Below, piece by piece: positions 1 to 64,000 of a stretch of 64,000 nucleotides of DNA. How positions within the stretch are numbered: the stretch's first letter is position 1; each line of letters begins with the position of its first letter. The translations under genes were made by a program, and so were the position numbers. Source of the DNA: Massilia sp. UMI-21 (GTDB lineage: Bacteria; Pseudomonadota; Gammaproteobacteria; Burkholderiales; Burkholderiaceae_D). The DNA is taken from the NCBI GenBank assembly GCA_015277795.1, contig CP063848.1, positions 1,612,001-1,676,000 on the forward strand, written 5' to 3'. A model generated the notes under the pieces. The model was not told where the DNA came from, searched no databases, and saw only the letters and a program-made list of their open reading frames with translations.

Positions 1-114
1 TACATCACCGGGCTGGGCACCGTCGGCGAGCGCATGCTGATCCTGCTCGACATCGACAGGCTGATGAGCTCCGAGCAGCTCGGCCTGATCACCGCCGTAC
101 AGAAAGCCGCGTAA
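1..114 (+). CDS. cheW: CheW chemotaxis coupling protein, C-terminal end (partial)
   Basis: The window opens inside an open frame that ends with TAA at 112-114. The 37 visible residues (ending GLITAVQKAA) contain the stretch VGERMLILLDIDRLMSSEQL, which matches the last beta-strand and helix of CheW-like proteins, where a short 'ILLDIDRLL' segment closes the SH3-like fold. CheW couples the kinase CheA to chemoreceptors at the membrane. Only the last quarter of the protein is visible, so a CheV or another CheW-domain protein cannot be excluded. Confidence 0.75.
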   Translation, partial: YITGLGTVGERMLILLDIDRLMSSEQLGLITAVQKAA

Positions 115-164
115 GCGGAGGGCAGGCGAGGGCGCGGCCGGCATCGCCTGCAAGCCGACGAAAA

Positions 165-682
165 GGCTCTGTCAGCGTTAACCATGGATGAGGCCTGAAC
201 TGCTGAGCTCCTCCCTGGTCGAACACCTGTCTACATCGACAGGAAGCGGCCGTGAAAACACCAGCTTCAAAAAATGGTTCGCACGACTCCCCGCGCTGAA
301 CGGGGCGCAGCGCCAACAAACACTGGCGGCACTGCAAGCGGCCGCGGGGCTGGACCGGATCGTCGCGCTCATCGAGCAGATCCGCGCACCCCAACGCGCG
401 TGTCCGCGCTGCGCCAGCACGCGCTGCTACCGGCACGGCCAGTCAACCTGCGCGCCGGCGTGCGGGTGCGCCGTCACGCCGCCATCGCCATCCACGTCCA
501 GAACGTCAACGCCTTCCATCAGCGTCTGCGCGACTGGCTGGCCCGCTTTCACGGCGTGGCATCGCGCTACCTGCCGAATTATCTCGGTTGGCACCGGGCG
601 CTCGACTGCGCACGGGCAATTGCTGCGGAACAGTTCTTACGCATCGCAATCGGCGTCATCAACAGATAAAGGTGACAGCGCC
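165..682 (+). mobile_element. Degenerate IS1595-type element (internally deleted, transposase broken)
   Basis: The left end reads GGCTCTGTCAGCGTTA, and the right end, reverse-complemented, reads GGCGCTGTCACCTTTA. These form imperfect terminal inverted repeats. Inside, the frame from 188 encodes the N-terminal part of an IS1595-like transposase, with a zinc-ribbon half CPRC near 398. Around 440 the reading jumps to another frame, which encodes the family's C-terminus ([18 protein letters not shown], then [12 protein letters not shown]). The whole catalytic core is missing, so the element cannot transpose itself. It shares both ends with the shorter remnant at 15026-15261. Confidence 0.8.
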
Positions 683-684
683 AC

Positions 685-713
685 AAAAAAAGGCAAGCCA
701 TTTCTGGCTTGCC
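685..713 (-). terminator. Rho-independent terminator of the porin gene
   Basis: On the minus strand there is a perfect hairpin GGCAAGCC/GGCTTGCC (692-713) followed by seven T residues (685-691). It lies 24 bases downstream of the porin stop codon. Confidence 0.85.
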
Positions 714-736
714 TTTCTGGTTCCGGCGCGCTGCGC

Positions 737-1759
737 TTAGAACGAGTGGCGAATGCCCACGTTGAACACCGACGGATCGGCGCCGAGCGCGGTGACCGGC
801 GGCGCGAAGCTGCCGCCGGCGGAACCCATGCCGAAGGCGGCACGGCCGTTGTTGCGCACGTGGCCGTAGCTGCTGTACACGTTGGTGCGCTTGGACAGGG
901 TGTAGCTGTAGGCGACCGAGAAACCGTTGCCCTTGGCGCCGGTTTCCAGCTTCTGCTGGTGCAGCGAAGCGTAGAACTTGTTCGGTCCCGCGGTGAAGAT
1001 GCCGCCCACGGTCAGGAACTTGTACTCGTTGTTCGGACCTTCCCAGTCGGCTTCCATGTAGGCGGCGCGCAGGTCGAACGCACCGAAGTTGTAGCCGGCG
1101 CCGACCGTGTATTCCTTGTCGTCGCCGGTCGCCAGGCGTTCGGTCTGCTGGTAGCCGGCGCCCAGGTACAGCGGGCCGTTCTTGTACTCCACCGCCGCGC
1201 CCACCAGGCTGCCCGAAGGATCGTCGGTCTGGCGCTCGCCGGCGGCGTAGGACGCCAGGACCGTGAAGCCGCTCAGGGTATCGCTTTTGTAGTTGACCGA
1301 GTTCGACAGGCGGCGGGTCAGGCGGTTGGCGCCGAAGGCGGTCAGGGTCGAGCCGTAGAAGCCGTGGCCCAGCGGGTCGGCCGACTGCGCCACCGCGGCG
1401 ATCGGGCCATATTCGCGGCCCACGGTGATGGTGCCGAAGGAACCCTGCAGGCCGACCACGGCGCGGCGCTGGAAGGTGCCGGCCGCGTCGCCCGCGCCAC
1501 TGTCGAGCGCGACGCCGGCTTCGATGTTGAAGAGCGCTTTCAGGCCATTGCCCAGGTCTTCGGTGCCACGAAAGCCGATACGGCTGGTGGACTGGGTGCC
1601 GGAGCTGATCACGGTGCGGCGGTCTTCGCCCGGCGCGTCATTGTCTTCGATGCCGATCGATGCGTCGGCAATGCCGTAGATCTGGACGCTCGTCTGCGCA
1701 TGGGCTGCAGCCAGCGGCAGGAGGGATAACAGGGCGATGGCCAGGCTCTTCTTTTTCAT
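737..1759 (-). CDS. Gram-negative general porin (outer-membrane trimeric porin)
   Basis: This gene encodes a 340-residue outer-membrane beta-barrel of the betaproteobacterial general porin family, which lets small solutes cross the outer membrane. It has a typical signal peptide (MKKKSLAIALLSLLPLAAAHAQ, cleavage after AHA-Q). The mature protein starts SVQIYGIADASIG, and it contains the family signatures SRIGFRGTEDLGNGLKALFNIE and RRAVVGLQG. The last residue is Phe, as needed for BAM-mediated assembly. The start has a GGAG ribosome-binding site 7-8 bases upstream, and a hairpin terminator follows. It is divergent from galM and may serve galactoside entry, which is an inference from position only. 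Confidence 0.92.
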   Translation of the reverse strand: MKKKSLAIALLSLLPLAAAHAQTSVQIYGIADASIGIEDNDAPGEDRRTVISSGTQSTSRIGFRGTEDLGNGLKALFNIEAGVALDSGAGDAAGTFQRRAVVGLQGSFGTITVGREYGPIAAVAQSADPLGHGFYGSTLTAFGANRLTRRLSNSVNYKSDTLSGFTVLASYAAGERQTDDPSGSLVGAAVEYKNGPLYLGAGYQQTERLATGDDKEYTVGAGYNFGAFDLRAAYMEADWEGPNNEYKFLTVGGIFTAGPNKFYASLHQQKLETGAKGNGFSVAYSYTLSKRTNVYSSYGHVRNNGRAAFGMGSAGGSFAPPVTALGADPSVFNVGIRHSF

Positions 1760-2095
1760 TGATGCTCTCCAGGTGGTTGAATGGGGTGTCCGAACGCCGT
1801 TTTTGTTGTCAGTTGACAGAAACGTACTGTTGCAAAAAGCTTAGCTTCCAGTGTGTTCGAAATGATGCCATGTTTCATTAGCTCTTTGCTTATTCGGTTT
1901 CCGTGAAGCATGTGCGCGTAGCCAAAAAGCCGCACGACCCAGCGCAAACTACGTGTTTCTACTGACCGCACTGTTGTAATTAGGTAACGGAAACGCCAGC
2001 CTCGGCTGTGCGGAGCGCGTGCGCGGGCCTGCTTGCCCCCATGTTAGGATCGGCGCATCCACGACCCTCATCATCACAGCAAGGACAACGACAAC
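1760..2095. promoter_or_regulatory. Divergent intergenic region of porin and galM
   Basis: This 336-bp spacer holds no gene and must carry the promoters for both the porin (leftward) and galM (rightward). It is less GC-rich than its surroundings. The word CTACTGACCGC at 1959-1969 recurs exactly upstream of galT at 15537-15547. A distant inverted pair GGTTTCCGT / ACGGAAAC (near 1894-1903 and 1987-1994) could bring regulator sites together. I see no convincing consensus -35/-10 pair. Confidence 0.45.
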
Positions 2096-3154
2096 GTGCG
2101 CACCGGTATCAGCCAAGCGCCTTTCGGCCAGTTGCCGGGCGGCGAAACCATCACCCAGTTCACGCTCACCAATGCCAACGGCATGGTGGCCAGGATCATC
2201 GATTTCGGCGGCATCATCACCGAGCTGCACGCGCCCGATCGCGCGGGCCGGCTGGCCGACGTCGTGCTGGGCTTCGACACGCTCGCGCCCTACCTGGACG
2301 AGAGCCCGTATTTCGGCGCCCTGATCGGGCGCTACGGCAACCGCATCGCCAAGGGGAAGTTCACGCTCGACGGCCGCGAAGTGTGCCTGCCCACGAATAA
2401 CGGCAACAACCACCTGCACGGCGGGGCGCCAGGCTTCGACAAGGTGAAGTGGCAGGCCGGCGTGGACGGCGACAGCCTGCGCCTGGCCTATACCAGCCGC
2501 GACGGCGAGCAGGGCTACCCGGGCAAGCTCGACGTCACCGTCGTGTACACGCTCCTCGACAGCAACGAACTGGCGGTGCGCTTCCATGCCGTGAGCGACC
2601 AGGCCACCCCGGTCAACCTGACCCAGCACAGCTATTTCAACCTGGCCGCCGGAACCGACGGCAGCGGCGACATCCTCGGGCACCTGTTGACCATCGACGC
2701 CGATGCGTTCGTCGCCATCGACGCCGAATCGATCCCGACCGGGGCGCTGGCGCCGGTGGCAGGCACGCCCTTCGATTTCCGTACGCCGCAGGCGATCGGG
2801 GCGCGCATCGGGCAGGACGATACCCAACTGCGCAACGGCCAGGGCTACGACCACTGCTTCGCGCTGAACAAGCCGCCGGGCAAGGCGATGACCCGGGCCG
2901 CCCACGTGCTGGAACCGGTGTCGGGCCGGGTGCTGGAACTGTTCACCGAAGAGCCGGGCGTGCAGTTCTACAGCGGGAACTTCCTCGACGGCTCGCTGGC
3001 CGGCAAAGGGCGGATGTATGGCTACCGCAGCGGCTTCTGCCTGGAGCCGCAGCACTTCCCGGATTCGCCCAACCAGCCGCATTTCCCGAACGTGATCCTG
3101 CGCCCGGGAGAGGTGTACCAGACCGCGTCGCGCTTTCGCTTTTCAGTCCGGTAA
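2096..3154 (+). CDS. galM: Aldose 1-epimerase (galactose mutarotase)
   Basis: This enzyme interconverts alpha and beta anomers of galactose so that galactokinase can use the sugar. The 352-residue product has the family motifs: NNGNNHLHGG (catalytic His at about 106), HSYFNL (His178) and TEEPGVQFYSGN (catalytic Glu, about 286). The start is GTG, chosen because AAGGA sits 9-13 bases upstream and the N-terminus (SQAPFGQLPGGETITQFTL) aligns with the family. There is no signal peptide, so it is cytoplasmic. It is separated by about 12.5 kb from galT-galK, but the gene pair shares an 11-base upstream word. Confidence 0.93.
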   Translation: MRTGISQAPFGQLPGGETITQFTLTNANGMVARIIDFGGIITELHAPDRAGRLADVVLGFDTLAPYLDESPYFGALIGRYGNRIAKGKFTLDGREVCLPTNNGNNHLHGGAPGFDKVKWQAGVDGDSLRLAYTSRDGEQGYPGKLDVTVVYTLLDSNELAVRFHAVSDQATPVNLTQHSYFNLAAGTDGSGDILGHLLTIDADAFVAIDAESIPTGALAPVAGTPFDFRTPQAIGARIGQDDTQLRNGQGYDHCFALNKPPGKAMTRAAHVLEPVSGRVLELFTEEPGVQFYSGNFLDGSLAGKGRMYGYRSGFCLEPQHFPDSPNQPHFPNVILRPGEVYQTASRFRFSVR

Positions 3155-3159
3155 GCGCG

Positions 3160-4575
3160 CTATTCCAACGACAGCCCGAGCCGTTCGATGAGGCCATTGG
3201 CGCCCAGGTGCAGCGACACCAGCATGGTCTCGTTCTCGAACAGGAAGCGGTAGCGCGCCCGCTCGCGCGCGCCCTCGCTGCTGCGCGCCAGCAGTTCGAC
3301 CGATTGCAGGGCGCCGAAATCACGGAACTCGGCGGCAATCTGGGTGACCCAGTGTTGCGTGAAGCGGCCGCGCTCGCTGTCCGACAGGCCGGCGGGAACG
3401 CGGCCGGCCAGCAGTTCGCCGATCGCCCGGCGCGCCCGTGCGGTGCTGCCCGGCTTGCCGTCGGCGATGGCCGGCGCACGCGTGGGGGCCAGCGCTGGCA
3501 CATAGTGCGCGGCCACCAGGTCGGCGATCCTGCCCTGGCGCGCCGCGGCGGAGTTGGCCAGCACGATCACGCTCAGGCGATCGTCCGGGTAGCGCAGGAT
3601 CACGCTCTTGAAGCCTTGCCAGGCGCCGCCGTGCTGGATCGTGCGGTGGCCGTTCTGCGTGCCCACGTACCAGCCGTAGCCATACGGTCCCTGGCTGCCG
3701 TCCGCCAGCCGGGGCGGGGTCCAGCTGGCCTGTTTCATGCGGGCGTCGAGGATGGTCTCGCCGCCGAGCGCCAGGTCCCAGCGCGCCAGGTCGCGTGCGC
3801 TCAGGTAGATTGCGCCGTCGGCGGTCCGGTTCAGGCTGGGCGCCACCCAGCGCTGGTTCCGCAGCTTGCCGTCGATCCGTTCGTAGCCGGCGGCGCGGTG
3901 CGCAACGATATCGGCCTCGCTGATCACGTCGGCCCCCATGCCGAGCGGCGCAAACAGACGCTCCTTCAGCTGCTCGCCGAAGAACTTGCCGCCGACCCGG
4001 TTGCAGATGAAGCCGAGCAGGTGGTAGCCCGCATTGCTGTAGGCGAAGCGTTCGCCGGGTGCGAACAGCAGCGGCATCGCCGCTTCCAGCGCGATCAACT
4101 CCTCGTCGGTGTAATCCTTGCGCAGGTCGATCTTCGTGTACGGGTCGCCCAGGCCGGACGTGTGCGTGAGCAGGTGGCGGATCGTGATGCCTTGCCAGGC
4201 TGCGGGCGCGCCCGGCAGGTGGCGCGCAACCGGGTCGTCGAGTGTCAGCTTGCCGTCCTTCTCCAGCAGCAGCACCAGGGCCGCGGTGAAGGTCTTGCCC
4301 ACCGAGGCCGACTGGAACATGGTGTCCGGCGTGACCGGCACCCCATGCTCGACGTTGGCCAGGCCATAGCCCTGTTCGCGCACGATCCTGCCGTCCTTGA
4401 CCACCACCACCGCCACGCCGGGAACCTGGCGCCGCTGCATTTCACGCCTGATCGCATCGTCGAGCGCATCGGCCCGGACCGCACCGGCGCACAGGCTCGC
4501 CGCAAGGACGGCAGTCAGTTGCCAGGGCAGGAAGGCCAGGCCGCGTGCCCGATTCCATGGTTTGTCGCCGCGCAT
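3160..4575 (-). CDS. Serine hydrolase of the beta-lactamase / class C family (secreted)
   Basis: This 471-residue protein has an N-terminal signal or anchor segment (residues 10-35). It contains the class C/DD-peptidase active site: S91-V-G-K94 as the nucleophile motif, Y179-S-N181 as the second element, and H315-G-G317 as the third. The substrate cannot be told from sequence; relatives include esterases, D-aminopeptidases and true beta-lactamases. A C-terminal extension of about 100 residues (from about 365) follows the catalytic domain, as in many non-lactamase members. It converges on galM with a 5-bp gap. A resistance role is not implied. Confidence 0.88.
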   Translation of the reverse strand: MRGDKPWNRARGLAFLPWQLTAVLAASLCAGAVRADALDDAIRREMQRRQVPGVAVVVVKDGRIVREQGYGLANVEHGVPVTPDTMFQSASVGKTFTAALVLLLEKDGKLTLDDPVARHLPGAPAAWQGITIRHLLTHTSGLGDPYTKIDLRKDYTDEELIALEAAMPLLFAPGERFAYSNAGYHLLGFICNRVGGKFFGEQLKERLFAPLGMGADVISEADIVAHRAAGYERIDGKLRNQRWVAPSLNRTADGAIYLSARDLARWDLALGGETILDARMKQASWTPPRLADGSQGPYGYGWYVGTQNGHRTIQHGGAWQGFKSVILRYPDDRLSVIVLANSAAARQGRIADLVAAHYVPALAPTRAPAIADGKPGSTARARRAIGELLAGRVPAGLSDSERGRFTQHWVTQIAAEFRDFGALQSVELLARSSEGARERARYRFLFENETMLVSLHLGANGLIERLGLSLE

Positions 4576-4847
4576 TGCATCCTCTTATTGATGTTTTGCA
4601 AGTATGGTAAGCCGGTGGCGCAGGAAAGTCGCCGCAAATCGGCCGTGGCGGGCGGTTTGATGCATGGCGGATATTCCTCTTGCATCGCTGCCGCCACCGG
4701 GGCGGATCGTAGCGGGCGCGGCCCATTCAGATTGCTCGCTATAATCCCCCGATTATAAAAAAGTTAGCGGCGAGACAACAATCGACGGCGACAGGGTGCC
4801 CATCCTTGCGACCGGACGCCGCGCGGAATCGAACTGGGACTATCCTG

Positions 4848-7598
4848 ATGCGCAACGAAAGCAGTCTTTCCCTTCCGACGGACGGCGGCATGACGCTGTC
4901 CGCCCAGGCGGACGATCGTCCATGGCCTGTCTTTCCATCTGTCAAACCGGACAACTGGCCGGAGGGCATGCGCGCGATCGCCGACCTGATCGGCGCCTCG
5001 CATTTTCCGATGGCGATCATGTGGGGCCCCGAACTGCGGCTGTTCTACAACGACGCCTATGCCTTGCTGCTCGGCGACAAGCACCCGGCCGCCATGGGGC
5101 AGCCGTTTCCGATGGTGCGCCCGGAGCTGTGGCCACGCCTGCGGCCCTACATGCTCGAAGCACTGTCGGGCCGGCCCGTCCAGTTCGAGAGTGCCCTGAC
5201 GGACTTCTACCGCAACGGCATGCTCGAACGGCGCTATTTTTCGGCCTCGATCTCGCCGGTGCGCCACGACGGCGAGGTCATCGGCGTGTACTTCGTGCTG
5301 TCCGACTGTACCTCGAAGGTGCAGGCCGAGCAGCGCCACGCCTTCCACCTGAAGCTGAGCGACACGCTGCGCGGGCTGGTCGACGCGGTGGACGTGATGG
5401 CGTCGGCCAGCCGCCTCACCGGCGAATGCCTCGGCGTGGGCCGGGTCGGCTATGGCGAGATCGATGCCGCCGGGCGCACCATCAGCGTGGGCCGCGACTG
5501 GACCGACGGCAGCATCCCCAGCCTGGCCGGAGAGTCGCGCGAGCTCGACAGCTTTGGCCCGGCCGTCGTCGCGCAGCTGCGCACCGGGCGCACCCTGCGC
5601 CTGGACGATATCGCGCTCGACACGCGCGCCGCGCACTACGCGACCGGCTATGCCAGCATCGGCGCGCGTTCGATGATCATCGTGCCGCTGATCGAGGAGG
5701 GACGGCTGGCCGCCGTGTTCTACCTGCACGAGCGGTGCCCGCGCCATTGGAGCGACCAGGAGGTGGCGATGGCCGAGGACGTGGCGAACCATACCCGCGA
5801 AGTGGTGCGGCGCGCCCGCGTGGAGGAATCGCTGCGCGACGAGAAGCGGGTGCTCGAAATGGTCAATCGCACCGGCCAGGCGCTGGCCTCGACGCTCGAC
5901 CTGGACACGCTGCTGCAGGCGATCACCGACGCCGGCACCGAGCTGGCCGGCGCGCGCTTCGGCGCCTTCTTCTACAACGCCGAGGATGAACATGGCCAGC
6001 GGCTCCAGCTCTACACGCTGTCGGGCGCCCTGCGCGAAGACGTGGAAGGGCTGGGCAAGCCGCGCGCCGCCGAACTGTTCCGCCCGATGTTCGCCGGCGA
6101 AGGCGCGGTGCGCAGCGACGACATCACGCGCGACCCGCGCTACGCCGCGCTCGGGCCGGCGCAGTTGTCGCAGGCCGGCATGCCGCCCGGCCACGTGGCG
6201 GTGCGCAGCTACCTGGCGGTGCCGGTCGTGTCGCGCGCCGGCCAGGTGCTGGGCGGCCTGTTCTTCGGCCATCCGGAGCCCGGCGTGTTCACCGAACGCA
6301 CCGAACGCATCGTCGCCGCGGTGGCGGCGCAGGCGGCGATCGCGATGGACAATGCGCGCCTGTACGAGGTGGCGCAGAAGTCGGCGCAGGAACGCGACGC
6401 GCTGCTGCAGAGCGAGCGCGCGGCGCGGGTGCAGGCCGAGCGCCTGAGCCACACCAAGGACGAATTCCTGGCGATGCTCGCGCACGAGCTGCGCAATCCG
6501 CTGGCCCCGATCAGCAGTTCGGCCAGTCTGCTGTCGATGCAGTTCAAGGACGAACCGCGCATCCGCCAGACCAGCACCATCATCAGCCGCCAGGTGCGCC
6601 ACATGAGCCGCCTGATCGACGACCTGCTCGACGTCTCGCGGGTCACGCGCGGCCTGGTCAAGCTCAAGCTGGGCGTGGTGGACTTCCGCGACATCGTCTC
6701 GGGCGCGTTAGACCAGGCGCGTCCGCTGGTCGAGGAAAAGGGCCATGCGATAGCGCTGGCGCTGCCGCCGGTGCCCGTGTACGTGCGCGGCGACCAGACC
6801 CGGCTGGTGCAGAGCGTGGCGAATATCCTCAACAACGCCGCCAAGTACACCCAGAAGGGCGGGCGGATCGCGCTGGCGCTGGAAAGCGGCGCCGGCAGGA
6901 TGCGCCTGACGGTGAGCGACAACGGCTCCGGCATGCCGGCCGAACTGCTGCCCAACGTGTTCGACCTGTTCACGCAGGGAGCGCGCACGCTGGCTCGCTC
7001 GCAGGGCGGCCTCGGGCTGGGCCTGACCCTGGTCAAGCGCCTGATCGAACTGCACCAGGGCGAAGTCGGCGCGCACAGCGAAGGTGTCGGCATGGGCAGC
7101 AGCTTCACCCTCGCGCTGCCATGCGTGGACGCGGCGCCGGAGGCGGGCGGCGCCGGCGCGCCGCCCGAAGACGCGCATCCCCGGCTGGAGCGGCCGCTGC
7201 GCCTGGTGCTGGTCGACGACAACGCCGACGCAGCCGACAGCCTGTCGCAGCTCCTGAACGTGCAGGGCTATCGCACCGCGGTCGAGTACGACGCCCGCTC
7301 GGCCCTGCGCCGTGCCCGCGCCGAGCGGCCGGACGCGATGCTGGTCGACATCGGCCTGCCCGACATCGACGGCTACCACCTGGCCGAGCAGTTGCGCGCC
7401 ATGCCCGAGACGCGCGACACGGTGCTGGTGGCCATCACCGGCTACGGCCAGGCCCGCGACCGCGAGCGGGCCGTCGAAGCCGGCTTCGCGCACCACCTGG
7501 TCAAGCCGGTCGACATGACCGCGCTGATGCGGGTGCTGGAGTCGGTCGGCGCCAGCGCGGCGCGCGCGCGGCCGCAGCCATCGCCAGGCGGCGCCTGA
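4848..7598 (+). CDS. Hybrid sensor histidine kinase with PAS, two GAF, HisKA, HATPase and receiver domains
   Basis: This 916-residue soluble kinase has no transmembrane segment. In order it shows a PAS-like input domain (about 20-140), a GAF domain (about 150-300), a second GAF (about 325-490), a phosphoacceptor helix with AHELRNPLAP (His546), an HK ATPase (N box NNAAKY, then DNGSGM and GLGLGL), and a C-terminal receiver with phosphoacceptor Asp834 in VDIGLPDIDGYH. The ATG at 4848 is preferred to an in-frame TTG at 4806 because it has GGGA 9 bases upstream. GAF domains suggest sensing of a small molecule or light. No dedicated output regulator is adjacent. Confidence 0.9.
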   Translation: MRNESSLSLPTDGGMTLSAQADDRPWPVFPSVKPDNWPEGMRAIADLIGASHFPMAIMWGPELRLFYNDAYALLLGDKHPAAMGQPFPMVRPELWPRLRPYMLEALSGRPVQFESALTDFYRNGMLERRYFSASISPVRHDGEVIGVYFVLSDCTSKVQAEQRHAFHLKLSDTLRGLVDAVDVMASASRLTGECLGVGRVGYGEIDAAGRTISVGRDWTDGSIPSLAGESRELDSFGPAVVAQLRTGRTLRLDDIALDTRAAHYATGYASIGARSMIIVPLIEEGRLAAVFYLHERCPRHWSDQEVAMAEDVANHTREVVRRARVEESLRDEKRVLEMVNRTGQALASTLDLDTLLQAITDAGTELAGARFGAFFYNAEDEHGQRLQLYTLSGALREDVEGLGKPRAAELFRPMFAGEGAVRSDDITRDPRYAALGPAQLSQAGMPPGHVAVRSYLAVPVVSRAGQVLGGLFFGHPEPGVFTERTERIVAAVAAQAAIAMDNARLYEVAQKSAQERDALLQSERAARVQAERLSHTKDEFLAMLAHELRNPLAPISSSASLLSMQFKDEPRIRQTSTIISRQVRHMSRLIDDLLDVSRVTRGLVKLKLGVVDFRDIVSGALDQARPLVEEKGHAIALALPPVPVYVRGDQTRLVQSVANILNNAAKYTQKGGRIALALESGAGRMRLTVSDNGSGMPAELLPNVFDLFTQGARTLARSQGGLGLGLTLVKRLIELHQGEVGAHSEGVGMGSSFTLALPCVDAAPEAGGAGAPPEDAHPRLERPLRLVLVDDNADAADSLSQLLNVQGYRTAVEYDARSALRRARAERPDAMLVDIGLPDIDGYHLAEQLRAMPETRDTVLVAITGYGQARDRERAVEAGFAHHLVKPVDMTALMRVLESVGASAARARPQPSPGGA

Positions 7599-7651
7599 CG
7601 AAGTCCTTCCCGCACGGTTATCATGGGCGTCCAGTCCATGAAAGGTGTCGC

Positions 7652-8341
7652 ATGCCCAGTTACGTCATCACCGCCCCCGTCGCGCCATCGCTGGCCGTGG
7701 CGGGGAGCCTCGAGCGCTTCCCGATCCGCCGCGTGTTCTGTGTCGGCCGCAACTACGGCGCCCATGCGCGCGAGATGGGGAGCGATCCGGGCCGCGAGCC
7801 GCCGTTCTTCTTCACCAAGCCGGCCGACGCCGTGGTGCCCGCCGCCGGCGCGCTGCCGTATCCGCCCGCCACCGGCGAGCTGCACCACGAAGTCGAGCTG
7901 GTGGTGGCGCTCGGCGCCGGCGGCGCTGACGTCGATCCGGCCGCCGCGCTGGCCCTGGTCTGGGGCTATGGCGTGGGCCTGGACCTGACCCGGCGCGACC
8001 TGCAGGCGCTGGCCAAGGACGCCGGCCGGCCGTGGGACATGGCCAAGGGCTTCGATGCCTCGGCGCCGTGCAGCCCGCTCATTCCGGCCGCCACCCTCGG
8101 CCATCCGCAGGATGCGCGCATCTGGCTCGAGGTGAACGGCGCGCTGCGCCAGGAGGGCAAGCTGAACGAGATGATCTGGCCGGTCGCCGACGTGATCAGC
8201 CACCTGTCGCGCCTGGTGACGCTGGCGCCGGGAGACCTGATCTACACCGGCACGCCGGCCGGCGTGGCGGCGCTCGAGCCGGGCGACCAGGTGCGCGGCG
8301 GCGTGGATGGCGTCGCGACCTTCGCGCTGTCGATCATGTAG
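7652..8341 (+). CDS. Fumarylacetoacetate hydrolase family protein
   Basis: This 229-residue protein is a short FAH-fold hydrolase, typically an acylpyruvase or fumarylpyruvate hydrolase that cleaves C-C bonds in aromatic catabolism. It begins RRVFCVGRNYGAHAREMG, a hallmark of the group. It has the metal-binding pattern HHEVELVVALG followed by WGYGVGLDLTRRDLQ, plus a Lys in the MAKGFD segment and the end LIYTGTPAGV. It follows the sensor kinase by 53 bp. Its TAG stop is formed by the first bases of a dispersed repeat (8338-8458). The exact substrate is unknown. Confidence 0.9.
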   Translation: MPSYVITAPVAPSLAVAGSLERFPIRRVFCVGRNYGAHAREMGSDPGREPPFFFTKPADAVVPAAGALPYPPATGELHHEVELVVALGAGGADVDPAAALALVWGYGVGLDLTRRDLQALAKDAGRPWDMAKGFDASAPCSPLIPAATLGHPQDARIWLEVNGALRQEGKLNEMIWPVADVISHLSRLVTLAPGDLIYTGTPAGVAALEPGDQVRGGVDGVATFALSIM

Positions 8342-8458
8342 GGTGGTCGGCTTCGCCGACCGCGCGCTCAACCGGACGAAGAATAGCGGTACATTCGCTC
8401 ATGCAGGAACTGGACGCGCGGCCGCCATCGCCGCCTTTCGTGGCCCGGTCCGCCCTAC
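8338..8458. repeat. Dispersed intergenic repeat, copy 1 (GTAGGGTGG...CCGCCCTAC)
   Basis: This element starts GTAGGGTGGTCGGCTTCGCC and ends CCGCCCTAC, so its outer ends are inverted repeats. It has the same ends and internal words as the copies at 47712-47822 and 55843-55899. The terminal TAG of each end serves as the stop codon of the two convergent genes, the FAH protein (8339-8341) and the UDG-like protein (8455-8457). Confidence 0.75.
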
Positions 8459-9249
8459 GAACCGCGGCCCGCCAGCAGCGTCGCCATCTGCGCCAGCAAG
8501 CCTTCGCGCGCCGCATCGATCCGGGCGCCGTTGGTCTTGCCCGATAGCGCGGCCCGCTCCTTGCGGCCCAGGAAGTAGGCCACCCGCTCCGCATTCGCCC
8601 CCGAAGGATGCGGCAAGCCGTGCAGCACGCGGCCGGGGCGGATCACCCCTTGCGTCACCAGCCAGTCGAGGGTCTCGCCGACGCTGGCGCCCATCGGGAT
8701 GTACAGCGCGTCCGGCAGCTGGCGGGCCTCGTGCGCAAACCAGCGCGCTACCATCTCGCGCAGGAAGCCGTTCTTCAGCGGCGAGGGCGAGCCGCTGTAA
8801 TTCTTTCCATCGACGAAAACAGGATGACGCAGGATCGCGCTCACCTGCACCAGCCCCGCGTCCTGGTCGAACACGGTGGCGCAGCTGGCGATGCCGAGCC
8901 AGCGCTGCACCCCGATCGCATCGAGCAGCGCCACGAAGTTGGGGCGGATCGCGCCGCTGAAGGCGCCGGCCAGGCGCGCGGCGCGCAGCACCGTGTCGTC
9001 ATCGCCGCCGGCGGCCAGCCGGCGCTGCGCTTCGCGCATGGCGTTCCGCCACTGCGCGAAGCCCGGGGTGATGCCAACGACCACGACGCGCGCCTGCGCG
9101 TGCACCGATTCGAAGGGAATGTAATGGGCGCTGTAGCGGCCTTCGCGGCCGAGCAGGAAGGCCGCGGGAATCCGGGCGGGCGTCGCCACCTGCGCCAGGT
9201 CGAGGCCGCGGATCGCCTCGCGGTAGCGGGGAAAGAGCGGGTCGGACAT
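8455..9249 (-). CDS. Uracil-DNA glycosylase superfamily protein
   Basis: The 264-residue product carries the two short motifs of the UDG fold: VVVVGITPGFAQW (residues 55-67, the water-activating loop GxxPG) and GLPHPSGAN (His213-Gly217 region, the minor-groove intercalation loop). Between them is VFVDGKNYSGSPSP. This combination belongs to an uncharacterised UDG-like branch, not to Ung. Catalysis on uracil in DNA is therefore plausible but unproven. The ATG at 9249 was chosen over an upstream frame extension because the N-terminus SDPLFPRYREAI matches a helical domain start and the upstream residues look non-coding. Confidence 0.7.
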   Translation of the reverse strand: MSDPLFPRYREAIRGLDLAQVATPARIPAAFLLGREGRYSAHYIPFESVHAQARVVVVGITPGFAQWRNAMREAQRRLAAGGDDDTVLRAARLAGAFSGAIRPNFVALLDAIGVQRWLGIASCATVFDQDAGLVQVSAILRHPVFVDGKNYSGSPSPLKNGFLREMVARWFAHEARQLPDALYIPMGASVGETLDWLVTQGVIRPGRVLHGLPHPSGANAERVAYFLGRKERAALSGKTNGARIDAAREGLLAQMATLLAGRGS

Positions 9250-9386
9250 CGGGATCCACGTGGAGGGAAAGCGCCATGGTAGCGCACCCGCGCGCGCCGG
9301 CAAGCGCGGAAAAACTGGTACGCTGTCTGCATCGATCAGACAGCCGCAGCGGTCCCACAACACGCGGCCGGGAAGGGGAGGATGCC

Positions 9387-10247
9387 ATGAGCGACGTGGC
9401 GCTGATTACCGTGCACGGAATGGGTGAAACGCCGCCCACCTATGCCGACGGCCTGATGGACCGGCTGCGCGGGCAGCTCGGCGCGCTGGCGGGACAGGTG
9501 GTGATGCGCTCGGTGTACTACCAGAAGATCCTGCAGGACAACCAGCACGCCATCTGGGAGATGACCAGCGAGCGCGGCATCGTGCGCTACCCCGGCCTGC
9601 GCAAGTTCGTGCTGTTCGGCTTCGGCGACGCGGCCGGTCTGGAGAACCGCAAGGAGATTCCGGGCTCGGTCTACGAACTGGCCCAGGGCGAGATCGCCCT
9701 GGCCTTGCTGTCGGCGCACGCCGTGCGGCCGGCGATGCCGGTGGTCTTCGTGGCCCAGTCGCTCGGCTGCCATGTGCTGTCGAGCTACATCTACGATGCC
9801 CAGAAGGCGGCGAAAGGGCAGCCGGTGGGCGCGGGCATCTGGCGCAACATCGATGCCTGGGCGGCCACCACCCTCGGACGTGCGCTGACCGCCAGCGAAA
9901 AGACCTTTCTCGGGGCCGGCACCTGCGCCGCCCTGGTCACGACCGGTTGCAATATTCCGGTGTTCATCGCGGCGCACAAGCTCATGCACATCATTCCGAT
10001 CGACCGCCCGACCGGGCTGTTCAAGTGGATCAACTTCTACGATCCGGACGATGTGCTGGGATGGCCGCTGCAGCCGCTGCCCGGCGGCTACCGCGAACTG
10101 GTGGAAGACCGGGTGGTCAATGCCAGCAGCGGCGGCGTGGCCAGCCTGCTGCTGCGCAGCTGGAACCCGCTGGCCCATAACAGCTACTGGGACAACGCCA
10201 CGGTGATCGACGCCATCGCGGCCATGCTGCGCCGCCTGGCGGCCTGA
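9387..10247 (+). CDS. Alpha/beta hydrolase fold protein, putative lipase/esterase-like
   Basis: The protein has 286 residues. It starts DVALITVHGMGETP, the oxyanion-side HGMG of alpha/beta hydrolases, and has a nucleophile elbow variant A-Q-S125-L-G in VVFVAQSLGCHVLSSYIYDA. A late Asp (FYDPDDVLGWPLQPL) and a His (NPLAHNSYWDN) can complete a Ser-Asp-His triad. There is no signal peptide. GGAAGGGGAGGA directly precedes the ATG, which is an unusually strong ribosome-binding site. Substrate is not predictable. It is a single-gene unit between two convergent or divergent neighbours. Confidence 0.75.
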   Translation: MSDVALITVHGMGETPPTYADGLMDRLRGQLGALAGQVVMRSVYYQKILQDNQHAIWEMTSERGIVRYPGLRKFVLFGFGDAAGLENRKEIPGSVYELAQGEIALALLSAHAVRPAMPVVFVAQSLGCHVLSSYIYDAQKAAKGQPVGAGIWRNIDAWAATTLGRALTASEKTFLGAGTCAALVTTGCNIPVFIAAHKLMHIIPIDRPTGLFKWINFYDPDDVLGWPLQPLPGGYRELVEDRVVNASSGGVASLLLRSWNPLAHNSYWDNATVIDAIAAMLRRLAA

Positions 10248-10256
10248 GCGCGGGCA

Positions 10257-11279
10257 TCAGGGCGTGCCGAGCGTGAACAGGGTGCGGATGTCGCCCGCCA
10301 CGGCGCCGCGCGCATTGCGGATGGGCGGCTGGCGGAACTGTTCGAGCTGGGCGCGGCGTGCGTCGTTCAGCAGGCCGAGCTGGTCGAGCACGCCGTACAC
10401 GGCCGGATGCAGGGCGCGGCTGTTGCCGTCCGCGATCTTGATGGCGATGCCCAGGCCGGCCGAGCGGATGCCGATCGCCTGCACCGCATCGGCGCCGATC
10501 TTGGCCACCCAGTCGCCGCCGCCGGCCGTCATCCAGGCCAGGTCGGTACGCGCGGTGCCCGAGACCATGTCCGGCCGCGCCGTCATGGCATCGCACAGCA
10601 TGCCCATGGCGCCCCCCAGTTGCGGGTCGGCCGCGCCTTGCGCCAGGCGTGCATACAGGTGTGCCAGCTTCGACAGGGGCATCGCGTAGTTCGGCGCCGA
10701 ACAGCCGTCGAGCCCGACCGGCATGCGCTCGGGCGCCATGCCGACGGTCTCGGCCAGCGTGGTCCGGATCGCTTCCTGCAGCGGATGGCCGCGCTCGACG
10801 TAGCCGCGCGTGGGTGCGCCGTGCAGGCGGCACCAGGCCAGGAAGCCGCTGTGCTTGCCCGAACAGTTGTGGTGCAGCGGCGTCCAGTCGCGGTCCGTGG
10901 GCGTCGGCTGGCCGGTGAACTCGTAGAACAGCGGGGTGGCGCAGCCGCATTCCAGGTGGCCGGGATCGAGGCCGATCTTGTTCAGGATCGAGGCCACGCC
11001 TGCCAGGTGCTTGTCCTCGCCCGAATGGCTGGCGCACAGCAGGGCCAGTTCGTCGCGGTGCAAACCGAAGCGCGCCGGACCGTCCGACAGGATGAAGGGC
11101 AGGGCCTGGAAGGGCTTCAGTGCCGAGCGCGTGAAGGTGGGGTAGTGCGGGTCGCCGGCCGCGTGCAACAGGCGACCCTGCACGTCGACCACGGCGATCG
11201 ATCCGGCGTGCAGGTTCTCGACGACGTTCCCGGTATCCGGGTAGCCGCGCGTGGTGGCGACCAGAGGAATGGCTTGCAT
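10257..11279 (-). CDS. L-asparaginase II family (Rhizobium-type) protein
   Basis: This 340-residue enzyme of the thermolabile Rhizobium etli type hydrolyses asparagine to aspartate and ammonia. It is unrelated to the E. coli AnsB fold. Diagnostic stretches are RSALKPFQALPF, LLCASHSGEDKH (catalytic Ser/Lys region), the zinc-site Cys in HLECGCATP, HHNCSGKHSGFLAWC, and GLDGCSAPNYAMPL. No signal peptide is present, so it is cytoplasmic. The start at 11279 gives QAIPLVATTRGYPDTGNVVEN, the normal N-terminus; an extension to 11408 is open but not family-like. Confidence 0.9.
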   Translation of the reverse strand: MQAIPLVATTRGYPDTGNVVENLHAGSIAVVDVQGRLLHAAGDPHYPTFTRSALKPFQALPFILSDGPARFGLHRDELALLCASHSGEDKHLAGVASILNKIGLDPGHLECGCATPLFYEFTGQPTPTDRDWTPLHHNCSGKHSGFLAWCRLHGAPTRGYVERGHPLQEAIRTTLAETVGMAPERMPVGLDGCSAPNYAMPLSKLAHLYARLAQGAADPQLGGAMGMLCDAMTARPDMVSGTARTDLAWMTAGGGDWVAKIGADAVQAIGIRSAGLGIAIKIADGNSRALHPAVYGVLDQLGLLNDARRAQLEQFRQPPIRNARGAVAGDIRTLFTLGTP

Positions 11280-11636
11280 AAAGGCTTCATGTGGATGGTA
11301 AACATCCCTACTGTAAGGCATCTGCATGCCATCCGACGCACGTTCCGCACCAGCGGTTTTCGCCCGCCAATCCAGGCTGTCCGACACATCTGCACGGCGT
11401 GCAGACATGCGGGAAGCACACGAATATGCACCTCCCGTCCGGCATCGGTTTTACGCATTTCGTCATGTGTTTTCCGCGTTTCGGCGCTTGCGGCTTGAGG
11501 CTGGGCGGCGGCTCGCTACACTTCCTCCATCGCCAGACAAACCTGCACAAGCGCTGGCGAAACCGACCATGTGGACCGCGCGGCGCGAGACCCCAGCCGC
11601 ACAGGTTCGACCCTCTTCCCCGATAAAGGACCGATC
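11280..11636. promoter_or_regulatory. Divergent intergenic region of asparaginase and secreted-protein pair
   Basis: No gene is supported in these 357 bases. A sigma70-like pair TTGAGG (11495-11500) and TACACT (11517-11522) with a 16-base spacer points rightward towards the small secreted proteins. Nothing clear is seen for the leftward asparaginase promoter. Confidence 0.4.
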
Positions 11637-12044
11637 ATGCGCACCAAACTCCTGCTGGCCGCCGCCACCACCTTCCTCGCCCTGAGCGCCACCGGTGCCG
11701 CCACCGCCGCGCCGCAAGCCGACGCCGGCCGCGTCGACGTCGTCGGCGCCCAGCCAAAGCAGACCCAGCTCGCCCCCTTCATGTTCGACGGCGTACAGGG
11801 CGAATACGGCCTCGATGACGGCCGCATGCTGACCGTGACCGGCAAGGTCGACGGCCGGAAGCGCACCCTGTATGCCGACCTCGGCGACGGGCCGACCGAG
11901 ATCGTCCACGTCGGCAAGAATCGCTTCGTCGCGATGGGCAAGGACCTGCGCCTCGCGTTCGAGCGTCCGAACAGCCGCCGTGTGCCGGACTCGGTGCGGG
12001 TCAGCACCGTGGCCGGCCGCCAGCTCGCCCTGGCCCAGCGCTAA
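11637..12044 (+). CDS. Small secreted protein, paralogue 1 of a tandem pair
   Basis: This 135-residue protein has a clear signal peptide (residues 1-25, cleavage near ATAAPQ). Mature residues include GRVDVVGAQ, MFDGVQGEYGLDDGRMLTVTG and GDGPTEIVHVGKNRFVAMGKDLRLAFE. I do not recognise a named family. The fold looks all-beta, with a motif pattern similar to short periplasmic proteins of this bacterial group. AAGGA lies 7-11 bases before the ATG. It is followed after 43 bases by a clear paralogue. Confidence 0.75.
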   Translation: MRTKLLLAAATTFLALSATGAATAAPQADAGRVDVVGAQPKQTQLAPFMFDGVQGEYGLDDGRMLTVTGKVDGRKRTLYADLGDGPTEIVHVGKNRFVAMGKDLRLAFERPNSRRVPDSVRVSTVAGRQLALAQR

Positions 12045-12087
12045 GCGCTGTGCTGGCTCATCCACTTCGACCTGAAAGGATTCCGCA

Positions 12088-12495
12088 ATGATCCGCACCA
12101 CATTCCTGCCGGCAGCCGCTGCCGCCCTCATCACATTGAGCGCCGCGGGTGTCGCCGGCGCCGCGCCGCAAGGCGCCGATGCCGGCCGCGTCGACATCGT
12201 CGGCGCCCAGCAAGCCCGGATCGGGGCCTTCACCTTCCACAGCGTACAGGGGCAATACGAACTCGACGATGGCCGCATCCTGCGCATCACCGGCACCAGG
12301 CATGGCGAACAGCGCAAGCTGTATGCCGACTTCGGTGACGGGCCGACCGAGATCGTCCGCGTCGGCAAATACCGCTTCGCCGCGATGGACAAGGATGTGC
12401 GGCTCAGCTTCGAGCAGTCTGGCCTGCGCCGCATGCCCGACACGGTGCGCATCACCAGCCCGGACGGCCGCCTGGTCGCGCTAGCCCAGCGCTGA
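12088..12495 (+). CDS. Small secreted protein, paralogue 2 of a tandem pair
   Basis: The product has 135 residues, the same length as its upstream neighbour, and shares GRVD-VGAQ, QG-Y-LDDGR-L--TG, YAD-GDGPTEIV-VGK-RF-AM-KD-RL-FE and the ending LALAQR/VALAQR. It has its own signal peptide and its own AAAGGA ribosome-binding site. The pair is a recent tandem duplication by appearance. Its 3' end overlaps the 3' end of the convergent pirin frame by 15 bases. Function is unknown. Confidence 0.75.
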   Translation: MIRTTFLPAAAAALITLSAAGVAGAAPQGADAGRVDIVGAQQARIGAFTFHSVQGQYELDDGRILRITGTRHGEQRKLYADFGDGPTEIVRVGKYRFAAMDKDVRLSFEQSGLRRMPDTVRITSPDGRLVALAQR

Positions 12496-13346
12496 GCCGA
12501 AGCGTCCGGCCTGGTAGTCGCTGATGGCCTGCGCGATCTGCTCGCGCGTGTTCATCACGAAGGGGCCATGCAACACCACCGGTTCGCGGATCGGGTCGGC
12601 ATGGCCGACACCACGACCGCATCCTGGCTGGCGCGGATCTCGACGGTGTCGCCGGCCTGGTCCAGCTCCACCAGGTGCATCGGACTCACCGGGTCGGCAT
12701 GATTGCCGACCCGGACCACGCCGCGCGCGACGTAGAGGAACACGTTGCGCCCGTCCAGTCCGCCGAAGCGGATACTGCCTCCCGTCCGCATCTCCAGGGT
12801 GCTCATGAATACCCCGGTCAGCGATCGCAGCGGACCCGCGCTTCCCTCCCATTCCCCCGCGATCAGGTTCAGGGTCACCTTGCCGTCGTCGACCGATAGG
12901 GCCGGGATGTCGGCGCGCTGCAGGCCGGTGTAGGCGGGCTCGCTCATCTTCAGGCGCGCGGGCAGGTTGATCCACAACTGCAGGATCTCGATCGGGCCGC
13001 CGCGCTCGAGGAAGGCGCGCGGCGACACCTCCGCATGCACGATGCCGCGCCCGGCCGTCATCCACTGCACGCCGCCGGCGTGGATGATGCTTTCGTGGCC
13101 GGCATTGTCGCGGTGGGCCAGCATGCCCTCGAGGATGAAGGTGACGGTCTCGAAGCCGCGGTGCGGGTGCGGGCCGAAGGGCAGGCCGCGGTTGTGCGGC
13201 GGATAGGTTTGCGGGCCGTGGTGGTTGAGGAACAGGAAGGGATCGATCTGGTCGACCAGGCGGCCGGGCAGCGGGCGCTGCGTGATCAGGTCGCCGATAT
13301 CGTCGCGCAACGCGGGGTGCAGGCGGTGGACGGATCTAAGGGGCAT
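12481..13346 (-). pseudogene. Pirin family protein with a one-base frameshift near the 3' end
   Basis: Pirins are cupin-fold metalloproteins, some with quercetinase activity or regulatory roles. The start MPLRSVHRLHPALRDDIGDL and the metal-site motif GPHPHRGFETVTFILEG are intact, followed by GRGIVHAEVSP. After EIRASQDAVVV (near 12612) the frame runs to a premature stop at 12555. A single inserted base there would restore the normal family C-terminus (ADPIREPVVLHGPFVMNTRE and AQAISDYQAGRFG), which ends at 12481. The N-terminal catalytic cupin is complete, so the truncated protein might still fold. Sequencing error is the alternative. Confidence 0.8.
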
Positions 13347-13460
13347 GGCGGTGGACTCCGGGCAGTGGGATGGGCGCCTCACGATACCCGAAGCCGGCCT
13401 GCCGGTCGCACACGCCTGTGCTAGACTCTTTGCGCTTTTGCAACCTGGAGACGGCGACCC

Positions 13461-14975
13461 ATGATTAGAAAAACCCTGCTTGCCAGCCTGCTGCTGGCAT
13501 CCATCGCTTTGCCCGCAGCCGCGGCCATCACGCCCCCGAGCGAGGTCGCCGTCAAGACCGCCAAGTACGCGGCGAGCACCTACCGCAAGGACATCGTCGA
13601 CACCCTGGCCAAGCTGGTCAGCTACAACACGGTGGCCGACAAGGCCGTCCCGTCCGACAAGAACCCCGTTCACATCGCCTTCAAGGAAGCCCTCAAGGCC
13701 GAAGCCCAGCGTCTCGGCCTGGACTATGCGGACCACGGCTGGACCGTGGTCATCGGACTCGGACAAGGCAGCGAGCGCGTCGGGGTGATCACCCACGGCG
13801 ACGTGCAGCCGGTGGACCCGGGAAAGTGGAAGAAGTCGCCCTTCGTGCTCGACCGTACCAGCGAACCGGGCAAGCTGCTGGCGCGCGGCGCCGAGGATGA
13901 CAAGGGGCCGATCGCCACCGCGCTGTACGCGATGAAGGCGATCCGCGACAAGGCACTGCCGCTGTCCAAGCGCATCGAACTCTACGTCTACATGGGCGAG
14001 GAGTCCGACTGGGGCCCGCTGGTCGAATTCCTCAAGACCCACCAGCCGCCGCAGGTCAACATCACGCTCGACGCCGAGTATCCGGCGGTGACGGCGGAGA
14101 AGGGCTACGGCACGGTGGCCGTGACGGTGCCGAAGGCCGGCGCGGCGCCGGCGCCGGAAGGCCAGCCCTATGTCGCGCAATTCGGCGGCGGCTTCTTCGG
14201 CAGCCAGATTCCCGAGGACGCCAATGCCCTCATCGCCAACGCCACGCCCGAGATCGAGCGGGCGATCCGCGCCCGCGGCGCCACACAGCAGGGCATGCAA
14301 TACAGTTTCAGCTGGCAGGGCAGCAATCTGGCGATCAAGGCCAAGGGCGTATCGGCCCATTCCTCCAAGCCGGAAGACGGCGTCAACGCGGTGAGCATGC
14401 TGGCCGACGCGCTGGCGGTGCGCCCCTGGGCCGCCACCACGGCCGGCGGCGTGGTGAACTTCCTCAACGAGATGGTCGGCACCGGCATCTACGGCGAGAA
14501 GTTCGGCAACATCGCCTACCGCGACAGCTTCATGGGTCCGATGACGTTCGCCCCGACCGTCATCAAGCAGCGCGAGGATGGCATCGAGGTGTCGATCAAC
14601 ATGCGCCGCCCGCAGGGCAAGACCGGCGAGCAGTTGACGGGCGAGGTCAACGCCGCCCTGGCCGCATGGCAGGCACGCCGGCTGCCGCTGGCCGACGTCA
14701 CGGTACGCATCAGCGACCCGTGGTTGCAGAAGAGCGCGCCGCAGCTGCCGACCCTGATGTCCGTGTTCTCGTACTTCACCGGCATGCGGAACCCGGCGCC
14801 GGTCGCCGTCGGCGGCGGCACCAACTCGCGCCTGTTCCCGGGAGCGGTGAGCTTCGGTCCGGCGATGCCGGGCAAGGTCTACACCGGCCACTCGGAGCAC
14901 GAGTTCATCACCGAAAAGCAGCTGCTGCTGAACCTGCAGATGTACACGGCGGTGCTGGTCGAGCTGGCGAAGTAG
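13461..14975 (+). CDS. Secreted M20 family dipeptidase (PepV-like)
   Basis: This 504-residue zinc metallopeptidase has a signal peptide (residues 1-22, ending PAAAA). It has the di-zinc ligands of the M20 family: H112-G-D114, D147 in GAEDDKG and the Glu pair E180-E181 in YMGEESDW. The interrupting lid domain contains AKGVSAHSSKPEDGVNA, and a late His is in YTGHSEHEF. Length and motifs match PepV/Sapep-type dipeptidases, which release single amino acids from dipeptides; here the activity is expected in the periplasm. A strong terminator follows. Confidence 0.9.
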   Translation: MIRKTLLASLLLASIALPAAAAITPPSEVAVKTAKYAASTYRKDIVDTLAKLVSYNTVADKAVPSDKNPVHIAFKEALKAEAQRLGLDYADHGWTVVIGLGQGSERVGVITHGDVQPVDPGKWKKSPFVLDRTSEPGKLLARGAEDDKGPIATALYAMKAIRDKALPLSKRIELYVYMGEESDWGPLVEFLKTHQPPQVNITLDAEYPAVTAEKGYGTVAVTVPKAGAAPAPEGQPYVAQFGGGFFGSQIPEDANALIANATPEIERAIRARGATQQGMQYSFSWQGSNLAIKAKGVSAHSSKPEDGVNAVSMLADALAVRPWAATTAGGVVNFLNEMVGTGIYGEKFGNIAYRDSFMGPMTFAPTVIKQREDGIEVSINMRRPQGKTGEQLTGEVNAALAAWQARRLPLADVTVRISDPWLQKSAPQLPTLMSVFSYFTGMRNPAPVAVGGGTNSRLFPGAVSFGPAMPGKVYTGHSEHEFITEKQLLLNLQMYTAVLVELAK

Positions 14976-15000
14976 GCCACCCACCATCGCCAGCGACGGA

Positions 15001-15025
15001 CCCCGGCAATGCCGGGGTTTTTTTT
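15001..15025 (+). terminator. Rho-independent terminator of the M20 dipeptidase gene
   Basis: The hairpin CCCCGGC-AAT-GCCGGGG is followed directly by eight T residues. The IS remnant at 15026 abuts the T-tract exactly. Confidence 0.92.
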
Positions 15026-15261
15026 GGACGCTGTCACCGTTATCTGTTGTTGACGCCGGTCGCGATGCGCAACAACTGTTCCGCAGCAATGGCCCGTGCG
15101 CCGTCGAGCACCCGGTAGCTTGACCGCCTGGTGCGCGTATCCAGGTTTGCGTCCCGGAGTCTGGGTATTTTCACGGCCGCTTCCTGCCGATAGAGACAGG
15201 TGTTCGACCAGGGAAAAGCTCAGCAGTTCAGGCCTCATCCATCGCTAAAGCTGACAGAGCC
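15026..15261 (-). mobile_element. Short IS1595-type remnant (ends only), inverted relative to the first copy
   Basis: Read on the minus strand, the element begins GGCTCTGTCAGCTTTA and runs through about 75 bases nearly identical to the left end of the element at 165-682. It then jumps to its last 80 bases (ending AACAACAGATAACGGTGACAGC). Almost the entire transposase, including the zinc ribbon and catalytic core, is deleted. Size and structure are those of a MITE-like deletion derivative. It is inserted between the T-tract of a terminator and a further run of A/T. Confidence 0.78.
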
Positions 15262-15616
15262 TTTTTTCTTGGTCGCCAGGCGCGGGCGGCCACTGTCGCG
15301 GCCATGTCGAGCTCGTAGGTTTTTGACGCGCCAAAATGTGTAAATACTTCTGATTGTAGTGTAGGACTGCGCCTACAAGACAAGGCTGCGCAGAATGGGC
15401 GTTCGGGCCTTTCCCTAGGAGCCACAGGGCGGGCCAGGCATGCGGCTTTGCCCCTGCACCGCCGTTACATTGATGGCTGGAAAATGCCTCCGTGCTAGAG
15501 GGAAAATGTGGCGAAAGCTGCATGATAGGATCGTTGCTACTGACCGCGAGGACACCGGTGATCCCGGTGTCGGCTCGCGTTCCATGCTTTTTCTTGCCCG
15601 ACATTTTTTGGATGCC
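15262..15616 (+). promoter_or_regulatory. Upstream region of the galT operon with palindromes
   Basis: No gene is present in these 355 bases. Three signals stand out. GTAGG-N6-CCTAC lies at 15361-15376, inside a longer TTGTAG...CTACAA arrangement. The 11-base word CTACTGACCGC (15537-15547) is shared with the galM/porin spacer. A perfect 8-5-8 palindrome GACACCGG-TGATC-CCGGTGTC (15551-15571) lies 46 bases before the galT start. The palindrome is a good operator candidate, but the regulator is not encoded nearby. Confidence 0.5.
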
Positions 15617-16741
15617 ATGCACAGCAAAGATCTCGAGAAGCCGGACGGACGCAACATCACCTTGTACAGCACGCAGCCGATTCCGGAAGGCATCACTGCG
15701 CCCAGCCCCTTCGCCGATCCCCAGCATGCCAATCCGCACCTGCGTTGGCACCCGCTGCGCGGCGAATGGGTGACGTATGCCGCCTTCCGCCAGAACCGCA
15801 CCTACCAGCCGCCGCCGCAGTACAACCCGCTGGCGCCGACGACGGATGCGCAGCATCCCACCGAGATGCCGGCCGGCGACTACGAGATCGCGGTGTTCGA
15901 CAACCGCTTTCCCTCGCTGGCGCTGGAATCGCACGATCCGCCCGTGGTCACGGTGCCGACCGCGCCTGCCAACGGCCACTGCGAGGTAGTCGTGTTCACG
16001 CAGGACCCGGGCACCGCGCTGGCTGCGCTGCCCCTGTCGCGCATCGCGCTGCTGCTGTCGGTGTGGGGCGACCGCACCTCGCGCATCGGGCGCCTCCAGC
16101 ACATCCATTACGTACTGCCGTTCGAGAACCGCGGCGCCGAGGTCGGCGTGACCCTGCACCATCCGCACGGCCAGATCTATGCCTATCCCTTCGTGCCGGA
16201 GGTGCCGGCGCGCCAGCTGGCGCAGGAGCGCGAATACTTCCTGCAGCACGGCACCAGCCTGCTGTGCGACATGGCGCGCGACGAAGCCGCGGACGGCAAG
16301 CGCGTGCTGTACCAGGACGAGCACGCGATCGCCTTCGTGCCGGCCTGCGCCCGCTATCCCTACGAGGTATGGGTGATGCCGACCGCCCCTTGCCGCGACT
16401 TCGCCGCCGTGGCGCCAGCGCAGCGCGAGGGCCTGGCGCGCGCGCTCAAGACCGTGCTGCTCAAGTTCGAGGCCCTGTGGAACCGTCCTTTCCCCTACCT
16501 GATGGCCTGGTACCAGGCGCCGACCGACGGCGCCGAGCATCCGGAAACCCAGTTGCATGCGCAGTTCTATCCGCCCTACCGGACCAGGGACCGCCTGAAG
16601 TACCTGGCCGGCACCGAACTGGCGGCCGGCATGTTCGCCATGGACGTGCTGCCCGAGACCACGGCCTACGAACTGCAGCAGGTCGAGGTCAGCCTGGACG
16701 AGGCCGGCGTTCCGGCCGATGGCGCGGAGCGCCGCGCATGA
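15617..16741 (+). CDS. galT: Galactose-1-phosphate uridylyltransferase
   Basis: This Leloir-pathway enzyme transfers UMP from UDP-glucose to galactose 1-phosphate. The 374-residue protein has the active-site HPH in LHHPHGQIYAYPF, the N-terminal LRWHPLRGEWV, FDNRFPSL, and the late QLHAQFYPP. Length is right for GalT when the ATG at 15617 is used; upstream in-frame starts (15584 and earlier) add residues with no family match. It is the first gene of an operon whose next start overlaps its stop (ATGA at 16738-16741). Confidence 0.93.
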   Translation: MHSKDLEKPDGRNITLYSTQPIPEGITAPSPFADPQHANPHLRWHPLRGEWVTYAAFRQNRTYQPPPQYNPLAPTTDAQHPTEMPAGDYEIAVFDNRFPSLALESHDPPVVTVPTAPANGHCEVVVFTQDPGTALAALPLSRIALLLSVWGDRTSRIGRLQHIHYVLPFENRGAEVGVTLHHPHGQIYAYPFVPEVPARQLAQEREYFLQHGTSLLCDMARDEAADGKRVLYQDEHAIAFVPACARYPYEVWVMPTAPCRDFAAVAPAQREGLARALKTVLLKFEALWNRPFPYLMAWYQAPTDGAEHPETQLHAQFYPPYRTRDRLKYLAGTELAAGMFAMDVLPETTAYELQQVEVSLDEAGVPADGAERRA

Positions 16742-17868
16742 GCGCGCTCCAGCAGCGCGCCGCCGAGGTCGCGGACAAGCTGGCCGTATTGCGCGCGCAC
16801 CTGGCCGCGGCAGGCGGCGGTGCGATCCGCCTGCGCGGCGTCGACTGGTTCGCCTGGGTGACCGCGGGCGGCTCGAGTGCGGTGCTGCAGACTACCGACG
16901 ACGGCGTGGCCGAGGTGCTGGTGACGCTCGATGAAGCCTGCATCCTGACCGACGCCATCGAGGCCGAGCGCCTGCGTGCCGAGGAGCTGCCCGCCGGCTT
17001 CACCTTCCACATCGCGCCCTGGGCCGAACCCGAGCTGCGCGAGCGCCATGTGCAGAATGCGGCAGCCGGGGGCAGCATCTTTTCCGACCGGCCCGCCGCT
17101 GGAGGAATGGGCGGCCCGGCAGGGGGCGAACAGCCGTTGCCGAACGCGCTGCGCCAGCGCCGCATGGTGCTGGGCCCGAACGAGCGCGAACGCTACCGCC
17201 TGCTCGGCCGCGAAGCCGCCGAGGCCATGGGCGAGGTGCTGCGCCGCGCACGGCCCGACTGGACCGAATACGAACTGGCCGGCGCCGGCGCCGAAGCGCT
17301 GTGGCGGCGCGGCATCCACCCGGCCCTGATCCTGGCCGCCGGCGAGCGCCGCCTGCCGGCCTACCGCCATCCGACCCCGACCGCGGAGCGGATCGGCGCG
17401 CGCGCCATGCTGGTGTTCTGCGCGCGCCGCCACGGCCTGTACGCCAACCTGACCCGCTTCGTGAGTTTCGCGGGTGCGGCGCCGCTGGACGAACAGCGCG
17501 CCCTGATGGAGGTCGAGGCCACCGGCCTGGCCGCGGTCCAGCCGGGCAAGTCGCTGTCGGCCGTGTACCACGCGCTGGACGCGGCCTACCGGCATGCCGA
17601 CCGCGAAGCGGCGATCCGCGAGCACCACCAGGGCGGCATCACCGGCTACGCGGCGCGCGAGATCGTGGCCGGCCCGAGCACCGCCACCTTGCTGGAAGAG
17701 GGCATGGCGTTCGCCCTCAACCCGAGCTTCGCGGGCGTAAAAATCGAAGACACTTTCCTGCTCGGCCCCGACGGGCTCGAGAATCTCACGTTCGACCCCG
17801 GCTGGCCGGCGGCGGACGTACACGGCCGCAAGCGGCCCCTTTGGCTGGAGGCGCAAGCATCATCATGA
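16738..17868 (+). CDS. M24 (aminopeptidase P-like) family protein lacking most metal ligands
   Basis: This 376-residue protein is translationally coupled to galT (ATGA) and to galK (overlapping ends). An N-terminal creatinase-like domain (about 1-140) is followed by a pita-bread domain (about 145-350). Of the five metal ligands of active M24 peptidases, the two Asp positions read C228/A229 (LVFCARRHG) and N237 (YANLTRF). The His is kept (H297 in HHQGGITGY), the first Glu is replaced (N328 in ALNPSF), and the last is kept (E337 in VKIEDTF). Peptidase activity is therefore unlikely. Its place inside a galactose operon suggests a sugar-related or regulatory role, which is an inference. Confidence 0.82.
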
Positions 17869-18953
17869 TGAATCCCGACACCTTCTTCGGCGGCGCGCCT
17901 GATGTCAACGCGTCGGCGCCCGGACGCGTGAACCTGCTGGGCGAGCATACCGACTACAACGACGGGTTCATGCTGCCGGTGGCGACACCGCAGCGCACGC
18001 TGGTGGCGATAAGCCGCAGCGGCGACGAGCATTTCCACTTCTACTCGCCGGCCTTCGACAATACCGTCACCTTCCCGCACGACGGCAGCGCGCCCCAAGG
18101 CTACGGCAGCTACATCGAGGGCTGCATCCGGCTGCTGCAGGCCGAAGGCATCGAGGTGCCGCCGGTGCGCGTCTACATCACGAGCGACCTGCCGGTGGGC
18201 TCGGGCCTGTCCTCGTCGGCGGCGCTCGAGGTGGCGACCCTGCGGGCGCTGCGCGCGCTGCTGGGCTTCGAGCTCGACGACGTCAGGCTGGCCCGCATCG
18301 CCCAGCGCGCCGAGATCGAGTTCGCGCATGTGAACTGCGGCATCATGGACCAGATGGCGTCCAGCCTGTGCGACGAGAACAACATGCTGTTCATCGACGC
18401 ACGCACACTGGAACACCGCCTGGTCACGATGCCGCCCGATGCCGAGCTGATCGTGATCGACTCGGGCGTGGCGCGCAAGCTCGCCGCCAGCAAGTACAAC
18501 GAGCGCCGCGCCGAGTGCGAGGAGGCATCGCGCAAGCTGGGCGTGCAGGCGCTGCGCGACGTGCAGGACCCGGCCGCGGTGGAAAACCTGCCCTCGCCGA
18601 TGCGCGAGCGGGCCCGCCACGTGGTACACGAAAACCTGCGGGTGCAGGAGGCGGCGCAAGGCGTCAGTGCCGAGCGTTTCGGCGAACTGATGAATGCCTC
18701 GCACTTCAGCCTGCGCGACGACTACGAAGTCTCGATCCCCGAACTGGACGCGCTGTGCGAAGCGCTGCGTGCGGCGCCCGGCGTGCTGGGTGCGCGCCTG
18801 ACCGGCGCCGGCTTCGGTGGAGCCTGCGTGGCCTTGTGCCGGGCAGGACAGGCGCAGGAAGCGGCCGCCGCCGCGCTGGCGGCCTATAACAAGAACGGAC
18901 GACAGGGCCGGATCCTCATTCCGGTTCCGACTGAACAGAAAGGACAACAATGA
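17865..18953 (+). CDS. galK: Galactokinase
   Basis: This GHMP kinase phosphorylates alpha-D-galactose at C1 using ATP. The protein has about 362 residues. It has the galactokinase signature [19 protein letters not shown] near the N-terminus, the ATP loop [15 protein letters not shown], the catalytic Asp in [10 protein letters not shown], and the C-terminal [16 protein letters not shown]. Two adjacent ATGs (17865 and 17868) follow GGAGG at 17847-17851; either can serve. It is coupled to the M24 gene upstream and its stop overlaps the start of the GH2 gene downstream. Confidence 0.95.
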
Positions 18954-20776
18954 ATCAGTTTGAATACCCCCGTCCTCAATTGGTGCGCGACAACTGGATC
19001 AACCTGAACGGCAAGTGGCGCTTCTGCTTCGACGACGAACTGGACTACCACCTGCCGCACGACGTGGCGGAGTGGACCCACGAGATCAACGTGCCCTTCG
19101 CCGTCGAGACGGAATTGAGCGGCATCCAGGACACCGGTTTCCACCGTGCGGTCTGGTACGAGCGCGAGTTCGAACTGCTGCCCAACGACAAGCGCACCAT
19201 CCTGCATTTCGGCGCGGTCGACTATGCGGCCCGGGTCTGGGTCAATGGCCGCCTGGTGGCCGAGCACGAGGGCGGACACACCCCGTTCCAGGCCGACATC
19301 ACCGGCGTCATGAAGGCCGACGGCAAGCAGGTGGTGACGGTCTTCGTCGAGGACGACCCGGCCGACCTGGCCAAGCCGCGCGGCAAGCAGGACTGGCTGC
19401 TCGAGCCGCACTCGATCTGGTATCCGCGCACCACCGGCATCTGGCAGACCGTCTGGGTCGAGCAGGTGGAAGACACCTACATCGCCTCGCTGCGCTGGAC
19501 CCCGATCTTCGAGACCTACGAGATCGGCTGCGAGGTGTTCGCGGCCGGCCATACCCAACAGGAGCTGTTTGTCGAAGTCAAGATCTGGCACGGCGAGCAC
19601 CTGCTGGCGGACGACTACTACAAGCTGCTGCAGGGCGAGGCGAACCGCAAGATCGCGCTGTCCGACCCCGGCATCGACGACTCGCGCAACGAAATCCTGT
19701 GGAGTCCGGAACGCCCGACCCTGCTCGACGCCGAGGTGACCCTGCGCTGCGGCGACCGCGTGCTCGACCGGATCCGCTCGTACACGGCGCTGCGTTCGGT
19801 CTCGATCAACCGCGACCGCTTCATGCTCAACGGCCGCCCTTACCACCTGCGCCTGGTGCTCGACCAGGGCTACTGGCCGGAATCCTTCATGACCGCGCCG
19901 TCCGACGAGCACCTGAAGCGCGACGTCGAACTGGTCAAGCTGATGGGCTTCAACGGCGTGCGCAAGCACCAGAAGATCGAAGACCCGCGCTTCCTGTACT
20001 GGGCCGACAAGCTCGGCCTGCTGGTGTGGGAAGAAATGCCTTCGGCCTACCGCTTCAGCTCGCGCGCGATCACCCGCATGGTGCGCGAGTGGACCGAGGC
20101 GATCCAGCGCGACTACAGCCATCCCTGCATCATCGTCTGGGTCGCCTTCAACGAATCCTGGGGCGTGCCGAACCTGACCCTGACCCAGGCCCACCGCAAC
20201 GCGGTCGAGGCGCTGTACCACCTGACGCGCACGCTCGATGCGACCCGGCCGGTGATCGGCAACGATGGCTGGGAAGCCTCGGCCACCGACATCCTCGGCA
20301 TCCACGACTACGACTGCGACCCGGAAAAGCTGGAGGCGCGCTATGCGGTCACCGACCCGGTACGCACCCTGTTCGACCAGCGGCGTCCGGGCGGCCGCAT
20401 CCTGACCCTGGACGGTTTCCCGCACCGCGGCCAGCCGATCGTTCTCACCGAGTTCGGCGGCATCGCCTACGATCCGAAGCAGGATCCGGACGCGGACAAG
20501 ACCACCTGGGGCTATTCGCGGGCGCACTCGGCGGAGAGCTACCTGTCCTTGTACCGCGACTTGCTGAGGGTCGTGAACGAAACCTTCATGTTCAGCGGCT
20601 TCTGCTACACGCAGTTCACCGACACCTTCCAGGAAGCGAACGGCCTGCTGAATGCGGACCGCACGCCGAAGCTGCCGCTGGAGGTGATCAGCGCCGCCAC
20701 CCGCAACGTGGCGCTGCAAAGGAAGGAAGTCGAAGCCGAAGGAGATGGCATTCCGGGAGGCACGGGCATGCCTTGA
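18950..20776 (+). CDS. Glycoside hydrolase family 2 protein, probable beta-galactosidase
   Basis: This 608-residue enzyme has the GH2 layout: jelly-roll sugar-binding domain (about 10-190, with [13 protein letters not shown]), immunoglobulin-like domain (about 190-285) and TIM barrel (about 290-600). The acid/base is Glu402 (FNESWG) and the nucleophile is Glu501 (VLTEFGG). No signal peptide is seen, so it acts in the cytoplasm. Being the last gene of a galT-M24-galK operon, with a 4-bp overlap, it most likely releases galactose from beta-galactosides. By sequence alone beta-glucuronidase or beta-mannosidase activity cannot be excluded. Confidence 0.88.
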
Positions 20777-20897
20777 GTGGGCGCGGCATGGCGGCGGCGA
20801 GCGCGAGCTGGCCGCCGAACCGCTCGGCCAGGACGCGCACCGCAGGATGCGCGTTGTTCTTTGCGTGTTACACGGCGCGACGGGACGCCGGGGAAGC

Positions 20898-21491
20898 TCA
20901 GGGCTGGATGACCCCGTCGGCGACGCTCACCCGATCGCCGCTACGGAACACGGGCGTGGTGTCCTGGGTGATGACCTGGGTGCTGCCGTCGTCCATGCGC
21001 ACCGTCACGCGGTAGCTGTTGGCGCCGGCCGCGCCGCTCGATCCGGTGCTGCCTGCGCTGCCAGAACTCCCTGCGCTGCCCGCGCTTTCACGCGGGATGA
21101 CCTCGATTGCGAGCACCGTGCTGTTGGGGATGGCGCTGGCCGCGGCCGGGGTGCCGGAAGCGCCGGTGCTGCCCAGCGCGCCCGAGCTGCCGGACTGCTC
21201 GTAGCCCGACGCGCTGCTGCCGCTGGTGCCGGAGCTGCCCGAGGTGCCGCTGTCCATGGTGCCCGAGCTGCTCGAGCTGCCGCTGCTGCCGGTGGGGTTG
21301 CCGGAGGCATCGGTGGCGCTGCCGGCACCATAGCTGCTGGAGCCGCCGGTGCCGGTCGCACCGCCCGAGGTCGCGCTGCCGCCTGCGTCGCCCGATGACT
21401 CGCCGCCGCCGCGCATGCCGGCGCACCCGGTCGTGCCCAGCGCTACAGCCAGCAAGCCCGCCAGGATCATGCTCTGGTGTTTTTGCTTCAT
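20898..21491 (-). CDS. Ser/Gly-rich lipoprotein with a conserved C-terminal domain
   Basis: The 197-residue product has a signal peptide ending GTTGC (Cys23), typical of a lipoprotein, although Thr at -3 is atypical. Residues 28-125 are a low-complexity Gly/Ser/Thr/Ala linker. The last 60 residues (YRVTVRMDDGSTQVITQDTTPVFRSGDRVSVADG) resemble the C-terminal strand-rich end of outer-membrane lipoproteins of the SlyB/Pcp type. AGGAG lies 8 bases before the ATG at 21491; an in-frame TTG at 21497 is less likely. It is probably outer-membrane or periplasmic. Confidence 0.75.
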   Translation of the reverse strand: MKQKHQSMILAGLLAVALGTTGCAGMRGGGESSGDAGGSATSGGATGTGGSSSYGAGSATDASGNPTGSSGSSSSSGTMDSGTSGSSGTSGSSASGYEQSGSSGALGSTGASGTPAAASAIPNSTVLAIEVIPRESAGSAGSSGSAGSTGSSGAAGANSYRVTVRMDDGSTQVITQDTTPVFRSGDRVSVADGVIQP

Positions 21492-21662
21492 GATCAACTC
21501 CTTATGGTGGTTGTTCGGTCGTGGATATTGGGATGCGTGACGATGCCACGTGCCACTGGAGTGAGAGGGAAGAAGCGCGTCAGCGTTCCAGCTGACCCGG
21601 GTTGGAGCTGAGCTGCATCAAAGTGCCCACGAGGCCGGCGGACTTTTCCGCGGCGGAACTGG

Positions 21663-22100
21663 TCAGCGCTGGCGCAGGGGGCCGTGCCGCCGCACGAGCA
21701 CGGCCAGCAGGGCGCTGGTGAGCAGCGCCGCCGTGACATCGACCATCCAGTCATTCACGTCGCCGCTGCGGTAGGGCAGGAAACTCTGTACCAGCTCGTC
21801 GGCCGCGCCCATCAGGGCGATCGCGAGCACGGCCTTGGCCGCGCGCGCGACACCGCTGCCCGTGCTGCCGAGGAACCATAACAGGGTCAGGAAGGCGTAG
21901 GTGAGGCCGTGCAGCACCACGCCGGGCGCGTATTCGCCGACCTCGGCGCGGGCGCCGGGAATCGATCCGGCTGCAATCACCCCCGCATACAGCACCAGGG
22001 AAGTCTTGATGCGGGCGGAACGCAGGCGGGGGTCGAACAGCAGGAGCGACAGGAAAGCGGGCATGACGATGAATCGCTGGGCAAATGCCAACGATACCAT
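21663..22100 (-). CDS. VanZ-like family membrane protein
   Basis: This integral membrane protein of about 145 residues has four predicted hydrophobic segments. It carries the VanZ-like signature GAADELVQSFLPYRSGDVNDWMVDVTAA. VanZ of Enterococcus gives low-level teicoplanin resistance, but most proteobacterial members have unknown function and no link to resistance. The start is uncertain: ATG at 22100 or 22064, or GTG at 22121. None has a strong ribosome-binding site. Confidence 0.75.
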   Translation of the reverse strand: MVSLAFAQRFIVMPAFLSLLLFDPRLRSARIKTSLVLYAGVIAAGSIPGARAEVGEYAPGVVLHGLTYAFLTLLWFLGSTGSGVARAAKAVLAIALMGAADELVQSFLPYRSGDVNDWMVDVTAALLTSALLAVLVRRHGPLRQR

Positions 22101-22161
22101 GCCTGTCGTTCTGGAGACCACACCGGCCGCCGTCCGGCGCCTTGGCGTCGCGCTTAAGGGT

Positions 22162-22476
22162 TCAGATCGTCAGCGCGGGCGCGCCGTTCGGGTAATGGGC
22201 GTCGAAACAGCTTTCGCAGTCCGCGCAGAACAGGTGTGCAATGCGAACGCTGTCCTGCCGCAGCACGAGTTTGAGATGGGTGTGGCGGCACTTGGGGCAG
22301 ATTTCGCGCACGCTGCCGAAAGTGAGCAGGTTCAGCGGCACGCTGTCGCCGTCGAGCCGGTCGATGACGGCCAGGGGATTGAGCTCACTCAACACCAGGT
22401 TGCCGTCGGCATGGTGGCGGCGGCCGGCGTTCGATTCGGGTGGATGCGCGTAGGTCTCGGATGCACGTAGATTCAT
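22162..22476 (-). CDS. Small zinc-ribbon protein of unknown function
   Basis: The 104-residue protein has two Cys pairs (ICPKC and FCADC) about 25 residues apart with several His, arranged as a treble-clef or zinc-ribbon fold in the C-terminal half. The N-terminal half is not recognisable. The ATG at 22476 is preceded by GGGAG at a good distance; the longer open frame to 22587 lacks one. It stands alone, separated by 600 bases from the next gene upstream. Confidence 0.65.
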   Translation of the reverse strand: MNLRASETYAHPPESNAGRRHHADGNLVLSELNPLAVIDRLDGDSVPLNLLTFGSVREICPKCRHTHLKLVLRQDSVRIAHLFCADCESCFDAHYPNGAPALTI

Positions 22477-22616
22477 AGGACAGGCTCCCATTATCGAATT
22501 GTCTCCGCAACCCTGCGGCGAAGTAAAACTGCAGGGTGGGAGCTTCATCATAGCCAAATCACAGGCAGCTTCAAGCTCTGCCGGCATTTTTTTATTGGCG
22601 TGTTGCTAATGCGAAG

Positions 22617-22646
22617 AAAAAAATGCCCGCCAGGAACTGGCGGGCA
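22617..22646 (-). terminator. Rho-independent terminator without an upstream protein gene (end of candidate sRNA)
   Basis: On the minus strand a perfect 10-bp stem TGCCCGCCAG/CTGGCGGGCA with a 3-base loop is followed by seven T residues. No coding gene on this strand ends nearby, so it probably ends a non-coding transcript. Confidence 0.8.
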
Positions 22647-22748
22647 CAACCCAAGATCAGGCCAAGAAACGCATGTTCGGTTGGTGTGTTGCACCCGGTG
22701 CAGCACACCTGCTGCCATCACGCATATCGGTTACGTGTATCGCAGGTG
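22617..22748 (-). ncRNA. Candidate small RNA B
   Basis: A leftward transcript of about 130 bases would start just after the -10 TATAAT at 22755-22760. It would contain a 13-bp hairpin with a single wobble (22683-22709, GGTGTG...CACACC) and end at the strong terminator 22617-22646. No open frame with a ribosome-binding site is seen in it. I do not recognise it as 6S, tmRNA, SRP RNA or another named RNA. The evidence is structural only. Confidence 0.45.
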
Positions 22749-22754
22749 ATTCAA

Positions 22755-22792
22755 ATTATATGGATCGATTGTGACCACGATGTGACGGCGAT
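22755..22792 (-). promoter_or_regulatory. Pho-box-like promoter of candidate small RNA B
   Basis: On the minus strand two 7-mers, CCGTCAC and TGGTCAC, are repeated with an 11-base period. They are followed after exactly 10 bases by TATAAT, and no -35 box is present. This is the architecture of PhoB-activated promoters, where the 11-bp direct repeats replace the -35. The 7-mers match the CTGTCAT/C consensus only partly, so another OmpR-type regulator is possible. Confidence 0.35.
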
Positions 22793-22881
22793 CAAAGGTG
22801 AACCCTGGACAGCGAACGGAATCGGATTTCCGCAATCTCATCAATATCGTGCAGGGGGCGCTGGCCGGGCAGCGCCAGGAT

Positions 22882-22908
22882 AAAAAAAAGCCCGCTCGAG
22901 GCGGGCTT
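22882..22908 (-). terminator. Rho-independent terminator, minus strand
   Basis: The hairpin AAGCCCGC/GCGGGCTT with loop CTCGA is followed on the minus strand by eight T residues. It lies 173 bases beyond the SDR stop codon and could end that mRNA or a separate short transcript. Confidence 0.8.
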
Positions 22909-22974
22909 AAAACTATTTTCTTGGAGGAGAATAGTGGAGACAGCTGCAGTATGTTGCAGCGCGAAATATATGTC
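22882..22974 (-). ncRNA. Candidate small RNA A or 3' UTR of the SDR gene
   Basis: The stretch between a -10-like TATACT (22981-22986, minus strand) and the terminator at 22882-22908 is AT-rich, non-coding and about 90 bases long. No good -35 is seen, so this may simply be the 3' UTR of the SDR transcript or an RNA processed from it. Confidence 0.25.
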
Positions 22975-23080
22975 CAATTTAGTATACAGATACCGGACAT
23001 TGATATTTTGCATATCTGTTCGTTTAATTCGCCCCCACGATTTTTCTACGATTTTTCCACGACCGCTGCCCGGACAGCGT

Positions 23081-23845
23081 CTACTCGCGCACCGGCACGG
23101 TGTAGTTCAGCGCCATGCGCCCGCCATCCGCGTACAGGGTCTGGCCAGTCATGTAGGAGGCATCCTCGCTGGCCAGGAAGGCGCAGATGGCGGCCACTTC
23201 CTCGGGCTCCCCGCAGCGGCCGAGCGGCGTGCGCGACAGGATCGTGTGCCGCGCTTCCGGACTGCCGAGCACGGCCTTCTTCGCCAGTTCGGTCAGGATC
23301 GTTCCGGGACCGATGGCATTGACGCGGATGCCGTGGGCGGCAAGACTGATCGCCGCCACCCGTGTCAACTGGTTGACGCCGCCCTTCGACACGACATACG
23401 GTACCTGGTTCGGGATGCTCAGTTCGGCATTCACGCTGGACATATTAATGATGCAACCGGTCTGGCGCTTGACCATCTCGCGCGCTGCTGCCTGGCTGCA
23501 CAGGAACATCGATTTCAGGTTGATCCGCAGGACGCGGTCGAAATCTTCTTCCGCCAGTTCGAGGAAGTCGGCCGCATGCGTGACGCCGGCATTGTTGACC
23601 AGGATATCGATCTGGCCGAAGGCCTGCAGCGCGGCGGCGAGCATGGCGTCGACATCGGCCTTCATGCCGACGTCGGCCTGATGAAAGCGTGCGGCCTCGC
23701 CCAGCGCAGCCGCGGCCTGCGCGCCTTCAGGGCGGACGTCGACGAGCATGACGCGCGCACCTTCCTGCACCAGGCGGGTGGCGCAGGCAAGGCCGATGCC
23801 CTGGCTGGCGCCGGTAACGATTGCGGTTTTGTTGGCTAGTCTCAT
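23081..23845 (-). CDS. SDR family NAD(P)-dependent oxidoreductase
   Basis: This 254-residue classical short-chain dehydrogenase has the dinucleotide motif TGASQGIG (residues 10-17), NNAG, the catalytic Ser in INMSSVNAE, and Y-V-V-S-K. The C-terminal part (PLGRCGEPEEVAAICAFLASEDASYMTGQTLYADGGR) is the typical tail of FabG-like enzymes. It likely reduces or oxidises a small sugar, alcohol or ketone; relatives include L-fuconate-type sugar dehydrogenases. The ATG at 23845 has AGGAA upstream. An upstream in-frame extension to 23917 is not family-like. Confidence 0.9.
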   Translation of the reverse strand: MRLANKTAIVTGASQGIGLACATRLVQEGARVMLVDVRPEGAQAAAALGEAARFHQADVGMKADVDAMLAAALQAFGQIDILVNNAGVTHAADFLELAEEDFDRVLRINLKSMFLCSQAAAREMVKRQTGCIINMSSVNAELSIPNQVPYVVSKGGVNQLTRVAAISLAAHGIRVNAIGPGTILTELAKKAVLGSPEARHTILSRTPLGRCGEPEEVAAICAFLASEDASYMTGQTLYADGGRMALNYTVPVRE

Positions 23846-23986
23846 GGCAGGTTCCTGGCAGGTGAAAAACGGCCATTGTAAACAGCCGGGCAGGGCGGTC
23901 TCAAGCAGGCGCGCCACGCCAGCCGGACAAACGGCAATTCCACCCGGCCAGCGCTGGCCCCTCGGCTGCCGGAATGACCGGCTTCG

Positions 23987-24532
23987 CTAGAACGCAGGCG
24001 GGACCAGGGGCGCGAAGACGAAAAGCAGCATCAGCTTATGCATCGCATGTGCGCTGCTTACCGCAAGGAAGCTGGCACTGATGCCGGCCCAGCGCATGGC
24101 GACGTAGGCGCAGGCGAACACGCAGCCCGCCGCGAAGCTGGCGATGCCATGGACCAGGCCGCTCGTCAGGGAATGGCCTGCGCCGAACACGACGCCGCCC
24201 AGCAGCACGCAAACGGCCGGGTGGGCCCGGAACCGGCGCAGGATTTCCATCGGTATGAGCTGGCCCACGAAGGATTCGATCAAGGGGGCATAGATCACGG
24301 CAAGCACGAATATCGTGCCCCGGCCGAGATTGCGCAGGCTGGAGGCCGCGGAATCTCCCCATTGTTCGGGCGGCAGGAGTTGCAGCGATACGCCCAGCAA
24401 CAGGAGGGCACAGCAGCTCGACAGGATGCCCAGGCAGGCGCCCAGCGCCGCCGCGGTGACGAAGGGTCGTCTTTGCAGGCTGCAGCGCCAGTGGGCCCAG
24501 CGGGGCGGGAGGGTCGTGATCCGGATAGCCAA
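23987..24532 (-). CDS. CPBP-like intramembrane metalloprotease family protein
   Basis: The 181-residue membrane protein has four to five hydrophobic segments. It has a Glu-containing helix (APLIESFVGQLIP), followed by FGAGHSLTSG and SSAHAMHK, the pattern of CPBP/CAAX-protease-like proteins. The usual EExxxR motif is reduced to a single Glu, so activity is uncertain. Translation starts at TTG (24532) directed by a perfect AAAGGAGG Shine-Dalgarno, so this rare start can be trusted. Function of the family in this group is unknown. Confidence 0.65.
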   Translation of the reverse strand: MAIRITTLPPRWAHWRCSLQRRPFVTAAALGACLGILSSCCALLLLGVSLQLLPPEQWGDSAASSLRNLGRGTIFVLAVIYAPLIESFVGQLIPMEILRRFRAHPAVCVLLGGVVFGAGHSLTSGLVHGIASFAAGCVFACAYVAMRWAGISASFLAVSSAHAMHKLMLLFVFAPLVPPAF

Positions 24533-24643
24533 GGCGCACCTCCTTTGTCTGGAGAGGCGCCCATGTTAAGCGGCGGGCGTGCGCGATCGCAGACCTGAAT
24601 CAAACGGGCGCACGCCCGCCCGCCTGTCCTGGAAGGAGCCCGC

Positions 24644-25165
24644 TTACAGCATCAGCGGCTTGTCCGGCAACTCGTTGGCGCGGTTGCCGTCGGCAGGAAA
24701 ATGCTGGCGCAGCAGTTCGTTGACCTGCCCGATGGCGGCCAGCGCCGCGTCGTGGAAGCGACCTTCGCGGAAGCCTTCGGTCATGGTGCGGCACACCCCC
24801 TGCCAGGTGGCGCGGTCGATCTTGCGGTCGATGCCGCGGTCGGCCACGATGTCCACCTTGTGCTCGGCCAGGTTGATGTAGATGAGTACGCCGCAATTGT
24901 CCTCGGTGTCCCACACGCCATAGTCGGCGAACAGGGCCAGCGCGCGCTGGCGATTGGTGACGCCTTCCCAGGCCTCGTCGAAGGGCAGGGCCTTTTCGAT
25001 GATCAGGCGCACTTCTCCGCGGTGGGTCTGCTCGCCGGCCGTGATGGCTTCGCTGATCGCCGTCAGCGTCGCTTCCGGGAAGGCGCGCTTGGCGTCGCCG
25101 CTGCTGCTGCCCAGGTGGCGCCAGGCGCGTTGGATGCGCTGAGTGAATCCCATCTCGATACCCAT
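24644..25165 (-). CDS. TPM domain protein (cytoplasmic-side partner of YgcG)
   Basis: This protein of about 173 residues has no signal peptide but carries the TPM domain (EATLTAISEAITAGEQTHRGEVRLIIEKALPFDEAWEGVTNRQRAL), then YGVWDTEDNCGVLIYINLAEHKVDIVADRGI. It is the third gene of a lemA-ygcG-TPM operon, a widely conserved arrangement. Its start overlaps the stop of the YgcG-like gene at 25165. The biochemical role is not established; TPM proteins are linked to membrane protein quality control. Confidence 0.88.
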   Translation of the reverse strand: MGIEMGFTQRIQRAWRHLGSSSGDAKRAFPEATLTAISEAITAGEQTHRGEVRLIIEKALPFDEAWEGVTNRQRALALFADYGVWDTEDNCGVLIYINLAEHKVDIVADRGIDRKIDRATWQGVCRTMTEGFREGRFHDAALAAIGQVNELLRQHFPADGNRANELPDKPLML

Positions 25166-26031
25166 TACCAGTCTCCCGAGGCGCCGCCGCCGTCGAAGCT
25201 GCCGCCGCCGCCGGAAAAGCCGCCGCCGCCGAAGCCGCCACCGCCGCCGAAACCGCCGCCCCCGCGGCCCATGCCGCCCATGATGTTGCCGAGGATGATG
25301 CCGGTCGCTACATTACCCAGGCCACTGCTGCGGCGCTGGCCCCAGTGGTTCGGCGACAGCCGGCTGCGGCGCGGCCGGAAGATCGAACGCAGCATGCTGA
25401 TGACGACGAACAGCGCGATGATGCCGAACAGCGAGAAGCCGCCGCCGCTGTCCTGTTGGACTTGGCGCTGCGGGCTTTGTTGCTGGGCGGGTGCAGGGAA
25501 ACTTTCCTTGTTGAGCAAGGTGGCGATCGCGCCGACACCGGCCACCAAGCCTTCGTAGTAATGATTCTGGCGGAAGTGCGGTGCGATCACGTCCTGCAGG
25601 ATACGTTTCGATTGGGCGTCGGTCAGCACGCCCTGCACCCCGCGTCCGGCCTCGATGCGCAGGCGGCGCAGCGCGCTCGGATTGTCGCGCGCCACCATCA
25701 GGAGCACGCCGTCGTCGACACCCTTGCGGCCCAGCTTCCAGGCGTCGGTGACGCGGATGCTGAACTGCTCGATCGCCTCGGGCTCGGTCGACTTGACCAG
25801 CAGCACGGCGATCTGGCTGCCGGTACGCGCCTCGTAGTCGGCCAGCACCGCGGTCAGGCGCTCGCGCTGGGCCGGGTCGAGCATGCCGGCTTCGTCGACC
25901 ACGCGGCCGCTCAGCGCCGGTACCGGCTTGAGCTGGGCGAATGCCGGAGCGGCCAGGACGAAGGCCAGCAGGCAGGCCAACAGCGGGGCCCACCATGCGC
26001 GGAGATAGCGGTGTCCGGACGGCGCGCGCAT
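25165..26031 (-). CDS. YgcG-type TPM domain protein with C-terminal Gly-rich tail
   Basis: This 288-residue protein has a signal peptide (about 1-32), then a periplasmic TPM domain (VPALSGRVVDEAGMLDPAQRERLTAVLADYEARTGSQIAVLLVKST, DDGVLLMVARDN, RIEAGRGVQGVLTD). One transmembrane helix follows near 200-215 (FSLFGIIALFVVISML), and the cytoplasmic Gly-rich tail ends GGGASGDW. This is the standard YgcG layout. The gene sits between lemA and a second TPM gene with which it overlaps by one base. Confidence 0.92.
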   Translation of the reverse strand: MRAPSGHRYLRAWWAPLLACLLAFVLAAPAFAQLKPVPALSGRVVDEAGMLDPAQRERLTAVLADYEARTGSQIAVLLVKSTEPEAIEQFSIRVTDAWKLGRKGVDDGVLLMVARDNPSALRRLRIEAGRGVQGVLTDAQSKRILQDVIAPHFRQNHYYEGLVAGVGAIATLLNKESFPAPAQQQSPQRQVQQDSGGGFSLFGIIALFVVISMLRSIFRPRRSRLSPNHWGQRRSSGLGNVATGIILGNIMGGMGRGGGGFGGGGGFGGGGFSGGGGSFDGGGASGDW

Positions 26032-26043
26032 CGGGTACCGGCC

Positions 26044-26655
26044 TTACTTGCCGAAGTCGACCGTAGGCGCGGTCGAGATCGCCTTTTCGTTCTCGACGGT
26101 GAACGAAGGTTTGGTCTCGTAGCCGAACACCATGGCGGTCAGGTTGTTCGGGAATTTACGCACGGTGACGTTGTAGTCCTGTACCGCCGCGATATAGCGC
26201 TGGCGCGCCACCGTGATGCGGTTCTCGGTGCCTTCGAGCTGCGATTGCAGGTCGCGGAAGCTGGTGTCGGCCTTCAGGTCGGGGTATTTCTCGGACACGA
26301 CCATCAGGCGCGACAGTGCGCCGGACAGTTCGCCCTGCACCTGCTGGAATTTGTTGAACGCTGCCGGATCGTTCAGCACCTCCGGCGTGATCTGGAAGCT
26401 GGTCGCGGCAGCGCGTGCGCGCGTCACCGCCTCGAGTGTCTCGCGTTCGTGCGAGGCATAGCCCTTGACCGTGTTGACCAGGTTCGGAATCAGGTCGGCG
26501 CGGCGCTGGTACTGGTTCACCACCTCGCTCCAGGCAGCCTTGGTTGCCTCGTCCTTGGTCTGGAACTCGTTGTAGCCGCAGCCCGACAGCAGCGAGCCGG
26601 TCAGGATGGCCAGGGCCAGGGCGCGCATCCAGCGCGGGAAGAAGGTAGATGTCAT
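26044..26655 (-). CDS. lemA: LemA family protein (lipoprotein form)
   Basis: The 203-residue product begins with a lipoprotein-like signal ending LLSGC (Cys about 26). It then has the LemA helical-bundle signatures WSEVVNQYQRRADLIPNLVNTVKGYASHERETLEAV, QVQGELSGALSRLMVVSEKYPDLKA and the ending NNLTAMVFGYETKPSFTV. LemA co-occurs with YgcG-type TPM proteins, as here. The start is uncertain between ATG 26655 and ATG 26670; both keep the signal. It is divergent from pyrF. Confidence 0.9.
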   Translation of the reverse strand: MTSTFFPRWMRALALAILTGSLLSGCGYNEFQTKDEATKAAWSEVVNQYQRRADLIPNLVNTVKGYASHERETLEAVTRARAAATSFQITPEVLNDPAAFNKFQQVQGELSGALSRLMVVSEKYPDLKADTSFRDLQSQLEGTENRITVARQRYIAAVQDYNVTVRKFPNNLTAMVFGYETKPSFTVENEKAISTAPTVDFGK

Positions 26656-26813
26656 GATCGCTTTGTCCATGCCAAGTTGTCGAATGGTCAAAATATACAT
26701 GATGTAAAGAACTTCTGGCGCATCTTCGGGGGCGATATCCGCCCCTGGACTGCCGGCGGTGGGGCCGGCAGGTACAATATTGGTTTGCAATAATCGACTG
26801 ACAAGGGGCCGAC

Positions 26814-27635
26814 GTGACATTCATCGACAAACTTTCCGCGGCATGGACCCGCAACGACTCCCTGCTGTGCGTCGGGCTGGATCCGGACCTGGCGCGCTTT
26901 CCCGCGCAGCTGCAGGGCCAACCGGACGCCATCGTCCGGTTCTGCAAGGCGATCATCGACGCCACCGCCGACCTGGCCTGCGCGTTCAAGCCGCAGATCG
27001 CGTATTTCGCGGCGCTGGGCGCCGAAGCGCAGCTGGAACAGATCTGCCGCTACCTGCGCGAGCAGTATCCGCACATTCCGCTGGTGCTCGACGCCAAGCG
27101 CGGCGACATCGGCGCCACCGCGCACCAGTACGCGCGCGAGGCATTCGACCGCTACGGCGCGGATGCGGTGACGGTCAACCCCTACATGGGTTTCGATTCG
27201 GTCGAGCCCTACCTGGAATGGGCCGACCGCGGCGTGATCGTGCTGTGCCGCACCTCGAACGCGGGCGGCTCGGACCTGCAGTTCCTGGACGTGGGCGGCC
27301 GTCCGCTGTACCAGCACGTGGCCGGGCTGGTGGCCGATAAATGGAACCGCAACGGCCAGCTGGCGCTGGTGGTGGGCGCGACCTTCCCGGAAGAGATTGC
27401 GCAGGTGCGCAAGCTGGTGGGCGACATGCCGCTGCTCATTCCGGGCGTCGGCGCCCAGGGCGGCGATGTGGAAGCGACCGTCAAGGCCGGGCGCAGCGCT
27501 AACGGCGCCGGGATGATGATCAATTCATCGCGCGCGATCCTGTACGCGACACCGCAGGCCGGCGAGGATTTCGCGGCGGCGGCAAGGCGCGTGGCGCTGG
27601 AGACGCGCGACGCGATCAATGCGGCGCGCGGCTAA
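26814..27635 (+). CDS. pyrF: Orotidine 5'-phosphate decarboxylase (type 2)
   Basis: This enzyme catalyses the last step of de novo UMP synthesis. The 273-residue length and the motif [15 protein letters not shown] identify the long, mycobacterial/proteobacterial subfamily 2 of OMP decarboxylases, not the short E. coli type. [12 protein letters not shown] opens the barrel and [18 protein letters not shown] closes the phosphate site. Start is GTG with AAGGGG 8-13 bases upstream. It is not in an operon with other pyrimidine genes. Confidence 0.95.
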
Positions 27636-27690
27636 GGACGCGCTGGCGGTTTGCCGGCGCACTGGGAACGTGGCGCAGGCCGGGGACCAG

Positions 27691-27745
27691 GTGCGCACTG
27701 CAGGCGCCAACGCACCCATCGTGCGCAGCGCCTGCAGTGCACGCA
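27691..27745. terminator. Long inverted repeat between convergent pyrF and sbcB
   Basis: A perfect 13-base inverted repeat GCACTGCAGGCGC / GCGCCTGCAGTGC (27695-27707 and 27728-27740) is extended by GTGCG/CGCAC around one bulged A. It lies in the 111-bp spacer where two genes meet tail to tail. No T-tract follows on either side, so it may act as an RNA-stabilising hairpin, or only as part of a terminator. Confidence 0.45.
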
Positions 27746-27746
27746 C

Positions 27747-29195
27747 TCAATACCTGCTCGGCGCAATCATTTCCGCATAGTCGTACAGCGCGCCGAGAAT
27801 CTCCTCGGCCCGCTCGTCCGCGTTCTCGGACAGCGCATCGATCTCCCCGAACAGCTGGTCGACCGTGCGTGCGCCGCCCGCGCCTTCGAACAGGCGCGCC
27901 GCCCGGTGCGCTTCCCACAGCTCCGCCTCGTCTGGCGACATGGTCTGCGGGAAGTTGCGCGCGCGGTAGCGGAAGAACAGTTCGGACAGGCGCTCGTCCT
28001 CGAACGAGGGGCGGACGCCGGCCAGCGCTTCCGGCTTGTCGTGGCGCAGCGATTCCAGCTTGCGCCGGTCGCCGTTGCCGACAAAACCGCCGTACAGGTC
28101 TTCGTCGACGTCCACCGCGGCGCCGGGGGCCGGCTTCTTGAACACCTCGGCCCAGATCGCGCTCATGTCGGGCCCGCCCGCGGCCAGCGCCGCGTGCGCG
28201 CGGGCCTGCGCCACGTCGATCCCCCAGCGCGTCGCCATCTCCGGTTGCAGGGTTTTCAGATTTCCAACCAGCATCGGCGACTTGTTCAGGTGCACGCTCT
28301 TGATCGGCAGGCGCGTCATCCCTTCCGGCATGTCGGCGCTGCGGGTGAACAGGCGGGTGCGGATCGTCTCGATGTCGAGGGTGAACAGTTCGGATGGATC
28401 GTGGCGGCAGTCCCAGACCAGGATCTCGTTCTTGTTGGTGGGGTGCTGGGCCAGCGGCCAGACCAGGCCCAGGCAGCCGTTCTCGACCGGGAACATGCCG
28501 GACACGTGCAGGAAGGGCTGGCGCTGGCCGGGGTCGAGGTGCAGGCCCATCTCGGCGGCGACCCGGTCCTTGCGGCGCAGCTCCAGGCAGAAGTCGAACA
28601 GCTTGGGCTGCTTCAGCTTGATGAGGCGTGCCAGGGCGATGGTGGCGCGCACGTCCGACAGCGCATCGTGCGCCGCCTCGTGGGCCAGGCCGTTGGCCCG
28701 GCTCAAGTCTTCCAGCCGGAAGCTGGGCTTGCCGTCTTCCTTGCGGGGCCACTCGATGCCGCCCGGCCGCAGCGCATGGGTCATGCGCACCACGTCCAGC
28801 AAGTCCCAGCGGCCGCAGCCGTTTTGCCACTCGCGCGCATACGGGTCGATCAGGTTGCGCCAGAACAGGTGGCGCGTCACTTCGTCGTCGAAGCGGATGG
28901 TGTTGTAGCCGACCCCGATGGTGCCGGGTTCGCTGAACGCCGCCTCGATCTGGTGCGCGAATTCATGTTCCGGCACGCCATGTTCCAGGCAGTGTTGCGG
29001 CGTGATGCCGGTGATCAGGCAGGATTGCGGATCGGGCAGGAAGTCGGGCGCCGGCCGGCAGTACAGCATGATCGGCTCGCCGATCTCGTTGAGTTCGGCG
29101 TCGGTGCGGATGGCGGCGAACTGGGCCGGGCGGTCGCGGCGCGGTGTCGCGCCGAAGGTTTCGTAGTCGTGCCAGAGGAAGGTATGCGTGCTCAT
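27747..29195 (-). CDS. sbcB: Exodeoxyribonuclease I
   Basis: This single-strand-specific 3'-5' exonuclease of the DnaQ/DEDDh superfamily acts in mismatch repair and recombination. The protein has 482 residues. The first acidic pair is D10-E12 in WHDYETFG, followed by ITGITPQHCLEHG, VGYNTIRFDDEVTRHLFWRN, and HEAAHDALSDVRATIALARLI for the third motif. The SH3-like and C-terminal helical ExoI domains follow (LGLVWPLAQHP, RYRARNFPQTMSPDE). Length matches E. coli ExoI (about 475). The ATG at 29195 was chosen because the nuclease motif starts at once. Confidence 0.95.
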   Translation of the reverse strand: MSTHTFLWHDYETFGATPRRDRPAQFAAIRTDAELNEIGEPIMLYCRPAPDFLPDPQSCLITGITPQHCLEHGVPEHEFAHQIEAAFSEPGTIGVGYNTIRFDDEVTRHLFWRNLIDPYAREWQNGCGRWDLLDVVRMTHALRPGGIEWPRKEDGKPSFRLEDLSRANGLAHEAAHDALSDVRATIALARLIKLKQPKLFDFCLELRRKDRVAAEMGLHLDPGQRQPFLHVSGMFPVENGCLGLVWPLAQHPTNKNEILVWDCRHDPSELFTLDIETIRTRLFTRSADMPEGMTRLPIKSVHLNKSPMLVGNLKTLQPEMATRWGIDVAQARAHAALAAGGPDMSAIWAEVFKKPAPGAAVDVDEDLYGGFVGNGDRRKLESLRHDKPEALAGVRPSFEDERLSELFFRYRARNFPQTMSPDEAELWEAHRAARLFEGAGGARTVDQLFGEIDALSENADERAEEILGALYDYAEMIAPSRY

Positions 29196-29279
29196 GTGTT
29201 CTTGTGGTGTCGTCCCGTGGGCGGGCAGGCGCCATGGTGGCACAGATCGCGCCCGCCGTCAGCCGTTGTGCTCAGCCCT

Positions 29280-30257
29280 TCAGATGCTGACGCGGTCGCG
29301 GCCGGCTTGCTTGGCGCGGTAGAGCGCGGCATCGGCCGCCGCCACCAGTTCGTGCTCGTTGCCGCCGGGCGCCAGGCTGGCCACGCCGAAAGAGCCGGTG
29401 ATGTGGGGTAGCGGCAGGCGCATGTCGGGGAACACCATCGCCGTGCGCAGGCGTTCGGCCAGGCGCTCGGCCACCATCCCGGCCAGGCCGGCCTGGGTGT
29501 CCGGCAGCACCGCCAGCAGCTCCTCGCCGCCATAGCGCACCGCGAAGTCCGAGGGGCGCAGCGATTCGCGGATCACGCCGGCGGCGCTGGACAGGGCGGC
29601 ATCGCCGGCAAGGTGGCCGTAGGTGTCGTTGAAGCGCTTGAAGTGATCGAGGTCGATCATGATGAGCGACAGCGGGCTGCCGTCCTGGCGCGCACGCGCG
29701 GCCAGCTTGGGCAGCATCTCATTGAGCCAGGCGCGGTTGTACAGGCCGGTCAGGCCGTCGTTGAGCGACATCTGGCGGTAGAACTCGCCGAGCTTCTGGC
29801 GCCGCCTGAGCTGGGCGTTGGCATGGCGTACCCGGAACGACAGCAGGCGCAGCAGGTTACGCGCCAGCACGTTCGAGCGGTCGATCAGCTGCCATACCAG
29901 TTCCGGTTCGATCACCAGCAGTTCGCAGTCTTCCAGCGCGGTCATCGCGGCCAGGTTCACCGCGTCGTCCAGCACCGCCTGCTCGCCCACGCTTTCGCCG
30001 GGCAGCACGCGCAAGGTGTGCATGCCTGCGCCGGTGTCTTCGTTGCCGCTATGGGCGTCGGGCGCCACTTCCAGCGCGCCCGACAGCACGATGTAGAGCC
30101 GTGCGCGCAAGCCGTCCTCGACCCGCTGGCCGGCCGCCACCCGGATCACGGCGCAGGGGGCCAGCGCCGCGGCGAGCGCCGGGTCGTCGGCATCGCGGAA
30201 CAGCGCCAGGTCGCGCGTGGTGTAGGGGGATGCACCGAAGGTGCCGATCGGGTCCAA
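29280..30257 (-). CDS. Diguanylate cyclase with N-terminal cyclic-nucleotide-binding-like domain
   Basis: The 325-residue protein has a cNMP-binding-type beta-roll (about 20-125, LPGESVGEQAVLDD resembling the phosphate cassette). It is linked by a helix (about 125-165) to a GGDEF domain (DGLTGLYNRAWLNE at 167-180). The active site is GGEEL (243-247), and a product-inhibition I-site R234-P-S-D237 lies five residues before it. It is expected to make cyclic di-GMP. The phosphate-cassette Arg is absent, so binding of cAMP is uncertain. The start appears to be TTG at 30257. Confidence 0.9.
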   Translation of the reverse strand: MDPIGTFGASPYTTRDLALFRDADDPALAAALAPCAVIRVAAGQRVEDGLRARLYIVLSGALEVAPDAHSGNEDTGAGMHTLRVLPGESVGEQAVLDDAVNLAAMTALEDCELLVIEPELVWQLIDRSNVLARNLLRLLSFRVRHANAQLRRRQKLGEFYRQMSLNDGLTGLYNRAWLNEMLPKLAARARQDGSPLSLIMIDLDHFKRFNDTYGHLAGDAALSSAAGVIRESLRPSDFAVRYGGEELLAVLPDTQAGLAGMVAERLAERLRTAMVFPDMRLPLPHITGSFGVASLAPGGNEHELVAAADAALYRAKQAGRDRVSI

Positions 30258-30352
30258 GGTGTTCTCAAGAAGAAAGCGTCATTACGTTGTGGAATGATAA
30301 CTCATTGCAACGCATGCGCGTGGGCTGGCGTTCCAGAAACAACAGTGGTCAA

Positions 30353-31171
30353 ATGGCGGCCATGACGACGCCTTCCCACCTGACCGACGCCCTCGGGCGC
30401 CACCATGCGCCGGCAGCCGGCGCCCGTATCGTTTCGCTGGTGCCCTCGATCACCGAACTGCTGTGCGAGCTCGGCCTGGCTGGCCAACTGGTCGGCCGCA
30501 CCGGTTTCTGCATCCATCCGGGCGCGCTCGTGGCGTCGATTCCGAAGGTGGGCGGCACCAAGGACGTGAACATCGAGAAGATCCGCAAGCTGGCGCCGAC
30601 CCACCTGGTGGTGAACATCGACGAGAACGAAAAGCCGACGGTCGAGCAGCTCGCGGCCTTCGTGCCGAACATCGTGGTCACGCATCCGCTGGCGCCGGCC
30701 GACAACCTGGCGCTGGCGCGGCTGATGGGCGGCATCTTCGGCGCGGCGCAGGCCGCCGAGCGCTGGTGCGCCGCGTTCGAGGAGGAATTCGCGCGCTTGC
30801 GGACGCTGCCGCCGACGCCCGCGCGCAGCGTGCTGTACTGCATCTGGCAGGATCCATGGATGAGTGTGTCGAAAGACACCTATATTGCCGCCATGCTGGC
30901 CGAACTGGGCTGGCGCGTGCCGGACCTGGGCGAGCAACGCTACCCGCGCTTCGACTGGTCGGCGCAACTGGTGCAGGGGCTGGACGCGGTCCTGCTGTCC
31001 ACCGAGCCCTATCGCTTCACGGAAACGCATGCGGACGCGCTCGAGAAGCAGCTCGGCATCCCGGTGTTCCTGGTCGATGGAGAAATGATGTCGTGGTACG
31101 GCAGCCGCGCGCTGGCGGGCTTGCGCTACCTGCGTACCTTGCGGGGGATGGTGGAAGGCGCCGCGGCCTGA
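30353..31171 (+). CDS. BtuF-like cobalamin/iron ABC-transporter substrate-binding fold protein, no signal peptide
   Basis: The 272-residue protein has the helical-backbone binding-protein fold (ARIVSLVPSITELLCELGLAGQLVGRTGFCIHP, VGGTKDVNIEKIRKLAPTHLVV, IDENEKP, then YRFTETHADALEKQLGIPVFLVDGEMMSWYG). These are typical of the BtuF/FecB family that feeds vitamin B12 or ferric chelates to an ABC transporter. No secretion signal or lipobox can be found for either ATG (30353, 30362), and no permease or ATPase is adjacent. It may be a cytoplasmic member of the family that binds its ligand inside the cell. Confidence 0.8.
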   Translation: MAAMTTPSHLTDALGRHHAPAAGARIVSLVPSITELLCELGLAGQLVGRTGFCIHPGALVASIPKVGGTKDVNIEKIRKLAPTHLVVNIDENEKPTVEQLAAFVPNIVVTHPLAPADNLALARLMGGIFGAAQAAERWCAAFEEEFARLRTLPPTPARSVLYCIWQDPWMSVSKDTYIAAMLAELGWRVPDLGEQRYPRFDWSAQLVQGLDAVLLSTEPYRFTETHADALEKQLGIPVFLVDGEMMSWYGSRALAGLRYLRTLRGMVEGAAA

Positions 31172-31202
31172 AAAAAACGCACGCCCAGGAGCCGGGCGTG
31201 CG
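31170..31202 (-). terminator. Rho-independent terminator of the HPF-like gene
   Basis: The stem CGCACGCCC/GGGCGTGCG (31178-31202) is followed on the minus strand by seven T residues. It lies just after the stop codon at 31211 and touches the end of the convergent BtuF-like gene. Confidence 0.85.
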
Positions 31203-31210
31203 CGCGCCGA

Positions 31211-31588
31211 TTACGAATCGGTCAGGTGCTTGTCTTCCAGCGGATCGAGCGCCGGTGCGCCGTGGCCGTGGCGGTCCTTGTCCTGCAGGCGGCCGAGGGC
31301 GCTGTCGAGGGCGCGTGCCAGCTTGCCGGCCGCGTTCTTGATCGACTGGCGCAAGTCGTCGGCATGCTCGTGCACGACGACCGGCTGGTAGCCGCGCACA
31401 CGTGCTTCCATCATGCAAGAGTTGCCGCCATCGGCGTGTTTTTCCTTGTTTTCGTTACTCAGGTGCACTTCGACATTGGTGATGTGTTCAGCGAAACGGT
31501 CGATCGCGCCGCGGACCACGCTGTCGACGTGCTCGTCCAGGCCCTGGTGGTTGGTAATGGTGCGGTCGGTATTGACGTTGATTTGCAT
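31211..31588 (-). CDS. HPF/RaiA-type ribosome-associated protein
   Basis: The protein has 125 residues. The N-terminal 95 residues show the HPF/RaiA beta-alpha-beta pattern (MQINVNTDRTITNHQGLDEHVDSVVRGAIDRFAEHITNVEVHLSNEN, MMEARVRGYQPVVVHEHADDLRQSIKNAAGKLARAL). The C-terminus is a short charged tail (RLQDKDRHGHG) without the long-HPF dimerisation domain. Such proteins bind idle ribosomes or act in stress. The ATG at 31588 has AGGAG upstream; an in-frame ATG at 31618 does not. Confidence 0.82.
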   Translation of the reverse strand: MQINVNTDRTITNHQGLDEHVDSVVRGAIDRFAEHITNVEVHLSNENKEKHADGGNSCMMEARVRGYQPVVVHEHADDLRQSIKNAAGKLARALDSALGRLQDKDRHGHGAPALDPLEDKHLTDS

Positions 31589-31703
31589 AGGTTTGCTCCT
31601 GTTGTCGTGACTGCTCATGGTACCCGCGGCGTCGATTCGGCCGCGTCCTGTTAAGGAAATTGGGGCACTCGTCCAGGTTGCAAGCCCGACATCTTGTAAT
31701 CTG

Positions 31704-32972
31704 TCACACCGACTGCGCCGCCGTTTCCTTGTCGTGATGCGGGAACCGGTCCATGCGCGAGAGCACCGGGAACAGCAGCGCCCACAGCCCCGTCACCGCC
31801 AGCGTGGCGGCGCCGCCCAGCAGGATCGCGCGCACCAGGCCGAGCCAGCCGGCGGTGACGCCCGATTCGAATTCGCCCAGCTCGTTCGAAGCGCCGATGA
31901 AGACCGAGTTCACCGCGCTGACGCGCCCGCGGATGTCGTCCGGGGTCTCGAACTGCACCAGCAGGTGGCGGATGTAGACGCTGACCATGTCGCCCGCGCC
32001 CAGCAGGAACAGGGCGGCGAGGGCCACCGGGAAGCTGTCGGTGAAGCCCATCACCAGTGTGCACAGGCCGAACACGGCGACGCCGCCGAACATCCACAGG
32101 CCGACCCGGCGCGTAATCGGGAAGAAGGCCAGCAGGACCGAGCACAGGGCCGCGCCGGCGCCCGGGGCGGTGCGCAGCATGCCGAGCGCGGTGGGGCCGG
32201 CGTGCAGCACGTCATGCGCGTAGGCCGGCAGCAGGGCGGTGGCGCCGCCGAACAGCACCGCGAACAGGTCGAGCGAGATCGCGCCCAGCACGATCGGACG
32301 CGAGCGCACGAAGCGCAAGCCTTGCAGCAGCGAGGTCCAGCTCACCGGCCCCTGGCTGCGCGCCTGCGGCGCGGCGCGGGTGCGCGCCATGCACAGCACC
32401 GCGACCGTCAGCAGGCTGGCCGCGACCATGTGCACGGTCATCGGGCCGAACACGTACAGCAGGCCGCCGACGATCGGGCCGGCGATCACGGCCACGTGGA
32501 AGGTCGAGGACCCCAGGGCCACGGCCTGGCTGAAGTCGCGGTCCGGTACCAGGTTCTTCAGCACCGCCTGCGAGGCCGGCATCATGAAGGCGCGCGCGGA
32601 GCCGAACAGCACCAGGATCGCGAACACCGGCCAGACGACATTGCTCCCGGTCGAGGACGATGCGGCGGTGAAACCGACCAGCAGCAGGCTGCACAGCAGC
32701 TGGGTGGCCATGCACAGCAGGACGATATTGCGGCGGTTGTGGCGGTCGGCGACGTGCCCGGCCCACAGGATCAGCACCAGGAAGGGCGCGAACTGCGCCA
32801 GGCCGATCAGGCCGAGGTCGAACAGGCTGCCGGTGATCTGGTAGACCTGCCAGCCGATCGCGACGCTCTGCATCTGCACCGCGAGGGTGCCGAGGAAGCG
32901 GGCCGACAGGTAGAAGGAGAGGTTGCGGTTGCGCAGGACGGCCAGGCCGCTGGAAGGAGACAGCAGGGACAT
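31704..32972 (-). CDS. MFS transporter (MFS_3 / EntS-like group)
   Basis: The product is a 422-residue, 12-helix transporter of the major facilitator superfamily. The signatures are LSARFLGTLAVQMQSVAIGWQVYQ in helix 1, AGHVADRHNRRNIVLL in the helix 2-3 loop and PDDIRGRVSAVNSVFIGASNELGEFESG in the helix 10-11 region, which together are typical of the EntS-like exporters. The substrate is unknown and no biosynthetic genes are adjacent. The ATG at 32972 gives LLSPSSGLAVLRNRNLSFYL; the long upstream extension is a shadow. Confidence 0.9.
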   Translation of the reverse strand: MSLLSPSSGLAVLRNRNLSFYLSARFLGTLAVQMQSVAIGWQVYQITGSLFDLGLIGLAQFAPFLVLILWAGHVADRHNRRNIVLLCMATQLLCSLLLVGFTAASSSTGSNVVWPVFAILVLFGSARAFMMPASQAVLKNLVPDRDFSQAVALGSSTFHVAVIAGPIVGGLLYVFGPMTVHMVAASLLTVAVLCMARTRAAPQARSQGPVSWTSLLQGLRFVRSRPIVLGAISLDLFAVLFGGATALLPAYAHDVLHAGPTALGMLRTAPGAGAALCSVLLAFFPITRRVGLWMFGGVAVFGLCTLVMGFTDSFPVALAALFLLGAGDMVSVYIRHLLVQFETPDDIRGRVSAVNSVFIGASNELGEFESGVTAGWLGLVRAILLGGAATLAVTGLWALLFPVLSRMDRFPHHDKETAAQSV

Positions 32973-33058
32973 GAAGGACTTTCGGGGACAATGCTGGGAA
33001 GGCTGGCTCTGCATTGTGCCCGAATTGGGCCCTTGCCGTCGTAGGGCGGGGTAAAGCT

Positions 33059-34087
33059 TCAGGGCTGCGCCAGATCCGCCTCGGTCGTAAACGCATCGGC
33101 AAAGAACTCGTCCTCCGGCAGCCCGCACTGCGCCACGTAGTCGCGCCGCGCCGATTCCACCATGAGCGGGGCGCCGCAGGCGTAGACCTGGTAGCCCGAG
33201 AGGTCGGGAATGTCCTGCATCACGGCCGCATGCACGTAGCCGCTGCGGCCCTGCCAGGCGTCCTCGGGCAGCGCGTCCGAGACCACCGGGATGTAGCGGA
33301 AGTCGGGCAGGGTGGTTTCCCAGGCGCGGCACAGCTCGTCCATGTACAGGTCTTGCGGGCGGCGGCCGCCCCAGTACAGGCGCACCGGGCGGGTCGACTT
33401 CAGGTGCATCAGGTGCTCGACCAGGGCCTTGACCGGCGCGAAGCCGGTGCCGGAGGCCAGCAGCACGATCGGCTTGTCCGATTCTTCGCGCAGGAAGAAG
33501 GTGCCGAGCGGGCCTTCGAAGCGCAGGATGTCGCGCTCCTTCATGGCGCCGAAGACGTGGTCGGTGAACAGGCCGCCCGCCAGGTGCCGGATATGCAGTT
33601 CCAGCGGCCCGCTGAACGAGGGCGCGCAGGCGATGCTGTAGGCGCGGCGCTTGCCGTCCTTGAGCAGGAATTCGATGTACTGGCCGGCGCGGTAGGCCAG
33701 CGCTTCGTTGGCCGGCAGCTGCAGCGTGACGATGGCGACGTCGGGCGCGACCTTGTCGATGCCGGCGATCCGGGTCGGCATCTTGCGCACCGGGTAGTCC
33801 GAGCTGCCGCCGACCTCGCGCGCCTCGATCACCAGGTCCTGCTGCGGCACCGCGCAGCAGAACAGCGACATGCCCTGGCTCTTCTCGATGTCGGTCAGGG
33901 CGCGCTGCTGGTGTGGCTTGTGGGCCACCTCGCCTTGCGCCACCCGTCCCTTGCAGGAGCCGCAGGCGCCGTTCTTGCAGCCGTAGGGCAGGCCGATGCC
34001 GGCGCGGAGGGCGGCGGAGAGGACGGTTTCATCGGCCTCGCAGCTGAACTGGTGGCCACTGGGCTGGACGGTGATCTGGAAGCTCAT
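33059..34087 (-). CDS. 2Fe-2S ferredoxin / FAD-NAD(P)H reductase (CDP-6-deoxy-delta-3,4-glucoseen reductase-like)
   Basis: The 342-residue flavoprotein has an N-terminal plant-type ferredoxin domain with cluster ligands C37, C42, C45 (YGCKNGACGSC) and Cys77/78 (LFCC). It then has a ferredoxin-NADP reductase domain: FAD motif RAYSIACAP, NAD-loop LLASGTGFAPVKAL and the end YACGAPLMVESARRDY. It matches AscD-like reductases, which reduce partner dehydratases, and is also close to phenol hydroxylase reductases. In this family such genes are usually stand-alone electron donors. Start at ATG 34087. Confidence 0.9.
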   Translation of the reverse strand: MSFQITVQPSGHQFSCEADETVLSAALRAGIGLPYGCKNGACGSCKGRVAQGEVAHKPHQQRALTDIEKSQGMSLFCCAVPQQDLVIEAREVGGSSDYPVRKMPTRIAGIDKVAPDVAIVTLQLPANEALAYRAGQYIEFLLKDGKRRAYSIACAPSFSGPLELHIRHLAGGLFTDHVFGAMKERDILRFEGPLGTFFLREESDKPIVLLASGTGFAPVKALVEHLMHLKSTRPVRLYWGGRRPQDLYMDELCRAWETTLPDFRYIPVVSDALPEDAWQGRSGYVHAAVMQDIPDLSGYQVYACGAPLMVESARRDYVAQCGLPEDEFFADAFTTEADLAQP

Positions 34088-34267
34088 GCAGGATCTGGGT
34101 TGGTGGCTGCGGACGGCAAGCCGTTGATAAGAAAGAAAATTGCTCGGTACGACAGGCCGGTATTCTACACCGCCGTTCCGCGCGCCGTGAAACGCCGGCT
34201 GCCGTGGCGCCGATTCGGCTGTGCTAGAGTGGCAGGCTTTCATCCCGCCCCCGCCGCCCCTGCTACC

Positions 34268-35191
34268 ATGACCGAGCCTTCCGCCTTCCACCGTCCACGC
34301 CTGCTCATCGTCGGCTGCGGCGACGTCGGCATGCGCCTGCTGCCGCTGCTCGCCGGGCGCTTCCGGGTGTTTGCGCTCACCAGCCGGCGCGAACGCTGCG
34401 CCGAGCTGCGCGCCGCCGGGGCCGTGCCGATCGTGGCCGACCTCGACCATCCGGCGACCCTGCGCCGCCTGCGCGGGCTGGCCGACTGGGTCCTGCACCT
34501 GGCGCCGCCGCAGCCGCAAGGAGCGCTCGACCACCGCACGCGCCACCTGGCGGCCGCGCTCGGGACGGTCAGCCGCCTGGTCTACGTGAGCACCAGCGGC
34601 GTGTATGGCGACTGCGGCGGCGAACTGGTGCCCGAATCGCGGCCGGTGGCGCCGCGCAACGCCAGGGCGCAGCGGCGCGTCGATGCCGAACGGGTGCTGC
34701 GCGCCTGGGCGCTGGCGAACGGCGCGCGCCTGTCCATCCTGCGCGTGCCGGGCATCTATGCGGCCGATCGCCTGCCGATCAGGCGCCTGGAACAGGGCAC
34801 GCCGGCCCTGCGTGCCGAAGACGACGTGTACACCAACCACATCCACGCCGACGACCTGGCGCGCATCGTGCTGCTGGCGCTGTTCCGCGCCCGCGGGGCA
34901 GGCCGGGCGGTGCATGCGGTGGACGACACGCGCATGAAGATGGGCGACTATTTCGACGCGGTGGCCGATGCCTTCGCGCTGGCGCGTCCGCCGCGCCTGC
35001 CGCGCGCGCAGCTGCAGACCGTGGTCACGCCGGCGCTGCTGTCCTTCATGTCGGAATCGCGGCGCCTGGACAATACGCGCCTGAAGCGCGAACTGCGCGT
35101 GCGCCTGCGCTACCCCGATGTCGCGGCGGCGCTGGCGCAGCTGGCCGCGGCTCCCGTACAATCGTGCCCTCAGAAAGAGAGGCCAGCATGA
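34268..35191 (+). CDS. NAD(P)-dependent epimerase/reductase-like SDR (YeeZ family)
   Basis: This 307-residue extended SDR has the dinucleotide motif VGCGDVG (about 16-22). VYVSTSGVYGDCGGELVPESRP is the active-site region, in which the usual YxxxK lysine is not in the standard position, and the sequence continues with ILRVPGIYAADRLP and YTNHIHADDLARIV. This is the YeeZ pattern; substrates of the family are unknown. The stop overlaps the start of the next gene (ATGA at 35188-35191). Confidence 0.82.
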   Translation: MTEPSAFHRPRLLIVGCGDVGMRLLPLLAGRFRVFALTSRRERCAELRAAGAVPIVADLDHPATLRRLRGLADWVLHLAPPQPQGALDHRTRHLAAALGTVSRLVYVSTSGVYGDCGGELVPESRPVAPRNARAQRRVDAERVLRAWALANGARLSILRVPGIYAADRLPIRRLEQGTPALRAEDDVYTNHIHADDLARIVLLALFRARGAGRAVHAVDDTRMKMGDYFDAVADAFALARPPRLPRAQLQTVVTPALLSFMSESRRLDNTRLKRELRVRLRYPDVAAALAQLAAAPVQSCPQKERPA

Positions 35192-35415
35192 CCTATGAAG
35201 AATACCTCGACGAAGTGACCACCCTGATCGTCGAAAAATACGGTGTCGCCGACGCCGCCGCGATCAAGCTCGTCGTCGCCGCGCAGGACAAGGAATATTT
35301 CGTCGCCCACGACGACAAGCCCGAGATGCGCACCGTCGAACGCGCCCACCAGGACGCGCGCGCCCTGTACCAGGCGAGCAGCCTGGCCAAGGCCGCTCCC
35401 GGCAAGAAGAAGTAA
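35188..35415 (+). CDS. Small conserved hypothetical protein (75 aa)
   Basis: This basic-tailed, helical protein (MTYEEYLDEVTTLIVEKYG..., ending APGKKK) is translationally coupled to the YeeZ-like gene by ATGA and has AGAGAGG upstream. I recognise no domain. The coupling suggests joint expression with the SDR, but no shared function can be inferred. Confidence 0.7.
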   Translation: MTYEEYLDEVTTLIVEKYGVADAAAIKLVVAAQDKEYFVAHDDKPEMRTVERAHQDARALYQASSLAKAAPGKKK

Positions 35416-35672
35416 GCCGCCGGCCGCCCGCGCCGGGGCGGCATCCCCTTCATCGACCGATGCTTCCGGCCGCCGCCGGAGGCATCGGCACGCCTGTGCG
35501 GATGCTGCATGCTAATGGGGAAGGGCTGGATTGTGCAAACAACAAGCCGAGTGTGTATCATTCTGTCTGTAAAGACAAACGCCGTACGAATGACGCCGTT
35601 TCGGCTTTGTATGCAAATAATTCGCGACAGATCACGCAAAGTGACAAATTATTAACAATCCTGAAAGAAACC

Positions 35673-35942
35673 ATGCCTATCAGACGCCTTCCGCCCGGTG
35701 CGGAATACGACCCCAACCGCCTCCTCGACGCCATCATTGCCCGGCTGCGCCTGAAGAACGACGCCGCGCTGTCGCGCTTGCTCGAAGTGGCCCCGCCGGT
35801 GATCAGCAAGATCCGCCACAACACCCTGCCGGTCGGCGCCACGCTCCTGCTGCGCATGCATGAGGAAAGCGAGTTCAGCATCCGTGAGCTGCGCGCCTTG
35901 ATGGTCAGGCCGCAAGGAGAAGCGCAGGCCCTGGCGGCTTGA
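35673..35942 (+). CDS. Small HTH-like DNA-binding protein (89 aa)
   Basis: The 89-residue protein contains a Cro/XRE-like helical segment LLDAIIARLRLKNDAALSRLLEVAPPVISKIRHNTLPVGATLLLRMHEESEFSIREL. Here 'DAALSRLLEVAPPVISKIRH' fits the helix-turn-helix. It is preceded by an AT-rich 130-bp spacer. The ATG at 35673 is supported by a GAAAG box and by the domain start; an upstream frame extension looks non-coding. Likely a small regulator or phage-derived repressor relative; the target is unknown. Confidence 0.7.
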   Translation: MPIRRLPPGAEYDPNRLLDAIIARLRLKNDAALSRLLEVAPPVISKIRHNTLPVGATLLLRMHEESEFSIRELRALMVRPQGEAQALAA

Positions 35943-35946
35943 AAGT

Positions 35947-35984
35947 AAAAAGGCCGGGATGGCGCTGTTGTCGCCATGCCGGCC
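35947..35984 (-). terminator. Rho-independent terminator of the repeat protein gene
   Basis: A long stem GGCCGGCATGGCG/CGCCATCCCGGCC (one mismatch, 35952-35984) is followed on the minus strand by five T residues. It sits between the convergent HTH-like gene and the repeat protein gene. Confidence 0.75.
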
Positions 35985-36047
35985 GTCGAAGGGGAGTCGG
36001 GGCACAGGCCCCGGCTCCTTGCCCTGTGCGGCGACGTATCCCGCGAT

Positions 36048-36839
36048 TCACGCTGCCTGCGACGGCACTCCCGGCGAGGAACACCATGCGTACGCGGGAT
36101 TCGCGGCCTCGCGTGGCTTGCCCGGGGAGGAACACCATGCGTATGCGGCGTTGGCGGCTTCGCGTGGCCTGTTCGGCGATGAGCACCATGCATGCGCGGC
36201 GTTGGCGGCTTCGCCTGGCCTGTTTGGCGAGGAGCACCATGCATACGCGACGTTGGCGGCTTCGCCCGGCTTGTTCGGCGACGAGCACCATGCATATGCG
36301 GCGCTGGCGGCTTCGCGTGGCTTGTTCGGCGAGGAGCACCATGCATACGCGGCGCTGGCGGCTGCGCCCGGCTTGTTGGGCGAGGAGCACCATGCGTAGG
36401 CGGCATTGGCAGCCTTGCCCGGCTGTGCCGGCAAGGTCCAGAATGCATTTGCGTCGTTGGCAGCTGGCTCGGCGCCGAATTCCGCTTCGTAGATCATGCG
36501 CATGCGCTCGCCTGCCTGAACCTGGGCGCCCTCGACGGCGTCGACGCCGATACCGACGTAGGGATAGTGGTGCAGGAAGTAACCGAACACCGCTTCGCAG
36601 TCCTGTGCGTACTTCATCGTGTCGAGGATGTGGTAGTGCCAGAAAGTGTCGACGTCGACGGTCGGCGAAGCCTCGGCGTCGGGGTATTTCTTCATCAGGA
36701 AGAGGAAACGGCGGTACTCCGTTTCGACTGCATCGGCCCGCAGCGCGGACCAGCCTTCACCGGATTCCACATGCATCAGTTTCATTTTGATCGGAGCGAG
36801 ATCAAGTGCTTCGAATGCTGCGAATTCGTTAGTCGACAT
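36048..36839 (-). CDS. GRDP-like domain protein with seven C-terminal 17-residue WCSSP repeats
   Basis: The 263-residue protein begins with a helical domain (about 5-120). Its core VDVDTFWHYHILDTMKYAQD, followed by CEAVFGYFLHHYPYVG, matches bacterial 'glycine-rich domain-containing protein-like' proteins. From residue 143 to 261 it consists of seven tandem 17-mers of the form AANAAYAWCSSPNKPGE. A degenerate eighth unit (AANDANAFWTLPAQPGK, 126-142) precedes them. Each perfect unit holds one Trp and one Cys. There is no signal peptide. ATG 36839 has AAAGG 8 bases upstream; GTG 36848 is the alternative. Function is unknown; the layout of a helical leader plus Cys repeats recalls peptide precursors (inference). 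Confidence 0.8.
   Translation of the reverse strand: MSTNEFAAFEALDLAPIKMKLMHVESGEGWSALRADAVETEYRRFLFLMKKYPDAEASPTVDVDTFWHYHILDTMKYAQDCEAVFGYFLHHYPYVGIGVDAVEGAQVQAGERMRMIYEAEFGAEPAANDANAFWTLPAQPGKAANAAYAWCSSPNKPGAAASAAYAWCSSPNKPREAASAAYAWCSSPNKPGEAANVAYAWCSSPNRPGEAANAAHAWCSSPNRPREAANAAYAWCSSPGKPREAANPAYAWCSSPGVPSQAA
36057..36413 (-). repeat. Seven tandem coding repeats of exactly 51 bp
   Basis: The units have the same length without gaps and differ mainly at the third to fifth residue (AAN/AAS + A/V/P) and at the KPG/KPR/RPG/RPR position. Because 51 is a multiple of three, all six frames stay open across the array, and several long false open frames result on both strands. Confidence 0.92.
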
Positions 36840-37082
36840 AATGTTCACCTTTTGTAATAGACCTGTTAGTTAAGGCATTCTTTTTTATCCCTGGTTTTGA
36901 AGCGGTACCTCAGAAGATCCTCCTGGAAGAACGTTTCGCATTAATCGGAAGCCAAGAACTGCGTCTTGACCGGTGGCAGTGATAACAATTGTCCTGCGTC
37001 CGGTCAGGCTAAACGTTGAGTTCTATCAACCGATTAACTGCTGTGTAGAAACGCGACAACAAATAGAACGTTCACGCCAGTG

Positions 37083-38936
37083 TCAGGCGATCAGCGGCAA
37101 TGCGATATCGCTGTCGAGGAACAGGGAATCGGAAGTGCCGGGCAGGCATCCGGTGACGGGAATGCTGACGACGACGGTGGTGCCGGTATCCGGTCCACTG
37201 CTGATCGAGAAGCTGCCGCCGAGGATGTTGACGCGCTCTTCGATGCCGACCAGGCCGAACGAGCCGTTGCGGTTGCGGCTGCCCGATTGCATGCCGACGC
37301 CGTTGTCGCGGATCGTCATGGTCAGCATGTCGGCGTGCCGGTGCAGGTCGATCCGCACCTTGCTGGCGCGCGCATGCCGGGCCACATTGTTGAGCGACTC
37401 CTGCAGGATGCGGAACAGGGCGGTGGCGCACTGGTCGTCGAGGTGGTATTCGGTTTCATCCTCGACCAGCTCGCATTCGATGCCGGTACGGCGCCCGAAG
37501 TCGCTCACCTGCCAGTCCACCGCCGCGTTCAGGCCCAGGTCGAGCACGTTCGGGCGCAGGTCGTTGATGATCTGGCGCACGCTGCGGATGCTCAGGTCGA
37601 TCTGGCGCACCGTCGCCGCGGCGCGCTCGTGCAGGCGGCCATGGCGGTCGCGTGTGCGGTTGGCGAGGAACTCGGCCTCGATCTTCAATGCCAGCAGGTT
37701 TTGCGCGAGCTCGTCGTGGATCTCGCGCGCGATGCGCTTGCGCTCCGCTTCCTTGATCTGTTCCGCGTGCGCGGCCAGCTGGCGCAGCTTCTCGTTGGTG
37801 GCCTGCAGCTTGGCCTGGCTGGCGCGCAGTTCGCGCGTCATGTCCTCGGCCATGCGCAGGGCGCTGCGGCGCGCCGAGGCCATGGTCTGGAACAGCGCAT
37901 ACAGCAGGGCGGTGCTGAGCGTGCCGGCGAGGGCGGCCAGCCAGGGATAGTAGAAGTCGAAGCGCGTATACAGCGCGGATTTTGCGATGCTGAAATCGGC
38001 GCGCCACTTGCGCTGGTTGTATTCGATCGGCAGGCTGGCCTTGAGCACGTCGGCGCCGTCGGGCAATGGCGGGCGGATCGTCGACGTCGCGTGGCTGTCG
38101 TAGAGGACCGCGTCGGACTGGTCCTCGCCCGGCTCCGGCGGCACATCGTTGAGGTCGGTGAGCACGAGGCGCGCCCCATGGACCGGGAATCCCTCGAGTA
38201 CGCCGCTGACCATCCGGTTGACGCCGAAGCCGATACCGACCGAGCCGAGATAGGCGGCGCGGCGCTGGGCGACGGTGTCGTTCGGCATGTCGCTGCGATA
38301 GACCGGCAAGCGCATCGCGAGCACGTTCTGGATGGGGCCGGGCATTGCCCTGACGCGGAAACCCGAGGCGGCGATGGTATTGTTGTCACGCGACTCCGCC
38401 GCTGTGCGGCGAATGTAGCTGCGGGCTTCCAGGTCGAGGCCGAGCTTGGAAAGCGTTTGCGGGGTGGCGGGCTCCACATAGATCAGGACCGTGTAGCTGT
38501 CGCGCCCGGGTATGGGATGCAGCTTCGCAGGCTCGGGCATGCCGTACCGGCGCAGGCGGCTGCGCGCTTCCGCATGGACCGCCGGCAGACCCTCGGGGCC
38601 GACCGTGCGTGCGTAATTCATGACCTCGATGCCCGGGAAGTTGCGCGGCGTGTCGAGCTGCTCGACGTAGCGGCGGAATTCGTCGGGACCGACTTCGGAA
38701 CTGGCACGGAACAGCCCGGCCATGCCGCGCAGGACGTCGGCATAACTCTTGATCCGGGTGTCGATCGCGTGCTGCGCGGTACGCGCCATGCCGCGAAAGC
38801 GTGCCTGGGCATCGGTTTCGATCGTCTCGGCGGTGGCCAGGTAGAGGGCGGTGCCGACCGTCACGGACAGCAGCGCCCCAGTCAACATCGTCGTCGGCAG
38901 CACGACAAGATGGGTGGAGGAACGGCGGGCAGACAT
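37083..38936 (-). CDS. CHASE-domain sensor histidine kinase (NarL/DesK-type, HisKA_3)
   Basis: The protein has 617 residues. It has one N-terminal transmembrane helix (about 12-35), an extracytoplasmic CHASE domain (about 75-285, with FPGIEVMNYARTV and LIYVEPATPQT) and a second membrane helix (about 320-345). A coiled coil follows, then the dimerisation/phosphoacceptor helix with His407 in REIHDELAQNLLALK and an HATPase (ILQESLNNVARHA, DNGVGM, FGLVGIEERV). CHASE domains bind small extracellular ligands. Kinases of this type normally pair with a LuxR-type regulator, and none is adjacent. Confidence 0.92.
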   Translation of the reverse strand: MSARRSSTHLVVLPTTMLTGALLSVTVGTALYLATAETIETDAQARFRGMARTAQHAIDTRIKSYADVLRGMAGLFRASSEVGPDEFRRYVEQLDTPRNFPGIEVMNYARTVGPEGLPAVHAEARSRLRRYGMPEPAKLHPIPGRDSYTVLIYVEPATPQTLSKLGLDLEARSYIRRTAAESRDNNTIAASGFRVRAMPGPIQNVLAMRLPVYRSDMPNDTVAQRRAAYLGSVGIGFGVNRMVSGVLEGFPVHGARLVLTDLNDVPPEPGEDQSDAVLYDSHATSTIRPPLPDGADVLKASLPIEYNQRKWRADFSIAKSALYTRFDFYYPWLAALAGTLSTALLYALFQTMASARRSALRMAEDMTRELRASQAKLQATNEKLRQLAAHAEQIKEAERKRIAREIHDELAQNLLALKIEAEFLANRTRDRHGRLHERAAATVRQIDLSIRSVRQIINDLRPNVLDLGLNAAVDWQVSDFGRRTGIECELVEDETEYHLDDQCATALFRILQESLNNVARHARASKVRIDLHRHADMLTMTIRDNGVGMQSGSRNRNGSFGLVGIEERVNILGGSFSISSGPDTGTTVVVSIPVTGCLPGTSDSLFLDSDIALPLIA

Positions 38937-39084
38937 GGTCCGTAATCTCGCTTGCTAGTGAACTCGTCGCGATAATGCGACAAACATTCATACGCTAAGC
39001 TTCTTTACGCAACGAAGTACCTATCAGGACGACTAGGTATGGCAGATATGCAACGATGTGGACAAGATGGAAACGTTCTAGCAG

Positions 39085-39121
39085 GAAATAAAACAGGTCC
39101 CCCGCCCGGACGGAGAACCTG
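39085..39121 (-). terminator. Rho-independent terminator of glnS
   Basis: A 12-14 bp stem with several G-U pairs (39094-39121) is followed on the minus strand by TTTTATTT. It lies about 50 bases downstream of the glnS stop. Confidence 0.75.
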
Positions 39122-39171
39122 CCTATGCCTGCACCGCGGCGGCTATGCCATCGGCAGGATGGCGTACAGCC

Positions 39172-40941
<1,770 letters not shown>

Positions 40942-41231
40942 GAAAAAGGAGTTTGGGATAGGTAAGTTGCCGACATTTTACCGTAAGGCAGGGGGCATCC
41001 GTTCCGGTATGTGGTAAAGCGCACGGTGGGCCGCGTTTGCCGGATACATACTCGAGACAATTCGGTCTCGTCGCAAGGCGCCATCATCAAAAACGCTTGC
41101 CACAGACCGTGCAGCCCGTTCTGGGCACATGGTCGATTTCTATAGGATAATCTCGCTTTTGCCGCCTTGCGTTCGCTTGCGGCATTTGCTACTGCGGCCT
41201 ACGTTGTCGCCACTCCTCGGGAGAATTCCAG

Positions 41232-41522
41232 TTGGAAAATTTATACGCGATCCTCGGCGTCGCCCCGAATGCCGGCGACGACGAGATCAAGAAGGTCTAT
41301 CGCTCGCTGGCGATGCGCTACCACCCCGACCGCAACGCGGCGCCGGGCGCCGAGGCCCGCTTCAAGGCCGTCACCAAGGCTTATGAAATCCTGTCCGACC
41401 CCGTGAAGCGCGCCGAATACAACCAGAGCGTCAACCACCGCATCGTGCTCGACGCCGAGGCCGAAGCCTTCGAGCTGTGGCGCTCGCTGTTCGCGCTGAA
41501 CGGCGTGAACCTGCAGGCGTAG
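41232..41522 (+). CDS. J-domain (DnaJ-like) small protein
   Basis: The 96-residue protein is almost only a J domain: [31 protein letters not shown] with the DnaK-stimulating HPD at 31-33 and the final helix [17 protein letters not shown]. The last 25 residues are unassigned. It lacks the Gly/Phe and zinc domains, so it is a specialised co-chaperone. The start is TTG at 41232, with GGGAG 10-14 bases upstream. It opens a run of four closely spaced genes, the rest of unknown function. Confidence 0.85.
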
Positions 41523-41583
41523 GCGGCGCCGCCTGCCTGGCGGGCCGCGCCATGCGCCCAACAACGAATCAACAGGAACCACA

Positions 41584-42093
41584 ATGAAAAACGTACATCC
41601 CGAATTCTCGTTCCAGTCGCGCGAACTGGAGGGGCAGATCGAGGGCACCCTGGGCGATCCGCCCAACAAGAAGAACTACAACATGATGGTCAGCGCACTG
41701 GTCTCGGAATATGCGAGCGGCGCGGGCCTGGACGACGTCAACCTGATGGCCTTCGCGCTCGTTGACTGTATCAGGTTCAAGGACCCGAAGGGCCTGATGC
41801 GCGAGGCTGCCGACTACGATGGCAGCGACCCGGCGCCCGTGTTCGCGATGGCCGAGTGCGACGGCGAAGAAGGCCGCGCCATGTTCGATGCGATGACCGC
41901 CAATTATCCGGAACTGGCGCGCCAGGCGATCATCACCGCCTTCCTGTACAAGAACCAGGGACGCTGGGACGACGAAGACCGCTCGCTCGACCGCCTGGCC
42001 GAAGGCGACGAAGGCGACGACGACGACATGGAAGACTCGGCCGCCACCGATGACTTCACCCAGCTGTTCGATGCCGATGGAGAGCGCGAATGA
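41584..42093 (+). CDS. Hypothetical acidic protein (169 aa), first of a coupled trio
   Basis: The protein is predicted largely helical (YNMMVSALVSEYASGAGLDDVNLMAFALVDCIRF, DAMTANYPELARQAIITAFLYKNQ) with a very acidic tail (GDEGDDDDMEDSAATDD). I recognise no family. It starts 61 bases after the J-domain gene and its stop overlaps the start of the next gene (ATGA). Both points suggest co-expression with the chaperone-like gene and the two genes after it. Confidence 0.75.
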   Translation: MKNVHPEFSFQSRELEGQIEGTLGDPPNKKNYNMMVSALVSEYASGAGLDDVNLMAFALVDCIRFKDPKGLMREAADYDGSDPAPVFAMAECDGEEGRAMFDAMTANYPELARQAIITAFLYKNQGRWDDEDRSLDRLAEGDEGDDDDMEDSAATDDFTQLFDADGERE

Positions 42094-42875
42094 GCGACCA
42101 AGCGAATAAGGCCAACCTGCCGGCCTTGACCAGGCAGGTCAGCGAGCTGGTGCTGGCCGGCTCGCTCGAGCACGCCGAAGAGGCGTTCTCGCAGGCGGCC
42201 GACGAGCATGGCGACTACGCCGTGGTCGAAGTGCTGTCGACCCTGCCGCCGGAAGTGACCGCGCTGCACCTGTCCGGCTTCGACGGCTCCAAGACCTCGC
42301 TCGCCACCATGCTGGTGCCGCCCAGGGCCTGGGCCGAGAGCCTGGCCTACATCGCCGCCACCTGGCCGGACAACCTGATCGAGGACGACCCGGAGCGCAT
42401 CGCCGAGAACCTGTTCAACCACGTGCACGCCATCGTCTACGCCAACGACGACGAAGCGCGCCGCCACGAACTGCTGCAGGAGGCCTCCGCCACCGACCAC
42501 GGCGCCACCGTGTTCGCGATCCTGTGGTCGCTGGCGCCGAAGGAGATCCTCGAGCTGGCCGGCGAAATCCTGGCCAAGGGCCGCTACGTCACCGCCCAGA
42601 CCAGCGGCGACAGCGACATCGCGCCGCTGGCGGTCGACCTGGCCAAGGCCAGCGAGGACGGCTGGGAGCGTTCGCTGCTCGAGCTGTTCCCGGAATTCCG
42701 CCACAGCGCCGAGATGGCCGACGTCGAGCTGCCGGACGACCCCGATGAAGAGTCGCCCTTCATGCAGCGCAGCACGCGCGAACTGCTGTACCGCCTGCGC
42801 AAGCAGGTGCCGTCGGTGCGCAGCATGCCGCGCCGCGGCAACCGCCGCAGCATGGGCACGGACATCTTCTCGTGA
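42090..42875 (+). CDS. Hypothetical protein (261 aa), second of a coupled trio
   Basis: This is a helical protein with HEAT-like or repeat-like character (ELVLAGSLEHAEEAFSQAADEHGDYAVVEVLSTLPPEV, LEL AGEILAKGRYV). It has a basic Arg-rich C-terminus (PSVRSMPRRGNRRSMG). No catalytic motif or membrane segment is visible. Start and stop overlap the neighbours by four bases on each side (ATGA upstream, GTGA downstream), the tightest form of translational coupling. Confidence 0.75.
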   Translation: MSDQANKANLPALTRQVSELVLAGSLEHAEEAFSQAADEHGDYAVVEVLSTLPPEVTALHLSGFDGSKTSLATMLVPPRAWAESLAYIAATWPDNLIEDDPERIAENLFNHVHAIVYANDDEARRHELLQEASATDHGATVFAILWSLAPKEILELAGEILAKGRYVTAQTSGDSDIAPLAVDLAKASEDGWERSLLELFPEFRHSAEMADVELPDDPDEESPFMQRSTRELLYRLRKQVPSVRSMPRRGNRRSMGTDIFS

Positions 42876-43765
42876 GCGGGGCATCGGGAACAATGCTGCC
42901 AGCGATCATTATCGAGAAGCTGCCGCGCCTGGTGCGCGCCATCCGGCTGCTGCCGGGTGAAGCGACGCCGGAGGAAACCGCGGTGCTGGCCGACGAGCTG
43001 TCCGGCATCACCGCGATGGTGGCCGAGAAGTTCACCAACGACCGCACCGCCGAAGGCATCGGGCGCGCCATGCTGCTGACCGTGGGCGGGGTCTCGCTCG
43101 GCCTCGAGCACCTGGTCGACTCCGACGACGACCTCGACGCCCTCGACATCCTGATCGAGGAGGGCGCCGAACTGGTGTTCCAGCAGGGTTTCCGGCTGGT
43201 GAAGGACCTGGCCGCGCTGCCGGAGGACAGCCTGGTGGGCGAGTACGATCTCGACCCGGTCTATTCGCAGCGCCGCCTGAAGGAACTGTTCGTCGACCTG
43301 TGCACCGCCGATCCGGGCGAAAGCTGGTCGGGCTACGAGCGCTATCTGGGCCAGCTCAAGCAGCGCCAGGGCGTCCAGGCGATCGTGCGCGCGGCCCAGT
43401 GGCTGCGCCGCCACCACTACGAAGGCCCGATCATTGACCCTGACCTGAACGCCGAAGGCGTGATCGCGCTGGCGATCATCTTCGCGGTCGAGGGCGGCGG
43501 GCGAATCACGGCGCGCACCGGGCAGAAGGAGTTCGAGCGCCTGGTGAAGTCGGTGCGCAAGAACGACCCGGACTTCGAAGCCGGCTGGGCCGCGCTGATG
43601 GCCCAGGTGCCTGCCACGCACCAGGCGATCATCGCCGAGCGCATCGCGAACTACCGCGAGCATTGCACGGTGCTGCAGCACATCAAGGGCAAGGCGAGCA
43701 TGAAGCAGCTCTTCACCGAGCTGGAAAGCTACGCCGGCTCCGAACTCGACCCGGACCTGCCGTAA
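42872..43765 (+). CDS. Hypothetical protein (297 aa), third of a coupled trio
   Basis: The start is GTG overlapping the previous stop (GTGA at 42872-42875). The protein is mostly helical (LPAIIIEKLPRLVRAIRLLPGEATPEETAVLADELSGITAMVAEKF, DSDDDLDALDILIEEGAELVFQQGF) and shows no signal peptide or known motif. Together with the two preceding genes and the J-domain gene it forms a conserved-looking unit. A role in protein assembly or stress is only a guess from the J domain. Confidence 0.75.
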   Translation: MSGASGTMLPAIIIEKLPRLVRAIRLLPGEATPEETAVLADELSGITAMVAEKFTNDRTAEGIGRAMLLTVGGVSLGLEHLVDSDDDLDALDILIEEGAELVFQQGFRLVKDLAALPEDSLVGEYDLDPVYSQRRLKELFVDLCTADPGESWSGYERYLGQLKQRQGVQAIVRAAQWLRRHHYEGPIIDPDLNAEGVIALAIIFAVEGGGRITARTGQKEFERLVKSVRKNDPDFEAGWAALMAQVPATHQAIIAERIANYREHCTVLQHIKGKASMKQLFTELESYAGSELDPDLP

Positions 43766-43769
43766 GGGC

Positions 43770-44792
43770 TTAGCGGTAGCGCATGATGTCCTTCAGGGCG
43801 TCCAGCCGCTGCCCGGTCAGCGCCACCCGGATCGCATCCGGGCCGGCGCCCGACGGCAGCCGCGCACGAAACGCGAGAAAGGCGTCGCGGTACGCGATCC
43901 AGCGCCTCTCCGCCTGGCGCAGCTCCGTACGGGTGATGCTCGAAGCGCCGATGCGCCCGGGCCGCCCGCGTTCGGAGGGCGTCGGCGTCATCAGCGTTCG
44001 ATACACGGTATTGAGTTCCCCGTCGATGCGGGCCAGGTCCTGCTGCGAGGCCTTGGGTAAGCTGTCGCCCAGTACCGCGTCCAGGGTAGCGGCGAAGCGC
44101 GCCTGCAGTGCGCCCTTGCGTGCGATCGCCCGCCCCGGCGCCGCGGTGCCCTGCATGTCGGTTTCGGCCGCGGCGGCGTAACGGTCGGCCGCGCGCCGCA
44201 GGGCGGCGAACGCGGGACGGGCGCCTTGCGGCAGCGCCTGCGCGATCCGGTCCAGACGCGCCTTGCGTCCGCGTTCAGCTTGGTGCTCGCGCAGGCCGGC
44301 GCACACCGTCAACATGTAGCCGCTGGTGATGTCGTCGCACTGGTCGAACACCGCCCCCGGGCGGCGCGGGCCGGTCAGGTGGGCGATGCGCCCCTCCATT
44401 TCTGCTTTCGCCGTGAACCCGAGCCGGCAGGCATGGTGGACCGCGATGTCGGTGTCCCTCGGCACCCCGAAGCCGTTCGCATACAGCATCATGAGCACGG
44501 CATGGTCCTGCCGTGCCAGCGCGCACTCGCGCACCTGCCGCCACTCGGCCGCCGTGGCGCCGGCCTGGGCGCGCCGGTCGTAATACAGCCGGCTGGCGTC
44601 GCAGCCCGGCGCGGGAGCCCGCTCGCCGAAACCGGGCGCGCTGCGCGCTTCGACGCGCATGCATTGGCGGTACCAGGCCTCGTCGTGCGAAAAGGGAAGG
44701 CCGAAATGGCTGGTGTTCGGGAACGGCGCTGCCTGCGCCAGGCCGGCGAACAGGAAGGCGATCAAGGGAAGGCGATGCGACAGGGCGGGCAT
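43770..44792 (-). CDS. Secreted LprI/DUF1311-domain protein
   Basis: The 340-residue protein has a signal peptide (1-23, ending LAQAA). A Sel1-like or helical segment with four Cys follows (about 25-190). At the C-terminus is a lysozyme-inhibitor LprI-like domain: AIARKGALQARFAATLDAVLG, QQDLARIDGELNTVYRTLM, RTELRQAERRWIAYRDAFLAF. LprI-domain proteins of the periplasm can inhibit host lysozyme, but most members are untested. It converges on the coupled trio with a gap of 4 bases. Confidence 0.82.
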   Translation of the reverse strand: MPALSHRLPLIAFLFAGLAQAAPFPNTSHFGLPFSHDEAWYRQCMRVEARSAPGFGERAPAPGCDASRLYYDRRAQAGATAAEWRQVRECALARQDHAVLMMLYANGFGVPRDTDIAVHHACRLGFTAKAEMEGRIAHLTGPRRPGAVFDQCDDITSGYMLTVCAGLREHQAERGRKARLDRIAQALPQGARPAFAALRRAADRYAAAAETDMQGTAAPGRAIARKGALQARFAATLDAVLGDSLPKASQQDLARIDGELNTVYRTLMTPTPSERGRPGRIGASSITRTELRQAERRWIAYRDAFLAFRARLPSGAGPDAIRVALTGQRLDALKDIMRYR

Positions 44793-45017
44793 AGGCAGGC
44801 GGCAAGTAGATTGTGGCAATACCTTAGCGCATTTCGTCGACCCGGCGGCACACTGGCTCCAGCCGGGATGGGGGCGTCGCCAGCGCGCGGCGGGGCGTGG
44901 CGATGCTGATTGCCTTGCGGCTACGCTTGCTCGCGCCAGTCCTGGCCGGGAGCTGATCGGTATGCCGGACAGGTAATTTTTGCCAGGCCGGCAATGCCAT
45001 GCCCGAATCAGGAGAGA

Positions 45018-47237
45018 ATGCACATCCTTCTTGTACCGAGCTTTCGCTTCATGCTTCGCCCATCCATCATTGCGCTTTGTCTCGCTTCGCTGCCCGCGAC
45101 CGCCCAGACCACCTCCGCCTCCCTTGCCACCACACCTGCGCCGGCCGAGAAAGCCGACCCGCCGGCGCCGATCCAGCAGGTCGAGGTCAAGGCCAGCCCC
45201 AACGCCTACGACCCGCGCCGCGACGACACCGCCAGCAAGATCGTCGTCACCAGCGAAGAGATCAAGCGCTACGGCGACACCTCGGTGCTGGACGTCTTCA
45301 AGCGCCTGCCGGGGATCACGGTCAGCGGCGCATCCGGGCGCGGCGGCGAGATCCGCATGCGCGGCCTGGGCAGCGGCTATACGCAAATCCTGGTCAACGG
45401 CGAGCGCGCGCCTGCCGGCTTTTCGATCGACCAGCTCTCGCCCGATCTCATCGAGCGCATCGAGATCCTGCGCGCGGCCAGCGCCGAGTTCTCGACCCAG
45501 TCGATCGCCGGCACCATCAACATCGTGCTCAAGAAGGCAGTGCAAAAGGCCCAGCGCGAACTGCGCCTCGGTGTCGGCAGGAGCCGCGACGCGACCAATC
45601 CCAACGCCAGCCTGCAGATGTCCGACCGGCGCGATGCCATGTCCTACTCCGTGAGCGCGAACGCCATGGCCTTCGACTACGACCGCCAGTCGCCCGTGGA
45701 GGAAACGCTGACCACCCCGGACGGCCGGCTGGCCATGCTGCGCCGCACCCGTTCCAGGGACAGGGGGCGGCCGTACAGCCTCAGCCTTGCGCCGCGCATC
45801 AACTGGACCGGCCGGAAGGGCGGTACGCTCACCTGGCAGTCGCTGGTCGCCGCCAACCGCAACGACTACCACGGCTACGCGGTCACCGACACCCTGCTTG
45901 GGCCGGCGCCGTTCTACGACCTGCGCGACACTGCCAACCAGGGCAGCAATGCGATCCTGCGCTCCGACCTGAACTGGGTGCGCGGCCTGGCCGAGGGCGC
46001 CAGGATCGATCTCAAGTTCGGCGTGAACGGCATGCGCAGCCGCGGCACCTGGCGCGAGCACGACGACAGCCTGGGCGTGCGCGGCCGCGATGCGGTCGTG
46101 CTGAGCCGGACTTCCGAGCGCGGCCTGTCCTCGACAGGCAAGTATTCCACGCCCTGGAAGACGGATCACGCGCTGTCGATGGGCTGGGACGGCGGCCTCA
46201 CGCTGCGCGACGACGCGCGCATCGAGGACGAAGCCTTCCCGGACACCGGACGCAGCGTGCATGCCGACGAGCGCTACGAAGCCACGGTCAAGCGCCTGGC
46301 GCTGTTCGCGCAGGACGAGTGGAACATCACGCCGCGCTGGTCGATGTACGCCGGCCTGCGCTGGGAAGGCCTGGACACGCGCAGCGAGGGCAATACCTTC
46401 GCGACCACGCGCAACCGAAGCAGCGTCTGGAGCCCGCTGGCCCAGACCCTGTACAAGCTGCAGGGCAGCCGCGACCAGCTGCGCCTGGCCCTGACCCGCA
46501 CCTACAAGGCGCCAGGCGCCAGCAGCCTGATTCCGCGCCGCTTCACCACGCCCAACAACAGCCAGACGCAACCCGACTACCGCGGCAACCCCGCTCTGAA
46601 GCCGGAACTGGCTACCGGCATCGACGCCTCGTATGAACACTACTGGGGCGAGAAGGCCCTGCTGAGCGCCAGCGTGTCGATGCGGCGCATCCGGGACTTC
46701 ACCCGCCAGGGACTGCTGCTGGAAAACGGCCGCTGGATCCAGACGCCGGTGAACGACGGCAGCGCGCTCACGCGCAGCCTGGAACTGGAAGCCAAGTTCC
46801 CCTGGTCGGCGCTGCGGCAGGGCGGGCCGGACCTCGACCTGCGCGCGAGCGTATCGCGCAACTGGTCGCGTGTCGAGGCGGTGCCGGGGCCGGACAACCG
46901 CCTCGACCAGCAGACCCCGGTCTCGGGCACGGTGGGCCTGGACTACCGCAGGCCCGGCGGCAAGTTCAGCGCCGGCGGCAGTTTTGCGTTCAAGAGCGGC
47001 GGACCGGTGCGCATCAACGCCAACCAGTTCGGCTACCAGAGCGTGCGGCGCGACCTCGACGTGTATGCGCTCTGGAAGTTCAAGCCGCGCTACCAGCTGC
47101 GCTTTGCCGTGTCGAACCTGCTGCGGCAGGATTTCATCGACGACGCGCGCTACGTCGACACGGCCGGCACGCTGCGCCGGAGCAGCGTCTTCCCGGGCCT
47201 TGCCATGGCGCGGCTGACACTGGAGGCGCGCTACTGA
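45018..47237 (+). CDS. TonB-dependent outer-membrane receptor
   Basis: The protein has 739 residues. It has a signal peptide (MHILLVPSFRFMLRPSIIALCLASLPATAQ), then a plug domain (DTASKIVVTSEEIKRYGDTSVLDVFKRLPGITVSG, RGLGSGYTQILVNGERAPAGFSIDQLSPDLIERIEILRAASAEFSTQSIAGTINIVLKK) and a 22-strand barrel ending in an aromatic residue (LEARY). It takes up a large scarce nutrient such as a siderophore, vitamin or sugar polymer using TonB energy. AGGAGA precedes the ATG. No Fur box or partner gene is evident, so the ligand is unknown. Confidence 0.93.
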   Translation: MHILLVPSFRFMLRPSIIALCLASLPATAQTTSASLATTPAPAEKADPPAPIQQVEVKASPNAYDPRRDDTASKIVVTSEEIKRYGDTSVLDVFKRLPGITVSGASGRGGEIRMRGLGSGYTQILVNGERAPAGFSIDQLSPDLIERIEILRAASAEFSTQSIAGTINIVLKKAVQKAQRELRLGVGRSRDATNPNASLQMSDRRDAMSYSVSANAMAFDYDRQSPVEETLTTPDGRLAMLRRTRSRDRGRPYSLSLAPRINWTGRKGGTLTWQSLVAANRNDYHGYAVTDTLLGPAPFYDLRDTANQGSNAILRSDLNWVRGLAEGARIDLKFGVNGMRSRGTWREHDDSLGVRGRDAVVLSRTSERGLSSTGKYSTPWKTDHALSMGWDGGLTLRDDARIEDEAFPDTGRSVHADERYEATVKRLALFAQDEWNITPRWSMYAGLRWEGLDTRSEGNTFATTRNRSSVWSPLAQTLYKLQGSRDQLRLALTRTYKAPGASSLIPRRFTTPNNSQTQPDYRGNPALKPELATGIDASYEHYWGEKALLSASVSMRRIRDFTRQGLLLENGRWIQTPVNDGSALTRSLELEAKFPWSALRQGGPDLDLRASVSRNWSRVEAVPGPDNRLDQQTPVSGTVGLDYRRPGGKFSAGGSFAFKSGGPVRINANQFGYQSVRRDLDVYALWKFKPRYQLRFAVSNLLRQDFIDDARYVDTAGTLRRSSVFPGLAMARLTLEARY

Positions 47238-47373
47238 GCTACCTGTCCCGCGCGGCCGGGCAAGCCCCAGGCTTGACACGCGCACCACTGAAACGGGGGC
47301 TTGCTATCCCTGCCGGGAGGTCTAAAGTGATGGATTCCAGCGGACTTGCCGCATCACTTTCAGGAGGGCAATC

Positions 47374-47697
47374 ATGTTACAAGCTGCCGAAATTCAACAG
47401 CGTTTCAGCCAGATCCAGCAGACCGTCAACCAGGCCGAAGAGGTTACCCGGAACGACCAGGGGGCGCCGGACGAGATCCGGGACTGCATCCAGAAGATCG
47501 CCCACGAAATGCCGCAAGCCCAGCGCGTGATGCAGTCGAACGACCAGTCGCGGATGGTCGAGTGCATCGACCGGCTGGAAGAAATGGGCGACGAAGCCAA
47601 GCGCATGTGCCGCAGCCAGCAGCCGTCGCCGCAGGTCGCGTCGGTGGTGACGCGGGTGCACGATGTGCTGTCGGACCTGAAGCACCAGCTGCACTGA
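47374..47697 (+). CDS. Small helical protein (107 aa), conserved-looking, function unknown
   Basis: The protein is predicted to be an all-helical, coiled-coil-rich polypeptide (AAEIQQRFSQIQQTVNQAEEVTRND, VVTRVHDVLSDLKHQL) with two Cys (DCIQK, MCRSQ). AGGAGGG lies 7-8 bases upstream of the ATG. There is no signal peptide or membrane helix. It is followed immediately by dispersed repeat copy 2. I cannot assign a family. Confidence 0.7.
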   Translation: MLQAAEIQQRFSQIQQTVNQAEEVTRNDQGAPDEIRDCIQKIAHEMPQAQRVMQSNDQSRMVECIDRLEEMGDEAKRMCRSQQPSPQVASVVTRVHDVLSDLKHQLH

Positions 47698-47711
47698 ATG
47701 CAGTCGCGATT

Positions 47712-47822
47712 GTAGGGTGGTCGGCTATGCCGACCGCGCGTCCAGCCACCTATTGAATTGAAGACCGGCTGGGCAGAACAAAGACCGTTTGAACGCGCGG
47801 ACGGCGAAGCCGTCCACCCTAC
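47712..47822. repeat. Dispersed intergenic repeat, copy 2
   Basis: This copy begins GTAGGGTGGTCGGCTATGCC and ends GTCCACCCTAC, with inverted outer ends as in copies 1 and 3. It sits between convergent genes and abuts the CaiB-type stop codon at 47822-47824. Confidence 0.75.
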
Positions 47823-49069
47823 TAAACAACGCCTTTTTCGCGCAGCGCCGTAATCTCCGCCTCGCCCAGCCCCAGCACATCGTGCAGCACCTCATCGGTG
47901 TGCTGCCCCAGCAGCGGCGGGGCCTTGTCGCTGGTGGCGGGCGTGGCCGACATCCGGATCGGGTTCCTCACCAGTTTCACCTTGCCCGCGGTCGGATGCG
48001 GCAGCTCGATGGCGACTTCGCGCGCCTGCACCTGCTCGTTGGCGAACACTTCCTTGAGGTCGTTGATCGGCCCGCAGGGCACGCCGACCGCTTCCAGCAG
48101 GGCGATCCATGCGTCGCGCGGCTTTTCTTTCACCATCTCCGCCAGGAGCGGCACCAGCACATCGCGGTTCTGCACGCGCAGCGGGTTGGTGGCGAAGCGC
48201 GGGTCCTTGCCCAGTTCCGGGCGGCCGCCGGCGTCGACGAACTTCTGGTACTGGCCGTCGTTGCCGGTGGCGACGATGAGGTGGCCGTCCGCGCAGGCGA
48301 AGGTCTGGTAGGGCACGATGTTGGCGTGCGCATTGCCCCAGCGCTTGGGCGGCTTGCCGCTGTTGAGGTAGTTGCTGCCCATGTTGGCCAGCATCGCCAC
48401 TTGCGTGTCGAGCAGGGCCATGTCGATGTGCTGGCCTTCGCCAGTACGGTCGCGGTGGGTCAGGGCGGCCAGCACGGCCACGGTGGCGTACATGCCGGTC
48501 ATCAGGTCGGTCAGGGCCACCCCGGCCTTCTGCGGGCCGCCGCCCGGCAGGTCGTCGCGTTCGCCGGTGACCGACATCAGGCCGCCCATGCCCTGGATCA
48601 GGAAGTCGTAGCCGGCGCGGTGCGCATACGGGCCGTCCTGGCCGAAGCCGGTGATCGAGCAGTAGACCAGGTCGGGCTTGATGGCCTTCAGGCTCTCGTA
48701 GTCCAGTCCATAGCGCTTCAGGTGGCCGACCTTGAAGTTCTCCAGCACCACGTCGCAATGCTTCACCAGTTCGCGCAACAGGGCCTGGCCTTCGCTGCTG
48801 GCGATGTCCACCGTCACCGAGCGCTTGCCACGGTTGGCCGACAGGTAGTAGGCGGCTTCGCTGGTGGCGCGGCCCTCGGCGTCCGTGGCGTAGGGCGGTC
48901 CCCAGGCGCGGGTGTCGTCGCCGTTGCCGGGGCGTTCGATCTTGATCACGTCGGCGCCGAGGTCGGCCAGGTTCTGCGAGCACCACGGGCCGGCGAGTAC
49001 GCGCGACAGGTCGAGCACGCGGATGTGGCCGAGCGCCTTCGGCAGCGCGGCGGGAGAGTGAGGATTCAT
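47822..49069 (-). CDS. CaiB/BaiF family CoA transferase
   Basis: This 415-residue class III CoA transferase forms anhydride and thioester intermediates on a conserved Asp (here in GQHIDMALLDTQVAML). Family signatures are IRVLDLSRVLAGPWCSQNLADLGADVIKIERP, CSITGFGQDGPYAHRAGYDFLIQGMGGLMSVTG and NDLKEVFANEQVQAREV. Substrates in this family include formyl-, succinyl- and carnitinyl-CoA; nothing here decides among them, as no partner dehydrogenase or decarboxylase is adjacent. Confidence 0.92.
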   Translation of the reverse strand: MNPHSPAALPKALGHIRVLDLSRVLAGPWCSQNLADLGADVIKIERPGNGDDTRAWGPPYATDAEGRATSEAAYYLSANRGKRSVTVDIASSEGQALLRELVKHCDVVLENFKVGHLKRYGLDYESLKAIKPDLVYCSITGFGQDGPYAHRAGYDFLIQGMGGLMSVTGERDDLPGGGPQKAGVALTDLMTGMYATVAVLAALTHRDRTGEGQHIDMALLDTQVAMLANMGSNYLNSGKPPKRWGNAHANIVPYQTFACADGHLIVATGNDGQYQKFVDAGGRPELGKDPRFATNPLRVQNRDVLVPLLAEMVKEKPRDAWIALLEAVGVPCGPINDLKEVFANEQVQAREVAIELPHPTAGKVKLVRNPIRMSATPATSDKAPPLLGQHTDEVLHDVLGLGEAEITALREKGVV

Positions 49070-49249
49070 CTTGTTCCTGCAGGTTGTCTAGTCGAGCCAA
49101 GCCCGATTATAGCTGCCCGCGCGCGATGCTTCGTCGCTTGCGCGCGGCCGTTCATGCGTTCGTCGGCGCCCATGGGGATTCGTCGCAAAACCCGTGCAGC
49201 AGCAGGGCGTCACCGGAATACTGAGGCTTTCTCATTCCTGGAGCGCCCA

Positions 49250-50209
49250 ATGACCACCTCGTTGCCCCTGTTGTCCATGCTTTGCCTGTCCGTCCTGGGA
49301 GCGGCGCAGGCTGCCCCGGCGCCCCCGGCGGACTCCGCCGGCGCAGCCGTGTCCGCACGCGGGCCGGACGCCTGCCGGCTGCGCGCTACGGCAGGCATGG
49401 ATCCGGTGGTGCACGTCCCGTTCGAGGTCGTCGACGGACGCATCTATGTGCAAGCCCGCGTCAACAATGGCGGTCCGTACCGGTTTGCCATCGATACGGG
49501 GGCAAGCGGGGTCGGACGTGCGGATACGACGCTGGTCGGCGCCTTGGGCTTGAGGCCGCATGGCAAGGCCAGCACCTCGGATGGCGTGCAGGCGGCTGTG
49601 GTCGATACGGTGCGGCTCGACTCGCTCGCGCTGGGCGGCCTGGAAATGCAGGGAGTCGAGCTCATCGCCCGGGACTATGGCAGCCGCATGCCGGCCGGGG
49701 CGCGCTTTCACGGCATCATCGGACGCGATTTTTTCGCCGACGGCTTGCTGGTGCTGGACTACCACGGAAAAACCCTGTCATTCAGCCGCCGGATGTCCTT
49801 GCCAGATGCCGGCGAAGGCATTCTGCCCTACGAGCGCGCATTTCGCGTCCCCGTGTCCATCGGCGGCATCCGGGCCGAGGCCAACCTGGATACCGGCGCC
49901 AACATCGGCCTCGTCATGCCCAAGGCCCTGTACACGCGGGTGTCGCAGGCGCCGTTGGCGCCGGCGGGGGCGGGAACGCTCACCAATACCCGCATCGACA
50001 CCTGGCGCGGGGTCGTGCCCGGCCCCGTCACGATCGGCGCCGCCAGCCTGCCCGACGTGGATGTGCGCGTGTCGGACCGGTTCCCGGAAATGCTCGTGGG
50101 CGCCCACGTGCTCCAGGAATTCGTGGTGCTGATCGATCAGCGCGCCAAGCGCATTGCGCTATGCCGCCGAGAAGGCAACGAGCGCCAGGGCGGGGCGCGG
50201 CTGCCGTGA
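49250..50209 (+). CDS. Secreted retropepsin-like aspartic protease with two DTG lobes
   Basis: This 319-residue protein has a signal peptide (1-22, AAQAA). It has two aspartic-protease motifs: FAIDTGASGV (Asp82) and ANLDTGANIG (Asp214), each followed by the hydrophobic-Gly flap element (GIIGRDFF for the first lobe, LVGAHVLQEF for the second). Two gag-asp type lobes in one chain make it likely that both Asp residues form one active site without dimerisation. Acting in the periplasm, it could process cell-envelope proteins. Some family members are inactive, so activity is inferred. Confidence 0.8.
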   Translation: MTTSLPLLSMLCLSVLGAAQAAPAPPADSAGAAVSARGPDACRLRATAGMDPVVHVPFEVVDGRIYVQARVNNGGPYRFAIDTGASGVGRADTTLVGALGLRPHGKASTSDGVQAAVVDTVRLDSLALGGLEMQGVELIARDYGSRMPAGARFHGIIGRDFFADGLLVLDYHGKTLSFSRRMSLPDAGEGILPYERAFRVPVSIGGIRAEANLDTGANIGLVMPKALYTRVSQAPLAPAGAGTLTNTRIDTWRGVVPGPVTIGAASLPDVDVRVSDRFPEMLVGAHVLQEFVVLIDQRAKRIALCRREGNERQGGARLP

Positions 50210-50216
50210 ACGGTAC

Positions 50217-51986
50217 TCACGCCGTGCTTTCCGGCTCCAGCAGCCTGGCGCTGAACAGGTCGCGCTCATGGTCGACGATGCCGCCCACGGTGCGCTCGTC
50301 GAGCCCCATCGCCTCCAGCACGAAGGCCGACAGCTGCAGGCTCGCTTCGAGCGTCTCCGGCACCACCACGCTGGCGCCGGCCTGGCGCAGGGCGCGCGCG
50401 TGCTTCTCGTCGCGCGAGCGCACGAACAGGCGCGCGTGCGGGAATTCGCGCCGGATGCCGCGCACCGCCTGCAGCGCCGAGGCCGGGTGGTCCATGGTCA
50501 GCACGATGGCCGGTGCCTCGCCGGCATGCACGCGGCGCAGCAGTTCCGGGCGCGCCGCATTGCCGAAGTAGACCGGCTTGCCCTCGCCATGCAGCCTGGA
50601 CACCAGCTTGGCGTCGGCCTCGAAGGCCACGAACGGGATGTTCTGCTCGCCCAGCAGCTTGGCCAGTTGCTGGCCCACGCGCCCGAAGCCGGCGATGATG
50701 ACGCGTCCGCGCGCCGAGGCCAGCGCCTGGGCGTCGCCGGCCGCATTGAGCTCGTTGCGGGCGCTCTCGTGGCGCTCACCGATGGCACGGCCCAGGCGCG
50801 CCAGCACCGGCGTGATGAACAGCGACAGGCCGACCACCAGCATCACGCGTGCCCCCAGGCCCGGGTCGAGGACCTGCGAGGTCATTGCGTAGCCGATCGC
50901 CACGAAGGCGAATTCGCCGCCCTGGCCCAGCAGCAGGCCGCCCTCGATCGCGCGGCTCCAGGGCTGGCCGCCGATGCGCAGCAGGCCTGCCAGCACCAGC
51001 GCCTTGCACAGCACCAGGCCGGCCAGCATTCCGGCCAGCAGCAGCGGGGCCTCGAAGATCTGGCGCGCGTCGATGCTCATCCCGACGGTCATGAAGAACA
51101 GGCCCATGAGCAGGCCCTTGAAGGGTTCGACCATCAGTTCGACTTCGTGCTTGAACTCGGTCTCGGCCAGCAGCAGCCCGGCGATCAGCGCGCCCAGCGC
51201 CATCGACAGGCCGGCGCTTGCCGCCAGGCCCGCGATGCCGAAGGTGCTGAGCAGGATCAGCGCCATGAAGACGTCCGGCTGCCGATGCTCGGCAAAGGAG
51301 CGGAACAGCTTGTGGACCACGCGCCCGCCGACCAGGTAGATGAGCGCGATGGCCAGGGCGGCCTTGGCCAAGGTGACCAGGGCCAGCAGCGCGACGCTGT
51401 CGCTGGCGCCGCCGCCACCGCCACCGCCGAGGGCGCCGATCAGCAGCAGGATCGGCACCACGGCCAGGTCCTGCAGCATCAGGATGGCAAAGGCGGCCTG
51501 GCCGAGCGGGCTGCCGGTGGCCTGCTGCTGGGCGAGCAGCTGCATCACCACGGCGGTGGACGACAGCGACAGCACCAGTCCGATGATGACGGCGCTCTGG
51601 GTGTCCAGCCCGTAGGCGAGCAGCAGGGCGCTGCCGATCAGCGTGGCGCTGATGAGCACCTGCGCGCTGCCGGCGCCGAACACCCAGTGCCGCATCGCCC
51701 ACAGGCGCGCGGCCGAGAGCTCGAGGCCGATCATGAACATCAGGAACAGCACGCCGATCTCGGCCAGCGCCGCGATGCCCTGGTCGCGCGGGAAGGTCAG
51801 GAAGGCCAGCAGCGGCACCTCATCGGCCAGCAGGCCCAGGCCGAAGGGCCCGACCAGCATGCCGACCGCCAGGAAGCCGACCACCTGGTTGATGCGCAGG
51901 CGCTGCAGGGTGGGGATCAGGATGCCGGAGAGGATCAGGAAAAGAATGATTTCCCGCAGGAAGGGGAAGGCGTGTTGTTCTTGCAC
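50217..51986 (-). CDS. Kef-type monovalent cation:proton antiporter (CPA2) with TrkA-N domain
   Basis: The protein has about 589 residues: 12-13 transmembrane helices (Na/H exchanger fold, residues about 10-390). A cytosolic Rossmann RCK/TrkA-N domain (about 420-530, VIIAGFGRVGQQLAKLLGE) follows. This is the KefB/KefC layout. Those K+ efflux systems are gated by glutathione adducts and protect against electrophiles; partner KefF/KefG is not adjacent. The start is uncertain: GTG 51986 gives the normal N-terminus QEQHAFPFLREII, while GTG 52073 would add 29 residues. Confidence 0.9.
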   Translation of the reverse strand: MQEQHAFPFLREIILFLILSGILIPTLQRLRINQVVGFLAVGMLVGPFGLGLLADEVPLLAFLTFPRDQGIAALAEIGVLFLMFMIGLELSAARLWAMRHWVFGAGSAQVLISATLIGSALLLAYGLDTQSAVIIGLVLSLSSTAVVMQLLAQQQATGSPLGQAAFAILMLQDLAVVPILLLIGALGGGGGGGASDSVALLALVTLAKAALAIALIYLVGGRVVHKLFRSFAEHRQPDVFMALILLSTFGIAGLAASAGLSMALGALIAGLLLAETEFKHEVELMVEPFKGLLMGLFFMTVGMSIDARQIFEAPLLLAGMLAGLVLCKALVLAGLLRIGGQPWSRAIEGGLLLGQGGEFAFVAIGYAMTSQVLDPGLGARVMLVVGLSLFITPVLARLGRAIGERHESARNELNAAGDAQALASARGRVIIAGFGRVGQQLAKLLGEQNIPFVAFEADAKLVSRLHGEGKPVYFGNAARPELLRRVHAGEAPAIVLTMDHPASALQAVRGIRREFPHARLFVRSRDEKHARALRQAGASVVVPETLEASLQLSAFVLEAMGLDERTVGGIVDHERDLFSARLLEPESTA

Positions 51987-52129
51987 GTTGGTGGCGCCCG
52001 CTGGTTGATGGATGGCGGGGCAATTGTAGCGTGCGTACAGGGAGCGGCGCCATGCAGCCAAGGGCTGAGGCACGATATCGGGTCCCGGCCTGCGCCGGGA
52101 CCCAGGTTTGCCTGCGTACTGCTAAGGCA

Positions 52130-54448
52130 TCAGCAATTGCCCGCCTGCACCGCCTCGGGCGGCGTTTCTTCCTGCTGGCGGTGCCCGCTGGCCACCGGCT
52201 GGCGGCTTTCGGCGGTGTGCTGGAGTTCCTCGATCTCCGGGTCGTGCACGTTGCGCAGTTCGAGGTAGCGGTCCAGGGCCTGGTCGAGGCGCGGCAGCAG
52301 GATGCCGCGCTCGCTCGTCAAGGCGCAGTAGGCGGGGCGCGCCGCCGGGTAGGCGATCGAACGCGCTTCCAGCCGGCTGGCGTCGATGCCGGCCCGCTCG
52401 GCCGCCTTCAGCGCCAGCTCGGCCCAGGTGAGCTCCCCGCCGTTGGCCAGGTGCCAGATGCCGGCCTCGCGGTCGATCGCCAGGTCCAGGCAGGCATGCA
52501 CCAGGTCGGGCACGTAGGTCGGCGTAATGGTCAGGTCGTTCGAGGCGGTGAACGACTCGCCGCGGGCCAAGGCGTTCAACGCCAGGGTGACGAAGTTGTG
52601 CTGGTCCCAGGGGCCGAAGAAGGCGCTGGTGCGCACCACCAGCGCGTCCGGGTGCTCGTCCAGCACCGCCACCTCGGCGTCGGCCTTGCTGCGGCCGTAG
52701 ACACCCAGGGGCGCCACCGGGTCCGATTCCACATAGGGACGCTCGCTGCGGCCGTCGAACACCAGGTCGCTCGAGAAGCTGGTCAGGTGGATGCCGTGGC
52801 GGGCGCAGGCGGCGGCCAGGATGGCGGCGCCGGCGGTGTTCTCGCGGAAGCAGCGTTCGGCATCGTTCTCGGCGTCGTCCACGCGCACGTAGCCGCAGGT
52901 GTTGATCACGGCCCAGGGCTGGTAGGCGGCCAGGGCGCGTTCGACCGAGGCGCTGTCGGCGATGTCCATTTCCTTGCGCGAGAGCAGGCGGTAGGACAGG
53001 TTGCGCTTGCGGCAGACGCGCGCAAAGGCGCGGCCCAGGGTGCCGGTGGCGCCCAGGATCAGGATCGGCGCGGCACTCGTGCCGACCAGGCGATGGCCGT
53101 CGGCCGAGATCGAGGTGAGGGCCTTCGGCGTGGCCACCGGCGGGTGGCACAGGAAGCGGCCCTGGCGGCGCCACCAGCCCTGCCCGCGCAGCACCGGGTG
53201 CGACAGCGGGCTACCCGACGACAGTTCCTTCATCATGCGGGCCAGCGCGGTCGGGCGCGGCATCGGCGAGCGCACGTCGAAGGGGCCGGGCTCGTAGTAG
53301 CCCCTGTTCTGGGTGACCAGGCTGTTCCAGTCGAAAGAGCCGAGCAGCGACCAGACGGTGACGGCGCGCACGTCGACGCCGTTCTGCTGCGACTGCTGGG
53401 CCGCTTCCCAGATCTCGAGCAGCCAGCGCAGCTGGTCTTCGCGGTTGGCGTCGATGTGGGCTTCGGTGATGGCCAGCGGGATGCCGTAGCGATCCCAGAT
53501 CTCGGACAGCAGCGGGGCGATGCCCGGCGTCGGCGTGGCCAGCACGCGCGAGGCTTCGATGTCGGCGCAGGGGATGCCGTCGGCCATGCCGCGGTGGTGT
53601 TCCGGGAAGCGCTCGGGACGGTGGTCGAGCCAGCGCTCGGAGGTGACGTAATAATTGACGCCGATGATGTCGGGCGGGCAGGGGTTCTCGCGGAACCACA
53701 GGAATTCTTCCGGCGCGATGCCGGTCTTGAGCAGGTAATTCCACAGCGTGTGCCCTTGGTCGACCATGCCGCACAGCAGGTCCCAGGCCAGCCAGCGCCG
53801 CTCGTTGTAGAACGCGGCCACGTGGGCCAGCTCCGGGGTGGCGTAGGTCTTGCCGAGGTCGTCGGTCTGGACCAGCTTGGCGTCCGGGTTGACCGCGCGG
53901 ATCGCGCGCATCGACAGCACCACGGCGCGGCACTGCACCAGCAGGGCTTGAATGAAGGTACGGTCGTCGCGGCCGTGCGGGTACCAGACCCCGTACAGGC
54001 CGGCGAAGCGGGCGGTGGTGCAGGGCTCGTTGACCGGGGTGTAGTGGTTGATCCAGGGATAGCGCGCGGCCACCGCGCCGGCATACTCGGCCAGGCGTTC
54101 GGCGAAGGCCGGGTCGACCAGGCTGGTGTCGCGCGGGCCGCTGCCGTGGTGCACCAGGCCGGCGATCGGCGTCACGCCGGCCGCGCGCAGCGCGTTCAGG
54201 CGCTCGTCGGGCCAGCGCCAGTCGGCGCTGTCCACGCCATCAGGGGCGGTACGTTCCCATAGCACGGGGTAGCGGATTGCGCGGATGCCGGTGGACGCGA
54301 AACGCCCGATGTCGCAGGCGCGGCCGTGGTGGCCGTTGCGGTCGAGCTGGCTGAAGTAGTCGTCGCGGACACGGTTGACCGTGCATTCGAGGCCGCCCCA
54401 GAGTTCCAGCGGGGGGATTTGGCTGTTCGTGCTCTTTTGAGGATTCAT
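52130..54448 (-). CDS. Fusion of GH1-like glycosidase and RmlD-like sugar-nucleotide reductase
   Basis: The product has 772 residues. Residues about 15-415 are a GH1-type (beta/alpha)8 domain with the acid/base Glu141 in TPVNEPCTTARF and nucleophile Glu329 in AITEAHIDAN. Residues about 460-740 are a dTDP-4-dehydrorhamnose-reductase-like SDR with GATGTLG (466-472) and catalytic Y584-G-R-S-K588. A sugar-nucleotide reductase fused to a glycosidase would let one chain act on a deoxy-sugar at two steps, but neither substrate is known. The start is ATG 54448 (GTG 54457 possible). Confidence 0.85.
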   Translation of the reverse strand: MNPQKSTNSQIPPLELWGGLECTVNRVRDDYFSQLDRNGHHGRACDIGRFASTGIRAIRYPVLWERTAPDGVDSADWRWPDERLNALRAAGVTPIAGLVHHGSGPRDTSLVDPAFAERLAEYAGAVAARYPWINHYTPVNEPCTTARFAGLYGVWYPHGRDDRTFIQALLVQCRAVVLSMRAIRAVNPDAKLVQTDDLGKTYATPELAHVAAFYNERRWLAWDLLCGMVDQGHTLWNYLLKTGIAPEEFLWFRENPCPPDIIGVNYYVTSERWLDHRPERFPEHHRGMADGIPCADIEASRVLATPTPGIAPLLSEIWDRYGIPLAITEAHIDANREDQLRWLLEIWEAAQQSQQNGVDVRAVTVWSLLGSFDWNSLVTQNRGYYEPGPFDVRSPMPRPTALARMMKELSSGSPLSHPVLRGQGWWRRQGRFLCHPPVATPKALTSISADGHRLVGTSAAPILILGATGTLGRAFARVCRKRNLSYRLLSRKEMDIADSASVERALAAYQPWAVINTCGYVRVDDAENDAERCFRENTAGAAILAAACARHGIHLTSFSSDLVFDGRSERPYVESDPVAPLGVYGRSKADAEVAVLDEHPDALVVRTSAFFGPWDQHNFVTLALNALARGESFTASNDLTITPTYVPDLVHACLDLAIDREAGIWHLANGGELTWAELALKAAERAGIDASRLEARSIAYPAARPAYCALTSERGILLPRLDQALDRYLELRNVHDPEIEELQHTAESRQPVASGHRQQEETPPEAVQAGNC

Positions 54449-54558
54449 CTGATTCACCGGTTATTAATCTTATTGCAACAAAAATACGGCAGCTTGGCGT
54501 CCCGGTAAAAAAATTGCTGAGTGGGGAGCCGTGGCTGCGGTCACGGTACGGGTAGCGG

Positions 54559-54585
54559 TTGACAGCGAGGCGCCAACCTGCAACC
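54559..54585 (+). promoter_or_regulatory. Possible promoter of the trpS leader transcript
   Basis: A consensus -35 TTGACA occurs at 54559-54564. A -10 with normal spacing is poor (AACCAT-like), so the promoter assignment is weak. Transcription would start at or just before the leader peptide. Confidence 0.25.
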
Positions 54586-54594
54586 ATGCAGGCC

Positions 54595-54645
54595 ATGAAT
54601 TTTCTGAAAGCACATCGTCTTCTTCTTACCTGGTGGCGCCGCTGA
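54595..54645 (+). CDS. Tryptophan leader peptide (MNFLKAHRLLLTWWRR)
   Basis: This 16-residue open frame has two adjacent Trp codons (54631-54636) followed by two Arg and the stop, the hallmark of a trp attenuator leader. An in-frame ATG at 54586 would add MQA. It is too short for ordinary gene finding. It precedes the attenuator and trpS. Confidence 0.8.
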   Translation: MNFLKAHRLLLTWWRR

Positions 54646-54682
54646 TCACGCGCGGCCGCAGGAAATGATGTGCATTCCAAAT

Positions 54683-54715
54683 AACGCCGCCTCGATCCAG
54701 GTGGCGTTTTCTTTC
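54683..54715 (+). terminator. Intrinsic terminator of the trpS attenuator (3:4 hairpin)
   Basis: The 10-bp stem with one G-U pair and a 6-base loop CGATCC is followed by TTTTCTTTC. It lies 52 bases before the trpS start, so it would cut leader transcripts short when Trp is plentiful. Confidence 0.8.
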
Positions 54716-54767
54716 TGAGCGCAGGAGGGTCGGGGCCCAGGTCAGTGACTAGAACCAAGGAAACTCG

Positions 54768-55808
54768 ATGAGCTCGCAAAACCCCTCCGCAGTCCCATCC
54801 AACACCGCGCCAATCATCCTTACCGGTGACCGGCCTACCGGTCCGCTGCACCTCGGCCACTTCGTGGGCAGCCTGCGCAACCGTGTTGCCTACCAGGACA
54901 GCTACCGCCAGTTCGTCATGCTCGCAGACGCCCAGGCGCTGACCGACAACATGGATGACATCGGTAAGGTACACCGGAACGTGGTGGAAGTGGCGCTCGA
55001 TTACCTCGCCGTGGGCATCGATCCGGCCCGCACGACCATCCTGATCCAGTCGCAGATTCCGGAACTGACCGAGCTGACCTTCTATTACCTGAACCTGGTG
55101 ACCGTGGCGCGCCTGGAGCGCAACCCGACCGTCAAGCAGGAAATCGTCCAGCGCGGTTTCGAGCGCGACATCCCGGCCGGCTTCCTGACCTACCCGGCCA
55201 GCCAGACCGCCGACATCACCGCCTTCAAGGCCAGCGTGGTGCCGGTCGGCGAGGACCAGATCCCGATGATCGAGCAGTGCAACGAGATCGTGCGCAGGTT
55301 CAACCGCACCTACGGCCAGGGCAAGGAGATCCTGGTCGAGTGCAAGGCGATCGTGCCGGAAGTGGGCCGCCTGCCGGGCATCGACGGCCGCGCCAAGATG
55401 AGCAAGTCGCTCGGCAACACGATCAACCTGGGCGCCAGCGCCGACGAGATCCGCGCCGCGGTCAAGCAGGTGTATACCGATCCGCTGCACCTGAAAGTGT
55501 CCGACCCGGGCCACCTGGAAGGCAACGTGGCCTTCATCTACCTCGATGCCTTTGACACCGACAAGGAAGGCCTGGCCGAGATGAAGGCCCACTACACCCG
55601 CGGCGGACTGGGCGACAGCGTGGTCAAGAAACGCCTGGAAGGCATCCTGCAGGAGATGCTGGCGCCGATCCGCGCGCGACGCGAAGAGTTCGCCAAGGAC
55701 CGCGGTCATGTGATGCAGATCCTCAAGGAAGGCACCATGAAGGCGCGTGAAGTGGCGGCGCAGACCACCGATGAGGTGAAGAAGGCGCTGGGACTGTCGT
55801 ACTTCTGA
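54768..55808 (+). CDS. trpS: Tryptophanyl-tRNA synthetase
   Basis: This class I synthetase, 346 residues, charges tRNA(Trp). The HIGH-equivalent is [11 protein letters not shown] (H28-H31 region), the KMSKS loop is KMSKS (210-214) in [13 protein letters not shown], and [17 protein letters not shown] and [19 protein letters not shown] are typical. It is a single gene whose expression is probably set by the attenuator just upstream, linking Trp-tRNA shortage to more TrpS. No separate terminator is seen; a dispersed repeat follows. Confidence 0.97.
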
Positions 55809-55842
55809 TTGCGTTCCAGGCAGCTCGATCTATCGCCGAACC

Positions 55843-55899
55843 GTAGGGTGGGCGGGTTTCCCGCCCACGCGTTCAACGAACTCGAACCGCCCACCCTAC
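55843..55899. repeat. Dispersed intergenic repeat, copy 3 (short form)
   Basis: A shortened version GTAGGGTGGGCGGGTTTCCC...CGCCCACCCTAC lies downstream of trpS. It keeps the inverted ends but loses the longer centre of copies 1 and 2. Confidence 0.7.
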
Positions 55900-56028
55900 G
55901 AAAACCCGATACCGGTATCGTGCGTCGCTACCCGCGGTAGCGCCGCACCGCCCCCTTGCGATCCATACTGGCTCGCAACGTGTTCCAATGGCAAGCTACA
56001 AGCATCAATGTCATTGGAGGACGTCCCC

Positions 56029-57078
56029 ATGAGCAAAGGCCTGCGCCTGACGGAAAAATGGATGCAGCGCGCCCTGTGGCTGGTCGCGTTCGCGTTTGCC
56101 GCCTTCCTGATCGGCCTCGGCGGCAAGATCGTGGAAAACCTGTGGGATGTCGAGCAGCCGCTGACGCTGGAGCAGTTCATGGATCCGGCCCAGGTCGTCG
56201 CGTTGCGGGCCGGGCAGGAAGCCGCGCAAGCGCGCCGCGACCAGGCCCAGCTCGCGCTCGAGCAGGCCAGGCACAAGCATGAGGTGGCGCGCGCGAACAC
56301 CCTTTCGGCGCGCGAGACCTTCAACAACTGGCTGGCGACGCGCCACGCCACGGCCCGGCCCGCGCAGGATCCGGAACTGATCGACCGCACCCGCAATCTC
56401 GACGCGCTGGAAGCCGACGAACGCAAGGCCTTGGCCGCCATCGAGGCCCAGCGCCAGGTGCTGCTTGACGCGAATCAAGCGATCGAGCGTGCCCAGGAGC
56501 GCTGGCGCCGCATGGAAGGGCCGGCCTACACGGCCTACGCCAAGGCCTCGTCGGGCAAGGAACTGCGGGTGTTCCTGTATCGCCTGGCCCTGACCCTGCC
56601 CTTGCTGTTGCTGGCCGGCTGGCTGTTCGCCCGCAAGCGCCACGGCCAGTACTGGCCCTTCGTCTGGGGCTTCATCATCTTTGCCCTGTTCGCGTTCTTC
56701 TTCGAACTGGTGCCCTACCTGCCCAGCTACGGCGGCTATGTGCGCTACCTGGTCGGCATCGCCGTTACCGCCGTGGTCGGGCGTTATGCGATCGGGGCGC
56801 TGCAGCGCTACCTCGCGCGGCAGAAAGAGGTCGAGGCGCTGCCGGACCTGCAGCGCCGCCAGACCCTGCGCTACGACGCCGCCCTGGCCCGGCTGGGCAA
56901 GGGCGTGTGTCCGGGCTGCGAGCGGCCGGTCAACCTGAAGGACGCGAGCGTCGACTTCTGCCCGCACTGCGGCATCGGGCTGTTCGACCGCTGCCTCTGC
57001 TGCACCAGCCGCAAGAACGCCTTCGCCCGTTTCTGCTTCTCGTGCGGGACGGCGGCCAACACCTCGCTGGCCGACTGA
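56029..57078 (+). CDS. Membrane protein with long coiled coil and C-terminal double zinc ribbon
   Basis: The protein has 349 residues. A hydrophobic helix (about 14-36) is followed by a coiled coil (about 60-170, with many Ala/Arg/Glu heptads). Three more hydrophobic helices (about 185-265) come next. The C-terminus has CPGC, CPHC, CLCC and CFSC pairs, the double zinc-ribbon pattern. It has no recognised enzyme motif. GGAGG lies 8 bases before the ATG at 56029, so that start is preferred to 56008. Function unknown; likely an envelope scaffold. Confidence 0.75.
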   Translation: MSKGLRLTEKWMQRALWLVAFAFAAFLIGLGGKIVENLWDVEQPLTLEQFMDPAQVVALRAGQEAAQARRDQAQLALEQARHKHEVARANTLSARETFNNWLATRHATARPAQDPELIDRTRNLDALEADERKALAAIEAQRQVLLDANQAIERAQERWRRMEGPAYTAYAKASSGKELRVFLYRLALTLPLLLLAGWLFARKRHGQYWPFVWGFIIFALFAFFFELVPYLPSYGGYVRYLVGIAVTAVVGRYAIGALQRYLARQKEVEALPDLQRRQTLRYDAALARLGKGVCPGCERPVNLKDASVDFCPHCGIGLFDRCLCCTSRKNAFARFCFSCGTAANTSLAD

Positions 57079-57094
57079 GGCTCAGGCGCGCAAC

Positions 57095-57529
57095 TCAGTC
57101 GCGCAAGTCGGCCGGCACCTTGCCGCCGTTGGCGGCGAGCTTGTTCATGACCTGCCGGTGCAGCCAGATGTTCATCGAGGCCGAATCGCTCGTGTCGCCG
57201 CTGTAGTGCAGCTCGGCGGCCAGCTCCTTGCGCGCCTGCAGGCTGCTGTCCAGGCCGAGCAGCTTGAGCAGGTCGACGATCGAGCTGCGCCAGTTCAGCT
57301 GCTGGCCGCTCGACTTCTGCATATTGGACAGGATTTGCTCGACGTCCACCTGCTCCATAGCGGCGGGTGCGGCCTGGGGCTGGGCTTGCGGCGCCGCCTG
57401 CGGTGCAGCCTGCGGTGCAGCCTGGGGAGCAGCTTGCGGGGCCTGGGCCTGCGGCTGCGCCGCGGGCCCCTTGTTGGCCGCGTGTGATTTCGGGAAGATC
57501 TTGCTGAAGATGTTGCTCAGAATGCCCAT
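57095..57529 (-). CDS. DUF3597 domain protein (internal start of the longer ORF)
   Basis: This 144-residue protein has the family layout: an N-terminal helix (MGILSNIFSKIFPKSHA), an Ala/Pro/Gln-rich linker (repeats of QAAPQAAP) and the conserved C-terminal domain VDVEQILSNMQKSSGQQLNWRSSIVDLLKLLGLDSSLQARKELAAELHY. Such proteins normally start as here. AAGGAGATAAC directly before the ATG argues for real internal initiation. Function of the family is unknown. Confidence 0.75.
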   Translation of the reverse strand: MGILSNIFSKIFPKSHAANKGPAAQPQAQAPQAAPQAAPQAAPQAAPQAQPQAAPAAMEQVDVEQILSNMQKSSGQQLNWRSSIVDLLKLLGLDSSLQARKELAAELHYSGDTSDSASMNIWLHRQVMNKLAANGGKVPADLRD

Positions 57530-58051
57530 GTTATCTCCTTCGTTGGTGGATGGGGGACGCATGCGTTGCGCCACGTGGCCCAGCGCCAGCGCCAGGGCCG
57601 CGCCGCCGATCGCCTTGACCAGGGTGGGATGCTCGGCATAGAACGCGCTCATACGGTCGACGATGCCGGGGTTCTGCTGTTCGGCCTTCTCGGCCAGTTC
57701 GCGGACCTGCTCGGGCGACACCTGGGACGCCTGTTCCGGGCTGACCTCCTTGCCGCCTCCGAACAGATTGCCGAAGACGCCGCCCGCCACGGACGACAGC
57801 ACCGCCGGATTTAGCGAGCCCAGCAGTTGATTCAGCATGCCGGCGCGGCCATTCGCATCGCTTTGCCCGAACAGGTGGCTGACGACCTGGGGGAAGGGCG
57901 GTGTCTGGTCGGAACGCAGCGCGCTGGCAACGCCTTCGGCGACCGTGGCGCGCGGCGCGCTCTGGGCCACGCGGTCGAAGTCGTCCGCTGCCTTGTCCTG
58001 GTTGGCGCCGCCAAGATATTGCGACAACAAATTACCCAAATCAAATGCCAT
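57095..58051 (-). CDS. Long in-frame ORF: unknown N-terminal part fused to DUF3597
   Basis: This open frame encodes 318 residues (MAFDLGNLLSQYLGG...) with AGGAGA upstream. The first part (about 1-174) is of unknown function and includes a membrane-like helix (TLVKAIGGAALALALGHVAQ). It runs without stop into a DUF3597 domain. A second start with the perfect Shine-Dalgarno AAGGAGATAA lies internally at 57529, so two products are likely: the fusion and DUF3597 alone. See the separate DUF3597 entry. Confidence 0.7.
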   Translation of the reverse strand: MAFDLGNLLSQYLGGANQDKAADDFDRVAQSAPRATVAEGVASALRSDQTPPFPQVVSHLFGQSDANGRAGMLNQLLGSLNPAVLSSVAGGVFGNLFGGGKEVSPEQASQVSPEQVRELAEKAEQQNPGIVDRMSAFYAEHPTLVKAIGGAALALALGHVAQRMRPPSTNEGDNMGILSNIFSKIFPKSHAANKGPAAQPQAQAPQAAPQAAPQAAPQAAPQAQPQAAPAAMEQVDVEQILSNMQKSSGQQLNWRSSIVDLLKLLGLDSSLQARKELAAELHYSGDTSDSASMNIWLHRQVMNKLAANGGKVPADLRD

Positions 58052-58199
58052 CTCGGTCTCCTGCCTTTTCAAACGGTTGAGGATCGAGCGTAGGCGTTCG
58101 CACACGGTTTTATCTGTTCGTTATTCAACGCTAGTCCATCGAAAGGAGTATTCCCTTTCCATGTAGACATCTACGCGTGGGCCGGGTTAAGCTGCCCGT

Positions 58200-58562
58200 A
58201 TGCCTTACTTGCCGCTGCTGCTGTTCGCCCTTGTGTATGCCCTTGCCACCCTGGCGTGGGAACTGCCGCTGCTGGTCGGCGGCGCCTACCTGGCGCTGAG
58301 CCTGGGCTGCTTCGTGGCCTATGCGCTCGACAAGTCGGCGGCGCGCAAGGGAGACCGGCGCACGCCGGAGTCGACCCTGCTGCTGCTCGGCCTGGCCGGC
58401 GGCTGGCCCGGCGCCGTGCTGGCCCAGCAATGCTTGCGGCACAAGACATCGAAAGCCTCGTTCCAATGGAAGTTCCACCTGACGATCGTGCTGAACCTGG
58501 TATCGTTCCTGGTCCTGTCCCTGGTCCTGTCCCGGCAGTTCGGACCAGCGGCGGTTTCCTGA
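58200..58562 (+). CDS. DUF1294 family membrane protein
   Basis: This 120-residue membrane protein has the DUF1294 core: AYALDKSAARKGDRRTPESTLLLLGLAGGWPGAVLAQQCLRHKTSKASFQWKF, with flanking hydrophobic helices. The family is common in proteobacteria and of unknown function, sometimes fused to cold-shock domains, which is not the case here. Start at ATG 58200. The next gene starts 21 bases later. Confidence 0.88.
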   Translation: MPYLPLLLFALVYALATLAWELPLLVGGAYLALSLGCFVAYALDKSAARKGDRRTPESTLLLLGLAGGWPGAVLAQQCLRHKTSKASFQWKFHLTIVLNLVSFLVLSLVLSRQFGPAAVS

Positions 58563-58582
58563 TTCCCGCAGAGGAGGCGGGT

Positions 58583-59347
58583 ATGTGGCCCTATCCCCGG
58601 ATCCTGGCGCATCGCGGCGGCGGTACGCTGGCGCCAGAAAATACCTTCGCCGGCCTGCGGCGCGGCATGGACTTCGGCTTTCGCGCCGTCGAGTTCGACG
58701 TCATGCTGGCGCGCGACGGCGTGCCGGTGGTGCTGCACGACCCCTACCTCGGCCGCACCGTGAGCGGGGCCGGCCACGTCTTCGACTACGACGCCCACGA
58801 ACTGGCGCGGATGGACGCCGGCAGCTGGTTCGGCGCCGACTACCGCGGCGAGCCGGTGCCGCTGTTCGTCGAGTTCGCCCAATACTGCAAGGCGCACGGG
58901 ATCTGGATGAACATCGAGCTCAAGCCGGCGCGCGGCTTCGACCGCGAGACCGGCGAGACGGTCGCGCGCATCACCCGCGCCCTGTTCGCCGACGAGATCG
59001 CGGCCGGGCAGATCGGGCGCGTGCCGCTGCTGTCCTCGTTCAGCCTGGCCGCGCTCGAAAGCGCGCGCGCCGCCGCGCCGGACCTGCCGCGCGCCTTCCT
59101 GATGAGCGAGCTGCCGCCCGGCTGGGAACCGCTGGCGCGCGCGGTCGACGCGGTTGCGATCCACACCAACCACCGCCACCTCAGCGCGGCGCTGGCCACG
59201 ACCATCCGCGAGGCCGGCTTCGGCCTGTTCTGCTACACGGTCAACGAGCCGGTACGCGCCCGCGAGCTGCTCGGCTGGGGCGTCGAGGCCTTCTGCACCG
59301 ACCGCATCGACCTGATCGGCCCCAACATGGCGCAGGGCGCGGCTTGA
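58583..59347 (+). CDS. ugpQ: Glycerophosphodiester phosphodiesterase
   Basis: This 254-residue cytoplasmic GDPD hydrolyses glycerophosphodiesters to glycerol 3-phosphate and an alcohol. Catalytic and metal motifs are ILAHRGGGTLAPENT (His-Arg), EFDVMLARDGVPVVLHDPYLGRT (Glu-Asp, then His-Asp) and WMNIELKP (Glu). A GGAGG motif precedes the ATG at 58583. The gene name is by similarity to the cytosolic enterobacterial enzyme; no ugp transporter is adjacent. Confidence 0.9.
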   Translation: MWPYPRILAHRGGGTLAPENTFAGLRRGMDFGFRAVEFDVMLARDGVPVVLHDPYLGRTVSGAGHVFDYDAHELARMDAGSWFGADYRGEPVPLFVEFAQYCKAHGIWMNIELKPARGFDRETGETVARITRALFADEIAAGQIGRVPLLSSFSLAALESARAAAPDLPRAFLMSELPPGWEPLARAVDAVAIHTNHRHLSAALATTIREAGFGLFCYTVNEPVRARELLGWGVEAFCTDRIDLIGPNMAQGAA

Positions 59348-59435
59348 GCCCGATCATGTAATTATTTTAAGATCACCCTTCAGGAAATTGACCAGTTGTC
59401 GATAAGTTCTGACAACTGCCGAAACGGATGACTTC

Positions 59436-61103
59436 ATGTCATTGTCAATCAATAACAATTCACTGTCGCTCCACGCCCAGCGCAGCCTGGGCAAGCATCT
59501 GGCCACCCAGCAGACGCTGGTCAAGCGCCTGACCGGCGGGCAGCGCATCGGCAAGGCGGCCGACGACCCCGCCGGGCAGGCCATCGCTGCGCGCATGGAT
59601 GCCGGCATGCGTGGGGTAGGCCAGGCGCTGCGCGCCATCAGCGACGGCAGTTCGATGCTGCAGGTGGCCGACGGCGCGCTGGCGAACGTGGCCGACAGCC
59701 TGCAGCGCCTGCGCGAGCTGGCGGTGGCATCCGGCAACGGCAGCTTCGGGGCCGGCGACCGCGCCACATTGCAGCGCGAGGCCAACGCCATCCTGGATCA
59801 CATCAACCAGGTCGGGGCAGAGACCCGATTCAACGGCGAGGCGGTCTTTTCGCAGGACCGGCTCAGCATCGGCGGCGACGAGAAGAAACGGGCGGTGCTC
59901 GACGGCCTCAAGACCGGCTGGCTGAGCGCCTCCGAAAAGATGCTCAAGGACCTGTTCGGGCTCCAGGCCGACGGGGTCAAGCTCACCGTCAATCTCGACG
60001 ATACCGACGGCGCCTCCGGCGTGCTGGCCTCGGTGTCCGGCACCTGGTCGGGCGGCAAGTTCACCGATGTTCACCTGAATATCGACATGGCCGATTTCGG
60101 CACCGCCGCCAGCGCGGACGGCGGCAACGCGCCGATGTACAGCGACCGTGTCATCGCGCACGAGATGGCGCACGCCATCATGTCGCGCTCCATGAACTTC
60201 CAGTCGCTGCCGCAGTGGTTCGTCGAAGGCACGGCCGAGTTGATCCACGGTGCGGACGAGCGCGTGGCCGGCGCCATGGCCGGCGGCAGCTCGGCCCAGG
60301 ATATCGTCGACGTGGTGGCCGATGGCGGCTTCAGCTACGAAGGCGGCTACGTGGCGGCGCGCTACCTGCACGACCGGCTCAAGGGGCTGGGCGTGGAGGG
60401 CGGCATGAAGGGCCTGATGCAATACCTGACCCGGAACCAGGGCGCCGACCTGGATGCCGCGCTCGGTGCGGTCTCGAACGGCCGGATCGCCGGCGCCGCC
60501 GATTTTCTCGCCGATTTCAAGCTCGAAGGCGCCAGCTTCGTCGGCAGCAAGATGAACCTGGCCAATGGCGATACCGGCGCCATCGGCGGCCTCGACGCCG
60601 ACGGCAAGGCCGCGCGCGACGCCCGCTCGGTGGTGGCCGATACCGGCGACAACAACGCCGGCGACGGCCTGGGCGGCTTCGCGGTGGACTACCCGGAACT
60701 GGGCGGCGCCACCGGCATGCGCAGGGTGCAGGTGCAGGCGGGCGACAGCGCGGAGGAGCTGATCGACCTGCAGTTCGGCGCCATCAACGCCGCGGCCCTG
60801 GGGCTGGCGGGCCTGGACATGGGACGCGGCGCGGTGGCGCTGCTGCACCTGGACCAGGCCCTGGAATACGTGAACCAGCAGCGCGTGACGGCGGGCGCTT
60901 CCAGCAACCGCCTCGACATGGCGGCCGGCTCGCTGCAGACCAGCCAGGTCAACATGGAGGCGGCCAGGGAGCGCATCGGGAGCGTCGACTATGCCGGCGC
61001 CGCGGCGGGCCTGACGCGGGCGCAGATCCTGCAGGGGGCGGCATCGGCGATGCTGGCCCAGGCCAACAGCCAGCCCAGGGCGGTGCTGTCGCTGCTGCGC
61101 TGA
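59436..61103 (+). CDS. Flagellinolysin: flagellin with an inserted zinc metalloprotease domain
   Basis: The 555-residue protein begins with a flagellin N-terminal domain ([68 protein letters not shown]). It ends with a flagellin C-terminal domain (about 460-555, [41 protein letters not shown]). The variable middle (about 150-430) carries a gluzincin-like zinc site H242-E-M-A-H246 and a downstream EGTAE (Glu264/Glu268). These are the features of flagellinolysins, proteolytic flagellins that assemble into filaments. No secretion signal is needed because flagellin leaves by the type III route. It has its own upstream region and no other flagellar gene nearby. Confidence 0.88.
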
Positions 61104-61233
61104 GCCGTCCGCTCCGCGTGGCCGGCCATGCCGTGGCGCCGGTCGTCAATATCGGCGCTACGCAGATTCCGGCAGACAGCTACGCTATAATCGTTTTTTT
61201 ATAGCGCATGCTCCCTCATTCCGCCCACACGAC

Positions 61234-63843
<2,610 letters not shown>

Positions 63844-63863
63844 GCGACGCGGGTGCCATCTGG

Positions 63864-63890
63864 AAAGCGCCGCCTTCGGGCGGCGCTTTT
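63864..63890 (+). terminator. Rho-independent terminator of alaS
   Basis: The stem AAAGCGCCGCC/GGCGGCGCTTT with a TTCG tetraloop ends in TTTT. It lies 20 bases after the alaS stop. Confidence 0.9.
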
Positions 63891-63947
63891 GCGTTAACCC
63901 ATCCATGCGGCGGGAGGACGCGCGAACCTTGCCGAACTTGCAATTTT

Positions 63948-63976
63948 TTGACACTTGCGGGACTGGTATCTACCAT
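63948..63976 (+). promoter_or_regulatory. Sigma70-type promoter for the gene beyond the window end
   Basis: TTGACA (63948-63953) and TACCAT (63971-63976) are separated by an optimal 17 bases. The driven gene would lie beyond position 64000. Confidence 0.55.
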
Positions 63977-64000
63977 GTGTCGCACCATGACGGTGCCGGA

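Follow-up and report, generated by a model that had tools for sequence, protein, structure and literature searches.

A conserved, predicted tryptophan attenuator, probably leaderless, accompanies TrpRS-II type trpS genes

Organization of the trpS leader

The window analysed here is a stretch of 64,000 nucleotides from the 5.3-Mb single-contig genome of Massilia sp. UMI-21, which its nearest relatives place among the Massilia/Telluria-type Oxalobacteraceae. The leader described in this work sits between the trpS gene and a divergent minus-strand gene (52130-54457), whose product was observed to consist of a glycosyl hydrolase family 1 (GH1)-like part fused to an RmlD-like part. The elements of the region are listed below in window coordinates.

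54559-54564, + strand: -35 element (TTGACA) of the predicted trpL-trpS promoter
54582-54587, + strand: -10 element (AACCAT) of the same promoter, with a TG extension at 54579-54580 and 7 nt to the ATG at 54595
54595-54645, + strand: trpL leader ORF, MNFLKAHRLLLTWWRR followed by a stop, 16 codons, probably translated from a leaderless mRNA
54610-54616, + strand: segment A (GCACATC), paired with 54667-54673 in the minimum free energy fold; possible pause or superattenuation hairpin
54631-54636, + strand: tandem Trp regulatory codons TGG TGG (both kept by most leaders of the family, one W in some clades)
54638-54642, + strand: segment 1 (GCCGC)
54643-54645, + strand: stop codon of trpL
54652-54656, + strand: segment 2 (GCGGC), partner of segment 1 or 3
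54667-54673, + strand: segment A' (GATGTGC), partner of segment A in the minimum free energy fold
54683-54692, + strand: segment 3 (AACGCCGCCT), 5' arm of the terminator and antiterminator partner of segment 2
54686-54690, + strand: GCCGC copy within segment 3
54699-54708, + strand: segment 4 (AGGTGGCGTT), 3' arm of the terminator, with stem covariation
54709-54716, + strand: T-rich tail TTCTTTCT, directly after the 10-bp terminator stem
54757-54762, + strand: Shine-Dalgarno-like AAGGAA of trpS
54768-55808, + strand: trpS, 346 aa, TrpRS-II type, the sole TrpS found in the genome

The first-pass annotation of this DNA had described a 16-residue leader peptide with tandem Trp codons, alternative pairings sharing GCCGC/GCGGC/GCCGC and a T-tailed terminator just before trpS. 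The pairings and the terminator are indeed present at the coordinates given above, the T-tailed 10-bp terminator lying 51 nt from trpS. The 16-residue WW peptide (54595-54645) was retained as well, but the start at 54586, an in-frame ATG that would encode 19 residues, was discarded because it overlaps the -10 element. A WW leader ORF, an intrinsic terminator, a predicted antiterminator exclusive of it and a stop codon from which a ribosome would cover segment 2, by which trp-type attenuators are recognized, were all found in this leader.

Conservation in the Oxalobacteraceae

When the upstream regions of relatives are compared, the Trp codons and the terminator and antiterminator segments are seen to be kept, as the first-pass proposal demanded. 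The 111 loci of the family gave 79 distinct leaders combining promoter, ATG and Trp codon, 17 repeats, and 15 loci in which none was found by the search rule. The last are seven loci named Collimonas, six of genus g28, and the loci L051, where a WW leader is present further upstream, and L052, where a terminator-like hairpin is kept and the leader is absent.

The reading frame was scored with a test that does not presuppose it. Among 92 distinct regions, 78 were scorable (13 had no promoter pattern in the stretch used and one had no core), and in 78/78 the core TGG and the promoter-linked ATG share frame 0, the spacing being 33, 36, 39 or 48 nt. These comparative data decide the matter, and the Trp attenuator layout in front of trpS is confirmed as a genuine feature.

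The number of Trp codons varies between clades. Duganella and Rugamonas leaders contain a single one (terminal residues YWRRS or NWRRS). Many of 60 further genes of the family (TrpS 61-82% identical) have leaders ending in HWWRA or YWWRA, often with TATACT 6-7 nt ahead of the ATG and with a terminator of ATGCCGCC/GGCGGCAT replacing ACGCCGCC/GGTGGCGT; others have one Trp codon or no leader at all. Leader L010, whose terminator was off pattern, was left out of the first leader alignment. A near-clade covariance model of 12 pairs matched 86/245 genomes of the family at an E-value of at most 0.1, but some of these matches were weak and lay away from trpS and many diverged leaders were missed, so that no counts were taken from it. 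The exact core motif was likewise dropped as a genome-wide marker, its 15-mer having three exact copies in the genome.

A separate observation concerns four loci of genus g32 (L162, L166, L169 and L177), in which trpS is preceded by a TTGACA resembling a promoter element and by a T-tailed hairpin rich in GC, but no Trp leader ORF was found by the search rule. These loci give the impression that the terminator has outlived a lost sensor.

The TrpRS-II type of the enzyme

Judged by its sequence, the window TrpS falls outside the canonical betaproteobacterial type, with scores of 249.7 and 194.7 bits for models whose cut-offs are 572 and 597. The closest PDB structures are 1yi8 and 2a4m, which we take to be Deinococcus proteins, the latter being named tryptophanyl-tRNA synthetase II. 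No other TrpS was found in the genome, either by protein search or with TIGR00233, and this sole TrpRS is presumably essential. The same situation recurs in the family sample, where 58/245 genomes have one strong TrpRS-II-type match and no second TrpS (counted by hand from the match listing, three genomes, G000, G018 and G032, being checked with a second query). Other family genomes combine the TrpRS-II type with weaker, canonical-kind matches or have canonical-kind matches only. In the genome G237, a TrpRS-II gene was seen in two pieces lying in different frames (C1:4665440-4666437), other TrpS matches being absent; this may perhaps be a sequencing error.

In a tree of 99 TrpS proteins, from which L293 is absent as no protein was obtained, the 88 TrpRS-II rows, a Deinococcus plasmid row included, form one clade (100/100) apart from the 11 canonical rows. 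WW leaders precede 62/88 of the former and 0/11 of the latter. In a second tree, actinomycete rows adjoin the TrpRS-II clade, with a long branch at the join and a program warning.

Spread of WW leaders with TrpRS-II genes

A WW leader was defined by an ATG start, a length of 8-30 codons and an in-frame TGGTGG, within 380 nt. On this rule, 141 of 204 distinct regions upstream of TrpRS-II genes carry a WW leader vs 0/35 for canonical trpS genes, the rate in dinucleotide-shuffled upstream regions being 0.8% and 1.7%. Canonical trpS genes are thereby ruled out as carriers. The leaders occur in Oxalobacteraceae (102/151), other Burkholderiales (11/19), Gammaproteobacteria (16/18), the alpha group and other phylum members (4/5) and named replicon records (8/11), which rules out a distribution confined to Oxalobacteraceae. 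As single-W leaders of the Duganella/Rugamonas type were scored as having no WW, 141/204 is a minimum figure for Trp leaders in general. The 63 regions of the 204 that lack a WW leader include the seven named Collimonas loci.

Identical 150-nt upstream ends were counted once in these figures, and two near-copy pairs (L064/L070 and L103/L111) are still among the 204. The duplicate L002 (of L001) and L313, a 20-base placeholder region, were left out; the untyped loci L128, L187, L217 and L218 were uncounted, and L278, which is canonical, stands outside the 204.

The named records with a WW leader are an E. coli plasmid, Rhizobium, Variovorax, Burkholderia, Vibrio, Roseibium, Methylocystis and a Deinococcus plasmid; those of Acinetobacter, Proteus and Enterococcus have none. 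The Deinococcus plasmid leader, MKGKHAPCQAWWPGS, has TATCTT six nt before its ATG and a GC-rich hairpin with TTTTT. In 11 more named records, the ATG rule found WW leaders in nine; Rhodococcus L321 has one with a GTG start, and the Staphylococcus epidermidis record lacks one. The actinomycete trpS genes of three records are all of the LTG[DE]RPTG type like that of the window, and the WW leaders of Nonomuraea L319 and Embleya L320 start with ATG. A fresh even sample of 397 Pseudomonadota genomes contained TrpRS-II in 31 (E up to 1e-80), of which 12 had been examined earlier, two were partial matches left out (G823, G878) and 17 were new. A WW leader precedes 14/17 of the new loci, two of which, L337 and L338, share an identical leader; another of the 17, L331, has a single-W leader.

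WW leaders thus accompany TrpRS-II in Pseudomonadota, in Deinococcota and in three actinomycete records. The betaproteobacterial scope suggested at first has to be abandoned: according to the trees and the leader counts, the feature tracks the TrpRS-II gene type across phyla. The trees force at least 12 leader changes (99-protein tree) and 5 (actinomycete tree), and we interpret the distribution as a single ancient origin followed by many losses, although these trees do not prove that the origin was single.

The neighbourhoods of some of these genes deserve mention in their own right. On a Klebsiella plasmid typed as conjugative (L323, 56-2526), the tryptophan permease gene mtr lies just upstream of the WW-led TrpRS-II gene. 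On a small Staphylococcus epidermidis plasmid (L325, 1486-3990), TrpRS-II is found beside an MFS efflux gene, and that stretch has neither a WW leader nor an Rfam T-box above threshold. Upstream of the Proteus TrpRS-II gene (L273, 566-1154), a tRNA-Ser/tRNA-Thr pair is present twice in tandem.

Promoter geometry and the predicted leaderless start

The exact hexamer TTGACA and a 17-nt spacer occur in all 79 of the distinct Oxalobacteraceae leaders found; as the search itself required TTG[AC]C[AG] with spacers of 16-18, it is the exactness of the hexamer and the uniformity of the spacer that are informative. The -10 element is AACCAT or a near variant, 5-7 nt before the ATG (79/79), and distant relatives have TATACT or similar, 6-8 nt from the leader ATG. 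The window AACCAT matches TATAAT at only 3/6 positions, and a generic scanner called no sigma-70 promoter, and one terminator vs 0.5 expected. Over the whole set of WW leaders, taking the start with the best promoter score where several were possible, the end of the best -10 lies 6-8 nt ahead of the ATG in 141/141 (4-9 allowed). Promoter scores of at least 8.5 were reached by 77% of WW-leader ATGs vs 3.5% of 1238 other ATGs. Only 103/141 leaders have a -35 that matches at 4/6 positions or more, and 3/141 have an SD-like sequence ahead of the leader ATG.

Transcription generally starts about 7 nt past the -10 element. The promoter geometry accordingly places the predicted start site on the A of the leader AUG, and trpL is therefore probably translated from a leaderless mRNA.

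Folding of the leader RNA

Relative to dinucleotide shuffles, folding is more stable by 4.0 sd for the leader RNA (1/200 as good) and by 4.1 sd for the terminator hairpin (0/200 as good); the stretch that forms the 2:3 pairing, taken alone, is no more stable than its shuffles (z +0.45). Covariation was studied in 50 diverse leaders, which remained of 112 terminator-bearing ones after near-copies and the alpha group had been dropped. The terminator stem consists of 93.0% standard pairs, with two-sided changes at 6/10 pairs, one pair being C-G in 25 and U-A in 20 of the 50 leaders. Its covariation score is 0.319 vs 0.165 in shuffles (0/500 as high), and slid versions of the stem reach 0.096 at most. 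The 2:3 pairs are formed in 95.2% of cells (shuffles 94.5%) and are nearly invariant, with one two-sided cell in 250, so that covariation barely supports this stem; such invariance is as expected for one sequence obliged to pair with two partners. The A:A' pairing (CACATC/GATGTG) is formed in 90.9% of cells among 76 distinct near-clade sequences, where shuffles give 89.5% and slid controls at most 49%.

The effect of a ribosome was examined by masked folding of the 112 leaders, each cut off after segment 3, the ribosome being placed at a Trp codon, at the stop or nowhere. Moving the ribosome from the stop back to the second Trp codon raised the upstream pairing of segment 3 in 110/112 leaders when all upstream RNA was masked, in 107/112 with a footprint of -18 to +12 and in 106/112 with a footprint of -15 to +12. 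For the window leader, the wider footprint gives a pairing of 0.55 at either Trp codon and 0.018 at the stop, the value without a ribosome being 0.018 as well. The narrower one still gives 0.55 for the first Trp codon, but for the second it gives 0.20, which is under the shuffled mean of 0.38 because A:A' competes; with this footprint, pairing in the stalled state exceeds the shuffled-spacer mean in 99/111 leaders. The leader had been likened at first sight to the classic trp-operon attenuator, and its folding with a masked ribosome follows the pattern expected under the classic model.

A simple terminator was found by rule in all but 29 of the 141 WW leaders; in the gamma group, 12/16 are without one. 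In many of these gamma leaders (L246-L257), inspection by eye showed an interrupted stem of greater length and, close to the ribosome site of trpS, a TATCTCC...GGAGATA pairing. Because of this pairing at the ribosome site, translational attenuation is possible, and the gamma leaders without a simple terminator may be controlled at translation also.

Proposed mechanism and alternative explanations

We estimate at about 0.9 the probability that a ribosome-mediated transcription attenuator controls trpS, a gene of TrpRS-II type and the only tryptophanyl-tRNA synthetase gene of this genome. In such a mechanism, RNA polymerase would start at or beside the leader AUG and the first ribosome would load on a leaderless mRNA. 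With ample charged tRNA-Trp, this ribosome would reach the stop codon and cover segment 2, leaving segments 3 and 4 to form the terminator, and transcription would end before trpS. When charged tRNA-Trp is short, the ribosome would stall at the Trp codons and segment 2 would pair with segment 3, a pairing that would block the terminator and let trpS be transcribed. If no ribosome is present, A:A' and 1:2 would hold segment 2 and the terminator would form. TrpS would consequently be raised when charged tRNA-Trp is low, as the first-pass annotation had supposed.

A trans-acting role could also be imagined for the leader RNA, the 16-aa peptide or both, cis control of trpS being then secondary. 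There is a precedent in Sinorhizobium, where rnTrpL begins with the trpL ATG and both the terminated sRNA and the peptide peTrpL are active in trans, according to the available portion of PMC7298713, and the window leader would also give a terminated RNA of about 120 nt. The start, the WW(R) end, the stop and the RNA segments are however conserved, while the remaining peptide is variable in length and sequence; a cis sensor is therefore favoured. Together with the strong linkage of the leader to TrpRS-II genes, this makes a mainly trans-acting leader unlikely. It is a good deal less probable still that the hairpin is only a terminator against readthrough or promoter noise, with an incidental WW ORF and trpS transcribed from another promoter. 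Hairpins without a leader do exist in some lineages (L162, L166, L169), and Collimonas has a hairpin without a WW leader, with promoter-like sequence seemingly after it when inspected by eye; but an incidental ORF fits poorly with a frame conserved in 78/78 scorable regions, with WW leaders at 0/35 canonical trpS genes and with the conserved promoter geometry ahead of the leader.

Finally, a sensor that binds tRNA or protein in a T-box- or TRAP-like manner, in place of a translating ribosome, has a parallel in the T-boxes of aminoacyl-tRNA synthetase genes in Firmicutes (PMC1262725, in the portion consulted), but is extremely improbable in view of zero Rfam matches in 54400-54900 at E up to 1. 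Neither the T-box model nor the Rfam Trp leader was matched in that interval at this threshold, and the T-box and the known leader families were ruled out on this basis. Over the whole window, one Rfam family scored above threshold and is unrelated to the leader: RF02278 (Betaproteobacteria toxic small RNA), at 22882-22942 on the minus strand, with 50.4 against a gathering score of 50.

Beyond the ribosome-mediated attenuator itself, TrpRS-II and its leaderless Trp attenuator may form an old, self-regulating cassette that moves horizontally, on chromosomes and plasmids of at least three phyla, a reading to which we would give slightly less than even odds. Such a cassette would sense uncharged tRNA-Trp and would therefore answer TrpRS inhibitors too; in Massilia and its relatives, the housekeeping TrpRS would have given way to it, and an essential synthetase would thereby have come under ribosome-mediated attenuation.

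The results suggest a translational Trp-codon feedback tied to one TrpRS lineage across very large evolutionary distances, including genomes where TrpRS-II is the only TrpRS found. They provide a candidate case of leaderless-mRNA translation inside a regulatory device of many proteobacteria, as well as an RNA element for which no match to an Rfam model was obtained here. They also offer a candidate account of TrpRS-II gene induction: the accessible text of a review (PMC9437257) describes the interaction of TrpRS II with nitric oxide synthase and Trp nitration and, citing Deinococcus work, its induction upon radiation damage.

Comparison with known systems

In the trpL leader of E. coli, tandem Trp codons are followed by a stop just before segment 2, and 1:2, 2:3 and 3:4 are alternative pairings. 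The window leader has the same tandem Trp codons, stop placement and alternative pairings; it differs in controlling a synthetase gene and not biosynthesis, in lacking a Shine-Dalgarno sequence ahead of the leader ORF and in having no Rfam match. Attenuation of an auxiliary, antibiotic-resistant TrpRS gene has reportedly been described in Streptomyces, to judge from the title of a 2010 article by Vecchione and Sello.

Classical attenuators before trpS have been predicted in Streptomyces, among them one before trpS2 of S. avermitilis, as stated in the portion of PMC1262725 consulted. They resemble the window leader in combining a Trp-codon leader with an attenuator before trpS, and trpL2 of S. 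lividans, also located before trpS, is likewise leaderless; it contains a single Trp codon and lacks a recognized U-rich run downstream, according to the part of PMC8079986 that was available, whereas the window leader, from another phylum, has two Trp codons and a T-tail. The Sinorhizobium meliloti trpL (rnTrpL) is again a leaderless Trp leader ORF of a proteobacterium, but it precedes trpE(G) and its activity in trans is established there (PMC7298713, as far as available), while the window leader precedes trpS. In Caulobacter, ribosome profiling gave a putative small leader CDS in the trpS mRNA (PMC4117421, available part). The gammaproteobacterial pheST operon exemplifies classical attenuation of a synthetase operon, for Phe and not Trp (PMC1262725, same portion).

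The word trpS is absent from the main text of PMC2965389, PMC4833913 and PMC2659441. In the literature searched, mostly outside subscription journals and in part as partial text, no description was found of an attenuator linked to TrpRS-II in proteobacteria or Deinococcus, of its spread with TrpRS-II or of its control of a sole TrpRS. The novelty of the first-pass proposal has therefore to be divided: an attenuator before trpS is already known from Streptomyces, and the one linked to TrpRS-II in proteobacteria is what these sources, as far as available, leave undescribed. The mechanism belongs to a known and ordinary class, its distribution is wider than was thought at first, and the comparison of sequences soundly supports a conserved, probably leaderless Trp attenuator that accompanies TrpRS-II.
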